Part shown: in pieces, positions 1-64,000 of the stretch
Numbering within the stretch: the first letter of the stretch is position 1
Layout of the letters: each line of letters starts with the position of its first letter
Origin: Lytechinus variegatus
Taxonomy: Eukaryota; Echinodermata; Echinoidea; Temnopleuroida; Toxopneustidae
Direction of reading: 5' to 3'
Assembly (NCBI RefSeq): GCF_018143015.1
Contig: NC_054753.1
Span: 26,858,962 to 26,922,961, forward strand
DNA length: 64,000 nucleotides
The notes under the pieces: model-generated
What the model was told of the DNA's origin: nothing
Seen by the model: the letters and a program-made list of their open reading frames with translations, nothing else
The model's database searches: none
Made by a program: the position numbers and the translations under genes

Positions 1-428
1 AAAGGATCTTTATAGTTATGATGACAAACAATAATGGCGATGATGATGCTAGTAATAACGACAACGACGACGATAAATTTATCAGGATTCCAATATACAT
101 GTATATACAAAAGAAGACCTGAAATATGTAACGACATATAATTGACGACCCAGAGATTGAGTAGCCCCCCCCCCCCCCTGTGTAAAGGTTGAAGGGTAGA
201 CATGAAAGTTGATATGTAGGTCCATTGGGCGATGAATACAAGACCTCACAGTGACCTTGACAGGTGGGAATCTGCTTCGTTTTTCAAGAAGGGAATAATT
301 TCGATACAGGAGTCATTTTTTCGCTGTTTTATTCATTTTTATTTGATAAAGTTCGAATACAAAAACCTAGAAGGAATCGGTAACTTTCCTTCTTTTTAAT
401 CTTTGGAATGCATGGATGATGCGGAAAG

Positions 429-661
429 CTAAAAACTGTGGTGTTAAAACTGACACCAATGGGTGTTGATAGAGGACCACACCTGAGGTGTTAAAATAAC
501 ACCCTAGAGATTGAACATAATACCAAAGAGTGTAAACGAAACAACCATATGTGTTGCAATAACACCTATATGTGTAAAACTAACACCACCAATTAAACAC
601 CGGTGTAAAATAACTGGTGTGGTCCTCTATGTACACCGGTTAACACCACAGTTTTTGCTGT
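429..661. repeat. Palindromic element of the GTGTTA family, copy 1
   Basis: The left half starts AAAACTGTGGTGTTAAAACT and the right half ends with its reverse complement, CACAGTTTTTGC. Inside, short GGTGTTA/TAACACC units recur, together with the marker AGAGGACCACACC and its reverse complement GGTGTGGTCCTCT. Copy 2 is at 31724. A non-autonomous DNA transposon is the likely origin. Confidence 0.7.
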
Positions 662-719
662 ATACTCCTATTTATACTTTCCCCATTGTGAATGTCCGTT
701 TGAGAAGTAATTTTTGCAA

Positions 720-1560
720 CCACTACGCAGACGCTCTTTGGAACGTAGAGAATCCATCGTCAAAAAACCTTCATGACAAAGCAGTCTTTGTCGGAAGTCG
801 GGAAAGCAAAACAGCGGTGTCGTCCTGGACAAACTTCATACACTGTTAGAAAATTTATCCTTAAACTAAAAGAACACTGTTAGAAAAAATAAAAGAAGTT
901 CCTGCAGCAGAGTCTCGAGAACACCTGTAATCTTACCGAATTGCGTAATAATCATTCTGTAAATTCATAAAACGAGAATTTTTCTGCAACTTAACAGAAC
1001 AGGTCTGTTTAAAAAAGGGGAAAAGAGTGTTTTATTCAAGGAAATTTGTAAGATTCCATACATCAAATACCAATTTCCTGTAAGATTACGCAATTCGGTA
1101 AGATTACAGGTGTTCTCGAGACTCTGCTGCAGGAACTTCTTCTATTTTTTCTAACAGTGAAGTTCCTGCAGCAGAGTCTCGAGAACACCTGTAATCTTAC
1201 CAGATTGCGTAATCTTACAGGAAATTGGTATTTGGTGTGTGTAATCTTACAAATTTCCTTAAATAAAACACTCTTTTCCCCTTTTTCTAACAGACCTGTT
1301 CTGTTAAATTGCAGAAAAATTCCTGTTTCATGAATTTAAAGAATGATTCTGGTATTGCTTTCTGCAAAATCTTCTTTTATTTTTCTGTAAAATCAGGGTT
1401 TTTTTAACAGTGTATGTGGAATGTTTCTTCAGCCCCGAATCTGCTGTCCCGGTGCACCAATTTCCGACAAAGACATCTATGCCGTTCATGGTAACTTGAC
1501 GGGCAATATCAATAGAATTTCTATGTTGTAGAATCCGTCCCCATTGCCATGATTGCATTC
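720..1560. repeat. Fold-back repeat of the 'CATGACAAAG' family, split by an insertion
   Basis: Left part 720-838 (CATGACAAAGCAGTCTTTGTC then CGTCCTGGACAAAC) and right part 1415-1560 (CCAATTTCCGACAAAGACA then GCCGTTCATGG) are inverted relatives, separated by the element at 839-1414. Related pairs lie at 5437-5505, 5960-6210, 7310-7560 and 62980-63420. Confidence 0.55.
839..1414. mobile_element. Fold-back element with TACACTGTTA ends
   Basis: It begins TACACTGTTAGAAAA and ends TTTTTTAACAGTGTA. Arms of roughly 190 bp (about 951-1137 against 1163-1340) are near-complementary, sharing GTTCCTGCAGCAGAGTCTCG and its complement. A further inner terminus occurs at 872 and 1161. No open reading frame of note, so it is non-autonomous. 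Confidence 0.65.
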
Positions 1561-1578
1561 GCAAGTCCATGTCTTCAC

Positions 1579-1852
1579 CCCCTCTTTCTTTCTCTCTTCA
1601 TCCCCTCTCTCTCTCTTTCTTTCTTTTTTTCTTTCTTCCTTCCTTTCTTCTTTCTTTCTTTCTTCCTTCCTTCCTTTCTTTCTTTCTTTCTTTCTTCTTT
1701 CTTTCTTTCTTTCTTTCTTTCTTCTTTCTTTCATTCTTTCTTTTTCTTTCTAACTTTCTAACTTTCTTTCTTTCTTTTTCTTTCTTACTTTCTTTCTTTC
1801 TTTCTTTATTTCTTTCTTTCTTTATTTCTTTCTTTCTTTCTCTCTCTCCATC
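1579..1852 (+). repeat. (TTTC)n / pyrimidine microsatellite
   Basis: Long interrupted TTTC/TTCC repeat. All open frames on both strands here are low-complexity translations (SFFLSFF, KERKKERK) and are not genes. Confidence 0.95.
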
Positions 1853-2063
1853 CACCAGTCTTTGTCTTCCTTCCACTCTTTCCCTCTCTTCCCCTTTCTC
1901 ACTCTCTTCTCTCTGTCCCTTAATCTTAACGTGTTTTATGAAATAGGCATTTATTTAAACCGCAATAGGCAATCATGGTAATTAAGGCTTTTTTATTTAC
2001 AAATAAAACAGAAATTTGAGAATATATAATAGAAATATTCCGAAAATTCATTTTTGCCAAATT

Positions 2064-2160
2064 TATATGAACCCGGCAGCCACTGTACAGAGCCTGATCG
2101 ACGTTGCTCTATCCCTCAAATCGTTGAACGCCAAACAGGTTACAAAAACTCCCATCTTTT
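2064..2160 (-). mobile_element. 3' part of a tRNA-derived SINE
   Basis: The reverse complement matches the tail of the SINE at 10233-10420: AAGATGGGAGTT, then CCTGTTTGGCGTTCAACG, then an AGAGC/CGTCGATC stretch. The tRNA-like head is absent. Confidence 0.55.
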
Positions 2161-2450
2161 AAAGGTCAAGTCCACTCCCAGAAAAATGTTCATTTGAATC
2201 AATATACAAAAATCAAACAAGCATAACGCTGAAAATTTCATCAAAATCGGATGTAAAACAAGAAAGTTATGACATTTTAAAGTTTCGCTTATTTCACAAA
2301 CCAATTTTTCATGCACAAGACAATGACATGCAAACGAGAGAGTCGATGATGTCCATCACTCACTATTTCATTCGCTGTTTATTGTTTGAATTATACAATC
2401 TTTCACATTTCATAGACTTGACATTATTTATCAATAAACATTTTCACCAT
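2161..2450. repeat. Half of a TTAA-flanked fold-back element (family F1)
   Basis: It starts after TTTTAA with AGGTCAAGTCCACTCCC and contains the family core AAAATTTCATCAAAATCGG, then GTTTCGCTTATTT. The right arm is missing. It lies downstream of gene A. Confidence 0.6.
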
Positions 2451-2801
2451 TTAAAGAATGAAATGAACACCAACATTGGATTTCTATAGTGGATACCATC
2501 TTGGATTACAGAAAATCTCCAAGGAGGATTTGTGAAGACTTTTAGTATGTTATTCGAGACATATTCCTGGAACTTTCCTGAAAAAAGTCAGATTGTTACC
2601 TGAAATTTTCATTCTTAAGCCCATCTCGGCCTAATGCTCTTGGCCTAGAACAGGTGCTGGTCGGTCTAAAATACAAGATGGAGAATTGGTTTTGATGGAC
2701 ATTAATCGTTTGTATGATGTCGGACAGGAAGAATTTCCTTGCATATTTTTACAAGGCAAATCAAAGAAGATTGTAATGGAACTTCTTTCTTCACTATTCC
2801 C

Positions 2802-5241
2802 TTAAATCTTGAGTCGCCTATCGTACATTTCATCGTAATATTTCACAACCTTGTCAGAGCACCTGATGACGTCAGGAGGCAGTTCGTCACGTGACGGCAT
2901 CGTTTTGGGCGGGAGGAAACACGTGCTTTTCATAGCAGTCCCGTAGAAATGAACCATATCCATTATAAGCCTGTCACCTGGAGCCACCATCTTGGTAAAT
3001 GCCTCGGTTGAGGCGTCCCATGTTAATAAACGGTCGCCGTACGGCAGCCCCACGGCATGACAGTAAGCTGAGAGAACCCCACGAGGGTTTGATAACAGAT
3101 CATCAGCGTCGATGACGATCGGATTGCGATCGATATTTGTATCTTGGAGATACCTCCAGAAATCGTAGAGTTCCTTGAGGAAGTAACCAGATGGCAAGAA
3201 TCGGTCATCGCGCTCGATATCGAACTTATTTTCGTCGGCTGCGTCACCTGTCAACAGGAATGAATGGTAATGATGATAGTGATTAAAAAAATCATTATTA
3301 CTTTATGATTTCTTGAATCCCTTTTTTTATTCATTTGGTGGCATTTATCGGCATCTGTCGCTTCTAGGGCCATATCTGTCGGAGAAAGACAACTTGTTAG
3401 GAATGACCTACTTCGTCTTAATCAAATTTCTTTTTCCAATTCAAATTAATTTCATACTAAGTTGTTACCTCAAAATGAATTTCTTGAATTTTTACAAAAT
3501 AACATATTTCATGAAGGAATATAAATGTTGAAATTTAAAAAAGATTTGTTAGCAGAAGAAGGCGTAGTTCCCTAAAATCAGGGGCTTGTGTGTGTGTGTG
3601 TAATTGAGCCTTTCCGGGTGGGAATCGATCAGATATGAATATCTATGCTTGGGTCACTATCCGAAAGACGTGACCAGGGCTCGAACCTCAAACCTTCTGC
3701 ATCAATTTGGAACTTCCCCCACGTAGCTTGGATTACAGGCGCACGGCGAACATAAATAGCCTACCTTCAAAAAGTCCAAGACCAGAGAAGTGGTTGTATA
3801 TCATCTTGCGATAAGATAGTAAGGCACGGTATGGGTGTCTTATAAGAAAGGTGTGTCGATACCCCTTCGGTAGGTAGTCCCTATACCCCTCTGTCATAGC
3901 CATTCCCATATCTTTGGCAAAAACGTGTTTAGCGGTAGAATCTTCAAGGAGACGCTTTATTGATCCATATCTGCAAAAGAAAAACAAAGAAACGACAACA
4001 TTTCTTTGGAGAGAAAGGAAAAAGCGTAAATGCCAGGAACCCCATTTTCATTCATATTGATAACATGCTCCCCTATGGTGGTCATTGACTAATTTGAATA
4101 TTTAACGTTCTGATTCGTCAAATCTTCCACAAGGAGGGGTGTTGGTTTGAACCCATCTGATCCCGATTATAATTTCCCAAGTTGTTGCATTAACTGTTTG
4201 TTGAGTCAGGTAAACAAAAAATCCTTGATGGACTGACATTTTAACATGGCCTTGGGAAGCTGGGTTGCTGCATGTGCTGTTCTCCAAAGGAGGTACCCCG
4301 TGAAAATCTGGTAGCAAAACTGTAACCAAAATGACCTACATTTATTGGTAGTGAATCCCCCTTTTTTTGTTCCTTGTAAAATTATACCGGGACGAAAATT
4401 ACCTTCAGTTTGTATTTTTTTTTTGGTGGTGAGGGGGAGGGGGTGTTTGTCAAATTTGAGCTCTCACCCCCTGATTAAAAAAAAACGTTCTCAGCGCCCT
4501 GCATTTAATACTAAATAGCACCTTGTCGTCATATATCTTTAGCTGGTATAGTGAAGATGGTCGGAATAATACGTTCTACATAGGGCTGGAAGTCGAGGTT
4601 AATAACAGTTCCAGAGCGACATGATTTTCCTCGAGGCCGAGCACAAGGACCGTCTTCAAAACCTTACAAATGATTGTACGTTAAAAATATAAATGTAGGA
4701 ATATATGGTTACTAGTAGTCCTATCCCGGCCTGGTGTGATGAACTACCGAAAGGCCAAAGCCAATGACTTTACACATCTAAGGCCAATGTCAGTGACTAG
4801 ACGTCCAAGAGCAAGAACAAGGTCAATGGCTCATATCTGACCCTGATCGAGGCTGGCCCCAATGCTCAAGAAATATCAACAACTGAAGCACTGCACTGAT
4901 ATTAACGAACATGCAAATATATAATCTTATACCGTTTACAAAGAAATCGACGGCCACAAAACTTACGGGAGTCGATCGGCTTCAAACGGGGTGTTTGCCA
5001 AGATGTCTATCATTCCTTTGACCTTCTGGAAGATCTCTTCGTTTCCCAGGTACTCCATCGGGATGTCAAGTTGGGTTTGGTACTTGTATTCCACCCTTGC
5101 GGCTCTAGCGTAGCTGTAAAGTTCGAACCATACCTCACAATCCTCGATGAAGCTCAGGCATTTGGCCACAGCAGTCGAGATGGCACGTGGTGCACACCAA
5201 AGGATCGTCCTGCTCGTATCGTCACCTTTTGTAGAACACAT
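2802..5241 (-). CDS. Sulfotransferase-like protein, gene A (3 exons, 308 aa)
   Basis: Coding exons on the minus strand are 4967-5241, 3765-3970 and 2802-3247. Donors are GTAAGT and GTAGGC; both acceptors end in AG, giving a phase 2 and then a phase 1 intron, so the frame joins without a break (P-Y-G-S and E-G-D-A-A-D). The N-terminal WCAPRAISTA (residues 15-24) is the P-loop that holds the 5'-phosphosulfate of PAPS. FLIRHPYRALLSYRK with R136 and S144 is the 3'-phosphate loop. No signal peptide or membrane segment is seen, so a cytosolic enzyme is likely. It is the most divergent of the five paralogues: the WFEP found in the others is WFEL here, and exon 3 lacks the near-identity shared by B-E. 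Introns are 996 and 517 nt, and a SINE abuts the intron 2 donor. The acceptor substrate is unknown. Confidence 0.85.
3585..3748 (-). mobile_element. SINE with a 7SL-like head, copy 1
   Basis: On the minus strand it reads GTGCGCCTGTAATCCAAGCT, then ACGTGGGG, then a B-box-like GGTTCGAGCCC, and ends in a (CA)n tail. The head resembles the Alu domain of 7SL RNA (CGTGCCTGTAGTCCCAGCT in human). It sits inside intron 2 of gene A, about 16 nt beyond the splice donor. A second copy is at 51728. Confidence 0.5.
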
Positions 5242-5499
5242 TTCAAAGTTTCCTGCAGTTGATTGGGGCTCGTCTTCTGGTTGTGTTCTTTCATTCTGTG
5301 GATTGTTTGCAAAATGGGATATGGCATGTATGGGGCGTACGTTGCAAGAAACTCATGTTACACGCAACGTACGTTACCGAACATCTTTACGTTTACATTA
5401 GGAAGATTGGGTTAGGGTTAGCAGACGCTTTCTGTGACGTAGATAATCTATTGTCAAAAGCCCTTCATGGCAAAGCAGTCTTTGTCGAAAATCGGGGAA

Positions 5500-5664
5500 T
5501 CAGGGGACCGTTTCATCAACATTTTTTATCTGACAAGTTGTCAGATCTGACATATTTCCTTGGTTCTGATTGGCTGAGAGGCACTGTTACTATAGTAACT
5601 GTCAGATAAAATGGGACTTGTCGATTAAAACGTCCGACAAGTCCTTTCATGAAACGCTCCCCAG
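5500..5664. repeat. Short palindromic element, GGGGACCGTTTCAT ends
   Basis: The left end GGGGACCGTTTCATC pairs with the right end TTTCATGAAACGCTCCCC, and inner TCTGACAAGT pairs with ACTGTCAGATA. A TGATTGGCTGAG box lies in the spacer. It is probably a MITE. Confidence 0.55.
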
Positions 5665-5767
5665 AACAGCAGTGTTCTCCGTGACTTTGGACAAACGACT
5701 TTTAAAAAAAAAAAATGCCAGCTCCAAACCATAGATCGATCAGCTTTCCAAGTCCGTCACTTTTCGG

Positions 5768-5940
5768 CAAAGACCCCAAAGGGCTGTTGCATAAAACTTT
5801 TTACCTGAGACAACTCTGGTAAAAACTGAAAACTAAGGTTATATAGTCTGATTTCTGCCATTGTCTTTAGTACGGGGAAAAGACTCCGGTAAAAACAACC
5901 TGAGTTTTATCAGGTAAACAGTTTTATGCAATGGGCCCCA
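5768..5940. repeat. Short palindromic element, GGGCTGTTGCAT ends
   Basis: The left arm, AGGGCTGTTGCATAAAACTT then TTTACCTGA, pairs with the right arm, TCAGGTAAACAGTTTTATGC then AATGGGCCCC. A partial second copy at 7200-7290 results from the tandem duplication next to it. Confidence 0.6.
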
Positions 5941-8557
5941 GGTTTTAGTTGTCATGTTTTTAGTCTGATGTTCGTCATGACAAAGAAGAGCAAAGAAGCA
6001 TTTGTCAAAATTGGTGAATCAAAAGAACAATTTAGTCTTTGATTCAGCACAAACATCACATTTGCAGCGTTTCGTCAGCTCTGACATTATAGGACGAAAC
6101 TGTTTTCCGGTTCGCCAATTTTTGACAAAGATATCTAAATTGCTCTTTGTCGGGTGACGGCATTTAAGAATATATTTTCTCTGAATGCGAATTCTCCGTA
6201 GGCCGCTGTGCAAAATCTCTTTGTTGAGTAGCAATTGAACGCAATTCAATTACACATTTGTTTTTAATCTAATCTCCTTTGTTTGATTTCGAGTCTAACC
6301 GTAAGTTTCACGCAACGCCCCATTTTTTCTGATGATAGTTAATTGAACATTATAATGATATATGTTTTGTTGATTCGTACATAAAAATGCCAATGCATGC
6401 TTACTCATGGACTGCTTGAAAATTAAAGATCTAATGAATAAAATATTAATTTAATTTTTTTCCGGGAAAATTGGGGGATGCTAGTACAGGCAAGCCCTCT
6501 CCGAAAAAAGTGGAATGTGAAGGATATCACCCCCCCCCCTTCGGATTAACGCCCCAAGTCGGTCGAAACCAAAATCCTATCATTATACCTGCTTCCGACG
6601 TCACAATTTTGATAGAAACGACACTCCAATCTTACAAAGATAACATACGATGCATCATTATGCACACGATAGCATATGATTATATGATGATAAAAGGACG
6701 CTGAAATTCAAAATAATTGATATACTTACCAGCATAAAAAAATCCGAGTAAAAATCACTTTCCTGTACGTTCAACGGAACATGAATCGCCCTATCATTTA
6801 CAGGACATTTTCGGCCACGTACACGACGTACTTACGAATTCAAGCACATGGTTTCACGTACAGATATGAATTGAGTTTCATGTTTGATCTGTGTATTTTC
6901 ATATTGAAAGACGCGGTCACGTGACACAATATGCTTACGTGAGTATAATACGGATCTGAAGGGGAAGTCTCTTCGCAAAAAAGGAGAAGGAAGAGAAAAC
7001 GAAGAGAAAAAAACAGAAAATGTACTACAAGAAAATAAAAAGAAGGATAAGAAATGTGAAAAGGGTTAAGAAAGAGAAATTACAAAAGAAATAGGCAAAA
7101 AAAAATGAAATAAACTGGCGTTCGGTGCTCGTTTTTCTTGCAAATAAGGACTACCTGGCGATTTGAATATTCAATTTTCAAGAAAATATTTAAAATTGAT
7201 TTTTGCCATTGACTTTAACACGGGGCAAAAACTCCGGTAAAAACAACATGAGTTTTCTCAGGTAAAAAGTTTTATGCAACGGGCCCGAGGTTTTAGTTGT
7301 CATGTTTTTAGTTTGATGTTCGTCATGACAAAGAAGAGCAAAGAAGCATTTGTCAAAATTGGTGAATCAAAAGAACAATTTAGTCTTTGATTCAGCACAA
7401 ACATCACATTTGCAGCGTTTCGTCAGCTCTGACATTATAGGACGAAACTGTTTTCCGGTTCACCAATTTTTGACAAAGATATCTAAATTGCTCTTTGTCG
7501 GGTGACGGCATTTAAGAATATATTTTCTCTGATTGCGAATTCTCCGTAGGCCGCTGTGCAAAATCTCTTTGTTGAGTAGCAATTGAACGCAATTCAATTA
7601 CACATTTGTTTTTAATCTAATCTCCTTTGTTTGATTTCGAGTCTAACCGTAAGTTTCACGCAACGCCCCATTTTTTCTGATGATAGTTAATTGAACATTA
7701 TAATGATATATGTTTTGTTGATTCGTACATAAAAATGCCAATGCATGCTTACTCATGGACTGCTTGAAAATTAAAGATCTAATGAATAAAATATTAATGT
7801 AATTTTTTTTCTGGAAAATTGGGGGATGCTAGTACAGGCAAGCCCTCTCCGAAAAAAGTGGAATGTGAAGGATATCACCCCCCCCCCCTTGGATTAACGC
7901 CCCAAGTCGGTCGAAACCAAAATCCTATCATTATACCTGCTTCTGACGTCACAATTTTGATAGAAACGACACTCCAAACTTACAAAGATAACATACGATG
8001 CATCATTATGCACACGATAGTATATGATTATATGATGATAAAAGGACGCTGAAATTCAAAATAATTGATATACTTACCAGCATAAAAAGCTCCGAGTAAA
8101 ATTCAGTTTCCTGTACGTTTAACGGAACATGAATTGCCCTATCATTTACAGGACATTTTCGGCCACGTACACGACGTACTTACGAATTCAAGCACATGGT
8201 TTCACGTACAGATATGAATTGAGTTTCATGTTTGATCTGTGTATTTTCATATTGAAAGACGCGGTCACGTGACACAATATGCTTACGTGAGTATAATACG
8301 GATCTGAAGGGGAAGTCTCTTCGCAAAAAAAAGGAGAAGGAAGAGAAAACGAAGAAAAAAAAAACAGAAAATGTAGTACAAGAAAATAAAGAGAAGGATA
8401 AGAAATGTGAAAAGGGTTAAGAAAGAGCAATTACAAAAGAAATAGGGGGGGGGGGGGGGAAATGAAATAAACTGGCGTTCGGTGCTCGTTTTTCTTGCAA
8501 ATAAGGACTACCTGGCGATTTGAATATTCAATTTTCAAGAAAATATTTAAAATTGAT
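5850..8557 (+). repeat. Tandem duplication, two units of ~1.35 kb
   Basis: Unit 1 (about 5850-7200) and unit 2 (about 7201-8557) match along their length with few changes. Landmarks are offset by 1,348 nt on the left (5941 and 7289) and 1,357 nt on the right (7114 and 8471), mostly through length changes in A, C and G runs. Each unit carries short open frames (6471-6704 and 7819-8052) that are alike only because the DNA is duplicated. No gene is recognised. Confidence 0.85.
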
Positions 8558-8559
8558 TT

Positions 8560-10230
8560 TTTTTTACTATTCGTGCTTAGTTTTTTTTTTTTTAGTGACA
8601 GACTCATCCTCGTCATGAATACACGTGCATCACGTCTGAATATTAAAAAAAAAAAATGTCTGAATATTATTAAAAAAAAAAACAGCTGGCTCTTGGAGCT
8701 GATGCCCCCCCCCCCCCTCTCTATACACACATACCCGCACACACAGACACACACAATAAGTTATACTGGTGGCCCTTTCTTAGGAACCAAATAAAAAAAT
8801 GAAAATCTAATGTGTGTCATTCACCAAGAGAAAAGATACCAGTCTTTCGTAATGCCGCTCGAAACTTACGACGGGGCTTTAATATGAAACACCTTTGAGA
8901 CGATTGTACAATTATTTTGTAAACAAATTTCAATGTAATAAATCGTAAAGAAATACCACCGGTCAACCGCATAAGTTTGTGTTACATTTCTTTAATATAT
9001 CAATAATATATGCATGTAGTTTATAGATACTTCCAGTAAAGACGATCATGAATACAATGCAATTATGAGGATACATTCTCGGCTGGAAAACAGTTTTCGG
9101 AATTGAAGTGGCTACCCCGGGTAAAATATGACGTTATTATTATCATCATTACATGTATTACATAAATATTCTTCCTTTTCTCAATATATAAACAAAACAG
9201 TACGCAAAGAGTGTGTAATACAGCAAATTCTGATTAAAGATTAAGTACACGAAATGTGATATTCATCGATGATTCGAAATCAATAATATTACAACACAGT
9301 TCCACTTTCTTTGAATATATTGCTATAAAATAAATATTTCCTTTTCTTTTACATTGTTTTTATATTGTATTGTTCTTCTGTTTAAAAAGAAAAAAATCAT
9401 AAACACCTCCGTCGGTTGAACGTGGATGTTTAAAGCATGTAATAAGTAATCACCATTTTTTTATTTGAGTGATTGACTTGTAATCGAGTATCATGCGATC
9501 ATATACAATCTCCCCAAAGATAGGGGGACCAAGGCTGGAAAATTTGAGAAGGAAAAAAATAAGGCTATCACCCCAAACGTAAGGTCATTTCCACCAAAAT
9601 AAATAAATAAATTTGATAAGCAAAAAAAAGAAGGTTATGACCAAAAAAGTAAGGTCATCTCGTCCAAAATAATGTTTTATTTCGATTTTGAATGATATAT
9701 TTCTTTCCATCATAAAAGACCCAAAATAGTAGGGGGACATTTGATATTGTGTCCCCCTACTAGTTTGGGTGGGGAGGGGGGCGCGTCCCCACCTTGGATT
9801 TCCGCCCATGATCATACAAACAATCATAAATAATAATCCCGTTAATGCGTAACAATGTCAATTGTCCACTTTACATGCTGTTAAGCATTGAGCTTAAATA
9901 CGTGAAAACTCTGCCTAAGTCTTTATAGAAAACGGGTAAAGAAAACAGAAACCCCCAAAATAATTCGAATCAGACCGTAATTTTTTTACCTTTTTGGTCC
10001 ATCTTAATTATTGCCTCTTATAATTTATCAATATCCATTTATCTATTTACCTATTTATATTCATTGATATATCTTATTTCTTTTATATTTTGCAGTTATT
10101 CATAAATACTTTCATTCATTATTTTCTTTAAAACAAGTGCACTCCAAGTTACCAATATAGCATTTCCATTTATTTGAAAGCAGGATAAAAGAGCAGTGTA
10201 CATTAAATGCCTTGCTCACGGGCATGTCAA
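8560..10230. other. Intergenic stretch without recognised genes
   Basis: It holds T, A and C runs, AT-rich unique sequence, and a degenerate G-rich/C-rich segment at 9510-9800 with several 'AAGGTCAT' and 'GGGGGAC' repeats. No convincing gene or complete element was seen. Confidence 0.5.
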
Positions 10231-10232
10231 CC

Positions 10233-10420
10233 GTTGTGTTGGCTCAGTTGGTAGAGAGTCCGTCTCACAACCGGGAAGTCAGGGGTTCAATCCCCGGCCG
10301 CGTCAGACCAAAAGACGTTAAAAGATGGGAGTTGCTGCTACCCTGTTTGGCGTTCAACAATTAAAGGGATAGAGCCTCGTCGATCTGGCTGCACGGCCCA
10401 CGATCAATTGGGAAAAGCAA
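10233..10420 (+). mobile_element. tRNA-derived SINE
   Basis: The head has an A box (TGGCTCAGTTGGTAGAG) and a B box (GGGTTCAATCC) like a tRNA, followed by a non-tRNA body (GATGGGAGTTGCTGCTACCC) shared with 2064-2160. The head has no CCA-type acceptor match, so it is a SINE rather than a working tRNA gene. Confidence 0.6.
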
Positions 10421-10479
10421 ATTTTCGGAGTATTTCATTTCATGTCTATTTCGAACAATAAATTATGGATTTTCATAAG

Positions 10480-10552
10480 TGTCGCGGCCGGGGATCGAAC
10501 CCCGGACTTTCCATGTATAGCCAGGCGCCTTAGACCACCCGGCTACGGCACC
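10480..10552 (-). pseudogene. tRNA-like sequence (SINE head or tRNA pseudogene)
   Basis: The reverse complement has a good A box (TAGCCGGGTGGTCTAAGG) and B box (GGGTTCGATCCCC). The acceptor stem (GGTGCCG against CCGCGAC) pairs poorly and the anticodon stem is weak, so a functional tRNA is unlikely. Confidence 0.5.
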
Positions 10553-10952
10553 TCTACTCAGAGTTTTTTTATCGATTCAATCCTCTCTTAATTTTTATTT
10601 ATTTATCATTTTTGGGGTGGGAGTATATTAGTCACTCTTATAAATACATTTTTATATTTTTTTGTTTATTTTTTGTAAAACATCCCTTGGTTTATGTTGT
10701 AGGCCTACATCCAGAAAAAAATATGTTAGGCCTATTCAAAGAAGATCAGGAAATTATGATAGTCAAAGCTCGGGGATTCTAGTTAAAACACTATGAAAAC
10801 ATTATTTTTTGATGGAATGGCTAATGTATATTAAAAAGTGCAAATTTGATTCATGAATTGAGTTGGCGGTATGACTAATGTTAGTCGAATTATTCACAAT
10901 TTGAAGTAAGCCCTGACCATTACGAAAATTGATGAGGGAAAATGGCCTGGGG

Positions 10953-11083
10953 GTCATTTCATGAAGCTATTTTACCTTTCTATAAATGAAATGTTCATTT
11001 GTGATTTTAGCGCGTAAGAGAGGTTCACCGGTCATTCCTAAAGTCTCTCTTAACTTACGAACAGCTTTATGAAACAATCACAT
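10953..11083. repeat. Palindromic element, TTTCATGAAGC / GCTTTATGAAAC ends
   Basis: The right part (AGTCTCTCTTAACTTACGAA then CAGCTTTATGAAAC) matches the outer element at 17610-18400, including the inner GGTTCACCGGTC. It is a decayed copy of the same family. Confidence 0.5.
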
Positions 11084-11234
11084 GGCCTTATATAGATGTT
11101 CTGAAAAAAAAATCATGATAGAGGGCCGATGGTTGTACTCAATAGATCATCCATAAGTACGCAAGGTTCTAATAGTGAACCTTGTGGAACTCCATTCAAA
11201 GGCATTGGTGGTAATACAAAAAAAAGATCGACAT

Positions 11235-14200
11235 CTAAACTTTCAATCTAGCTTCATACATTTCATCAAAATAGGGCATAACCTTATCAGAGCACCTAAT
11301 GACGTCAGCCGGTAGCTGATCACGTGATAAAAATTTACTTGGAGGCAGAAAGCAGCTACTTTTCATGGCCGTTCCATAAAAATTCACGATGTCCATTAGA
11401 AGATTGTCGCCACAAGCTTTCATCTTGTTGAAAGCTTCTACCGATGCATCCCATTGGAGTAAGCTATCGTTATAAGGCAACCCCACGGCAGCACAGTAAG
11501 CTGAAAGCGTCTCAGCTGGTTTGGTAAGTAGATCATCACCGTCAATGATGAGAGGGTTAGGATCAATCCCAGAGTCTTGGAGATACTTCCAGAGGTCGTA
11601 GACTTCCTTTACGAAGCACCCAGGAGCAAAGAAACGATCATGACGCTCAACATCATACGTTTTTTCGTCCGCTGCTTCACCTACCAATAAAAATATTCAA
11701 AGTAAGATTTTGAAGCAGATACGAGCCAGCAGGTGTTTAATAGCATCACCTAACCCAAATATGGCCGCTTCCCTGACCCATAATGCAACTTCTTGAGCAG
11801 TGTAGTGTTGTACCAGTGGCATAAACGACCAAGAAAAAAAAAGAGAAAAAGGAAAGAGAGCAGGGTGAAATATAATATTATTTTCTGAACATTGTGTCAC
11901 AATGTATCACAAAATTTGATTTTTGTAATAAAAATGTCTAAACTCTTCTGCTGGCTTGCTTTGCTCGCTCTCAACTTTTATTAAAAATATAAGTTCTGCC
12001 CGATACGCCATATCTAGCCCCCTTCACTTTTGGGGAGCTAATGACGCCACTGTGCTATATTCTACTTCCAATTGACTTCTTACATTCTAATCATGTTAAT
12101 ATATAGATTTATACCGCAATAATTATAAGCGAAACATCTTCTTCTCAAAACAATTTAGTTCTTTCTTATCTATACAAATAAATAGGCTTACCTTTTTACA
12201 ATATCTCGAAAGGTAAATTATTTTTTCAAGACCAGCTGTTTAGACCTCTCCCGGATCCAGGGGGGGGGGCACTCTGCCCGTGTCCCCCTTGAGAGGCACA
12301 ATTGAAATTTGTAATGTAAAAATGCCGTTAAAACAGAAGTGTGCCCCCCCCCCCCTTTGAAAGTGAAGCCCCCTTTTTTTGCTTGTTAATTTTTTTTCTT
12401 GGACCAAATTTTTCATCGGGGAAAAATGTGCCCTCTTTCTAAAAAAATTCCGGATCCGCCCCTGATTTAGACTTGGAGGTTTCGTCTTGTCAGAGTCCGA
12501 GCACAGGCAAAAAAAGGTGGAAAGAGAAAGAAAAAAAGAAACCAGCTAGGGATTGGCCGGAGGGAAAAAGGTCTGGGTCATGTGACCTACTAAACCGATA
12601 ATTTGTGATGGGGGGGGGGGGTGATTTCATCTTTTGGCCGTTCAACCACACCCCTAAAAGATCATTGCCTATGTTTTGATGAAAGGAAAGGAAAATGGTG
12701 AACTAGAATATGATATCGTTTTGTGAATAATTGTTAAAATTTATAATTTTTCCCAATTATTTCAAAGGCTAAAGAAATCTTGCTCGCTTTTATACGTTAA
12801 GCCCGGTCCCCTCAAAATTCTTGGACCATTGATTTTAATCGTTGCCCTTCGTAAGTGAGTTAAAAATGACCTCACCTTCTAGCAACCCTAATTCAGAAAA
12901 CTGTTTAAACATTGACTTCCGGTACGAGTAGATGGATCTGTGAGGATTCCTGATGAGAAATGTATGCCGATAACCCTTGGGTAGAAACTGACGATACCCA
13001 TCAGGAACTCCAAAAGCCATATCCTTGACAAACACGTGTTTAGCAGTAGAGGCCTCAAGGCGATGCTTTACCGATCCGTATCTGTAAATGGTAAGAAATT
13101 AGAATGTTAATCTATGATAATTGATGTAGCGTTATTATTGCTATTAATGTTAATATTGAAATTGAATGTTAAGTTTAACCGAAGAGTCTCTCCTCTGTAT
13201 TGGAGATATACCGTGTATTCTGCCAAGGACACAAAGATCTCAAAGCCAATACAAATCAGTCTGGGGCGGATCCAACATTTTGCAAGGGGGGGGGTGCACA
13301 TTTTCCTGAGGTAAATTTGAGAAGCAAAAAATTAAATCAAATGAAATACATATAAATTATATATGTTTGCATTAAAATATTGATGGCTCTCAAAATGGGG
13401 GGGGGGGGGCACAGGCCGGATGTGACCCCCCCCCCCTCATGGATCAGAAACTGCATTGAACCAGCAGGCTTGTATAGGCACCATCTCAAATTAATCCTCA
13501 TCTACATGCACCCGATCTGGCCCGAGTGATAACCCACAATGCAATGCAAAGAAAATGCATTGAGCAGCATGATAGTCCAATGATAAGTGAAGCAAACTTA
13601 TGATTACGAAGGCAGAAAATACACTGAATTACAATTTCTTTTTTTTCTCGGACGCACTGTATATGTATTCATCATGGTCGCATCATGGGCACCGACGAAG
13701 AGTGTGACTTTACCTTTCATGCTTTAGAACGCTCCTTTTAAAATCCACGAATTTATTTCTACTGCATGTTACTAAACCAATATGTGCCCATTATAAAATA
13801 GTGGAGCGTTGTGGCCCAGTGGATTAGTCTCCGGACTTTGAAACAGAGGGTCGTGGGTTCAAATCCCAGCCATGGCGTAGTTTCCTTCAGCAAGAAATTT
13901 ATCCACATTGTGCTGCACTCAACCCAGGTGAGGTAAATGGGTACCTGGCAGGAATTTATTCCTTGAAATGCCAGCGCGCTGTAAAAGGCTGCGAGGCTAA
14001 AGCCAGGGTAATAATATCCAAGTCCTTTGGAAGCACATAGAGACGTTATTTATAATGTGTTATGCGCTATACAAGAACTGTCTATTATTATTATTAGAAA
14101 CATAAACTTGGGATCACAACATATACAGTGCGTATCAAATAAAGTTTACACTTTGAAAAGGCCATGGGAATTGAAAAATATACAACATGTGGGTAATTTT

Positions 14201-15465
14201 TCACATATATTCTTGGGTTTGGGTCTCATCTATCGGAAAGTAAAAGTTTTGTCAGAATGTTACATTTGAGTGAGCACTGTCCATTTTTGTAAAGCTCGCA
14301 GAAATCTGTATGCGCAGAATACTCATTTTCACCCTGTGTCAAGGGAAAAGGGCGAAATCAAACTTATCCAGCGAAACATTTCTCATACATTTCCCTTGCA
14401 CTTTTAGTCAATTGAAATAAAAGGGATACATTCAAGCATTTTGTAAAAATTTCGCCACCTAAATTGAAATTTTAACACTTAGTCAATACAAAATTTACCC
14501 TTTTTTTGTTCCAGCTGGATCTGCGGACAACTGAATCTGAACAAAGTTTATATCAGACATCTCCAGCATTCTTTCACAAAAAATTATCACTTAAAGTGGG
14601 TTCACATTTTGTTTTTCATTTAATTCTTGTTTATCCACACTTTCCGCAAGTTTGACAATGATTAACAATGAAAATCAAGCCAAAGCCATTCACGTAAATC
14701 ACACCTCTTTGGACGCAGTGCATTCTTCGAAGTGATTTGGGCAAGGAAAAGTTTTAAAAAAGGTAAAAGATATCTTCAAATCAATTTTACTGGCTAAATT
14801 CCACGTGTTCTTCATGATTAAGGTCTACTTTTATTCACATAACTATTTCAAAGTTCTGCGCAAATCATTTTTTTACTAACTTTTCAAAAGTAAGTGGTGC
14901 TCACTCAAGCGTAAATATTTTCCGCCAGTTTAATCGTCATTTGCTTTGGATATGTACCAATATCAAAATATGGAAATATCTTCAGGTTTTTAATGTATAA
15001 TCTGACAGGATTTTTTTCTAAGTGTAAACCTTTTTTTGGTTACGCACTGTATAAGTCTGCTTCGGCATACAAGGGATAAAATAATCACAATTGGTTTAGT
15101 AAAATGTCGTGAAATGAAACCGTACATGGGTTGGCAGAATAAATATGATTTTGCTTTAGATTAAAAGGAAACACTTACGGGAGGCGATGAGCTTCATTCT
15201 TAGTTTGAGATAATAAATCAAGCATCTCTTTGGCCTTCTGGAAGGTTTCCTCATTTCCCTCATACTCTGTTGGAATAGCGAGCTTGGTCTGCAGCTCGTA
15301 CTCCACTCGTGTCACATAGCTGTAGGTGTAGGGTTCGAACCACACTTCGGTGTCCTCGATGTTGCTCAGACACTTGGCAAAAGCAGTAGAGATTGCCCGC
15401 GGTACGCACCAAAGAATGGTCTTACTTCCATCCTTACTAGCATGGCCATTTTCGGTAGAAGACAT
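11235..15465 (-). CDS. Sulfotransferase-like protein, gene B (3 exons, 312 aa)
   Basis: Coding exons are 15179-15465, 12876-13081 and 11235-11680, with donors GTAAGT and GTGAGG and intron phases 2 and 1. The fold is inferred from two motifs. LWCVPRAISTA (residues 18-28) fits the PAPS 5'-phosphosulfate loop of the PR-x-x-STA sulfotransferase group, also found in bacterial sulfotransferases and at the N terminus of plant 'branched-chain aminotransferase-like' proteins. FLIRNPHRSIYSYRK carries R140 and S148 of the 3'-phosphate site. The C-terminal third, IIDGDDLLTKPAETL through the GLPYNDSLLQW stretch, is typical of the same group. Residues 29-96 hold WFEPY and a helical stretch. The start is the first ATG of an open exon. 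Intron 1 (2,097 nt) carries a SINE and a mariner-like element; intron 2 is 1,195 nt. The substrate cannot be told from sequence. Confidence 0.87.
13801..14097 (+). mobile_element. tRNA-derived SINE, copy 1 (inside gene B intron 1)
   Basis: The head begins TGGAGCGTTGTGGCCCAGTG (A box TGGCCCAGTGG) and has the B box GGGTTCAAATCC. The body has GTGCTGCACTCAACCCAGG and GTGAGGTAAATGGGTACC, and the tail is (ATT)n. Copies 2 and 3 are at 27735 and 28055. Confidence 0.75.
14126..15049. mobile_element. Mariner/Tc1-like non-autonomous element (924 bp)
   Basis: It is flanked by TA on both sides. Ends are CAGTGCGTATCAAATAAAG and, reversed, CAGTGCGTAACCAAAAAAAG. Inverted arms extend at least to GAGTGAGCAC (14268) and GTGCTCACTC (14897). 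No transposase frame remains. It lies in intron 1 of gene B. Confidence 0.7.
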
Positions 15466-15479
15466 CTTGATGAAAAACT

Positions 15480-17600
15480 TTCAATTATGATAAAAAGTAA
15501 CACATGGAAGATTATTTCAGTGCGCGAATAGCAGATCAGATTTCAATCTCTCCTGAAAAAGTACGTCAAGTTGACGCATTGATGATAACCTAATGCAATA
15601 ATCTGGACAATGTTAACTCGAAGTCATTGGTAAAAGTTCTGAATAACCAGCTCTTGAACGATTCACCTTGTAATTCAAAGTCGTTTGTGTCATCAAAGTT
15701 CCAAATCTGTGTCTGTCAAAGATTCTGCACTAAGTTTCAACGTGTACAAATAACAATTTGATTGCTCCTTTCACTTTTGTTTGGGAACGATATTGATGCC
15801 ACGTGTCAGAATGCCTCCATATTTTGGAAAGACAGTGTTAGTTCAGCCCGCTGTTTAAGGAGAATTATAGAGATGAATTTCTATTACTAAGTACTCGATG
15901 AAGCTCCTGTTTCACCGCGAAAATGACCTGCTTATATACTGCAGGTGACTTTATATCAACATCCCAGTTTGGCCGGGTGCCTAGGAATTTTACCCATTGA
16001 CCTATAAAATGCAGTGGTTGACTAAAGGCCGGACTAAAGGTCAAAGAAATCACAAGATATGGTATTTATGTGTTGTATAGGCCTATATGTTTTATGGTTA
16101 ATGTATGCTATGAAATAATATATTACATAGGTTATGTAGATTCGAATCAGTGATAGGTCAATACGCCATCACGTGACCATATCGGCGAGGATCGCATTTG
16201 TTAAATTCTAGGTTTTGACGTCACCTCAGGGAATATACTGCGTTGTATTTTCAATTGCGGCGTTATATTCACTAAGGTGACGTCACTCGCTGCATACAAG
16301 TTGCGTAACAAGGTATGTATATATATATATATATATACATGCCTTGATTATTTGATGTACGCGCTATAATGTTAACGCGTCGATTGCATGAAGAACGCGT
16401 TTGGTGTATTTTCCAAAAAAAAATTATTATGACGTAGATGGATCAGAGTTGTAGCAAGAATTTCGGGTCTGAGCCAGATGATGAATGCAATTTCTGATGG
16501 CGAATCCACATATACTATAAAGTATAACAGATAATGCCTGGTCTATCAGGTCTATCGTTTTATAAATAACATTTCAACTCCCTTCAGACGCTATATTTTC
16601 CCCTCGGGATAATATTTTCCCTCAGCGCTGCGCGCTTCGGGCAAAATATAATCCCTTGGGAAAAATACAACTCCATCGGGGAGAGGAAATGTTATATTCA
16701 AACTATTGGTAGGCAATATCTGTATAATATTATTGTGAGAAGGAGGTGTTTATGAGGCTGACTCAATCTGACACATATACGAGTGTTTACTTTGCCGACG
16801 TTAGTGTTTTTTCCCCATTTTCGTGAAACGATCTTTAACGTTTTTGTTGTTAAGAGCGGTAATAACGAGATTGAATTATGTCGACTTAACCTCGACTGTT
16901 TCGTTGAGCTGTTCTTCAGGCTATTGAAAGACTTTTCACATGAATTTCATCATTAACTGCGAAAATACCTAATTGTAAGATGAATTTCCAACAAAACGTC
17001 AACTGAAAAAAATCGAGACGTTGGGGTTCAAAGGATTCAGTCTTTGACCCTCTTTTGTTTGTAATCGTGTGTGTGTGTATATATATATGTATATATGTGT
17101 ATATATTATCACAATATTTAAATAAAAGAGTTGCCAAAGCTGTTGTACATGTACATGTATAACTTCACAAACACATATATAAAATGAATAATTAATACCT
17201 ATCATAAATCTAAAATATGTCTTTTATATTGGCGTCATAGCAATTGTACGATTGGCTACGATTTATAACTAATTTGGTTTTTTTTACTCCAAAATAAACG
17301 CTTCCAATCATCTAACATTTTTAAATTTGAACGTCAAATAAGAAGATACTTTTCATTCACAATTTCAGAAAATAAGCAATGGGCCATTTGTTCCAAAATC
17401 GGATCGTGGAGCAGTGCGGTGGCCTTTAGCTAGTTGCCCTTCAATGAGATTCGGCCTGAACACAAACAAGATTCGTGATCAATGCCACATCTTGATCGTG
17501 AATGAGGTCATTGCCATCCCTCGGCCAATATAGGGACAGAAATGTAGGTCAAATTCTCAACTCTCCAATGAAGTCTAGAGGTAGAAGGTCCATGATAATA
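15480..17600. other. Gene-free stretch upstream of gene B
   Basis: It contains AT microsatellites at 16316-16337 and 17073-17110 and a segment at 17070-17200 resembling 39340-39460. The first few hundred bases are presumably gene B promoter and 5' UTR. Nothing else is recognised. Confidence 0.4.
15931..15938 (-). promoter_or_regulatory. Possible TATA box upstream of gene B
   Basis: On the minus strand the sequence reads AGTATATAAG about 470 nt before the gene B start codon. The match to TATATAAG is good, but the region is AT-rich and the distance would need a long 5' UTR or an upstream intron. No equivalent was found at the same place in the paralogues. Confidence 0.2.
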
Positions 17601-17611
17601 GTGTCGATACA

Positions 17612-18396
17612 GACAAGGGAGCGTTTCATAAAGCTGTTCGTAAGTTAAGAGCGACTTTAAGAGCGACCGGTGAACCTTTCTTACACGCTTATCCATCGCC
17701 AATGCATCCCGGCAATGCATATACAATTTACCTCAAGAAAGGTTCACCAGTCGTTCTTAAAGGACAAGTCCACCCCAACAAAACTTGATTTGAATAAAAA
17801 GATAACATTCAACAAGCTTAACACTGAAAATTTCATCAAAATCGGATGTGAAATAAGAAATTTATAGCATTTTAAAGTTTCGCTTATTTTCAACAAAATA
17901 GTTATATGAACGAGCCAGTTACATCCAAATGAGAGTTGATGACATCAATCACTCACTATTTCTTTCGCATTTCATTATATGAAATATGATTTTTTTTCTC
18001 GTCATTGTCATGTGAAATGAAGTTTCATTCCTCCCTGAACACGTAGAATTCCATTATTTTAACATTTTGTGCTTCAGGCAAGGAGGTCCTAATCGTCAAA
18101 TTTTGAAAAAAATTTAAATATTGCATAATTCAAACAATAAATAAAAAAAGAAATAGTGAGTGAGTGACATCATCGACTCTCTTATTTGGATGTAACTGTC
18201 TCGTTCGTATAACTATTTTGTTGAAAATAAGCGAAACTTTGAAATGTCATAACTTTCTTACTTTACATCCGATTTTAAAGAAATTTTCAGCATTGTGCTT
18301 GTTTGATTTTTTTTCTATTGATTCAAATCAAAATTTTTCTGAGGTGGACTTGACCTTTAAAGTCGATCTTTAATTACGAAGAGCTTTATGAAACAC
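17612..18396. repeat. Outer fold-back element, interrupted by an F1 element
   Basis: The left arm is GTTTCATAAAGCTGTTCGTA, then AGTTAAGAGCGAC, then GGTGAACC. The right arm is split: GGTTCACCAGTCGTTC before 17757 and AGTCGATCTTTAATTACGAA then GAGCTTTATGAAAC after 18360. Removing the insert restores the complement of the left arm. Confidence 0.75.
17761..18356. mobile_element. F1 fold-back element, complete, with TTAA target duplication
   Basis: TTAA at 17757-17760 and 18357-18360 brackets a 596-bp element. It starts AGGACAAGTCCACC and ends GGTGGACTTGACCT, with arms of about 130 bp carrying AAAATTTCATCAAAATCGG. There is no coding capacity. TTAA specificity is typical of piggyBac-type transposases; the link is inference. 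Confidence 0.75.
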
Positions 18397-19011
18397 CTAC
18401 CAGGTTAAACTTCTGCTTTAATGGCTCAAGACTTATTTCCAGGGTGCGTATAGGTTTATAGGGCTGTGCTAATATTGAAAAAAAAACAGAATGGACCAAT
18501 ATCAACTATGAAATTACTCCGATTTAAACAAATTCAGCAATTAACTGCGCTGATTTTTGTATGTCTTGTATTCCTGAGGGTAGATTTGGAATTGCTGATC
18601 AAATCGTCTTTTCTACTAAGGAGTCATTAAAGTAGAATATTGGTTTATTGTTGTTACTTTTTCGGTTGTTTTTAATGACCATTCATTTTAGGATGTATGG
18701 TTAATCATTAAACTTCAAAATAATGATGGGGGAAGGGCGTTAATTATGATGACGTCGGGCGATGACGTCAATGCCGTGGGTAGGGGGCGTCAGCCTTCCC
18801 CACTCTCACCCTTTTTCATTCAACTTGTACGAAAACGTGAAAATGACCACCAAATTGTGATTCGATGCATATTCACATCTTCCAAGTCGTTCCTCCACCA
18901 ATGGTATCAATCTCTTCAATATAATGTTCTATTTTTATGTTATACTTAGCAAGTTCACTGATGGTATGTTTTGATGGTGACATGACATTTGTTTTTGCAC
19001 CATCTGCTCTG

Positions 19012-19160
19012 GGGCCCGTTGCAGAAAGAGTTGCAATCAAACGCAACTGTAAAGATCACGCGCAACTTGATTTTCAACCAATCAACAGCGCACATTATGG
19101 ACTTGCGATTGATTTTTTGACTTGCGTTCAAACGCAACTCTTTCTGCAACGGACCCCAGG
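19012..19160. repeat. Short palindromic element, GGGCCCGTTGCAGAAAG ends
   Basis: The left end GGGGCCCGTTGCAGAAAGAG pairs with the right end CTCTTTCTGCAACGGACCCC. The spacer holds CAACCAATCAACAG. It is about 150 bp, probably a MITE. Confidence 0.65.
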
Positions 19161-19164
19161 TCTT

Positions 19165-20500
19165 AATATCTCAGCGGGCATAGGGTTAGAGTTAGGATTG
19201 TATTCATGTTTTGGTTGAGAATAATGTGAAGATAAGGATCAGGGTTTATTTATTTCTTGAGGTAAGGTTCTATGTTGAGCTTCATGTGGAGATTTTCCAT
19301 CGGTGCAATTGTCGCCGTTTAATTTCCTGTAAAAATGAATCATGCCTTGCAATAAGACATTATGCCGATGTCAACTACGTCATGAGATTGAAAGACAAAA
19401 TAATCCGACATGATTGTGTCTCTTTTAGGTTCAAACATTCATGTAATAAGCATTCAAGCATATTGTACGTACATATATAAGTATAATGATTTTCTTTAGT
19501 TTTTATCACCAGCAAGTTGAAAGGTATTACTTTATAATTTACAACAAATTACTTAAATATACTCATTGGACAGTATATTGTAGATTAAATACAAGCACAA
19601 GATTACAAATGCATGGAACATGATATCAAATAAATCGGAAATACTGACTGAATATACATGCAACCACGCAACACACGCACATACACCCACCCAAACTCTC
19701 ATTCACACCAATACACACATCCAAGTTCACACACGCACGGATATGCACGCATGCATACGCACACACACCCACCAAACATTGAGGGAAAGGATGATGTAAC
19801 ACATTCGATATTTTATTTGTATTTTATTTCTTGTCATGTAAAATATTTCCCTTTTCTAAGTTATGTTAGATCTAATTCTCTCATCATTTTCAGTTTCAGG
19901 ATGAATCCAATTAAATTAGAAAATTCTTTGAAAATAGAATATCGAAATTGATTGATCGAGTGCTTCCTTTCGTAGCATTACACAAAATGACAAAAATTCA
20001 ACAAAAATTTCAAAAGTTTAACATTTCCCTTTTTACTACATATAAAACTCATATACGCTAAATAGAATGGGTGCCTGTAGGAAAAATACATGACAAGCAA
20101 TTAATGACAAAATGTGAGGATGTTCTTAACCATGCACTTTATCAAATCAACCCTTCGAATTACCCAATTTAGATTTAAATCATTTTACTATTACAGTCAT
20201 AACTTGTTTATTCGTTGTAGGTTTCAGCCACTTTTGTTTCTCATTTTCTCCTGTCGCAACAATTAAATTCTTTTACCAAAGTTAGAGGACCCTATAGATA
20301 CATGGAAATGCTGAGAATAAGTGAAATGAATGATGACAGAAAGGTTAATTGGAATAATGGATACACTGAAAACGATCATTTTGTTACTCCATACCCTATC
20401 TCTTCAGCAAATAGATCGAGTAATGGTTCAAATATGTAACCTTGTGGAACTCCATTTCAAGGCCTTGTGCATTAACATTGGTGGTTATACCAATGATGAC
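19165..20500. other. Gene-free stretch downstream of gene C
   Basis: It is AT-rich, with a CA-rich stretch at 19660-19770 that yields a His/Thr-rich spurious frame. The last 70 bases match the region just past gene B's stop codon. Confidence 0.4.
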
Positions 20501-20502
20501 AT

Positions 20503-23500
20503 CTAAACTTTTATTCGAGCTTCATACATTTCATCAAAGTAGGCCATCACTTTTTCAGAGCACCTAATGACGTCAGCCGGTAGCTGATCACGTGGTACAG
20601 GTTTACTTGCAGGAAAAAAGCAACTGCTTTTCATGGCAGTTCCGTAGAAATTCACAACATCCATGAGAACATTGTCGCCGGAAGCTTTCATCTTCTTGAA
20701 GGCTTCTACCGATTCATCCCATTGGAGTAAGCTGTCGTTATAAGGCAACCCCACTGCAGCACAGTAAGCTGAAAGCGTCTCAGCTGGTTTGGTGAGTAGA
20801 TCATCACCGTCAATAATGAGAGGGTTAGGATCAATCCCAGAGTCTTGAAGATACTTCCAGAGGTCGTAGACTTCCTTTACGAAGTATCCTGGAGCGAAAT
20901 AACGATCATGGCGCTCGAGATCATACGTACTTTCATCGGCTGCATCACCTAGTAATCCAAATGAAACAAGATCATGAATTTTACAAGAAATATTACACCT
21001 TCGAGATTTTTATAAGGATCGTCAAAATTGCCTACCTATATTCTTGAAATCCGATACAAGAAATTTCAAAGTTAAGAGTATAAAAAGCTACGACACTGTT
21101 GATTATTATTCTATGGCCTCATGTTGTCAGGCGAACCGCAAGATATATATATGAAGATAGAAAAGGAACTTGCCAAAAATTATTAATCAGCATACATTAC
21201 TCTAAACCACACACCAAGTTGGGAACGTATCAGGATTAAAAAAAAACCCATAAAAGTCAAGATTTTTCATATCAGAAGATGTTCAATCTAACATTACAAG
21301 GTAGGTCTATACAACTAGTGTACATGTATCTAATAGGAGAGACCGGGGACAATTGTAACAGGGGTAAATGTAACTAAACAGCGCTTTCCAATCCATAGAA
21401 GAAACAAATCTCTTATTTTGAAATGATATTAGCTCCTAAATTAATTGTTCAACTGAACAAAAACCTATTCATATGCCAAGCCAAGATATGCATATTTTGT
21501 TTTAGTTAGGTTCAAGCAAGTATTTAGGCTTAATAACGTTGATAAGTCAAATTAGGAAATAAAAGTGTTACAATGTCCCTCGTCTCTCTATACTGTCTTT
21601 GATGATACACTAACAATATAGGGTTTGGATGTTGTTTGAAGGTTTGCATGGTGTCATGTACAATCGCTGATGTGGTTTTCGGTACACCATGTATAAAAGC
21701 AGTGGAAAGAAGAAGAAAAGGAATGGATAGGCGAGAAAGAGGGGAATTGAGAGTAGAGTATTCTTTCTTGGAAGTAGTCCTGAAAAGGACTGTAATCCAG
21801 AAGAGATTGATGAGTTGAAAAATCAGCTTGGGTAGTAGGACGGATGAGGAGATGCTGGCATGAGTCGGCGAGTAGCGATGAGGAGTAGAAGCAGTAGAGA
21901 GATGTCCGTCCTACCATGGACCTACTTTGCTGGTAGGTCCATGGTCCTACTACTCAAGCTGATTTTTCAACCCATCAATCTCTTCTGGTTTACAGTCCTT
22001 TTCAGGACTACTTCCAAGATAGAATACTCTACTCTCAAATCTCCACTTTCTCGCCTGTCCATTCCTTTTCTTCTTCTATCCACTGCATCTATAACACTCC
22101 ACATGGTGTACCGTAAACCACATCAGCGAATATTTGGTGAACAATACTTTATTCTTTTAGTGTCCGAAAAGGGGTCTGATCACAGGACCCCGACTCAATG
22201 GTCCTTTTCATAAGCCCCACGCCCACATGTCGCAATTGCCTAGGAGATCAACTCCTTGAACCTCACCTTCTAGCAACCCTAACTCAGAAAATTGTTTAAA
22301 CATTGACTTCCGGTACGAGTAGATGGATCTGAGAGGATTCCTGATTAGAAATGTATGCCGATAACCCTTGGGTAGAAACTGACGATAACCGTCAGGAACT
22401 CCAAAAGCCATATCCTTGACAAACACGTGTTTAGCAGTAGAGGCTTCAAGGCGACGCTTTACCGATCCGTATCTGTGATTGATGGTTATTAAATATGTAG
22501 ATGTTAATGTTAATATTATATAAAGGGATACTCTCCAGGCTTAAAAAATTATTATATCTACATAAATGAAGCAAAATAGTGAATTTCATCATAATTATGA
22601 TAAGAAATAACGAAGCTATTGGAATTTTAAAGTGTAGCAATATCATGTGAAAACGTTATGCACGTCGTCGTGAATATTCATTAGGGGGTGGGCTACGATA
22701 TCATATTTCCTCTTTATTTTTTATTTTATCATGAATATTATGTTATTATGTCTCTCCTATGATAAAATAAGTTTAAGCAATGAATATCTTATGCATTGAA
22801 ACAGTTGCCAATCCAATCTGTTTACCTCTTAGAGGAAATAATTGAATGAACCCAATTTCATGTTATAAAATACAAATGAGCAAGTGCGGATATGGCATTA
22901 ACAATTTGTTCATCGAATATTCTCGAATATTCATGAAGACATGTTAGAACTCTATCTCCGAAATAATGTAAATCTTTAAATGACTTAAATTCGTTATTAC
23001 GTGTACGATTTTGATGAAATTTTCAGTGTTGCGTTTGTTTGATTTTTTTCTTTGCCTGTTTGAATCATATTATTTTTTAGGCTGGAGTACCCCTTTGAAA
23101 TCAGTAGATGATCTAGCTTTTTGCTAAGGATCACCGGAAGCCGGGAAGGTGACCTGATTTTATCCAATGACTCCTAATATAACCCCAAGTCGATTATATA
23201 GTTTTCACATATTTAAGAAAAGTTTAGTGACAAAAACAAGAAAATCAGATCGCAGTCAGACCGTATAGTGTGCGACCGGCATGAGCTTGCCATACGATAG
23301 ACAAGGTGTTAATTGAAAATCAACATTTTCATTGATTGATTGATAACGAATTTATTCATTCCAAAATTTTAACAAAGTTACAAAGTAAAGCAATATATAA
23401 TATAACATTTTGAAATGAAATAGGAACCTTCTGGAAAGCAAAGCTTGTTATCGAAGGTTTCCTTCAATAAATAAGACATATTAATGCAAAAAAAACAATA

Positions 23501-23994
23501 TATATCTGTATATAATATGCAAATCATATCGTACTTGTTGAAGTTCAAAATAAATATAATATACAAGTCATCATATCTTTCTTGTGAAAATTATATGTAA
23601 ATCCTGTGTGTGTATGTGAGGGTGTGTGTGTATGTGGGAGGGGGTGTGGGTGTGGGTGTGTGTGTGTGTGTAGGGGGTATCACTTAGAATGAATCAAAAG
23701 GGATTAAGGTACTCACGGTAGACGATCAGCTTCTGTTTTTGATTGAAGAATCAAATCGACCATCTCTTTAACCTTCTGGAAGGTTTCCTCATTTCCCTCA
23801 TACTCCTTCGGGATAACAAGTTTGCTGTGCAGCTCATACTCGACTCTTGCCATGTATGTGTAGACGTAGGGTTCGAACCACACTTCGGTGTCCTCGATGT
23901 AGCTCAGGCACTTCGCAAAAGCAGTAGAGATTGCCCGCGGAACGCACCAAAGAACCGTCCTACTCTCGTCGCCATTTTTAAAAGGAGAAGACAT
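20503..23994 (-). CDS. Sulfotransferase-like protein, gene C (3 exons, 309 aa)
   Basis: Coding exons are 23717-23994, 22267-22472 and 20503-20948, with donors GTGAGT and GTGAGG and the same phases 2 and 1. Exon 3 is open throughout although its first in-frame ATG is late; it begins G-D-A-A-D-E-S-T-Y-D and runs to a stop at 20503. The P-loop WCVPRAISTA starts at residue 16, and R137 and S145 mark the 3'-phosphate loop. It is the closest relative of gene B: exon 2 differs at few residues (for example H to L after IRNP), and a related stretch continues past both stop codons at 11165-11235 and 20430-20503, so B and C are probably the youngest duplicates. Intron 2 carries a 466-nt hairpin; intron 1 carries a fold-back element and a LINE tail. 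Confidence 0.87.
21664..22129. repeat. Long hairpin in intron 2 of gene C
   Basis: Arms of about 180 bp (21664-21843 and 21943-22129) are imperfect reverse complements. The left starts TCGCTGATGTGG and the right ends CCACATCAGCGA; both include the block GTAGAGTATTCT or its complement. The loop is about 100 bases and has its own small hairpin (CATGGACCTAC / GTAGGTCCATG). Confidence 0.8.
22524..23096. mobile_element. F2 fold-back element in intron 1 of gene C
   Basis: It begins AGGGATACTCTCCAGGCTTA and ends TAGGCTGGAGTACCCCTTT. The interior GAATATTCATTAGGGGGTG matches the complete copy at 45284-45824. Flanking TTAA is lost. Confidence 0.6.
23331..23485 (-). mobile_element. 3' tail of a CR1/L2-type LINE
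   Basis: The reverse complement (ACAAGCTTTGCTTTCCAGAA, then GTAACTTTGTTAAAATTTTG) matches the 3' end of the LINE at 44100-44225 and ends in short repeats. It is heavily 5' truncated and sits inside intron 1 of gene C. Confidence 0.65.
23600..23675 (+). repeat. GT-rich microsatellite
   Basis: TGTG/GGTG-rich tract in gene C intron 1, about 45 nt from the exon 1 donor. Confidence 0.8.
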
Positions 23995-23999
23995 GGTTA

Positions 24000-25560
24000 T
24001 CGAAAAATAAAGATTTCAAATTGCGTTACAGGGTTTCCTTTTGTGCGTATATCTGTGCAAATAGAGTTGAAGTTTTCTAGATGTGTGGTAGGCAAATAAC
24101 AACTATGTTTATAAAGAAGATATTCGTATTTGAAATCAATTAATGCACACATTCAAGTTTCTAAAGTCCACAGACTGACTTAGATCTTTTACACGAATGT
24201 ATGATGAAAAGTCTTCTGTATAAATAGGCCTAAGTGAATAAGTTTGGATGTTTGACCACAGTTAACTCGGATACTCCAGGTTATTTCAGGCGCGGTGTGT
24301 GTCGGTGTGTAGAATAATGCCTACATTAAATTTGTTACTAAAAGGCTGCAGTAGTCCGGGGAGTTGGCTCGTTTTTTATGTTATCAAGAACAGAACGAGG
24401 ACACTGCATATTACAATCAATGTTCTTTAAAAGAGTTGACCTCCTTGTCACTTGGGAAAGACAGGAAGAAATTGTACTAGCTACTGGCGAAAAACCTGGG
24501 GGGGAGGATGGGGATCGAATACATCCCCACACTTTTCGGAGGGGGTGGCATGTATAATCACCCCCGTCTCTCCCCCCCCCCATTTTTCAAGGAAGAAGCA
24601 ATATATTTTAATCATCAAATGATTAATACTACTGTTAATGCGAAAGTGCTTAAATTTGGCCAATTTTGCATTCGAAAAATGTAAATTTTCTCTCGCGGTC
24701 GCTCCGCTCCCACGCTTCATTGAACAAATTCATGATAGGCATTTAACTGAAAGATAGCAGTATATAATTTAAACATTTACAGTATATGCATACGTATACA
24801 TAAGCTGAAATGTGATAATTACACACAATTTGAAAGAGGTTTTTGGACATCATTTTGTCTTCCAATTCCTGAAAATTTGATCTCTCGGTCCCTCGCATAT
24901 TAATATTAACTGTAAAGTAAATGGTAATATACCCCTTCTTCTGTTGGTTTGAGTGGCGATTAGTCATTATTGACTACTGTCGCCCCAGTATAAACAGCCC
25001 TTGGTGTGGGGGTTTCCCCAAATTGTAAATTTTCAGATCAATATAATACTATCACCCCCCCCCCCCCTCCCTGCTCGGACCTGATTTACGCCAGTGCACG
25101 TAGCTGTATTTATTGTACCGAGGTCAGATTCACCCCGCGTAAACTTGGATATCAGATTGTAAATGACCTGACGAATCACAAACGACGGAATGCTATAGCA
25201 AGCACGAACTCCGTCCATGATCCCCCCACAAAAAAGGGGGCGAAGGAAATTATCATACATTTATGGAATTTTTCATTATCATACTGTGCAGAAATAAGAC
25301 AAAGAGAACACAGAGAGTCGCTTTTTCAGAAATCATATTCGTCTTTAACGTCTGTAATTCATATCTGTGTTTCATTTGTTTGTACTATAAACAATGAGTA
25401 AAATAAATTGTGAAATCAAATTCATTAATAAGGTCATAAAGATGAAATATATTTATAAAGTTGTGCATGGTTTTACAAATAATTTAGGTATGTTTAGCCA
25501 ATATACACCGTTTTCATTAACTCATTATTTTGGGGGTCCCCACCAGGCCTGCACTAATAT
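24000..25560. other. Gene-free stretch upstream of gene C
   Basis: The first part is presumed promoter and 5' UTR of gene C. The remainder is unique AT-rich DNA with G and C runs at 24500-24580 and 25056-25070. Open frames here have no recognisable protein features. Confidence 0.4.
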
Positions 25561-25561
25561 A

Positions 25562-26953
25562 CAGTGCGTATCAAAAAAACGGGACAGATTTGAAAAGTCT
25601 ATAAAATTTTTGTTTCAAATAATGATGTCTATATTTTGGTGTTAATAGATGCTCTAAGGTCTTATCTTTGAAATGCAATTTAAAAAAATAAATTTTATTC
25701 ATGCTTGAGCGAACACGGGACGTTTTTGTTGGGGGTTCAAAAAGAGGCTTGCGCCAGAATTGCAGAATATGTGTAATACAATGATCAGACTTCTTGCTAA
25801 TCAGGAGACTTCCTCTTGACCTTTTCATTATCTGTGCCACAATTTTCGAATTATGCTGTCAAACTTCATTTACAAAGTTATTTATTTAATTGAATTATTT
25901 TGTTTTTTCATTTAAACTTCTCTTACCTTTTAATTTTACTTCATAAGTAACTGAGAAAAGAAGATTATTTTTTTGTCAACCCACGCAAGAAGATTTTAAT
26001 TATTAATTGGGAAAACTTGTGATTATTGTAACTTATTGTATTATTGTAACTTATTCAAATCGTTTTATCATGTGAAACAAATAATGTAATGTACCTTTAA
26101 AAGACATGAATATATTTTTCAAGGGGTCATTAAAAAAATTTAATTGCTTGACAGGAAACACAGGAAGGGATTCATGTTTTCAATGACAATGGTGTATTGA
26201 GTCAATTTTGAGGGAGCTAGATATGGCAGATCGGGTAAAATGTATTAAAAAGTTGTGAGCGAGCGAAGTGAGCACGCAAATATTCCCACTTTTTTTAATT
26301 ACAATATCAAATTTTGTGATAGATTTTGACATAATATTCAGAAAATGATATCATATTTTACTTTCTATCTTTCCTTATTTCCTGTCCACTTTTTTTCTTG
26401 GTCATGATTTTTTTAATTGAGGGGGGGGGGCAGCAACCTAGCGCCCGCCCATCTGTGTGGCTTTGTTCAAAAGGCACCATAACCTTTGTAGCACATAATG
26501 AAAGGATTTGAAAAAAAATCCATGCTCTCCCATAATTCGGTTGAAAAAAAATAATTTTAGCTTGAAGAAGGAATATTCAAAGCTAACAGAGAGCATATTA
26601 AAAAGAAATAACATAATAATTCAAGCAAATAAATAGATCTGAAAATGAATTTTGACCGCATGATTTGAAAATTATGGCAAAGATAATGAAAAGGTTAAGA
26701 GGAAGTCTGCTAATTAGCAAGAAGTCCGAACATCATATCACTTATATTCTGCAATTCTGGCGCAAGCCTCTTTTTGAACCCCCAACAAAAACGTCCCGTG
26801 TTCGCTCAAGCATGAACGAAACTAAATTTTTTTGATAGCATTTGAAAGACAAGACCTTAGAGCACCTATTAACACCAAAATATAGACATAATAATTTGAA
26901 ACTAAAATGTTATAGACTTTTCAAATCTGTCCCGTTTTTTTTGATACGCACTG
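25562..26953. mobile_element. Mariner/Tc1-like non-autonomous element (1,392 bp)
   Basis: Flanked by TA. Ends are CAGTGCGTATCAAAAAAACG and its complement, with inverted arms of about 290 bp (ACGGGACAGATTTGAAAAGT, then GAACACGGGACGTTTTTG). The central ~700 bp has no transposase frame. The ends are related to the element at 14126. Confidence 0.8.
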
Positions 26954-27734
26954 TAGTCTACACCACACTTTTTACTCTACTGCGGTAAAATATTATTTTT
27001 AACATTTTGCGTGGACGCGCATTCAGCAAAATGTAACGGAATGTTGGTTTGTTCACAACAATTATGGTTGGATTATTAGGCCTTTATGTTAATTCCAGTC
27101 GTTCTCAAAGTCGCGGGTTTCTGAGCACCTCTTTTTCCTATCTCGGTTGTTTTAGGCCTAGTCAGATGATTATGACTTGATATACAAACAAATCTTTATC
27201 AGTGTCAATTCCACCTCAGGTCATGGTAAGAGGCCAAGGTCCGCCTCATATTGATAACGCCAAGGACTTTTCTCTGCTAACCCATTGATGTGGCGGATCT
27301 GGGGGGGGGGGCACATCTGGCCCGCCCCCCCCCCTTAGAAAGTCATAGTACACAAGTGTGATCCCCACTTTTGAAAGTCATAGCAAATTTTTATTATGGG
27401 AATATGCCGTTCAAACACAAGTGGAGACTTTTCTCTTTTTGCTCCTCAAATTTGATGCAGGACAACCTGTTCTTCATTTTTTACTAAAGACCTTTTTTCT
27501 GGTTTCTTTTTTTTTTAGGGAAAATGTCCCCTCCCCCTTGGAAAATCCTGGATCTCTCCCATGTGTGGGATGTCACGGGTAAGTAAGGGTTGATTAGACA
27601 GAGATGTTGAAAATATGCTGAATTTGTGATTTTTTAACACTTTCAAAAGAAAAAAAAACAAATTGACAATACATTATCATATTATCATCCTGCATTGATT
27701 GATTGAGTTAGTGATTGATTTATTGACTAATTAA

Positions 27735-28015
27735 TGTGGAGCGTTGTGGCCCAGTGGATTAGTCTTCGGATTTTGAAACAGAGGGTCGTGGGTTCGAATC
27801 CCATGGCAGCCATGGCGTAATTTCATTCAGCAAGAAACTGATCCACGATGTGCTGCACTCGAAACAGGTGAGGTAAATGGGTACCGGTAGGAAGTAATTC
27901 CTTAAGAAGCTGTGTGCGCTATGAACGCCTAGCTTAGCCGGGTAATAGAGGAGCGCCTTGAGCACCTAACAAGGTGGAAATGTGCGCAATATAAATATCC
28001 TATATTATTAATTGA
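27735..28015 (+). mobile_element. tRNA-derived SINE, copy 2
   Basis: Same head (GTGGAGCGTTGTGGCCCAGT), B box (GGGTTCGAATCCC) and body as the copy at 13801. It is followed by an ATTGATTG tail. Confidence 0.75.
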
Positions 28016-28054
28016 TTGATTGATTGATTGAGCTTGTGCCCACACATCGGATTA

Positions 28055-28345
28055 TGGAGCGTTGTGGCCCACTGGATAAGTCTTCTGACTTTGAAACAGA
28101 GGGTCGTGGGTTCGAATCCCAGCCATGGCATAATTTCCTTCAGCAAGAAATTTATCCACATCGTGCTGCACTCGACCCTGGTGAGGTGAATGGGTACCCG
28201 GCATGATTAATTCCTTGAATGCACGAGCGCTGAAAGGCAGCTCGAGCTAAAGCAGGGGTAATAATAATAATAACAACGCGCCTCGGAATATAATTTTTCT
28301 AGATAGATGGCGCTATATAAATGCCTATTATTATTATTATCATTA
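28055..28345 (+). mobile_element. tRNA-derived SINE, copy 3
   Basis: Same family, directly after copy 2 and in the same orientation. The tail is (ATT)n. The head keeps TGGCCCACTGGATAAG and GGTTCGAATCCCAGCC. Confidence 0.75.
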
Positions 28346-28379
28346 TTATTTCGTCGGGTCGGGCAATCGCAAGACCCGA

Positions 28380-28566
28380 CCATTTTAGAGAAAAGGGACC
28401 CCTAAATTAATGTGCATTTAATTTTTTTCAGATAAAAAAAATAGGCGAAGTTTAAAATGTCACAACTTTCTTATGTTACATTCGATTTTGATGAAAATTT
28501 GAGCACTGTGTGCGTTATATTCTCTTTTGATTCAAAACAACTTTTTTTTGGATGGACTTGACCTTT
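28380..28566. repeat. Right half of an F1 fold-back element
   Basis: It carries GTTTAAAATGTCACAACTTT, then TCGATTTTGATGAAAATTTG, and ends TGGACTTGACCTTTATAA. It abuts a palindromic P1 copy. Confidence 0.55.
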
Positions 28567-28735
28567 ATAACCCTCATTCATATTTACTCTACGGCGGCCG
28601 TAAGGTGAGTCGGAAACAGCCGTTTCATTGATTTTATTCAAACCACCTATATATAGCTGGTACAAAAAATATTAAAACGGCTGTTTCGACTCGTTGTACG
28701 GCTGCCGGCGTAGAACAAATGTGACTGACGTAGTA
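28566..28735. repeat. P1 palindromic element, copy 1
   Basis: Arms are CTCTACGGCGGCCGTAAGGT and its near complement; the internal marker is CAAACCACCTATATATAGCT. Other copies lie at 53291, 53417, 56797 and 60903. Confidence 0.7.
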
Positions 28736-28749
28736 ATCATGATAACAAC

Positions 28750-29115
28750 TTCCTCCACCGTATTTCATTTTCACCAACTTAATATTGGAATCATCACCAT
28801 CGTAATTAACTTCTTGACTATCATCATCATCATCATCGTCATTAACTTCCTAGCTATCACCATTATCATCATCATTAACTTCCTAACTATCATCATCATC
28901 ATCACTCACTCACTTCCTAACTGTCATCATCATTATTATCATCGTCATTAACTTCTTAACTATCATCATCATCGTCTTCATCAGCTTCTTTGAAGTTCAT
29001 CAACACCATTATCATCATCTTTATCATCACCTTCATCTCAAGAGCCTGCTAATCATCATGGACATCATCATCATCGTCGTCATCATCACCATTATCGTCG
29101 GCATTATCAAAACAT
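28750..29115 (+). repeat. ATCATC-rich minisatellite
   Basis: Irregular units of ATTAACTTCCTAACTATC followed by runs of ATC. The Ile/Asn-rich frames over it are low-complexity. Confidence 0.85.
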
Positions 29116-29663
29116 CAACATCCAACATCATCGCTGCATGTACGTCAGTAATACCACTAAATTGCACATTTCAACTACATAAACGGGAAATGTCGATGAT
29201 TTCGTTTTCTTATCACAAGGTGATTTATTTATGTATTTCATCTTGTTGTTCAAGTAGTACAGAAAACACACACACAAAGTACTAGCCATGGGTCCGTCTT
29301 ATACAGGTTGTTATCACAAATTTGCAATAACGGTATAAAGCTTTGGAAATCATTTGATTTATTGGGTGATAGAACATTTGTTATGAAAGATTAAGTATTT
29401 TTTTATTATAAAAAGTCTTATGAAACAGAACCCAGGTCCTGAAATAAATTCAAGTCAACAAAATATCAGTACAAAGGAAAATGAATGCGTGATTATGAAA
29501 TCATAATAGTAAATAAAAAAAATATATTAAGCGACGACTTACAGTCACTTTATCGGAAATTGATCGACTTCCGACAGATCAAAAATATTGCGTTTCTTTT
29601 AATGAATATACAACCGGGCAGTCGGAACAGTGCTAAAGGCAGTTTCTTTGGTATGACTGTTAA

Positions 29664-29860
29664 AGGCCTGGTCACACCGCCCGAGCGTTGTTGGAGCGGT
29701 CGTTGAGCGGATAGATAAGAAAAAATCATCACCGCTCTCTACCATTCACCATTTTCGATTTCGTTTTTTTTTTTCCCCCAATTTTGTGAGCGAAATTCGA
29801 CCCTCTCTCCCTACCGCTCCACGACCGCTCCAACAACGCTCGGGTGGTGTGACTAGGCCT
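29664..29860. mobile_element. Fold-back element F4 with TTAA target duplication
   Basis: TTAA at 29660-29663 and 29861-29864 brackets 197 bp that starts AGGCCTGGTCACACC and ends GGTGTGACTAGGCCT. The arms include CGAGCGTTGTTGGAGCGGTC. A second, partial copy starts directly at the right TTAA (29865-30000). Confidence 0.75.
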
Positions 29861-30361
29861 TTAAGGCCTGGTCACACCGCCCGAACTTTGTTGGAGCGGT
29901 CCTTGAGCGGTAGGGAGAGGGGGCCGAATTTCGACAAGGCTCATCACCGCGCACAAAATGGGGGGGGGGAATCTAAAACACGTGCGTTGCCTTAGCGGTG
30001 CAACGCTGAAGCCGGTGCTCCATTAGCGTTGGTTTAACGGTACTAGCGAGCGTTAGACTAGCGATGGCGCAAGCGTTGATAGAGCGGCGTTCTGCGCATG
30101 CAGACGGATATCTAAAATCTCACTTTTCTTAAAAATAGGGAAAGCATAAATGATTGATAGGAGAAGGATACTCAAGCGAGCAGATGAAGATCATGACAAA
30201 ATGACTAAGAAAACAATTATAGACACAATAAACTCATGATTTTGTTAAGTAATTGCAAACATAATATGAGGTAATGTAGTCAAGGTAGTGTTAATAAAAT
30301 ATTTCAAACGAAGCATCCAGCAATGACATCAATAGTAAAACCATTTTGTTTATCAACAAAG

Positions 30362-30582
30362 TAAGAAATAAAGGTTCAAAACTGAACCCCGAAAGGTTGA
30401 TGCAAAATCAGCACCATATGGATTCAAAATATGGGTTCAAAACTACACTCCTAAATTTTAAATTGAACCCCTAGGGGTGCAAAAATGAACCCAAACCGCA
30501 GGGTTCAATTTTTGAAGGCATAGGGTGCTGATTTTGCAACAACCTTTCAGGGATCAATTTTGAACCTTTATTTCTCAGTGTG
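30362..30582. repeat. P2 palindromic element, copy 1
   Basis: It starts AAGAAATAAAGGTTCAAAAC and ends AACCTTTATTTCTCAGTG. Arms of about 100 bp consist of alternating GGTTCAA/TTGAACC words and the marker GATGCAAAATCAGCACC. Confidence 0.7.
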
Positions 30583-30655
30583 AATACTGAATTTAAAACA
30601 TAAAATTCCATTTCAATTAAGACCTGATATTATAGATGGATATCAGTATACTCTG

Positions 30656-30810
30656 GGGGCCTGTTTCACTAAACTTGTTATTATGACAAATTTGCACTAA
30701 CAGTTTAAAGCTACTGAAATCATCCAAGATGATTGGCTGATGGCAACCTTATAATAGAAATGGTGTATTCATCTTACTTTAACCGGTCTTTGTGAAACGG
30801 GACCCTGTCG
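30656..30810. repeat. Short palindromic element, GGGCCTGTTTCAC ends
   Basis: The left end GGGGGCCTGTTTCACTAAAC pairs loosely with the right end CTTTGTGAAACGGGACCC. The spacer holds GATGATTGGCTGATGG. Confidence 0.55.
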
Positions 30811-30948
30811 TCTTCGTGTTCCATTTATTATCATCGCGTGATTGGTCCAAAGTAAATAAATGATTAAATATGGTTTTAGTCTGATGTTTTCATCCCCCCA
30901 AAATTGTTCGATATATTGATTAACTACTGTTGTGATTTTCAACATATA

Positions 30949-31220
30949 CACACTGAGAAATAAAAGTTCAAAATTGAACCCCGAAAGGTTGACGCAAATC
31001 AGCAACTTATTGGTTCAAAACTGCGCCCCTAGGGCATGTAGGGTTTCAATTTAAATTTTAGGGGTGCAGTTTTGAACCCGCGGGGTGCAAAAATGAACCC
31101 CAACCGCAGGGTTTAATTTTTGAACCCCAAATCAGGGGTTAAATTTTTGAACCCACAGGGTGCTGATTTTGCATCAATCTTACGGGGTTCAATTTTGAAC
31201 CTTTATTTCTCATAGTGTGT
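30949..31220. repeat. P2 palindromic element, copy 2
   Basis: It starts ACACTGAGAAATAAAAGTTC and ends GAACCTTTATTTCTCATAGT. The arms share the GCAAATCAGCA and GGTGCAAAAATGAACCC markers with copy 1. Confidence 0.75.
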
Positions 31221-31484
31221 ATATTAAACGCTATTTGAAAGTTGGACTACTTTCTATTTCAGACAAAGTTGATTGCAAAAAGGGCTACCTGACTCATGAG
31301 CGTGATCGATAAGGATTTCCTCACCCATTAGAGATCAAAATCGATATTATAAAAAATGCCAAATTGTCATATTTTGGTGACAAGCATTAGACTGCATGAT
31401 TCTCATACTATTCACAGCTGATTACATCAGTCATTAAAAGTTTATCCATCTCCTCTGTATTAATTAAGAGGATGTGTAAAGTAA

Positions 31485-32303
31485 AGGTCAAGTCCACCCC
31501 AGGAAAAAAAATGTTGATTTGAACAAGTAGAGAAAAGTATAACGCTAAAAATTCCATTAAAATCGGATGTAAAATAAGAAAGTTATGACGTTTAAAAGTT
31601 TCGCTTATTTTTTTCACAGAGCAGTGATATGCAAACCTGGGTGAATTTAAAATAAGACAGCCGATGATGTCCCTCACTCACCATTCCTTTTGCTTTTTAT
31701 TGTTTGGATTGTAGTACGCAGCAAAAACTGTGCTGTTAACCGGTGTACATAGAGGACCACACCAGTTTTTTTTTACACTGGTGTTAAATTGACGGTGAAG
31801 TTTTGAGAAGTTTTACACCTATAGGTGTTATTACAACACCTTTGGTTGTTACATTTACACTCTTCGTGTTATGTTTCATCTTTAGGGTGTAATTTTAACA
31901 CCTAAGTGTGTGGTCCTCTATTAACACCAATTGGTGTCAGTTTTAACACCACAGTATTTACAGTGTACAATGTATCATATTTTACAGATTCAACAATAAG
32001 GACCAACTTGACTTACCATATAGTATCAAACAATGCTTATTCCACATGTTCAGGGAGTACACTGAGGAGGATATGAGAATATTTCATTTAATAGAATACA
32101 TAAGATATTGTGAGTGGATGACGTCATAAGTCACTCATTTGCATATTGACCATGTGCATAAAACTGTTTCATGAAATTGAGCAAAACTTTAAAATGTCAT
32201 AATTTTATTATTTTACATCCAATTTTGATCAAATTTTCAGTATTATGCTTGTTAGATATTTAAAATCTTTTTATTCTTCATTGTTGTTGCGGTGGACTTG
32301 CTT
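31485..32303. mobile_element. F1 fold-back element, interrupted
   Basis: The left arm starts AGGTCAAGTCCACCCC and the right arm ends GGTGGACTTGCTTTTAAG. Both hold the AAAATTCCATTAAAATCGG-type core. A GTGTTA-family element (31724-31968) interrupts the middle. It lies directly downstream of gene D. Confidence 0.65.
31724..31968. repeat. Palindromic element of the GTGTTA family, copy 2
   Basis: It is the opposite orientation of the copy at 429. AAAAACTGTGCTGTTAACCG at the left and GTCAGTTTTAACACCACAGT at the right match the ends of copy 1. The inner GTGTGGTCCTCT marker is also shared. Confidence 0.7.
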
Positions 32304-32364
32304 TTAAGTTTGTCCAATCAATATGCGGAAACTCTTTTTCCCATATTTTCAGTTATTCGAAGAA

Positions 32365-35300
32365 TTATACTCGAAGGCGCGCTTCATACATTTCTTCGAA
32401 ATATTTCATGACTTCGTCGGAACCTTTGATGACATCAGCGGGTAGTTGATCACGTGGTATGGGTTTACTTGGAGGCAGAAAGCAGCTACTTTTCATGGCC
32501 GTTCCGTAGAAATCCACGATGTCCATCAGAAGATTGTCGCCGGAAGCTTTCATCTTCTTGAAGGCTTCTACCGATGCATCCCATTGGAGTAAGCTATCGT
32601 TAAAAGGCAACCCCACAGCAGCACAGTAAGCTGAAAGCGTCTCAGCTGGTTTGGTGAGTAGATCATCACCGTCAATGATGATAGGGTTAGGATCAATCCC
32701 AGAGTCTTGGAGATACTTCCAGAGGTCGTAGACTTCTTTCGTGTGCCAGCCTTTAGGAAATATGGGATCGTCCCTCTGTACTTCGAACGTCTTCTCGTTA
32801 GCAGCTTCCCCTGGTTGTTGAAAGTTAAGCATGGGCGGGAAGCATTATCAAGACAATACATAATTATCTTAGAACTGAATGTTTTTTCATTATCGTCATT
32901 CAATAGAGTGTCAGATATTAATAATCATAATCAACTGGTCTATCATTAAATTTAGTGTGAATTGCGCTTGGTTCCTCGTATAGGTCCAGCTCAGGCCGGA
33001 CTAATGATATAGGACCCGCTGGGAGGACAGACCAACCACCCACCAAAATGTCAAGCTTGGCCCCCTCCAGGGTCAGGGTCGGGATAATTTGGTGGATCAG
33101 ACATAGCGAAGCGTTACTTGTTATATTACTAGAAGCATAACTTGTTACACACTAAGAAATAAAGGTTCAAAATTGAATCCCGAAAGGTTGATGCAAAATC
33201 AGCACCCTATGGGTTCAAAAATTGAACCTCTGATTTGGGGTTCAAAAATTTAACCCTGCGCTTGGGGTTCATTTTTGCACACTGTGGGTTCAAAACTGTA
33301 CCCCTAAATTTTAAATTGAACCCCTAGGGGTGCAGTTTTGAACCCGCAGGGTGCAAAAATGAACCCCAACCGAAGGGTTCAATTTTTGAACCCATAGGGT
33401 GCTGAATTTGCATCAACCTTTCGATGTTCAATTTTGAACCTTTATTTCTAAGTGTGTATATTGAAAATGGGGAAAGGGTGTATCCAAATGTCAATTAAGG
33501 ATCCCAAAAAAGAAATTAAAAATAGCGTGATTATTTGAAAACTCGGGCTGGCGCAGACGGACCTCCTTTGGTAATCTCTTCAAATTACCCGGGCATGTTG
33601 TTTTGAAACATTATCCAGCCAATCAGAACTCTGGATTTCATGCAACTTAGAAATGTCAGAAATCTCGTCTTGTATCTTGTTGTTTGTATATCAAAAGTGA
33701 CATTATGAGAAAGTACAGAGAATGAGATTTACGATGACATAGATATTATTTGAGCTAAAATAATAACCTTTTGCACAATTCGCAAGAGAAACCGAGGTAG
33801 AAAATTTCGTTTTGAGACATCTCTTTCAGGCCAACGATCTACTTATTTATCAAAATATTTCATTTAAAATAAATGGCCATTATAAGGAGTAGCATTTATT
33901 TTTTTTCCAAGGATGCAACAATATTTGATTTCATTTGAAGATACACTCTAAGAAATAAAAGTTCAAAATTGAACCCCAAAAGGTTGATGCAAAATCAGCA
34001 CCCTATGGGTTAAAAAATTGAATCCCTGATTTAGGGTTCAAAAATTGAACTCTGCGGTTGGGGTTCATTTTTGCACCCTGCGGGTTAAAAACTGCACCCC
34101 TAGGGGTTCAATCTAAAATTTAGGGGTGCAGTTTTGAACCCACTGTACAGGGTGCAAAAATGAACCCCAACCGCAGGGTTCAATTTTTGAACCCCAAATC
34201 AAAGGTTTAAATTTTGAACCCATAGGGTGCTGATTTTGCATCAACCTTTCGGGGTTCAATTTCGAACCTTTATTTCTTAATGTTTAAAGTGGAAGATAAA
34301 ATGGATAAATTCTTTTAGAAACAAAGTCTCACGATTCACGAGATTTTGCAAGGAGGTGATTTCAGCCACGAGAGGGTTATAAGAAATCTTGCGTATTAGG
34401 GCTCTGCAGTCTGGCTATAGACTTCTGCGAAGAGACTCGCCGTCTTTCCACGCAATCCGTTGAAACGGTTGAAGAACATTACAGTCAATTAACATGATTA
34501 AGAATATTAAGTTAACTTCATGAGTTACCTCAGACGAAATCACGAAAGATTAGCAAGATTGGAGCGACTTAATAATGACACACTGATGATTTGAGTCGAC
34601 TTTCCTCGTGTATGTTGTTACAAACTTACATATATAATGTTGGGCAACATACCGTCCACTGTGTTGGGCAATACATGTTGGTACATATGTATATAAGTAT
34701 ATATATTCTTGGCAATTCTTATCCAATTAAATAAATTTGTTACCCAATTATTAGTTTCTATTACCCAATTTTAACCAATAGTTGTGTAGACAGTATATGT
34801 ATATGTTGCTAAGGGTTGGTTAAATGTTGGGCATTTTTTGTCCAACTATTTTAAGAGTGTACCTTGCAATACTCCCAGATTGGAGTAATGATTGTAGATA
34901 GATCTCCTGTAGGACGCGATAGATCGATCAGGACTCCGGATGAGGAAGGTATGCCTGTAACCATTTGGTAGGAAACCTCGAAACCCATCAGCTACTGCAA
35001 AAGCCATATCCTTGACGAAGACATGTTTGGCAGTACTGGCTTCGAGACTTCGCTTTACGGATCCGTACCTGTTGGGATAAAGAAAAAAAAAAACGAATGA
35101 CTTGTTTATGTTGATCTGATACAGACACGATACGCTAAAAGGTCGTATAGTTATTTATCGCACTTTGAAACGTCGCATCGGTGTCAGAAGCACGTAAAAG
35201 AAATAAAGAAGATAGTACTGCGTCCACTCTACAACTCTACATACTATCATGTTCAAGTTCCATTTTTTTAATTAGAAATTGCGAGAAATAATGGTAATAA

Positions 35301-36426
35301 TAAGATGACAGAACCTTAAAAAGACGATAGTATAAACACAAAATAAAACAGAGACATGACATGCATGATGAAGAATAGAGGAGAGAGGAGGAGGAATAAC
35401 ATAAATAAAGAGAGAAAGAGAGAGAGAGAAGGGATAAAGACAAGTAGGGAGATCCAGACACACTCACTCTTGCACACACACACACACACACGCACTTACC
35501 TACATATGGATAAAGAGAGAAAATGGGAGGGAAAAACATAAGAAAAGAGAGAGAGACAAGAGAGAACAAGGATAGTGGAAACTTGCATGGATCAAAGGGA
35601 GCGTGATTTGGTGTTATCTTTAGATAAAACTTGTCATGCTTGATTGTTTTATTCCCCTGCGCGATTCCCCTCAGAATCACATAATATCGTAATCATTATG
35701 AAATTATTGTTTATTATGTCTTGAATGGTGTGCAGACTTTACACCGTTTGCAAAGAAACATACCACTGAGGGTGGTATATTTAGTTGGACAGAGAACTTT
35801 TAAGAGAAAACGAAAATTGAAAGTGAATAAAAAAACATCATGATCCTATCTTTGTTTTAAAAAATACGCCACAGAAATGAAACTTTGACAGGGAAAAGAT
35901 ACCATTTTTTTTAGCTCGATAGCTGCGCTCCCTTGCACAAATATATTTTCAGGACGTCATAAGGTTGAACATTTTTGACGCTTGACCATTTCCGAATAGA
36001 AATACATGTAGGCCCTGTGTGTTTGTAAAAATTTTCGTTGATTTCACGTCCATTTTTTAAAGTAATATTTAGTATTATTCGAAAAAGATTACGACTCTAA
36101 ACAGAATAGAAAAAGTGAAGATATGAATGACGAAAAAAAAACACTTACGGTAAGCGATCTGCTTCATTCTTGGTGTTCGTAATTTTATCAAGAATCTCTT
36201 TCGCCGTGGCGAATATCTCCTCATTCCCCTCATACTCCATGGGAATATCGAGATTGGTGTTCATACGGTACTCTACTTTATTGACATGGCTGTAGGTGTA
36301 GGGTTCGAACCACACTTCGGTGCCCTCGATGTAGCTCAGGCACTTCGCAAAAGCAGTAGAGATTGCCCGCGGTACGCACCAAAGAATCGTCCTAGTCCGG
36401 CCATCACTTCTGCCCGATGATGCCAT
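32365..36426 (-). CDS. Sulfotransferase-like protein, gene D (3 exons, 309 aa)
   Basis: Coding exons are 36149-36426, 34863-35068 and 32365-32810. Exon 2 has no long open frame of its own with a start codon, but translates cleanly from acceptor CAACAG to donor GTACAC, giving YGSVKRSLEAST through FLIRSPDRSIASYRR (R137, S145). The exon 1 P-loop WCVPRAISTA starts at residue 16. The first 25 residues of exon 3 (GEAANEKTFEVQRDD, then a KGW stretch) are specific to this gene, after which the sequence matches B, C and E almost exactly. The donor GTACAC differs from the GTGAG of B, C and E and seems to lie in the end of a transposon. Intron 2 (2,052 nt) holds two copies of a palindromic repeat; intron 1 is 1,080 nt. 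Confidence 0.85.
33148..33458. repeat. P2 palindromic element, copy 3 (gene D intron 2)
   Basis: Ends are ACACTAAGAAATAAAGGTTC and ACCTTTATTTCTAAGTGTGT. It is nearly 310 bp with a central GGGTGCAGTTTTGAACCC block. Confidence 0.8.
33951..34285. repeat. P2 palindromic element, copy 4 (gene D intron 2)
   Basis: Ends are ACACTCTAAGAAATAAAAGT and ACCTTTATTTCTTAATGT. The internal order of GGTTCAA words matches copy 3. Confidence 0.8.
34620..34862. mobile_element. Transposon remnant abutting exon 2 of gene D
   Basis: It is rich in TTGGGCA and TACCCAA words and ends AAGAGTGTA at the exon 2 donor. The same words and terminus (TTAGAGTGTA) recur at 47040-47130, just past the gene E stop codon. The far end of the element is not clear. 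Confidence 0.4.
35090..36140. other. Intron 1 of gene D, low-complexity content
   Basis: It holds a GA-rich stretch (35385-35440) and a (CA)n run (35476-35490). The long frame on the minus strand at 35237-35680 is Ser/Leu low-complexity and not a gene. Confidence 0.5.
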
Positions 36427-36429
36427 CTT

Positions 36430-38160
36430 GTGATTTTAGAGTCGATGATGATCAAACCTTTGTTGTAAGCCCTGATGGATCTTCTTTTAGTTCGCGACAA
36501 TTAAAAAACTTTTTAATTAGACTCAAATGATAGAGAGGCGTGAGAACATCAGGCGGAGGAAAGTTTTAGGGAAGGTGACGTTACGGCTGCCAAACCAAGG
36601 CTCACGATGAGGAGAAATAAAACACCATCACACTTCCACCGGCTGCTAAAAACACTCTGGCAAAGTATTGCTATCCCTGTCGACGAATTCCAAAATTTTA
36701 AGTTCACGACCCTAGATAAAAGCAGATCTCAAGGTCAGTGACTTCAGTGATTTGGCAAACTTGATGATAGCAATCCACATAAAATTTTCAATTACTGAAG
36801 TTATGAATGTAGTCCAATCCAAATTCTTGGCTATCTTTTTGTTATTGATATGAAGAAAAATAAAAAAATAGGTTCAAGTAGCAGAAAAAATAACGTTGTC
36901 CGCATCAATTTTGGTAAATGTAGGCCTACACGTTTACGTCACGTGAATTGATGTCTGCCGGGTTTTCGTCTGTTTCTTTGGTCTCGGAAATAAAGAATAG
37001 CTGTACTTTGGTCTTCATATTAAAAGTGAACTTTATCTAATTGCATTTGTTTGTGTCTGGATGGCGCTATTCTAGTAAATGACGAAAGGGTTATCGATCA
37101 TACCATGAACCTAACACTCGATGGTAAAGGTCCATGGCAATGATCAATTAATGATGGGGATTGTGAAGACATCTTGAATACGGTAGATGTCAACCACACG
37201 TACGAGAAAAAGGCATGTGTTCGAGCATGAAAGAAAATAGCCTTTTACTCTTAGGATTGCATGTAATATCACTTTAAGATATAAATAGATTAGAGTAATT
37301 TTTTGCACCATAATTTTCACACATGGAAACTACATATATACGATCTAGTTTGAAAGCGAAAAACACCCAAAATATGAATTTTTTTCATATAGGCCTACAC
37401 TATATATACAGAAAATATGAATGTAGAAAAGAAGGCCTTTGATAGTGAACATGTTTTAGGACCCACATTTGGGGATAAATTTGGGAATTAATTTACGAAA
37501 TTTGTAAATGGTATACATTAAGGATTTCAAGACCTGGAAATACAGGCCGCAACTTTTAAATGGAAACTACATGCAACTCAATTATATTGACCATAGCAAT
37601 ACGTGTAAACACGGTTAAGGTTCATATTTCGTTGTTCGAAATTCCCCATGCTTTCCCTATAGATTTAAATAATCATTTATTTGTGGCAAAAATAATAGAA
37701 GAAAGTTTACAGGAAATGTCGACGTAGTAGATCTTGCTAGTTGTAATAGTACCACTGAGGCGGCGGAGCGAAGTTGAAAGGGGGCACAAAGAAAAAGGGT
37801 AGTTCTTCGAAATTCTTAAAGAAATAATGACTTAACTACAGTGGCATGATGGGGCCAAAAATTTGAGAGGGCTAGATAATTATTTCGCATCACGTGAAAT
37901 TCATAAGAAGTTGCGAGCGAGCAAAGTAAAAGACACTGTATAATGAAAATTTGACACTTTAATAATGAAAGTTCATAAGATTTTGAGAGGGTCCATGTCG
38001 CATCATGTAAAATTCATAAGAAGATGCGAGTCAGCGAAGCGAGGGAGCAAACGTTTTGACACTTTTATAATGAAAATCCAAATTTGTGCGATATTAGGTT
38101 TAATCTTACATGTTTTGTTTGTCCTTTATAAGTAGTAACATAATAATGGGCATATGGTTT
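36430..38160. other. Gene-free stretch upstream of gene D
   Basis: Presumed promoter and 5' UTR of gene D near 36430-36800, then unique AT-rich sequence. No element or gene is recognised. Confidence 0.4.
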
Positions 38161-38164
38161 TCTT

Positions 38165-38660
38165 GTTTTAAAGGGGCACTTCTTAACACATAAAACGGGT
38201 CCTTCTCAGGTGAAAGGGGAACTTTTCCTAAGTAAAAATGGGTCACCTATACGAGAAAGGGCGCCTGTAAGAAGGCAAAGAGTCACTTGCTATTGGCATA
38301 AAAAGGGTCATTCTCAGGTGAAATGGGCATTGAACCCGTTCGTGAGGGGGCATTTTGTGTTTTTAAGAATTGGCACTGATATACGAGAACTGATACTTGC
38401 TAACACATAAGACAGGTCCTTCTCATGTGGAAGGGGCACAGAGCACGTTCGAGAGAGGAATTTTTGGTAAAAATTGGCACTTATGCGAAAAAGGGCACTT
38501 GATAACACATAAAATCCTCGTCATACGCGAAGGGGCACTTTGTAACACCTAATACGGGTCCTCAGGTGAAAGAGGATTTGTACCTTCGTGACGGGGCATT
38601 TTTCTTGCGGCGTAAAAAGGGCATTTTCTCAGAGCTTCAAAAAGTGTAGGGGCACTGTGT
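38165..38660 (+). repeat. Degenerate minisatellite, GGGGCACTT units
   Basis: Repeated words AAGGGGCACTT, AACACATAAAACGGGTCC and TTCTCAGGTGAAAGGGG occur every 60-110 bp with many changes. A partial spurious frame crosses it. Confidence 0.6.
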
Positions 38661-39170
38661 CCCCCCCCCCTCGGATCGCCCTGCTGTACCATGATCTAAT
38701 GTAATTTCCATACCAGCCGCTGTTGGATGATGGGGAAAAGATTTTAATAAAAGCTTTTTTCCCTTCCCAAATTATTTCGATCTTTATTTTATTCTTTCCA
38801 TTTTCCTTCCTGTTTTTTTATTTTTTTCTCTTTACATTTGACTATCGATCAAAAGTTCAATAATGCGAATTATATAAGAGTATTATCGAAACTTCCAAAA
38901 TTACAAAAGTGTACGTTTGATTTCATTTTTTGTTTCATCAATATGCTACCACAACGAGAATAATAGATTTTTTTTTATTTCATATCATTTGGCGCCCTTT
39001 CTCGGAAACAAGGCTTCTGAACACCCACTACAAAATAAGTTCTTTTTTTTTTTAATATTTGATCCGAACTCTAACTTTGTAAAAAACAAGAGATACATTT
39101 ATTCATTCATATTTTAGTATTGACATAATATATTTGATAATCATTTTGTATATATATATATATATATATA

Positions 39171-39344
39171 TTGTAAAGAAATGGATGGAGAGAACAATGG
39201 TAGGTGTAGCTTAAATCAAGGTTCCCCAGAGCTATCTACCCTTTGGAAAAAAAGTTAGGTAGGTTTTTCCAAAGGGTAGATAGCTCTGGGGGACCTTGAT
39301 TTAAGCTACGCCTACCATTGTTCTCTCCATCCATTTCTTTACAA
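39171..39344. repeat. Near-perfect 174-nt hairpin
   Basis: Arms of about 80 nt (39171-39250 and 39266-39344) are complementary with about two mismatches, starting TTGTAAAGAAATGGATGG and ending CCATCCATTTCTTTACAA. AT microsatellites lie on both sides (39143-39170 and 39417-39448). Confidence 0.9.
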
Positions 39345-39411
39345 TATTTAAATAAAAAAGGGTTGCCAAAAGCCGTTGTACCTGTATAACTTTACACACA
39401 CACACACACAC

Positions 39412-39450
<39 letters not shown>

Positions 39451-39454
39451 AAAT

Positions 39455-40400
39455 GATTTACCAGCAATTACTAAACCTACCAGAATTTCTGCCAACTCAT
39501 CCACCAGTCTTATTGATAATGGCATAATTTTCTCCGATCTATCTGATCATTTTTCAATATTCCTCCATTACCAGCTCAATAATGATTTTTCGGCGAACTA
39601 GGTTTATTTTCACATACAACGCGATTTTTCTGAAAACAATATAGAACACTTTATGCAAGAGCTAAAAAACACAGACTGGTCTGGAAACTACACTATAGAA
39701 AATGCAAATGATGCTTTTGAATCATTCATGAGCATAACATCTTCAAAGATGGATCATTGTTTTCCTTTAATTCGAAAAAAAAGATCTAACTACAAAAGGA
39801 TTCCAAGGTCCCCATGGGTCTCCAAGGGTATTTTACGATCCATTAATGGGAAGAATAATCTTTATTTGAAATCAATTGTTAAACCATGTGATAAGAACAA
39901 GAAAAAGTGCAAAGATTACAAGAACATTCTTACTGGTATACTTAGGAGAAGTAAAAAAAAAAAGTATTTTTGTAATCAGTTTCAGTTTCAATTATTCAAA
40001 AATGATATACAAAACACGTGGAAAATAATTAATGTTTTGCATGGTAATTCAAAAAAGTCTTTTGTTTCAAAAATAAATGTCGATGGCGAAATTATAGAAA
40101 ATCCACTTACTTTGGCAAACACTTTTAATGATTATTTTTCCAGTATAGGCCCAAATCTTGCCGGACTCATTCCAGACTCTACAAAACACTTTACTGATTT
40201 TCTTCATGACCCCAACCCAAATTCAATATATTTTTCTCCTACAGATGAGGCTGAAATTGCTGATATAATTCATGGCTTAAAAATAAGCAAAGCTCAGGGC
40301 ATGATGGCATCAGTAACATTTTGTTAAAAAAGAATTGTAATACCATTTTTAAACCCTCGGCATATATCTATAATTTATTAACAATAAATTATTTCAATCT
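39455..40400 (+). mobile_element. LINE (CR1/L2-like) ORF2 remnant: end of endonuclease to start of reverse transcriptase
   Basis: The conceptual protein starts with the end of an APE-type endonuclease (SLIDNGIIFSDLSDHFSIF), meets one stop near 39599, continues through the linker region (39653-40300) and reaches the first reverse transcriptase block. There a one-base loss near 40301 shifts the frame (GHDGISNILLKK in the next frame). The catalytic reverse transcriptase core is absent. The left end is truncated just after an AT microsatellite. Confidence 0.8.
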
Positions 40401-40767
40401 GGACTGGACAAATCCAGATTTTGTCAAAATATTATGCCAAATTGTATTTTACTTAACAAATACGATGATAATAATATCTTTTTCTTTTCAGACATATCAA
40501 AAAGAATAAAAAAACATTTTACAACACATCATTCATGTAAAAAAGTGACATTTTAAATTTCAATCATTCACACTCAGTCGACTCATGAAGAATCACTCTA
40601 ACAATTCACACTTGAAATTCAGACATCAAATAAATTGGGAAAGAACAGAGCTAAAGCGGTTAAAGATATACGATTTATTTCACAAAACAAATCCAAAAGC
40701 GAACTTTACAATTATTCAACAATGAATACGATTGAATATCATTGAGCAAACAACATTGGTTGAAAAA

Positions 40768-43241
40768 ATGTATAAGCTTATACCTTCATTAAGGTGTTCG
40801 GATTGGTATAAATAATAAACCTGGACATTTAAACCCGAATAGCTTTAGGGATAAGCTTATACCTCGTCATGTAGCCAGTATGACATATAAACTCACAAAA
40901 TTGAAACTGGATAATTAGGGTATAAGCTTATACCGCGACATGAAAGCCAGACGGTTTAAGGGATTAGCTTATATCTGTATCATACTCTGCACTGCATGAG
41001 GTAGTACAAATCACCTAAAAGGGATAAGCTAATGTATGAAGTAATACAAATAGAGAAGGATTAGCTTATCACTGTACATTACTCTGTAATGCATGAGGTA
41101 ATACGAATCAAATGGGATAAGCTTAAACCTATATGATACTCTGTAATGTATGAGGTAATACATAGCAAATGGGATAAGCTTATACCTGTAGGGTACTCTG
41201 CGGTATACATGTACGTATTTATACAAATGAAATGGTATAAGCTTATACCTGAATGATACTCTGCAATGCATGAGGCAATACAAATCAAAAGGGATAAGCT
41301 TATACCTGTACGATACTCTGCAATGTACAAGTACATGTAATACATGTCAAATGGGATAAGCTTATACCTGTATGATACTCTGCAATGTACACGTAATACA
41401 TATCAAACGGTATAAGCTTTAATATACCTGAATGATACTCTGCAATGTATGAGGCAATCAAAATCAAATGGGATAAGCTTATACCTGTACGATACTCTGC
41501 AATGTACACGTATTACATATCAAATGGTATAAGCTTATACCTGAATGATACTCTACAATGTATGAGGCAATCCAAATCAAATGGGATAAGCTCATACCTG
41601 TATGATACTCTGCAATGTACACGTAATACATATCAAATGGTATAAGCTTATACCTGAATGATACTCTGCAATGTACAAGTACATGTAATACAAATCAAAT
41701 GGGATAAGCTTATACCTCCTTCTTCTTCTTCTTCTGATAAAGTACAGTCCACCGACTGGTGTATTATACCTGTACGATACTCTGCAATGTACAAGTACAT
41801 GTAATACAAATCAAATGGGATAAGCTTATACCTGTATGATACTCTGCAATGTACAAGTAATACATATCAAATGGGATAAGCTTATACCAGTACGATACTC
41901 TGCAATGTACACGTAATACATATCAAATGGTATAAGCTTATACCTGAATGATACTCTGCAATGTAAGAGGCAATACATATCAAATGGGATAAGCTTATAC
42001 CTGTACGATACTCTGCAATGTACAAGTAATACATATCAAATGGGATAAGCTTATACCTGTATGATACTCTGCAATGTACGAGTAATATAAATCAAATGGG
42101 ATAAGCTTATACCTGTAGGGTACTCTGCAATATACATGTACGTAGTTATACAAATAAAATGGTGTAAGCTTATACCTGAATGATACTCTGCAATGTATTA
42201 GGCAATATAAATCAAAAGGGATAAGCTTATACCAATACGACACTCTGCGATGTACGTGGATAAGCTTATACCTGTAGGATACTCTAGAATGTATGAGGCG
42301 ATACAAATCAAATGGGATAAGCTTATACCTGTACGATACTCTGCAATGTACAAGTAATACATATCAAATGGGATAAGTTTATACCTGTATGATACTCTGT
42401 AATGTATGAGGTAATACATAGCAAATGGGATAAGCTTATACCTGTAGGGTACTCTGCGATATACATGTACGTAGTTATACAAATAAAATGGTATAAGCTT
42501 ATACCTGAATGATACTCTGCAATGTATTAGGCAATACAAATCAAAAGGGATAAGCTTATACCTGTACGATACTCTGCCATGTACACGTAATACATATCAA
42601 ATGGTATAAGCTTATACCTGAATGATACTCTGCAATGTATGAGGCAATCCAAATCAAATGGGATAAGCTTATACCTGTATGATTCTCTGCAATGTACAAG
42701 TAATACATATCAAATGGGATAAGCTTATACCAGTACGATACTCTGCAATGTACACGTAATACATATCAAATGGTATAAGCTTATACCTGAATGATACTCT
42801 GTAATGTATGAGGCGATACAAATCAAAAGGGATAAGCTTATACCAGTACGATACTCTGCAACGTATGAGGTAATATGAATCAAACGGGATAAGCTTATAC
42901 CTGTATGATACTCTGTAATGTACATGTAATACATATCAAATGGTATAAGCTTATACCTGAATGATACTCTGCAATATATGAGGCAATACAAATCAAATGG
43001 GATAAGCTTATCCCTGTACGATACTCTGCATGTACGAGTAATATAAATCAAATGGGATAAGCTTATACCTGTAGGGTACTCTGCGATATACGTAGTTATA
43101 CAAATCAAATGGGATAAGCTTATACCTCTATGATACTCTAGAATGTATGAGGTGATACAGATCAAAAGGGATAAGCTTATACCTGTATGATACTCTACAA
43201 TGTACACGTAATACATACCAAATGGTATAAGCTTATACCAT
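40768..43241 (+). repeat. Palindrome-based minisatellite, ~36-40 units of 56-66 bp
   Basis: Each unit carries GATAAGCTTATACC or the full 16-bp palindrome GGTATAAGCTTATACC, then GATACTCTGCAATGTA and an (A)TACATATCAAATGG-type spacer. Two unit types tend to alternate: GGGATAAG units with TACACGTAATACATAT and GGTATAAG units with TATGAGGCAATACAAAT. Some steps are exactly 56 nt (41991, 42047, 42103). The first 200 bp are degenerate. The long Tyr/Ile/Ser-rich minus-strand frames are an effect of the repeat and not proteins. Confidence 0.95.
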
Positions 43242-43245
43242 TTGA

Positions 43246-44225
43246 AAAAAGGCTATTCGTATTATTTGTCATGCTGATTCTCGTTCACACACTGACGAAC
43301 TTTTCTGTAAATATAATATTTTGAAGATTGGTGACTTGTATCGATACAATCTCGGAAAACTCATGTCTAGTTTAGATAAAAATGAACTTCCAAATGTTTT
43401 TTATTCCATGTTTACTAAAAATGTCGATATTCATCATTATCCTACTAGGTCCACCGGGCTCTTTTATAAACCAAGAGCTAGAACCATCCTCTTGAATAAA
43501 ACATTTATTTTTACAGGTATCAAACTAGGGAAATCCCTCATAGAATCATTACGTAACAAACCAACACATTTAAGTTTCAGTCGAGGGTTAAAGAAAATTC
43601 TTATCCTTGGGTATAAACCCCAGAATTCAAAAATTTCTGTGTCAGCAGCTACCACCTCTTTTGTTCTTCATCCCTTCCTATTTTCTTCTTCTCTTTCCCC
43701 CTCTCCTCTCACATTTCTTTTTTCTCTCTCTCTCTTCCTATCATCTTAATGTCTAGTTCTATTGCTTTTATAATCTTTCTGTCCGTCTATGTTTTGTAGT
43801 GTGTTTTGTTTTGTTTCCTTTTTTTCTGTCTTGTTTTTGTTTGTGTGTGTGTGCCGTTTTTTGTTTTTGTTTTGTTTTTAGTTTTCGTCCTGTCTTGTCC
43901 AAGTGATTGTCTGTTCACACACGTCTGAACTCAGGTTTTTTTTTATTCAGTTGAGGTATGATATAATATTTTTTCTGTAAATTGTAGTGAGTAAACATAA
44001 AAAGCTTGACCCCACTGGTGTTCTTTTTCATTGTTCAAACCTTTTTATTTACGAATTAAGTTTCATTGATCAAATATATACTTTAATTATTACAGGTAAC
44101 CCATACTAACAAGCTTTGCTTTCCAGGGGGTTCCCTTTTTTCATTTATGTATATGATATTCATGTGTTATGCCTTACATTGTAACCTTTGTTAAATTTTG
44201 GAATAAAAAAGAATTTTGGAATAAA
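43246..44225 (+). mobile_element. LINE (CR1/L2-like) ORF2 C-terminus and 3' end
   Basis: The open frame 43246-43749 starts KAIRIICHADSRSHTDELFC, then NILKIGDLYRYNLGKLM, IHHYPTRS and FIFTGIKLGKSLIESL, which fits the conserved tail after the reverse transcriptase of CR1/L2-type LINEs. After the stop comes a 3' UTR with CTTTGCTTTCCAGG and a terminal tandem of GAATTTTGGAATAAAAAA. The same 3' end appears inverted at 23331. Confidence 0.8.
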
Positions 44226-44250
44226 AAAGAATAAATGCAATCAATCAAAT

Positions 44251-44935
44251 ATATACATGAAGAGCTCATTTACAAAAGGGGTTGGATCCATTTTTAATCA
44301 AATTTGAATTTGTTGTCCCAATGTAAAGATTTTTAGTAGCTCTTTGTGAATGATGATATCAAAGAAAGGGTATTTTGGGGAAAGAAATATTTAAAAAACA
44401 AGAAGACAGGCAGATTTTTTAATTACCAAATTTCATGTTTACAGGGTAGGGTGTCATGAAGATTTTGTTTCACATGAGCATATTAAAATATGGGAGAATA
44501 ACAAAACAGATTTTTCTCTTCTGACATTTGCAGAATGGGTTAGATCCATTTTTCATAAAATTTGATTTTTCGGTCTCAATGTATAGATTTTAGTCGCTCT
44601 GATGATACAAAAAAAATGAAATTTCCATTAAAAAGTTAATAAAAATGTACAAGAAAAATAAATATGTTTCTTAAGAAAGGGATTGATCATTTTCAGTTTG
44701 TTTGCAAAAGGGGCTATATCCACAATGGTAGTTTTTTTAATGATATTTTTTAAATGTTAAGACAGTCAAATTTCTTTTATACCCAGTTTTATGTTCAAAT
44801 GGCAAGGTAGTATATCATGACAATTTCGTTTCTCATAAGAATTTTGCAATAGGGAAGAAAAAAAAGCTTGATTTTCTTGGAATGGTCGAGAGTGGATCTA
44901 ACCCCTTTCGCAAAGAAACTCTTCATATACATTGT
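44251..44935. repeat. Fold-back element, GAAGAGCTCATTTAC ends
   Basis: The left end TATACATGAAGAGCTCATTT, then AAAAGGGGTTGGATCCA, pairs with the right end TGGATCTAACCCCTTTCGC, then CTCTTCATATACA. Inner copies of GGTTGGATCCATTTTT recur. Confidence 0.6.
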
Positions 44936-45283
44936 TAAATAAAAAAGCGAAATTTTCATCTCACATAGATTTATCAGACATTGTGATTGTATTATCAAAA
45001 AGTATATAAGGTAAGCTAAAAAATCAAATCAATGAACACATCAAATGCATATAAAAGACATCACTGTATAAGAAAATAGGAATGTAACGTCACCGGCAAT
45101 GGTTTAAAAGTGACACTACATTTGCTTTGTAGTAGAAATTCATCTTTCTTATACATAGCTGATATAGTTACTAAAAAAACATAGTACAGACAAGTTTACA
45201 AAAATAAAAACAATATAAGATATGACTTTAGATGACTAAGAAAGCAATATGAAACTAATATAGCTTCTATATTTCTTAATTAA

Positions 45284-45824
45284 AGGGATGGTCCGGGCAG
45301 AAAATTTTTATAGTCTAATATATAGAGTAAAATTCACTGAGCAAAACGCCGAAAATTTCATCAAAATCGGATAACAAATAATAAAGTTATTGAAGTTTAG
45401 AATTTAGGCTGATGATGTCACTTCTCCACTTTCTATTTTCTTATGTTTATTACATAAAATTATGATTTTTTTTTCATTATTTCATACTTGTGTGAATATT
45501 ATGTCTCCCTTATAATGAAATAAGTTGCAGCAGTAAATATATAATGCACTAAATCAGTTGTCAATCCAATTTTTCTTGTTCTTGGAGGAAGATGTGAATA
45601 AACCTAATTTCATATAATAAAATACAAAAGAACAAGTGGGGATGTGCCATCATCAGCCCACCTAATGAATATTCATGAGAACCGTTTTTAAAAAATATTG
45701 CTAAATTGTAAAATTCAATAGCTTTGTTATTTGTTATCCGATTTTGATGAAATTTTTGGCATTTTGCTCAGTGAATTCTACTCTGTTTATTAAGCTATAA
45801 CTACTTTCAGCCTGGACCATCCCT
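45284..45824. mobile_element. F2 fold-back element, complete, with TTAA target duplication
   Basis: TTAA at 45280-45283 and 45825-45828 encloses 541 bp starting AGGGATGGTCCGGGC and ending CAGCCTGGACCATCCCT. The arms contain AAAATTTCATCAAAATCGG and its complement, the core shared with F1. No coding capacity. Confidence 0.75.
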
Positions 45825-45876
45825 TTAATCAACCAAGAAAAAATGATTGAGTGTTTGATTAGTTGGTTGATTAGTA

Positions 45877-46078
45877 AATTGACTGATTGATTGATTGATC
45901 GATTGACTGACTAATTGTTTGACGAGCGAAAATTTTGATAGATTTTACAGATTTTGACATGATATTCAGAAAATTGACTGATTGATTGATTGATCGATTG
46001 ACTGACTGACTGACTAATTGTTTGACGAGCGAAAATTTTGATAGATTTTACAGATTTTGACATGATATTCAGAAAATG
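45877..46078 (+). repeat. ~100-bp tandem duplication with ATTGATTGAT core
   Basis: Two direct copies run from ATTGACTGATTGATTGATTG through GACGAGCGAAAATTTTGATA to ATATTCAGAAAAT. The end of the unit also occurs near 26320. Confidence 0.85.
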
Positions 46079-46599
46079 GTATAAATTTTTATCATTTTTA
46101 GTCCTTCGTCTGTTTTTCTACGTCGTGGAACTATCATAGACCCCCCCATCCCATTAACACCAGAACTACGCGTATGTGGTTCGTAAGTTTCATACCATGC
46201 AATTAAATCATTACATTTAAAACAATGGGGGAGGGGTTTAAAGAAAAATATAGTTTTGTCACGATAGAGGTACGTGCAAGGTACCTACTAAATAAACACT
46301 TGGCTCAGGATGTATTTTTAGTCCAAAAGGATGAACTTTGCTATTAGAGATAATGGCATACCATAACAATTATTGTTAACATGGTTAAGAGTCAAACAAA
46401 ACACCATAATAAATCAGCACTCGTTTGAATCGCTTACACATTGAACACGGAAAAGGAAAATTTACACTAGCATGGCCGGGAATAATAAGATTTTTTTCCG
46501 CACGCACAATATATCTGTAAAATCATAGAAATGAAACGGGGGTATTTTTTATTAACAAAATAAATCAACTATACGGAAGCTTTAAAATGTGAGCAACAT

Positions 46600-46870
46600 T
46601 ACGCGATGGCGAGAAATTTCATCTTGCCAAGTCGACTTGTAAAAAATCAGTTGTATGTCGACATGGAGTCGACATGTTATCTTTCAAAGTCGATTAAAAA
46701 AAGGTTAGAAGTCGAAATAACAAAATAAAACAATATGCTATGATGACGAGATATGTATCGACATTGGCAAGACAACGTATCTCGACAGATCGACAAGACA
46801 TTTTTCATGAGACGATGTGACTTCGTCGACATGGTAAGGTTGTTAAGTCGACGGGGAAAGTAAAATATGT
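46600..46870. repeat. Cluster of GTCGAC / TCGAC words
   Basis: GTCGAC or GTCGA/TCGAC occurs about a dozen times in 270 bp of otherwise AT-rich DNA, often as GTCGACATG. The spacing is irregular, so it is either a degenerate repeat or an unknown site cluster. Confidence 0.5.
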
Positions 46871-47151
46871 CGCTATCTCGTTGGGTAGATGGCACTTTAC
46901 AGCTTCCGTACCTCTACAGATATCAAAATTTTCCCCAATATTGTTTAGAAAGGGAACATGCATGTTTGCTGAGTTATTTTCCCCCTCAAAATTAGGCAAA
47001 ATGCTTGTTTGAAGGTTGAATTTCAACAGAACATTGCGTAAAATTTACAAAAAATTCGGTGTCTTTTTACCCAACAAACATGCCTGTTCCCATTTTACCC
47101 AATATTGGGTAAACCTTTTTTAGAGTGTATTAATACAACCTTTAAGCAGAT

Positions 47152-49517
47152 TCAAATTCTCAGACGTGCTTCATACATTTCTTGAAAGTATTTCATGACT
47201 TCGTCAGAACCTTTGATGACGTCAGCGGGTAGTTGATCACGTGGTGGTTTTTTACTTGGAGGCAGAAAACAGCTACTTTTCATGGCCGTTCCATAAAAAT
47301 TCACGATGTCCATCAGAAGATTGTCGCCACAAGCTTTCATCTTCTTGAAGGTTTCTACTGATGCATCCCATTGGAGTAAGCTATCGTTATAAGGCAACCC
47401 CACTGCAGCACAATAAGCTGAAAGCGTCTCAGCTGGTTTGGTGAGTAGATCATCACCGTCAATGATGAGAGGGTTAGGATCAATCCCAGAGTCTTGGAGA
47501 TACTTCCAGAGGTCGTAGAGATCCTTCATGTACCATCCTTGAGAGTTTGCAATGAAATCGTCATGACGCTGTAAGTCAAATGTCTTCTCATCCGCAGCTT
47601 CTCCTATAATAGTTTGAAATGAACAAATGACAAGGCACCGTGAGATGTGTAGGTCTAATCAAATCGGATACGTCTTTCATTCGTATTTTTATGGTTTCCA
47701 CGATTCAGTATAATTTCAAAGACCACTTATTCGGTAAAGACCACCCGATCTGTTACAAGATCAAGACCGAGTGTGAGTGTTTCATGAAAAAATAAATAAA
47801 TTACACCATGAAGTATGGTAGGTTTAAGTCGGATTCCTTTTTCACCCAGACCCTAGCTCATAAACAGTATGGCTTCCAAGCTTCAGTAAGAGCACCCTTT
47901 CGGTTAGGACCACGTATCTGTATAAGATAAAGACCCGGTGACCCAATGGACTCAATAATGACAAGAAATTATGAAATACGTAGGTATCAATCAGATAAAT
48001 TCATTTTCACCAAGACACTATCTTCTACACAAAACGGCTCCCAAGCTTCGGTATCATTTCAAAGATCACAAATTTGGTGTCAAGACCCCCCCCCCCCCCC
48101 CCCCCGAAGGCACTTCCATTCACGAGTGGATACCATGCGCGACCATGAGATCTCAAAAAGCACCCTAAACACGTATTTTCCATATTCTGAAAATGCACCC
48201 TTCAACATGTATCGGCGTGTAAAACCATTCCCTTAACAACTATTGGAAACAAGATACTCTTGGCACGTATTCCCTGAATTGAACCCCTAAACAAGTATGG
48301 CGATATTTCAAATGTTATTTGTCACGGACGTCGGTCGTTTTACCTTTTAATACATCATTGGGTTTAGTACAGCCCCACCTCCCACACCTCTCGCAAACCG
48401 TATTTTAAACACGTAGTGTTGACTCTTGGGGCAAAAAGTACATCCTTTTTAAAACATTTTAGTCTTAGCTTTCCTAGCAAAAATAGATACCCCTTTTTTA
48501 TTACTTTAGCGTTTTTTACACCATTATTTACGCAGCCCTATCTTGAAAAAGATATCCTTTTTACATGTTTTTTGGTCGCGCATGGTATCCACTCGTTAAT
48601 GTAAGTGCCCCCCCCCCGGGTGGTTGCATTTCGTGAAGGTGTCCATGAACTTTTGAGCATGAAGAAAAGTTAAACCTCAATTAAATACATGTACTATTAA
48701 TCTAGCATCAGTTTACTATAACTCACCTTTTAAGGCACCCACATCCGAGTAATGGTTAAAGATGGTCCTTCTGTAAGACATGAGAAAACGCTCCGGGTCC
48801 CTAATGAGCATGGTATGTCGGTAACCCTCTGGCAAGTACTCTCGATATCCGTCAGGTACACCGAAGGCCATATCTTTGACAAACACGTGTTTGGCAGTAG
48901 AATTCTCAAGACTGCGTTTTACAGATCCATATCTGTGTCGATAAAAAATGCACGGTATTAGATTATGTTAATTAGCAAGAAATATTATTAATTGGGTTAC
49001 CGTACTGGAAATGAAATATGTTCTAAATCCATGTCCACCGGCCCATTAACAACTTGCCTTGGTGAATGGGGACAACATAATGAATATTACGCTGGAAATT
49101 GATCATATTTCGGGAGTAAGCCACGATTAATGCGAGTAGGTAAATTATTATTGCGTAATATAACAAAACGTCATTTGCAGTCTAGGGTCCGCCCCTGTTA
49201 AATATGTAACAAAAAAACAATCACCAACAAGTAACTTACGGAAGACGATCTGGCTCAGATTTAGTGTTGATGACTTTATCAGTGTATTCCTTGACTGTCT
49301 GGAATATCTCCTCGTTGCCCTCATACTCCTTCGGGATAGTGAGCTTGGTGTGCAGCTCGTACTGTACCCTTGCTGCGTAGCTGAAGGTGTAGGGTTCGAA
49401 CCACACTTCGGTGTCCTCGATGTAGCTCAGACACTTGGCAAAAGCCGTAGAGATTGCCCGCGGCACGCACCAGAGGATGGTCCTACTTCCGCTGCCTGCT
49501 TCGATCGGAGATGTCAT
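47152..49517 (-). CDS. Sulfotransferase-like protein, gene E (3 exons, 311 aa)
   Basis: Coding exons are 49240-49517, 48727-48932 and 47152-47603, with donors GTAAGT and GTGAGT and phases 2 and 1. The P-loop WCVPRAISTA starts at residue 16. The 3'-phosphate loop reads MLIRDPERFLMSYRR, keeping R137 and S145 but replacing the F and N/H of the other copies. Exon 3 is 6 nt longer than in the paralogues because of a two-residue insertion near its start (RHDDFIANSQGW). Intron 1 is only 307 nt, the shortest in the array; intron 2 (1,123 nt) includes a long C run near 48090. It is the first gene of the array in transcription order. A transposon-like end (AGAGTGTA) lies about 23 nt past the stop, so the 3' UTR probably contains mobile sequence. 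Confidence 0.87.
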
Positions 49518-49519
49518 CT

Positions 49520-50230
49520 TTGGGTTTTGGAGATTTCTATACGCAAAATTAAGACGAGTGGGGGTAATTGTGGGTGAAAGTTACAAATAACAAGGATAGT
49601 CGCCAGATTTTTAGATTTATTTGAAATATGTTTTTTGTAAGATATATTTATTTTATAACTTTTTATTCAATGGGAACATGATTCTGCAGATAAAAGGCTG
49701 CAGAAAGGTTTGGAGAGTGGTTCGGCTCTTTTCCCACTTTGTAAAAATCTGTTCGACGTATAGGCCGACTTTAATACTTTACAGTCACTTTCATCAAAGG
49801 TGTAGATCTTCAAATATGTATATATATATGAAAGAAAAATATAATATGTCAACATTGTATGAATTTACAATGTTGCAATTAGCCGAGCATCTAAAAATCA
49901 ACTTGAATTTGGGGATCGAATAAACGGCTCATCGAATTCGAAATTGAGTATACTCACTGCGTGACGGCGCAGCGGAAAGAAGAAAGGTCCAATGTCGTCT
50001 GTCGACCTATTTCGCCTGTACCAGTGTACGTGAATACGAAAATGTATAGCTATTTCCAGTCATTACTGTTCAAGTACTAAGTGGGGTGACTATATGACTG
50101 ATAAAAACATTAGTTCCATGACTACGTGACAACATTCATGAAGTGGCAAGTGTCACCATTTGACATACTTCACACTATATATGTCATAGTAATCGGCAGT
50201 CACTGCTATCAAATCAAAGTAAAACTCCAT
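49520..50230. other. Gene-free stretch upstream of gene E
   Basis: The near part is presumably gene E promoter and 5' UTR. No TATA box or element is recognised. Confidence 0.4.
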
Positions 50231-50254
50231 AAGTTCACGGCCCTGCATGGGGGA

Positions 50255-50600
50255 GATTTTTTTCAGGGGGGGGGAACAAATGTAAATTTGACAAGCGAAA
50301 ATATAAAAAAAAAATGAAGGTCATTTTGCTCCCGAAAAATTTGACGAGCAAAATATATAAAAAAAGGGGTTTCACTACAAAGTGACGGTCATTTTGGTCC
50401 CGAGACATTTGAAAAGCAAGAAAGGGGGGGGGGGGCTACAAAATGAAAATAATTTAACTCCCGAGAAATTCGACAAGCAAAAAAAAAGAGGGGGTTTCAC
50501 TACAAAATGAAGGTCATTATGGTCCCGAGAAATCTGACAAGCAAAAAAAAAAAGGTTTCTGTATATAGAAAATGTATAGGTCATGTTGGTTACATTTCTC
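50255..50600 (+). repeat. Degenerate minisatellite, GACAAGCAAAA units with G runs
   Basis: Units of about 70-80 bp contain TTTGACAAGCAAAA, a GGGG run, CACTACAAAATGAAGGTCAT and TGGTCCCGAGAAAT. A related, shorter version is at 52560-52735. Confidence 0.7.
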
Positions 50601-51727
50601 CATTATCTCATTATTCCAGGGGGTGCTTCCTATGGCGAATAATACTCGCAGCCGCACCCATGCCCAGCACCCCCCCCCCCCCGCTTCCCAGGGCCATGGG
50701 TAAGTTCAGATATAGACCAACAAATCCGCTGTTTCGGGTATTGTCTGATTTTTTTCCCTCCTATACACAGAAGGATGACAGGAAACAACCGCCGCTTTAC
50801 TAAACGTCTATGGAGAAAGGGTGCGCTCCTGCACCCTCCTCGAGTGCCCCTTTCCCCCTAAATTTTGCTTTTTGACAGGGGGAAAAGGAAGAAATGATAA
50901 AGATAAATTTATACCAAATACAATCAGCTTACCACCTTTCTGAAACATATGCAAAATTTTGCCCCCCCCCCAAAAAAAAAAATCATTTAGGAGTGGAGTA
51001 ATCGAGGAGGGTGCAAAATCGCACCTTTTCTTCATTAAGCGGCGGTTGTTTGCTCCACCATTACGAGCCGTCATCGGTCTTATGGCGGAGGGGACCCGCG
51101 GAGCCAGACGAAGTCTCAGCAGAGCATATCCCTGACAGAAATATATCTATTTATCGGTCTAGTTAAACTAGTGCTCCAGAGGAGTTGACATTCATATTTT
51201 TAACATAACTTTACGAATAATACAGTCCATAAATCTTTATAACACCTAGAGATCATTTCGATATTGAACGTATGGAATGTGTAAATGCATGTTGACTCAA
51301 ATTTTTATATTTTTTCAGATCATTAGACGATATATATATATGGATTTTTCAAAAAACAAAAAAAATGATATCCGGTATGACCTTCACCAATAGCAACATG
51401 GGGGGTGGCAATTTGTGGGCAATCTTTAACCGATTAGACATTCGAATAATGGGGCGCCACATTGATGTTTAAAGCCTATAATCAAGGCGGAGACTGCTTG
51501 TTATGTCTTTTCGATTTTGATGTTTTGCGAATCATTGGCATTATGTCTGATGCGGAAGACTACTCACCTATCATATGAACTTTTAAAGCAATTAACTCCC
51601 AATGAACTACACAGAAAAAAAGGATTTTACGAAAACAAATACCGTAATATGTATGTCCTCAATCTGTTTCGTAATTGAAATAGTATAGCGCCACCTATTC
51701 CATGCATGTATTCATAAATAATCTTTT

Positions 51728-51905
51728 CCGAGCATCTGGGCGTTGTGGCGTGCGCCTGTATTCCAAGCTGTGGGGAGTTACAAATTGATGCAGAGGTTCG
51801 AGCCCTGGTCGCGTCTTTCGGATGGTGACGTTAAAGGTCGGTCCCAGACGTAAATAATCACTTCTGATTGATACACGTCTGACAAAACCCAAACACACAC
51901 ACACA
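51728..51905 (+). mobile_element. SINE with a 7SL-like head, copy 2
   Basis: It reads GGGCGTTGTGGCGTGCGCCT, then GTATTCCAAGCTGTGGGGAG, close to the 5' Alu domain of 7SL RNA. It continues through GGTTCGAGCCCTGGTC and a CGTCTTTCGGATGGTGACG block shared with the copy at 3585. The tail is (CA)n. Confidence 0.5.
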
Positions 51906-52559
51906 CATTGACTTGAAAAAAAGATGGATAGAACAAAATGCCCTTGTCATAAATAAGCTTGGTCACTTCAATCCCTCAGTCTCGATACTACACTCTAAAA
52001 ATCAAGGATTTAAAGTAAATCCAGATTGGTTACGGTTAGTGACCAGCCGAATGTTGGATTCATTTTAAATCTTTAGGATTAGCTTTCCAATCTCAAAAGA
52101 TTTGAAATCAAATCTTTTAGATTTATATCTTAATCGATAAGGTTTAAATCTGACTAAAATATTCGACTGGTTACTATTTACAGCCGATCTGGGTTCATTT
52201 TAAATTCTTGATTTGTTTGGAGTGGATTACACGTTAAAAGCACTTTAAAGAGATTTGAAATGAACTCTTAATGTATTTTTCTCTCTCTGGTCATAATGAT
52301 TAGACTATAGAACAAATTTTAAATGCGTAATACTATGCGATTTTCAACAGAATTATTCCTTCAATTCACATTAACAATGAGCATCACGAAAGATTTATTT
52401 GATTGGTAGATTGTATCTTCTGGAAAAGGCGTTTTATAAATCCAACTTTAACCATTGATTGTAATGATTGATTCACTATAAACCGCTGTTAAAATTTCAA
52501 GCGCGTTGTTTATTCTTGTCACTCAAAAAACTATCGTTCGTACCTAGGATTTTCCACAG

Positions 52560-52735
52560 GGGGGGGCAAAATCGTCCATCCAAAAACTTGACAAGCAAAA
52601 AAAAAACGAAAAAAAAGGTCTTCAAGCTCGTCAGGGGGGGGGGGGCAAAATAGGTCTTTCAAGCTCGTCAGGGGGGGGGGGCAAGTATATGTCTTTTGTA
52701 TGGGTTGTGGCTCGTCAAGGGGGGCAGACTTCCCC
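52560..52735 (+). repeat. G-run repeat, GCTCGTCAGGGG units
   Basis: Three units of about 40-50 bp, each with CTTCAAGCTCGTCAGGGG and a long G run. Confidence 0.75.
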
Positions 52736-52894
52736 CTCTGCCCCCTTATAGGTACGCTAGTGGGCTGTTTGAAATATTTGAAACAACTTGTACAAAAGCT
52801 TAAAAAACTTTTTTATGAAAACAATTCTTATTAGAGTGATGGGTATAAACAACGTGACTGCTTAAAACAAAATTTTTATAATGTCTTTTCATTC

Positions 52895-53046
52895 ATTCGT
52901 TCATTCGTTGATTGATTGATTGATTGATTGATTGATATGATTTATCGATTAATTGATTGATTTGTTGATAGATGTGATTTATCGATTAATTGATTGATTT
53001 GTTGATTGATAGATGTGATTTATCGATTGATTGATTGATTGATTGA
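52895..53046 (+). repeat. ATTGATTG microsatellite with longer-period repeat
   Basis: Runs of ATTG are broken by a ~46-bp unit (GTGATTTATCGATTAATTGA, then TTTGTTGATAGAT) present about three times. Confidence 0.9.
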
Positions 53047-53290
53047 AGAAGGGTAAAGAACAATTCACTTTAGAAGATGAACAAACTGATACATCAAATT
53101 GCAATGAAATATGAAATGAAATATTTTACGAGCAATAGTTTTTTTCTCTTTATTAGTTTGCTTCTGGTCGATATTAGGTGGTAAAGTTTAGTAAAGCACA
53201 TTTCTCAATGAGTGAGAGATTATACTGAATCCAGGGTGATAATGATAAAATGCAGAACGAAGCAAATGAATGGAATATTTAGTGGCACAG

Positions 53291-53419
53291 TAACATTTTT
53301 TTCCTACGGCTGCCGTACGGTGAGTAAAAAACAGTCGTTTTATTCAAACCACCTATAATGTAGCTGATACAAAAAATGCTCAAACGGCTGATTTCGACTC
53401 GCTGTATGTGACTAATACC
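53291..53419. repeat. P1 palindromic element, copy 2 (degraded)
   Basis: TCCTACGGCTGCCGTACGGT at the left and AACGGCTGATTTCGACTCGC at the right. The right end merges with the next copy. Confidence 0.6.
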
Positions 53420-53587
53420 TTGGTCACAATTGCTCTACGGCGGCCCTACGGCTAGTCGAAAACAGCCGTGTTTGCTTATTTTAATTCAAACCACCTAATC
53501 ATGTATATGTAGTTGGACAAAAAATGTTAAAACGGCTGTTTTCGACTCGCCGTACGGCCGCCGTAGAGCAAATGTGACCAAGGTATA
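53417..53587. repeat. P1 palindromic element, copy 3
   Basis: It is bounded by ATACCTTGGTCACAATTGC and GCAAATGTGACCAAGGTAT, with arms CTACGGCGGCCCTACGG and CCGTACGGCCGCCGTAG. It stands next to copy 2 in tandem. Confidence 0.8.
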
Positions 53588-54164
53588 AGGTGAAATTCTG
53601 ATAAGGTATAATAGTGGTGGGTGGACGAAAAACGGAGTTCCAGTTCTATGTCATTTGGTGGAAATCCAATTGTCCTTACACAATAGACGGCATCGACTTT
53701 CTATCCACGACTCAACGACCAGTACAGTTATACCGATGACACAACACTTGAGCGTATTGAATATACGAAAATCTATAAAAACACCGTCATCGCCAGAAGT
53801 AGAGTTTATATTCAACACAATGGGCACTCGTTACAGCATGTACTCTACATTATTTGCTCAATCTCTTGATCACCTTCATAGGCTTGTTGAGGACACTCTG
53901 TCCTGATAGTTATTTCGATATTGTTTACAAACCAAAGTTATTTAGGGGATGTAACAGTTTGAAATAACGCGGATGTGCAAGTACTCGACGGAGTATGGTA
54001 TGACGCCTAGAAAATGACGCGCTCCCAATGCGTCATATTATGTCGAGTGGTCTTCGAAAAGACGATATCAAGAGCCTCTGGCCGAATTCCATTGCAACAT
54101 TTCTTTACTGTAGATTGTAAGCAATTCAGCCGTAAGGCTGCTATGTGCAATAGCTTTATACCGA

Positions 54165-54345
54165 AACAATTAAATAGATGAATAAATAAATCTATACATA
54201 GATACATATATAAGTAAATAAATCAATAAATAAATAAGTAAAACAAATAAATAGATAGATAATTGAATAAATAGATGAATGAATAAATACAATGAATGAA
54301 TAAATAGATAAATAAATGAATAAATAAATAAACAAATGAATCTCA
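54165..54345 (+). repeat. (AAAT)n / (ATAG)n microsatellite
   Basis: Interrupted AATA, AATG and ATAG repeats. Confidence 0.9.
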
Positions 54346-54349
54346 AGAA

Positions 54350-56790
54350 ATAGAGATAGGCCTATCTACTTTTAACACAAAATGCTCCGAACGTTGAGCT
54401 AAATTATATTCTATTTTGTGTCAAAATAAATGCATGTGTACATAATTTCATTGAAATTTTTATTTTTTGAAAGAATGGTATCATTTGACCATAAATGAAT
54501 GAGCCCATTCTTATTTCCCCTTTTTCACTTTAAAGCAATTTGTGGAACTGTATTTATCTGTCCTTACTTTCAGCTGTGCAGTGTAGCATTTAATATCGCA
54601 AGGCTGTGAATATCGGGAAGGCATTGTTATTGCTTTTCTTTTCATGTCTCGCTACTCTTCGCTACACCAATAATAATCGAAAGTGATTCTTTATTACCCA
54701 GCATTCCTTAACAACATGCTGAAGGAGTAGAGGGCCGTGCCGCCACTTGGACAGTAAAATGACTTTACGACGGAGAGTCTCCACTAATTTGAGTTTAATG
54801 TGGACTGGTAGCAATTGGTGAATAATTGTAAATGCTCATTTAGATGGTTGATTGCCTAATTTTATGAGAAGAGGGACAATTTAACCAGGATAATAACAAT
54901 TGGTTTATCAAAGGAGATCGAAAAGGGTAAGTATGCGGTTCGTGCATACTAAGCACTCGGCTGTGAAGTGTTTATCGATGTGAAAATAGGCTAAGTAAAC
55001 AAAGTCAATTAGTCACGAAATTCGGGTCAAGTTAGCTATGTTCATTTTCATTTCATCAGCAAGCGTAGATTATAATGTTTGGCAATGTGTTAATTGTGTT
55101 GACGACATGTTTGTATGTTTATTACTTGTAGGTAGATCTTGAACAATTTTAGTTGGGGACGTAGATTAACTGCATGCGTTGCTAGGGTATAATGGGGTGG
55201 ACGTGCGGCTGTTGCTATGCGCGTATGATATGGCGAAGTGTTCGACTATGAATTATCAAGTTTGAAATTATTCCAAATAACTGATAAAAAACAAAGCTAC
55301 ATATGACGATGCTGGGAAACAAGTATTGAAGTTCATTTTCACACAATTATTGAAAAGTATTCTTTGCAGCAAAAATGCATACATGATTTTTTTTTTTCAA
55401 GGATCGAGGCCCGGCAGTGATTAAATACAATAATTTGGAATGTTTGTTCAACTTGGATCTTACTCAGAAAGTAAAATAATTTACGAATTGAAGTTGACTC
55501 CATACTTATCAATCCGGTAATGTATTTCAATTTTTGCTTATTAATGATTAAAGGGATAATTCAAATCCCAATTAAGGAGTAGATTTTTCATAATGAAACG
55601 ACGATGACCATGTGCTTAAATTGCATCTATTTTGGCATGTTTTGGCTGGTCTATGTATATGCTTGTTAGAGATAGGCATAACAATTACTTCCACAAGGGT
55701 TTGGCCCAAACTTGGCCACACCTTACAACAAAATAATTCTATAAAACATTTACTTATTAAAAAGAAATGTGAAAGATTTAAACACGTCCCATAGATAGGT
55801 TTATATGCCGAGTCACCCTTTCCGAATGTTTATTCCTAATAATTAATCACCCCCCCTAATTTTATCAAGGGGTTTTAAAATATATTTCTAGAGAGAATAG
55901 AGAAACACAAAATCGAAGCGCCAACCACTTTAAAATATTTAAGGAATGTGGTATTGCATGGTGACCCCCTTAGTGGGGGGGGGGGGTACATTGGGGCTTA
56001 TTATAACAATGCTATTGAACTTTGGACAGAAAGGTTATAATACATTCTGATAAACATAGCATAATGGAGTGGATTATTACGGTTCTATAATCCGATCTTG
56101 AACCTGGGACCATCACCACCCCTTTTGAAAGAGGAGTGATTATATGAACAATGGAGCCTAATGAGGCATTATTGGACCTGACACAGTACATCATGGACCT
56201 ATAGTAGGTCCATCAGTATGTCGTTTGAGCAAACCTTAATAGCCCCACCTCAAGGGACCTCAAGTCCTCGACTCCTCATATCTGGCCAACTTCATAACCC
56301 ATAATGCAATATTCTATGAAGGGTAGTCTTGTAATGTAGACCCACTTGAAAAATAACACACTATATTACTACTCAATACATTCATATCGCAAAAAAAATG
56401 TTACCAAGTATAGCAAATGAGAACAGGTAACTTTCCTCTGAAAAAAAATAATTTAGTTTCTCTACACAAATATAATTTTATACTAATTCATTCTCAGAAT
56501 TATCAATATTCATCTAAAAAGTATTCTGAACTCGGATTTGATTCAAACTGTTCTTATTGTGGTTCAACTATATACTTAGATAGCCAATTGGGAATAAAAT
56601 CTCTATTAGCAGTTGGCATTACATAATGGTTCTCGATGCAGTCAAAACTAAACTTAATTTTACTTGAAAAAATTTTCTTCACGATCTCACCACGAGGAAA
56701 GAATTGAAAAGAACACGGTAAACATAAGAGACATAGAAACATACAATGTTAACGAAGTCTTGAAATATTTTAATTCCCGTAATTTTAGTA
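54350..56790. other. Gene-free stretch between microsatellite and P1 copy 4
   Basis: Unique AT-rich DNA with no recognised gene. TTAAAGGGATAATTCAAATCC at 55548 resembles one end of an F2 element. Upstream regulatory DNA of the Ser-rich gene is possible. Confidence 0.35.
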
Positions 56791-56796
56791 CAGAGT

Positions 56797-56962
56797 AATA
56801 CCTCAGTCACATTTCATCTCCGGCGTCCATAAGGCGTGTCGAAAACAACCATTTTAATCATTTATTCAAGCCACCTATAATGTAGCTGGTACAAAAATGC
56901 TTTAAAACGGCTGTTTTCGACTCGCCGTACAGCCGCCATAGGAGAAATGTGACTGAGGTATT
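56797..56962. repeat. P1 palindromic element, copy 4
   Basis: Bounded by TAATACCTCAGTCACATTTC and GAAATGTGACTGAGGTATTA. The inner arms are more diverged (CCGGCGTCCATAAGG). Confidence 0.75.
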
Positions 56963-56989
56963 AGACCGTGGTCTAAGTAACTGAACGGC

Positions 56990-57200
56990 AGAATGTATCA
57001 TTCATTGCAATTCGGATTCACCATCGCCAATTAGTCTACTGGGCAAACCCTTCACTCGAAATAGGGGTCTGAATGTGCAGCCTACTCATGCCTTGTGTAC
57101 TGAAGGCTCTCTCGCTCAGGAACAGCAAGTTTTGTATGTGCTAGTCTTTGCGTGGAGACACGCTTGTTGATCAAAGTTCCAATGAGGGTCTGTGCCTGCA
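56990..57200 (+). repeat. Dispersed repeat, left of the Ser-rich gene
   Basis: GGGTCTGAATGTGCA, CAAGTTTTGTATGTGCTAGT and GTTGATCAAAGT occur in this order and again, reverse-complemented, at 61075-61210. The nature of the repeat is unknown. Confidence 0.6.
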
Positions 57201-57204
57201 GACT

Positions 57205-58150
57205 AATCGCCAATCAATGGCAATTTCCAGTTTATAATGATTTCGATCGTCAAGTTTGCCATAATGATTTATTTGCTTAAATATTCTGCACTTCCCTTTT
57301 TTTTCAATATGTACAGTTATTTCGTCGATTTCTAATTTCACTTTTTAGTAGAACCTTTTATAACAGAACCCCCTATATAGTATTGGCTATTGGAAAGACT
57401 AATTCACAACTAGTGAATATTCGTTTAATTAAAGAAGCATTTATCAATTAACAGACAGCTTATGTTCATACCATATAATACATAAATGTTTAACAGCTTA
57501 AGACAACTTGAAAATCAGCCAACTATATTTAAATATAGGGCCTACTGTTTTTGTAAACAAAATTTGATATTTCTTTCTTTGATATCTATAAGTAGCCTTT
57601 TTCTCAAAGAGAGTACTACCTATCAAGTTTGTCTGATTTTTTTTTGCTAAAAAATTACAATAAAATGATTTTAAGAACAATAAATACACTGATGTGATTA
57701 ATAATGCATCCTGGTATATACTGTTGTCAAATCGTCAAGCCATTTATGTCATTCATTAATCATTATCCATTTATATGCTTATCTATATTGTTTATGTTCA
57801 ATTATTTATACATTTGTCCTTTTTGTTGTTTATATAGTCATTTATTCAAGAATCTTTTATTGATCAATGTACGCATGAAAAGAAATGTGATTTCCAATGG
57901 CTTTAACAATAAGTATACACACAGATGAAAAATACAACGTTTCATAACAATATTGTTTATAACTGTCTACAAATTAATTTGATACCCTTAATACCCCTAA
58001 AATTCATAATCCATGAATTAATCAATTTTATTATGAAGTCATCTACTTGTACAGTTTGTTTTCTATAGGGTACCTATCTATCTCATGCGAATACCATGGT
58101 ATAATGTTAATAATGTCTCCTGTTTCTAATTTCTTTATTATTTTCTTCTT
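57205..58150. other. AT-rich stretch upstream of the Ser-rich gene
   Basis: Unique, very AT-rich sequence with no recognised element. It may hold promoter or 5' intron sequence. Confidence 0.35.
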
Positions 58151-58158
58151 TTCACAGG

Positions 58159-58687
58159 AATTCATATTCCCGTCACAACCGTACAAACATCAACCAACGA
58201 CATAGGCCCCATACGTTCATTTTAGCGTGTGGAAGATCTTGATCGAATAATCAATAAGGGAGTACTTCAACAACGTACTTCAGATCAAGTCGATGCCTTT
58301 CACCTGACGCGGAACAAAATACACAACCAATCAATATATGTGACGTTTCATTTCAAGATATGACCGAGGATGATTTTAGGAAACGGAATGAGTGGATAAA
58401 GATTTAAAGCTGAAAATTCGCGAGTAGACTTTACACTTTTTTGTTCACATTTTGTCGTTTTCACCATTAAAATTTTGTGAAAATCCTCTTGAACTGAAAA
58501 CATAGGAGCATCAAGATTAGAAGCCTCAGGATAAACTGAGCGAGCCAAGTAAATCAACTCTTTTTTGCGATGGCTTTTTTATACTAAACTGAGTGGAAGT
58601 GGTCTTTTGTGCTTTACTTTAGTGAAATCTGTTCTATTTAAAAGTTTGTTACGATTCTTTAATCTCCATTACGACGGTTAATCGACC
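58159..58687 (+). promoter_or_regulatory. Probable 5' UTR or promoter region of the Ser-rich gene
   Basis: A good acceptor-like sequence (TTTTCTTCTTTTCACAG) ends at 58158, so a 5' UTR exon may begin at 58159 and run into the coding exon. No clear TATA box or initiator was found. The upstream donor, if any, was not located. Confidence 0.3.
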
Positions 58688-60600
58688 ATGAATCCTATAG
58701 AATACGAGCAACATTTACGGTTCATGCAGCTTTACAATGCTGCAGTGGCGACTCAAGAGCAAGACTTGGTGTCCAGGTCCTTACGACGGATGCGACGCCA
58801 TAATTCGTATACACACCTTGGGCCAACCTCGAAGAGTTATCCTCCTCCGGTGAGGCGAGCGGACAGCAGCGGTCAGCTCGAGATCAACCAGAAAGGCATC
58901 AGCAGGACTTCGTCAGAATCAGGGTACAACTCGAACCTCGAACATCGACGTCTGTCCCGTTCTCTGGATCGCGGGCTTACGAAGAGGAGTTCGACCTTGA
59001 GTGATTCAGGTGCCTACGAAGGCTACCCGAGGGTCCGGCGAGTTAGTGTGATCCGGAAAGACTCGGATATCCGTCCACCGACGCCCCCGATTATCAAACG
59101 AAAAGGCTCATCAATCCGAAGTAATGACTCGATGACTCCGAGTGTTAGGTTCTCAACGGTTGAAGATATCATGGCTGCATATGGACACGGTAACTCATGG
59201 AGTGGACGCTACAAACCTAGGCATTCCATCGATCGTGAATCTCATATCACTGCACACTCTATGAAAGAATATGATGATAGACAAGGAAGACGATCATCTT
59301 CGGTGAGTCGTGGCTACGACGATTTCGACGGTGGACGCCGTTCTTCGCGCGAACATCGTAAGAAATCATCTTCTAGTCGGTATGGTAGAAGGCCATCCGT
59401 ACCAGGTCGGAGAGCTTCGGTGTCGAGTCGGCGATCTTCGGTTGCAAGCGGCTCTCGGCGGCCCAGTACAACCAGCCGAGTATCGTACCATGATGAACCT
59501 CGGGTGTCCATCGTTAATCCGAATGGAATCGAAGGTGCCGAGATTATGCGAAGATTGTCGAGGGTTTCGAGCGAACTGAAGGAATGGGAGAGGTCGTTGA
59601 TTATGAGCAGAAGGAACTCATCGCACAGCAGGAGGTCATCCAAGGGTAGCAGGAGACGATCTACGAGTAGCAGAAGAAGGTAGACAAAAATACATGACCA
59701 ACTTTTATTTGAACCCCCCCCCCCCCCCCCATGATAAGTGATTTTCATTATCACACAAATTACTTTACATTTCATTTTAGTAGGGAGAAAAAGGAACAAC
59801 CATTTTAATTTTCAGATTGAAAACACGTGTTCCAAAGGCTTTGTATATTCTTTGTTTTTCCTTATGTGCTATCTGTTGAGCATAATATGTTACAGTAAGA
59901 ATTTGGATAGATAAAAGGCCATAATATTCTATTCCAACGCAACGCATCTCAATGTGATGTTCATTTCTCTATTAAGGTTAAATTTAAAACATCGTGAGAA
60001 AAATCGTGAGTAGACCCTCAAATATAAGATATAAATAAAAATTACTTTCAATAGTAGCATGCGTTCTTCATGCTGAGTAAAATTATGTTGTTTGCACTTT
60101 GTAAGTAAGCCATTGTTTTGTAGTATGTCAACTTTATCAGTTCATTGTTAGGCCTACCAAGATTAAAATGTCAGTTCCATGCACATCATAATATTATCAT
60201 CAAGATTTTTTTTCTTCTTTTCTCCATCCTTTCATTTCGGTTAAGATCGTCGGTCGGAGATTCGACTTCAAGCTCTAGTGATTCCAGTTCTGATTCGGAT
60301 TCAAATTCTGACTCCGATTCCAGTTCATCCGGATCGGGTACTACCGACTCGGATAGTGACAGCAGTTCGAGCTCTGGATCCGGTAGCGAGAGCGACTCAG
60401 AAACGGATAATGGCGACGAAAGAAAATCTTCGAAATCCACGAGTGCGATGCCGAACAATAACGGGAACGGCGGAAATGACGTCGTTGACGGCGGTAGAAC
60501 GGCACAAATAAACGGCGGTATGGCGTTCGCGATGGATGGAGCTGGACATTGGGAGAGAAGCGAACCCAACAACTCCTCAAGTCTTTGTGTGATTCTTTAG
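58688..60600 (+). CDS. Basic/acidic Ser-rich protein with C-terminal CaaX box (2 exons, 448 aa)
   Basis: Exons are 58688-59679 and 60246-60600, joined through donor AAG/GTAGAC and an acceptor preceded by a long pyrimidine tract. The split codon AG/A gives Arg331 and the frame continues to TAG at 60598. An in-frame TAA 9 nt before the ATG supports the start. Residues 1-50 form a helix-like region (EYEQHLRFMQLYNAAVATQ). Residues 50-331 are rich in Ser and Arg with about a dozen RRxS/T sites, which fit basophilic kinases such as PKA. Residues 332-390 alternate Ser with Asp/Glu, resembling CK2 substrates. The tail is Asn/Gly-rich and ends SSSLCVIL, where CVIL fits a CaaX box with terminal Leu (geranylgeranylation). 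The product is thus probably membrane-tethered and phosphorylated. I do not recognise the family. RS-type splicing factors are an alternative, but no RRM domain is present. Confidence 0.82.
59680..60245 (+). other. Coding intron of the Ser-rich gene
   Basis: This 566-nt intron has donor GTAGAC and a polypyrimidine stretch before TTAAG. The donor itself holds an in-frame TAG, so retention would end the protein at residue 331. A C run lies near 59717-59730. No other gene is seen inside. Confidence 0.7.
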
Positions 60601-60902
60601 TAGAAACGGGTGAACCTGTTTTATACTGAATATCCTTTACATTCTGGACTAGGCCAACCCTAACTTGCTCTGCTCGCTAGACCCCTCGCTTAGCTCGGAA
60701 TATAATCGCTAATCCAAGAGCAGCCGCCTGGGCCTCGACAAGAGGCTTGGTTGTTCATTGTCATGGAGGGAATTTGATGACACATTTTATATGTTCTCAA
60801 ATTCGTCGTGCGCTGTGAAAGCGAAAGGTCACTATTGGGATCACGTACAAAATAACGATTGCGTGTCACCATCCTGTCTACGCTCTGAAGCGATCAACAA
60901 TT

Positions 60903-61070
60903 ATACCATGGTCACATTTGCTCTACGGCGGCCGTACGGCGAGTCGGAAACAGTCGTTTTATTCACTTTTATTTTAACCACCGACTTGTAGCTGGTACAA
61001 AAAATTGTTAAAACGGCTGGTTTCGACTCGCCGTACGGCCGCCGTAGAACAAATGTGACCAAGGTATTAG
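60903..61070. repeat. P1 palindromic element, copy 5
   Basis: Bounded by ATACCATGGTCACATTTGC and CAAATGTGACCAAGGTAT. Arms are CTACGGCGGCCGTACGGCGA and its complement. It lies about 300 bp past the stop of the Ser-rich gene. Confidence 0.8.
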
Positions 61071-61074
61071 TGTG

Positions 61075-61210
61075 CGTGCACAAACCCTGGCTTTGATCAA
61101 CAAGTTGGTCTCCACGCGAAGACTAGTACATAGAAAACTTGATGATTCAAATTAGGGTGCACATTCAGACTCTTAACTAGAGTGAAGTGTTTACCCATAG
61201 ACCAACACAT
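61075..61210 (-). repeat. Dispersed repeat, right of the Ser-rich gene
   Basis: Reverse complement of much of 56990-57200: TTGATCAACAAGTTGGTCTC, ACTAGTACATAGAAAACTTG and GTGCACATTCAGACTC. Confidence 0.6.
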
Positions 61211-61214
61211 CTTT

Positions 61215-62170
61215 TATTTGGGTTATTGATGAAAATAATATTTAGTTATTATCACGTGATTTATTTATGACAGTATTGTGAATGTGACAATAATAGTTGT
61301 ACTAACAATTCCCTGAGAAAACAATGGAGAGAACTCGATCAATATTGGTTCATAGTGAACATTTTCAACCCAAATAGAGTTTGTAATAATGAGACATGTT
61401 ACAGTGACACCAATGAAACCGCTCTCCAACCCGACTGATGTCAAGTCATTAAACAGGAATATAATAAACTAGGTCGATCTGGGGTTGATTTCACCAGTAT
61501 GACTAAAGGCCATCGCAAACCTTACGATTGGTCCGTGACCCGATTCTTGGAACAAATTGTCTTTTTCTCATTATCTGAAAATGTGAATAAAAATGTATCT
61601 TTTTATTTGAGGTTCAAATTAAATGAAGGAACACTAATATAACCATTTCGGATGATTGCAATAATGTATTTTGGAGTAAAGGCAAAGGTAGTTTCAAATT
61701 GTAGACAATCATACGATTGCTATGATGTCATTACGACTAGAAATTAAATTCGATTTCATTCTAATAAGGATGCTTGCATAGTCACAGATTTGAACATAGG
61801 TATGTCATGTTTCAATATAAGCACCAAATTCTAATATTTTTTATTCCAAAATCGTGTCGCATGCAGAGCAATCGGTAGTGATCTGTGGCCGTAAAACATC
61901 GGAGGCAGATTTTTTTGTTCTAAGGGGGTGCTGCTAGAAAATAGTTGCAATCAATTGCAAATTTCAGTTGAAAATTTACAGGTGTAGATTAATTTCTGTT
62001 TCTGTTTATGGTAACTCCCGTATGAACTCGACAGGACAGCATTTTGCTGGTAAACGCCAAGCTGGTATATATCCAATTACCTAGGAAACATTTTACGTCT
62101 TTGGTTCATCAGTCTTAATGGCTGACTTTATAGACGACATATATTACTCTTGGGCCTCTTCACTAAAGTG
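61215..62170. other. Gene-free stretch downstream of the Ser-rich gene
   Basis: AT-rich with no recognised element. GAATAAAAATG near 61583 could be a poly(A) signal, almost 1 kb past the stop codon. Confidence 0.35.
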
Positions 62171-62181
62171 GAGACAATGGC

Positions 62182-62253
62182 AGAGTGGGTATTCGAACTC
62201 ACAACCTTGCGATTATGAGTCGTATGCTCTAACCACTGGACCACACGACTCAA
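62182..62253 (-). pseudogene. tRNA-like sequence with CAT anticodon loop
   Basis: The reverse complement reads GAGTCGTGTGGTCCAGTGGT, then TAGAGCATACGACTCATAAT, then GAGTTCGAATACCC. A and B boxes are clear and the loop is CTCATAA. The acceptor arms do not pair and the T stem has a mismatch, so it is a tRNA pseudogene or SINE head. Confidence 0.5.
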
Positions 62254-62639
62254 TTGATTTGCCATTTCAACTATGGCAAATCTGTTCATACTTGTTAATA
62301 CAAGAAACAGAGCACCGAACATGTGAAAATGTGTGATAAATTGCAAGACTTGTGATTAATTTGGGACTTAAAATTGACCTGCAGCACTCCATGAGATAGA
62401 ATGGAGTGAAATATTTTAGATGTGCCTAAATTTTGAACTCCTTCACTGGAGTTTATTGATAAATGTATGTGTTTCATTTAATGGAAGTTTGTACAGTATT
62501 TTTATTCATCTAATTAGTTTGGATATGTATAAATTCAATAAATGGTTTATTTTGTACCTTTTGTATATCAATAAACAAATCATTTCACAAATAAAGCAAA
62601 AATAAGTCGTCAGGAACCATTAAACAATGAAATTCATGC

Positions 62640-62818
62640 ATTTTATATTACAAATAATATGGGGCAGCTGCTCATTTAAGACGTCACAAATCAAAAATTT
62701 AAAATGTCCATAACTTTCTTAAGTCTTTGACGGATTTTTCTCAAACCTTCACCAATATCTTTTTAAGACTATTTTTTCAATTTTTACTTCAAACTTTTCT
62801 GCAGGGTGAACTTCCCCT
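62640..62818. repeat. Half fold-back element ending at TTAA (F1/F2 relative)
   Basis: It contains TGTCCATAACTTTCTTAAGT and ends GGGTGAACTTCCCCT directly before TTAA (62819-62822). Reversed, the end reads TTAAAGGGGAAGTTCACC. The partner arm is not seen. Confidence 0.5.
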
Positions 62819-62979
62819 TTAAGCGATATATGATTATAACCATTTGTATTATTATACGATTTTCGGCAGTTTCCCGCATGCAATTTCCATTGATGGCGAA
62901 GCAGGTGTGGACTTTTGAGATCTCATTTGGCATGTTTGGAAGTTTTTTAACAGGAAGCAGGAAGCTTTTAAGAACAGAT

Positions 62980-63420
62980 GCCCTTCGATCATGACAAAGG
63001 GTATCCAAGAGGTCTTTGTCGACTTTTGGTGAATCCAAAAAGCAAGTTCGTCCTGGGGGGTGTTTCACAAAGATTTAAGTATGACTTAGGTCGCACTTAA
63101 ATGTCGACGCGTACATGATATGCAACGCGCAATCTTATTGATCAATACGCAGTAGTGTGCGTCCTCTTGGCATGATCTGACCAATGCTGTCATGCCTTTT
63201 ATACTGCGCGCAACTAGGCATTTAAGTGCGACTCTAAGTCATACTTAAATCTTTGTGAAACATCCGCCTGGACTATTTGAATTTATGTCGTTAGCTCCGA
63301 ATCTTACGATGAACTGATGTTTCTGTTCACCAATGTCCGACAAAGCCCTCTCAGCTGTTCATTGTCATTTGACGGGTATCATCAATATGCATGCTCTGTT
63401 CGTGAATTCGTTCCCCATCC
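62980..63420. repeat. 'CATGACAAAG' family fold-back copy, split by a short palindrome
   Basis: The left part (ATCATGACAAAGGGTATCC, then CAAGTTCGTCCTGG) and right part (CCTGGACTATTTG, then CACCAATGTCCGACAAAGCC) are inverted relatives, separated by the element at 63055-63267. Confidence 0.55.
63055..63267. repeat. Short palindromic element, GGGTGTTTCACAAAG ends
   Basis: The left arm GTGTTTCACAAAGATTTAAG, then TATGACTTA, pairs with the right arm TAAGTCATACTTAAATCTTT, then GTGAAACATCC. A TTATTGATCAATACG stretch lies in the spacer. Confidence 0.75.
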
Positions 63421-63768
63421 TTGCGCAAAAAAAATCCGTTATATTGCGGAACAAGGAAGATTACGAACAATTATTCTATTCTGCGATATGTGATGTCCCC
63501 CCATTGTGCAAAAACCCTGTCTCTTAGTGTGCAGTCCGTATTTATGAATTTCAACCATTCAGACCTGCCAAGATGGCCGTTTTAGAAAATGAAAACATTT
63601 TGAGAACCCGAAATACATTTTGTGTAAACAAAAGTTGTTATAATACGGCAGCCAACTGTATCTCTCGCCTTCATTATTCGAGAGCGATTAGAGAGACATA
63701 GAGAAAGAAAAATAAAAAGAGAAATAAAAAAAAAGAGAGAAGAAAGGGGGAGAGAGTGTGTGTATGGA

Positions 63769-63832
63769 AGAGAGAAAGAAAGAAAGAAAGAAAGAAAAAA
63801 GAAAGAAAGAAAGGAAGGAAGGAAGGAAGGAA

Positions 63833-63870
<38 letters not shown>

Positions 63871-64000
63871 AAAAAGAAAGAAAGAAAGAAGGAAAGAAAG
63901 AAAGAAAGAAGGAAAGAAAGAAAGAAAGAAAGAAAGGAAGGAAGGAAGGAAGGGAGAAAAAAGAAAGAAAGAAAGAAAAAGAAAGAAAGAAAAAGAAAGA
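63769..64000 (+). repeat. (GAAA)n / (GGAA)n microsatellite
   Basis: Interrupted GAAA and GGAA repeats that run off the end of the window. Confidence 0.97.

What the first reader, a model, noticed from the sequence alone, without database searches (positions are those of the whole stretch)
58688..60600. Unrecognised protein: basic RS-like half, acidic SD half, prenyl anchor
The spliced product joins a Ser/Arg domain full of RRxS sites to a Ser/Asp/Glu domain and ends CVIL. Splicing-type RS proteins do not normally end in a CaaX box. A lipid-anchored, phosphorylation-switchable polyampholyte is an unusual design and may be lineage-specific.
Basis: partly seen in the sequence, partly recalled or inferred. 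Interest (0 to 1): 0.7.

Follow-up and report, generated by a model that had tools for sequence, protein, structure and literature searches.

The report
Prenylated protein with PKA-site repeats
An animal gene appears to encode a mostly disordered protein with a lipid-anchor signal at its end and a seven-residue repeat of kinase sites, an arrangement that could let a cellular signal move the protein on and off membranes; this is inferred from sequence and untested in cells.

Summary
The gene is in the sequence as described: ATG 58688, exon 1 to 59679, 566-base intron, exon 2 from 60246, stop 60598-60600, 448 residues ending CVIL. The splice is inferred; its donor (AAG|GTAGAC) is weak. "RS-like" misleads. 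RS/SR dipeptides are at chance level (17 seen, 17.7 expected), with no tandem RS run. What is there is a seven-residue repeat, RRxSxxS: 8 matches against 1.15 expected, 0 of 5000 doublet-preserving shuffles. That is a PKA-type (Kemptide-like) site with a second Ser three residues on. Residues 201-331 carry net +25 and 13 [RK][RK]x[ST] sites, so full phosphorylation would roughly cancel the charge; the SD segment carries -13. CVIL is a GGTase-I substrate in humanized yeast, and the genome encodes GGTase-I beta. Residues 1-216 have no second copy found in the genome; exon 1 has no Pfam or PDB match. Best reading: a natural prenyl-electrostatic switch, working like MARCKS or K-Ras4B and resembling a published synthetic tandem-Kemptide switch (PMC8361095). 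Orthologues, transcripts and localisation could not be tested.

The parts
58688..59679 (+). Exon 1 coding part, residues 1-330 and two bases of codon 331
   Evidence: stop-to-stop ORF 58682-59683; spliced translation; 0 of 2000 shuffles open
58694..58807 (+). Predicted N-terminal helix, residues 3-40
   Evidence: AlphaFold2 single sequence, mean pLDDT of the four 10-residue blocks 81, 89, 82, 74
59288..59679 (+). Basic region, residues 201-331, net +25, with RRxSxxS heptad repeats
59387..59476 (+). First heptad block, residues 234-263 (RRPSVPG RRASVSS RRSSVAS GS RRPSTTS)
   Evidence: units listed; starts at 234, 241, 248, 257
59534..59617 (+). Predicted helix, residues 283-310, amphipathic with 4-3-4-3-4 hydrophobic spacing (I286, L290, V293, L297, W300, L304, read by eye)
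   Evidence: mean pLDDT of the three blocks 281-310: 81, 94, 80; highest hydrophobic moments of the protein
59609..59679 (+). Second heptad block, units at residues 308, 315, 322, 329 in strict 7-residue register; the last unit runs across the splice junction into exon 2
59680..60245 (+). Proposed intron, 566 bases, GC 0.32; weak donor AAG|GTAGAC; acceptor TTAAG is the first AG after the pyrimidine tract
60246..60600 (+). Exon 2 coding part with stop codon
   Evidence: ORF 60124-60600
60247..60414 (+). Acidic Ser/Asp/Glu segment, residues 332-387, net -13, 12 matches to [ST]xx[DE]
   Evidence: for 332-391 the 12 matches stand against 8.1 expected from composition, P 0.02
60415..60585 (+). Hydrophilic tail, residues 388-444, the last 11 forming the linker before the CaaX box
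   Evidence: translation
60586..60597 (+). CaaX box CVIL, residues 445-448
   Evidence: substrate status from PMC11152559 passages

Best explanation
The gene encodes a mostly disordered, geranylgeranylated protein that works as a prenyl-electrostatic switch. GGTase-I modifies Cys445 and tethers the C-terminus to a membrane. With the prenyl group, the net +25 array of RRxSxxS heptads (residues 201-334) binds acidic inner-leaflet lipids. A basophilic kinase of the PKA kind phosphorylates the RRxS serines, and pSxxS then primes the second serine, possibly for CK1 (the CK1 rule is recalled). The array loses its positive charge (13 sites at -2 each against +25) and lets go; the SD segment (net -13, CK2-type sites) sets the balance by competing for the array or repelling the membrane. 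The helices 3-40 and 283-310 would carry or pair with a partner. Shown from sequence: the open frames, the heptad, the charges, the CaaX box in the spliced frame, and GGTase-I beta in the genome. Inferred: splicing, prenylation in vivo, which kinase, the membrane and the function.
For: In residues 201-331, RRxSxxS occurs 8 times against 1.15 expected and the lag-7 self-match is 34 against 17.9, both 0 of 5000 doublet-preserving shuffles; of lags 2-21 only 7 is strongly raised, 14 and 16 weakly (P 0.03, 0.04). RRxS is enriched 10 against 2.1; RRS is raised weakly (5 against 2.1, P 0.04), RRxxS and RRxxxS are not, and RRxxxxS is (8 against 2.0, P 0.0003), which is the heptad's second serine. Units use different codons: 74 of 331 same-residue comparisons (15 units, overlapping ones included) share a codon, 0.22, against 0.19-0.20 at random, so the repeat looks old. 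Charges and site counts. Human GGTase-I fully modifies CVIL in humanized yeast (PMC11152559 passages). Genome exons match GGTase-I beta (E 1.5e-28), FTase beta (3.6e-26) and GGTase-II beta (3.1e-43) in the PDB. A synthetic peptide of tandem Kemptide plus a farnesyl CaaX box moves from plasma membrane to endomembranes on PKA activation, reversibly (PMC8361095: abstract, Results part 1 of 2 and Discussion read).
Against: The splice donor is weak, and no transcript was seen. The array lies over 110 residues from the lipid, with an acidic segment between; in K-Ras4B and the synthetic switch the basic residues sit next to the CaaX box. The synthetic trivalent peptide had localisation defects (also at other places, 'likely nucleus'), so a longer array might go to the nucleus; the synthetic switch also responds to Ca2+. 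The residue before the Cys is Leu and no Lys lies at -1 to -7, whereas PrePS reports that GGT1 substrates favour Ser or Lys at -1 and have more Lys there. One screen found CVIL de-enriched in a Ydj1 thermotolerance assay, though it shifted on gels and supported Rho1-dependent growth. Kinase motifs are consensus only, and the CK2-type enrichment of the SD segment is slight (12 against 8.1, P 0.02). A residual 21-base self-match (137 against 118.9 in synonymous shuffles, P 0.005; third positions 43 against 33.5, P 0.03) points to old DNA duplication, so part of the heptad order may be inherited rather than selected.
Confidence: 0.4

Rival explanations
1. Nuclear-envelope protein: the basic array acts as nuclear targeting and binds nucleic acid, and the prenyl group holds it at the inner nuclear membrane, as for B-type lamins or Drosophila Kugelkern; phosphorylation loosens it in mitosis.
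For: Four clusters of three or more K/R (KRK at 137, RKK at 224, RRR at 322 and 329); the array is highly basic; farnesylated lamina proteins Lamin and Kugelkern are described (abstract beginnings of PMC5973253 and PMC10660854); the trivalent synthetic peptide was also seen elsewhere, likely nucleus.
Against: No SP/TP in residues 201-331, unlike CDK-regulated lamina proteins (recalled), though only 1.5 would be expected; no lamin or other Pfam match; CVIL favours geranylgeranyl, whereas Kugelkern and lamins are farnesylated.
Confidence: 0.2
2. The spliced protein is real but the CaaX box is not used or hardly used; it is a soluble disordered phosphoprotein (scaffold or nucleic-acid binding) and CVIL is a coincidence.
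For: Such an ending follows 3 of 5578 stop codons of the window, this gene's own included, so over a proteome some will occur by chance; Leu at -1 and no lysines in the linker are not ideal.
Against: CVIL is among the four fully shifted of 22 CaaL/I/M-like sequences tested with human GGTase-I; the linker is otherwise small and hydrophilic, as PrePS asks.
Confidence: 0.2
3. The gene model is wrong: exon 1 ends at its own stop (59681-59683) or splices elsewhere, and the SD-CVIL piece belongs to another transcript or isoform.
For: Weak donor and an A at acceptor -3; five neighbouring exon ends use GTAAGT/GTGAGT; stronger GTs exist inside exon 1 at 58849 and 59302; the exon 2 frame alone could be open by chance (16 of 2000).
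Against: The in-frame join; 60246 follows the first AG after the pyrimidine tract; the heptad unit at 329 continues across the junction; the two stronger GTs are phase 0 and do not fit the phase-2 acceptor.
Confidence: 0.15
4. SR-type splicing factor or splicing-associated RS protein.
For: Residues 201-332 are 52% Ser+Arg.
Against: No RRM or other Pfam match; RS/SR dipeptides at chance, no (RS)2 or (SR)2 run.
Confidence: 0.05

Closest known systems
MARCKS (myristoyl-electrostatic switch)
   Same: Lipid-anchored disordered protein with a basic, kinase-targeted segment in the middle of the chain; phosphorylation lowers its charge and weakens membrane binding (PMC7752083 passages)
   Different: Lipid is at the other end and is myristoyl; the effector segment is one Lys/Phe-rich PKC block (recalled), not an RRxSxxS array; no sequence kinship found
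FES-PKA, synthetic tandem-Kemptide farnesyl switch (Kim, Wu, Inoue 2021)
   Same: Tandem RRxS units of the Kemptide kind (LRRASLG, seven residues) plus a CaaX box; PKA decides the membrane (PMC8361095)
   Different: Engineered, 20 residues, basic part adjacent to the CaaX, farnesyl (CVIM); here natural, 448 residues, an acidic segment between array and lipid
K-Ras4B hypervariable region
   Same: Polybasic plus CaaX, phosphorylation shifts location (passages)
   Different: No GTPase domain found here; basic array remote from the Cys
Drosophila Smoothened C-tail
   Same: Arginine clusters and PKA/CK1 phosphorylation; phosphorylation counters autoinhibition imposed by the arginine clusters (PMC4749301 passages)
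   Different: Seven-pass receptor; no prenyl group; analogy of design only
Kugelkern and B-type lamins
   Same: Prenylated proteins of the nuclear lamina (listing and abstract beginnings)
   Different: Farnesyl; no lamin domain or other Pfam family found here

Membership tests
SR protein (splicing) | One or two RRM domains (definition recalled) | tested here: not met
   No Pfam family at E <= 1 for either exon
SR protein (splicing) | RS domain with consecutive RS/SR repeats (definition recalled) | tested here: not met
   17 RS/SR dipeptides against 17.7 expected; 0 tandem runs against 1.13
CaaX-prenylated protein | C-terminal Cys-aliphatic-aliphatic-X accepted by FTase or GGTase-I | tested here: met
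   CVIL in the spliced frame, splice itself inferred; acceptance by human GGTase-I in yeast is from the literature
CaaX-prenylated protein | Flexible hydrophilic linker of about 11 residues | tested here: met
   ERSEPNNSSSL before the Cys, by inspection; -1 Leu is not the preferred residue; PrePS itself was not run
CaaX-prenylated protein | Lipid present on the protein in cells | not testable with these tools
   needs labelling or mass spectrometry
MARCKS family | N-terminal myristoylation signal (Gly at position 2, recalled) | tested here: not met
   protein begins MNPIEYEQ
MARCKS family | Sequence kinship | tested here: not met
   no Pfam match at E <= 1
Ras-type small GTPase | GTPase domain | tested here: not met
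   no Pfam or PDB match for exon 1 at E <= 1
Lamin | Rod and Ig-like tail domains | tested here: not met
   no Pfam match; in exon 1 predicted helices only at 3-40, 158-165, 283-310
Prenyl-electrostatic switch (mechanism) | Phosphorylation moves the protein between membranes or off them | not testable with these tools
   needs live imaging

The most novel reading that the evidence does not exclude
A natural, lineage-restricted protein evolved the same solution that engineers built in 2021: tandem Kemptide-like heptads (seven RRxS units in two in-register runs of three and four, five of them full RRxSxxS) combined with a prenyl anchor. With its own acidic counter-segment it would be a graded, multi-site cAMP-controlled membrane switch in an echinoderm, with a PKA-to-CK1 priming ladder.
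Probability: 0.25. Interest if true: 0.7.

Novelty: new variant of a known kind. Interest (0 to 1): 0.5.

Why it matters
If right, it gives a natural protein whose multisite PKA-type array, charge balance and prenyl anchor can be tested together, and asks how many phosphates it takes to release a lipid-anchored disordered protein. It would also show how a seven-residue kinase-site repeat can begin by 21-base duplication and outlast most of its DNA similarity. If the CaaX or splice fails, it is an ordinary disordered phosphoprotein.

Tried and rejected
Splicing RS protein: rejected on dipeptide counts and lack of an RRM match. DNA microsatellite instead of coding: rejected for exon 1; less likely for exon 2 because all six Ser codons are used. 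Recent tandem duplication: TRF finds no 21-base array, but a weak 21-base trace remains. AKAP and PP1 RVxF motifs (patterns recalled): none found. NCBIfam gave only weak SD-repeat look-alikes for exon 2 (five bacterial surface-protein models, E 0.0022-0.21, far below their cut-offs), taken as composition, and nothing for exon 1. Codon-usage scoring against the neighbouring sulfotransferase-like exons did not separate frames, and in that script the exon 2 frame was set one base off; one search uses the right frame. Viral contigs, residues 1-216: 2 stretches matched a pattern, none a relative. Rfam: 0 matches in the window at gathering scores. DNA downstream of the window: ORFs of 85 aa or more listed and looked at by eye, no family search run on them. 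Exon 2 was not compared with the PDB. Literature: 10 answered searches; no listed title or abstract beginning described a natural prenylated protein with tandem RRxS units, but several listings were capped (10 of 30, 10 of 108, 6 of 214), so this is not proof of absence.

Not done: the genome search with residues 263-331 and with the exon 2 tail was asked for repeatedly and never answered, so lack of a second copy is shown only for residues 1-216. No orthologue search in other animals was possible.

Full report
What is there. The window lies in an 869.6 Mb genome of 33 contigs. An open frame at 58682-59683 on the + strand starts with ATG 58688 just after an in-frame stop. A second open frame, 60124-60600, ends CVIL and a TAG stop. 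Joining 59679 to 60246 keeps the frame and gives 448 residues (where 449 includes the stop). Exon 1 is not a chance frame (0 of 2000 shuffles open). Exon 2 on its own is weaker (16 of 2000), but its serines use all six codons. Much of the rest of the window holds minus-strand exons of a sulfotransferase-like family: of four such ORFs tested, three matched PF19798, two of them above its cut-off.

How good is the splice. The five neighbouring exon ends printed, copies of one exon, have GTAAGT or GTGAGT donors. In favour, 60246 follows the first AG after a long pyrimidine tract, and the repeat unit at residue 329 continues across the junction. I give the spliced model about 0.8.

The basic half is not an RS domain. 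In residues 201-331, RS plus SR dipeptides number 17 against 17.7 expected from composition, and there is no tandem RS or SR run (0 against 1.13). What is enriched is RRxS (10 against 2.1; 10 against 3.7 when doublets are preserved). A serine three residues further on is also enriched, so RRxSxxS occurs 8 times against 1.15 (0 of 5000). The self-match at lag 7 is 34 against 17.9 (0 of 5000). Lags 14 and 16 are weakly raised (P 0.03 and 0.04); the other lags between 2 and 21 are not. In residues 1-200 the lag-7 signal is absent (12 against 13.5). RRxS units stand in two in-register runs, 234/241/248 (with a further unit at 257) and 308/315/322/329. Codons of the units agree about as often as random synonymous choice, yet a 21-base trace remains (P 0.005). 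The repeat therefore probably began as DNA duplication and has been kept as protein; how much is selection is open.

Charge. Residues 201-331 carry net +25 and 13 [RK][RK]x[ST] sites; residues 332-387 carry -13 and 12 [ST]xx[DE] sites. The acidic sites are only slightly above what the composition gives (12 against 8.1 for 332-391, P 0.02). Two charges per phosphate would bring the basic array to about -1. This is arithmetic, not measurement.

Shape. A single-sequence AlphaFold2 model of exon 1 has low overall confidence (mean pLDDT 53.1). It shows more confident helices at 3-40 and 283-310 and a short low-confidence one at 158-165, with 221 of 331 residues under 50. The second helix has hydrophobic residues spaced 4-3-4-3-4 (by eye), as in a coiled coil or a membrane-lying helix. 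The spliced protein and exon 2 were not folded.

The anchor. Passages of PMC11152559 say that CVIL was among the fully shifted sequences (CIIL, CTIL, CVIL, CVLL) of 22 tested with human GGTase-I in yeast. Passages of PMC1175975 say CVIL can also be accepted by FTase in vitro, that a flexible hydrophilic linker of up to 11 residues precedes the Cys, and that GGT1 favours Ser or Lys just before it; here it is Leu. Passages of PMC11304957 report CVIL as the canonical sequence of yeast Rho5, de-enriched in one Ydj1 screen yet gel-shifted and able to support Rho1-dependent growth. The genome encodes exons of the beta subunits of GGTase-I, FTase and GGTase-II.

Relatives. Exon 1 and exon 2 match no Pfam family at E <= 1, and exon 1 matches no PDB chain at E <= 1. 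Residues 1-216 match only their own place in the genome at E <= 0.001 (1 match; 2 candidates scored). Later parts could not be searched. Other animals could not be searched.

Mechanism. The parts are those of a prenyl-electrostatic switch: lipid, basic array, phosphorylation sites. PMC8361095 (abstract, first part of Results, Discussion, found passages) built such a switch from tandem Kemptide and CVIM and showed reversible PKA-dependent movement. The same paper found two Kemptides best, saw localisation defects with three, and found that Ca2+ also acts on the peptide; these cautions apply here. MARCKS (PMC7752083 passages) shows that the basic segment may lie in the middle of the chain, away from the lipid. 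Smoothened (PMC4749301 passages) shows arginine clusters being countered by phosphorylation. None of this shows membership in those families; it supports 'works like'.

Verdict.

Noticed in passing
2802-49580, minus strand: Several tandem copies of a sulfotransferase-like gene; of four exon ORFs tested three match PF19798 (two above its cut-off); the other copies are judged by eye from similar translations.
   Followed up: partly
56791-57180 and 60897-61200: A pair of related elements with internal inverted repeats (62 and 74 bases, 82 and 85% complementary) on either side of the gene, in opposite orientation over part of their length; MITE-like.
   Followed up: no
39602-40327 and 43246-43749: ORFs that look by eye like pieces of a LINE-type element, separated by a repeat-rich stretch at about 41000-43250 whose translations repeat YRYKLIPFDLY; no Pfam match at E <= 0.01.
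   Followed up: no
59714-59730: A 17-base C run inside the intron, a likely spot for sequencing error but outside the coding exons.
   Followed up: no
59302: A stronger donor-like site (TCG|GTGAGT) inside exon 1, out of phase with the 60246 acceptor; possible non-productive or alternative splicing.
   Followed up: partly
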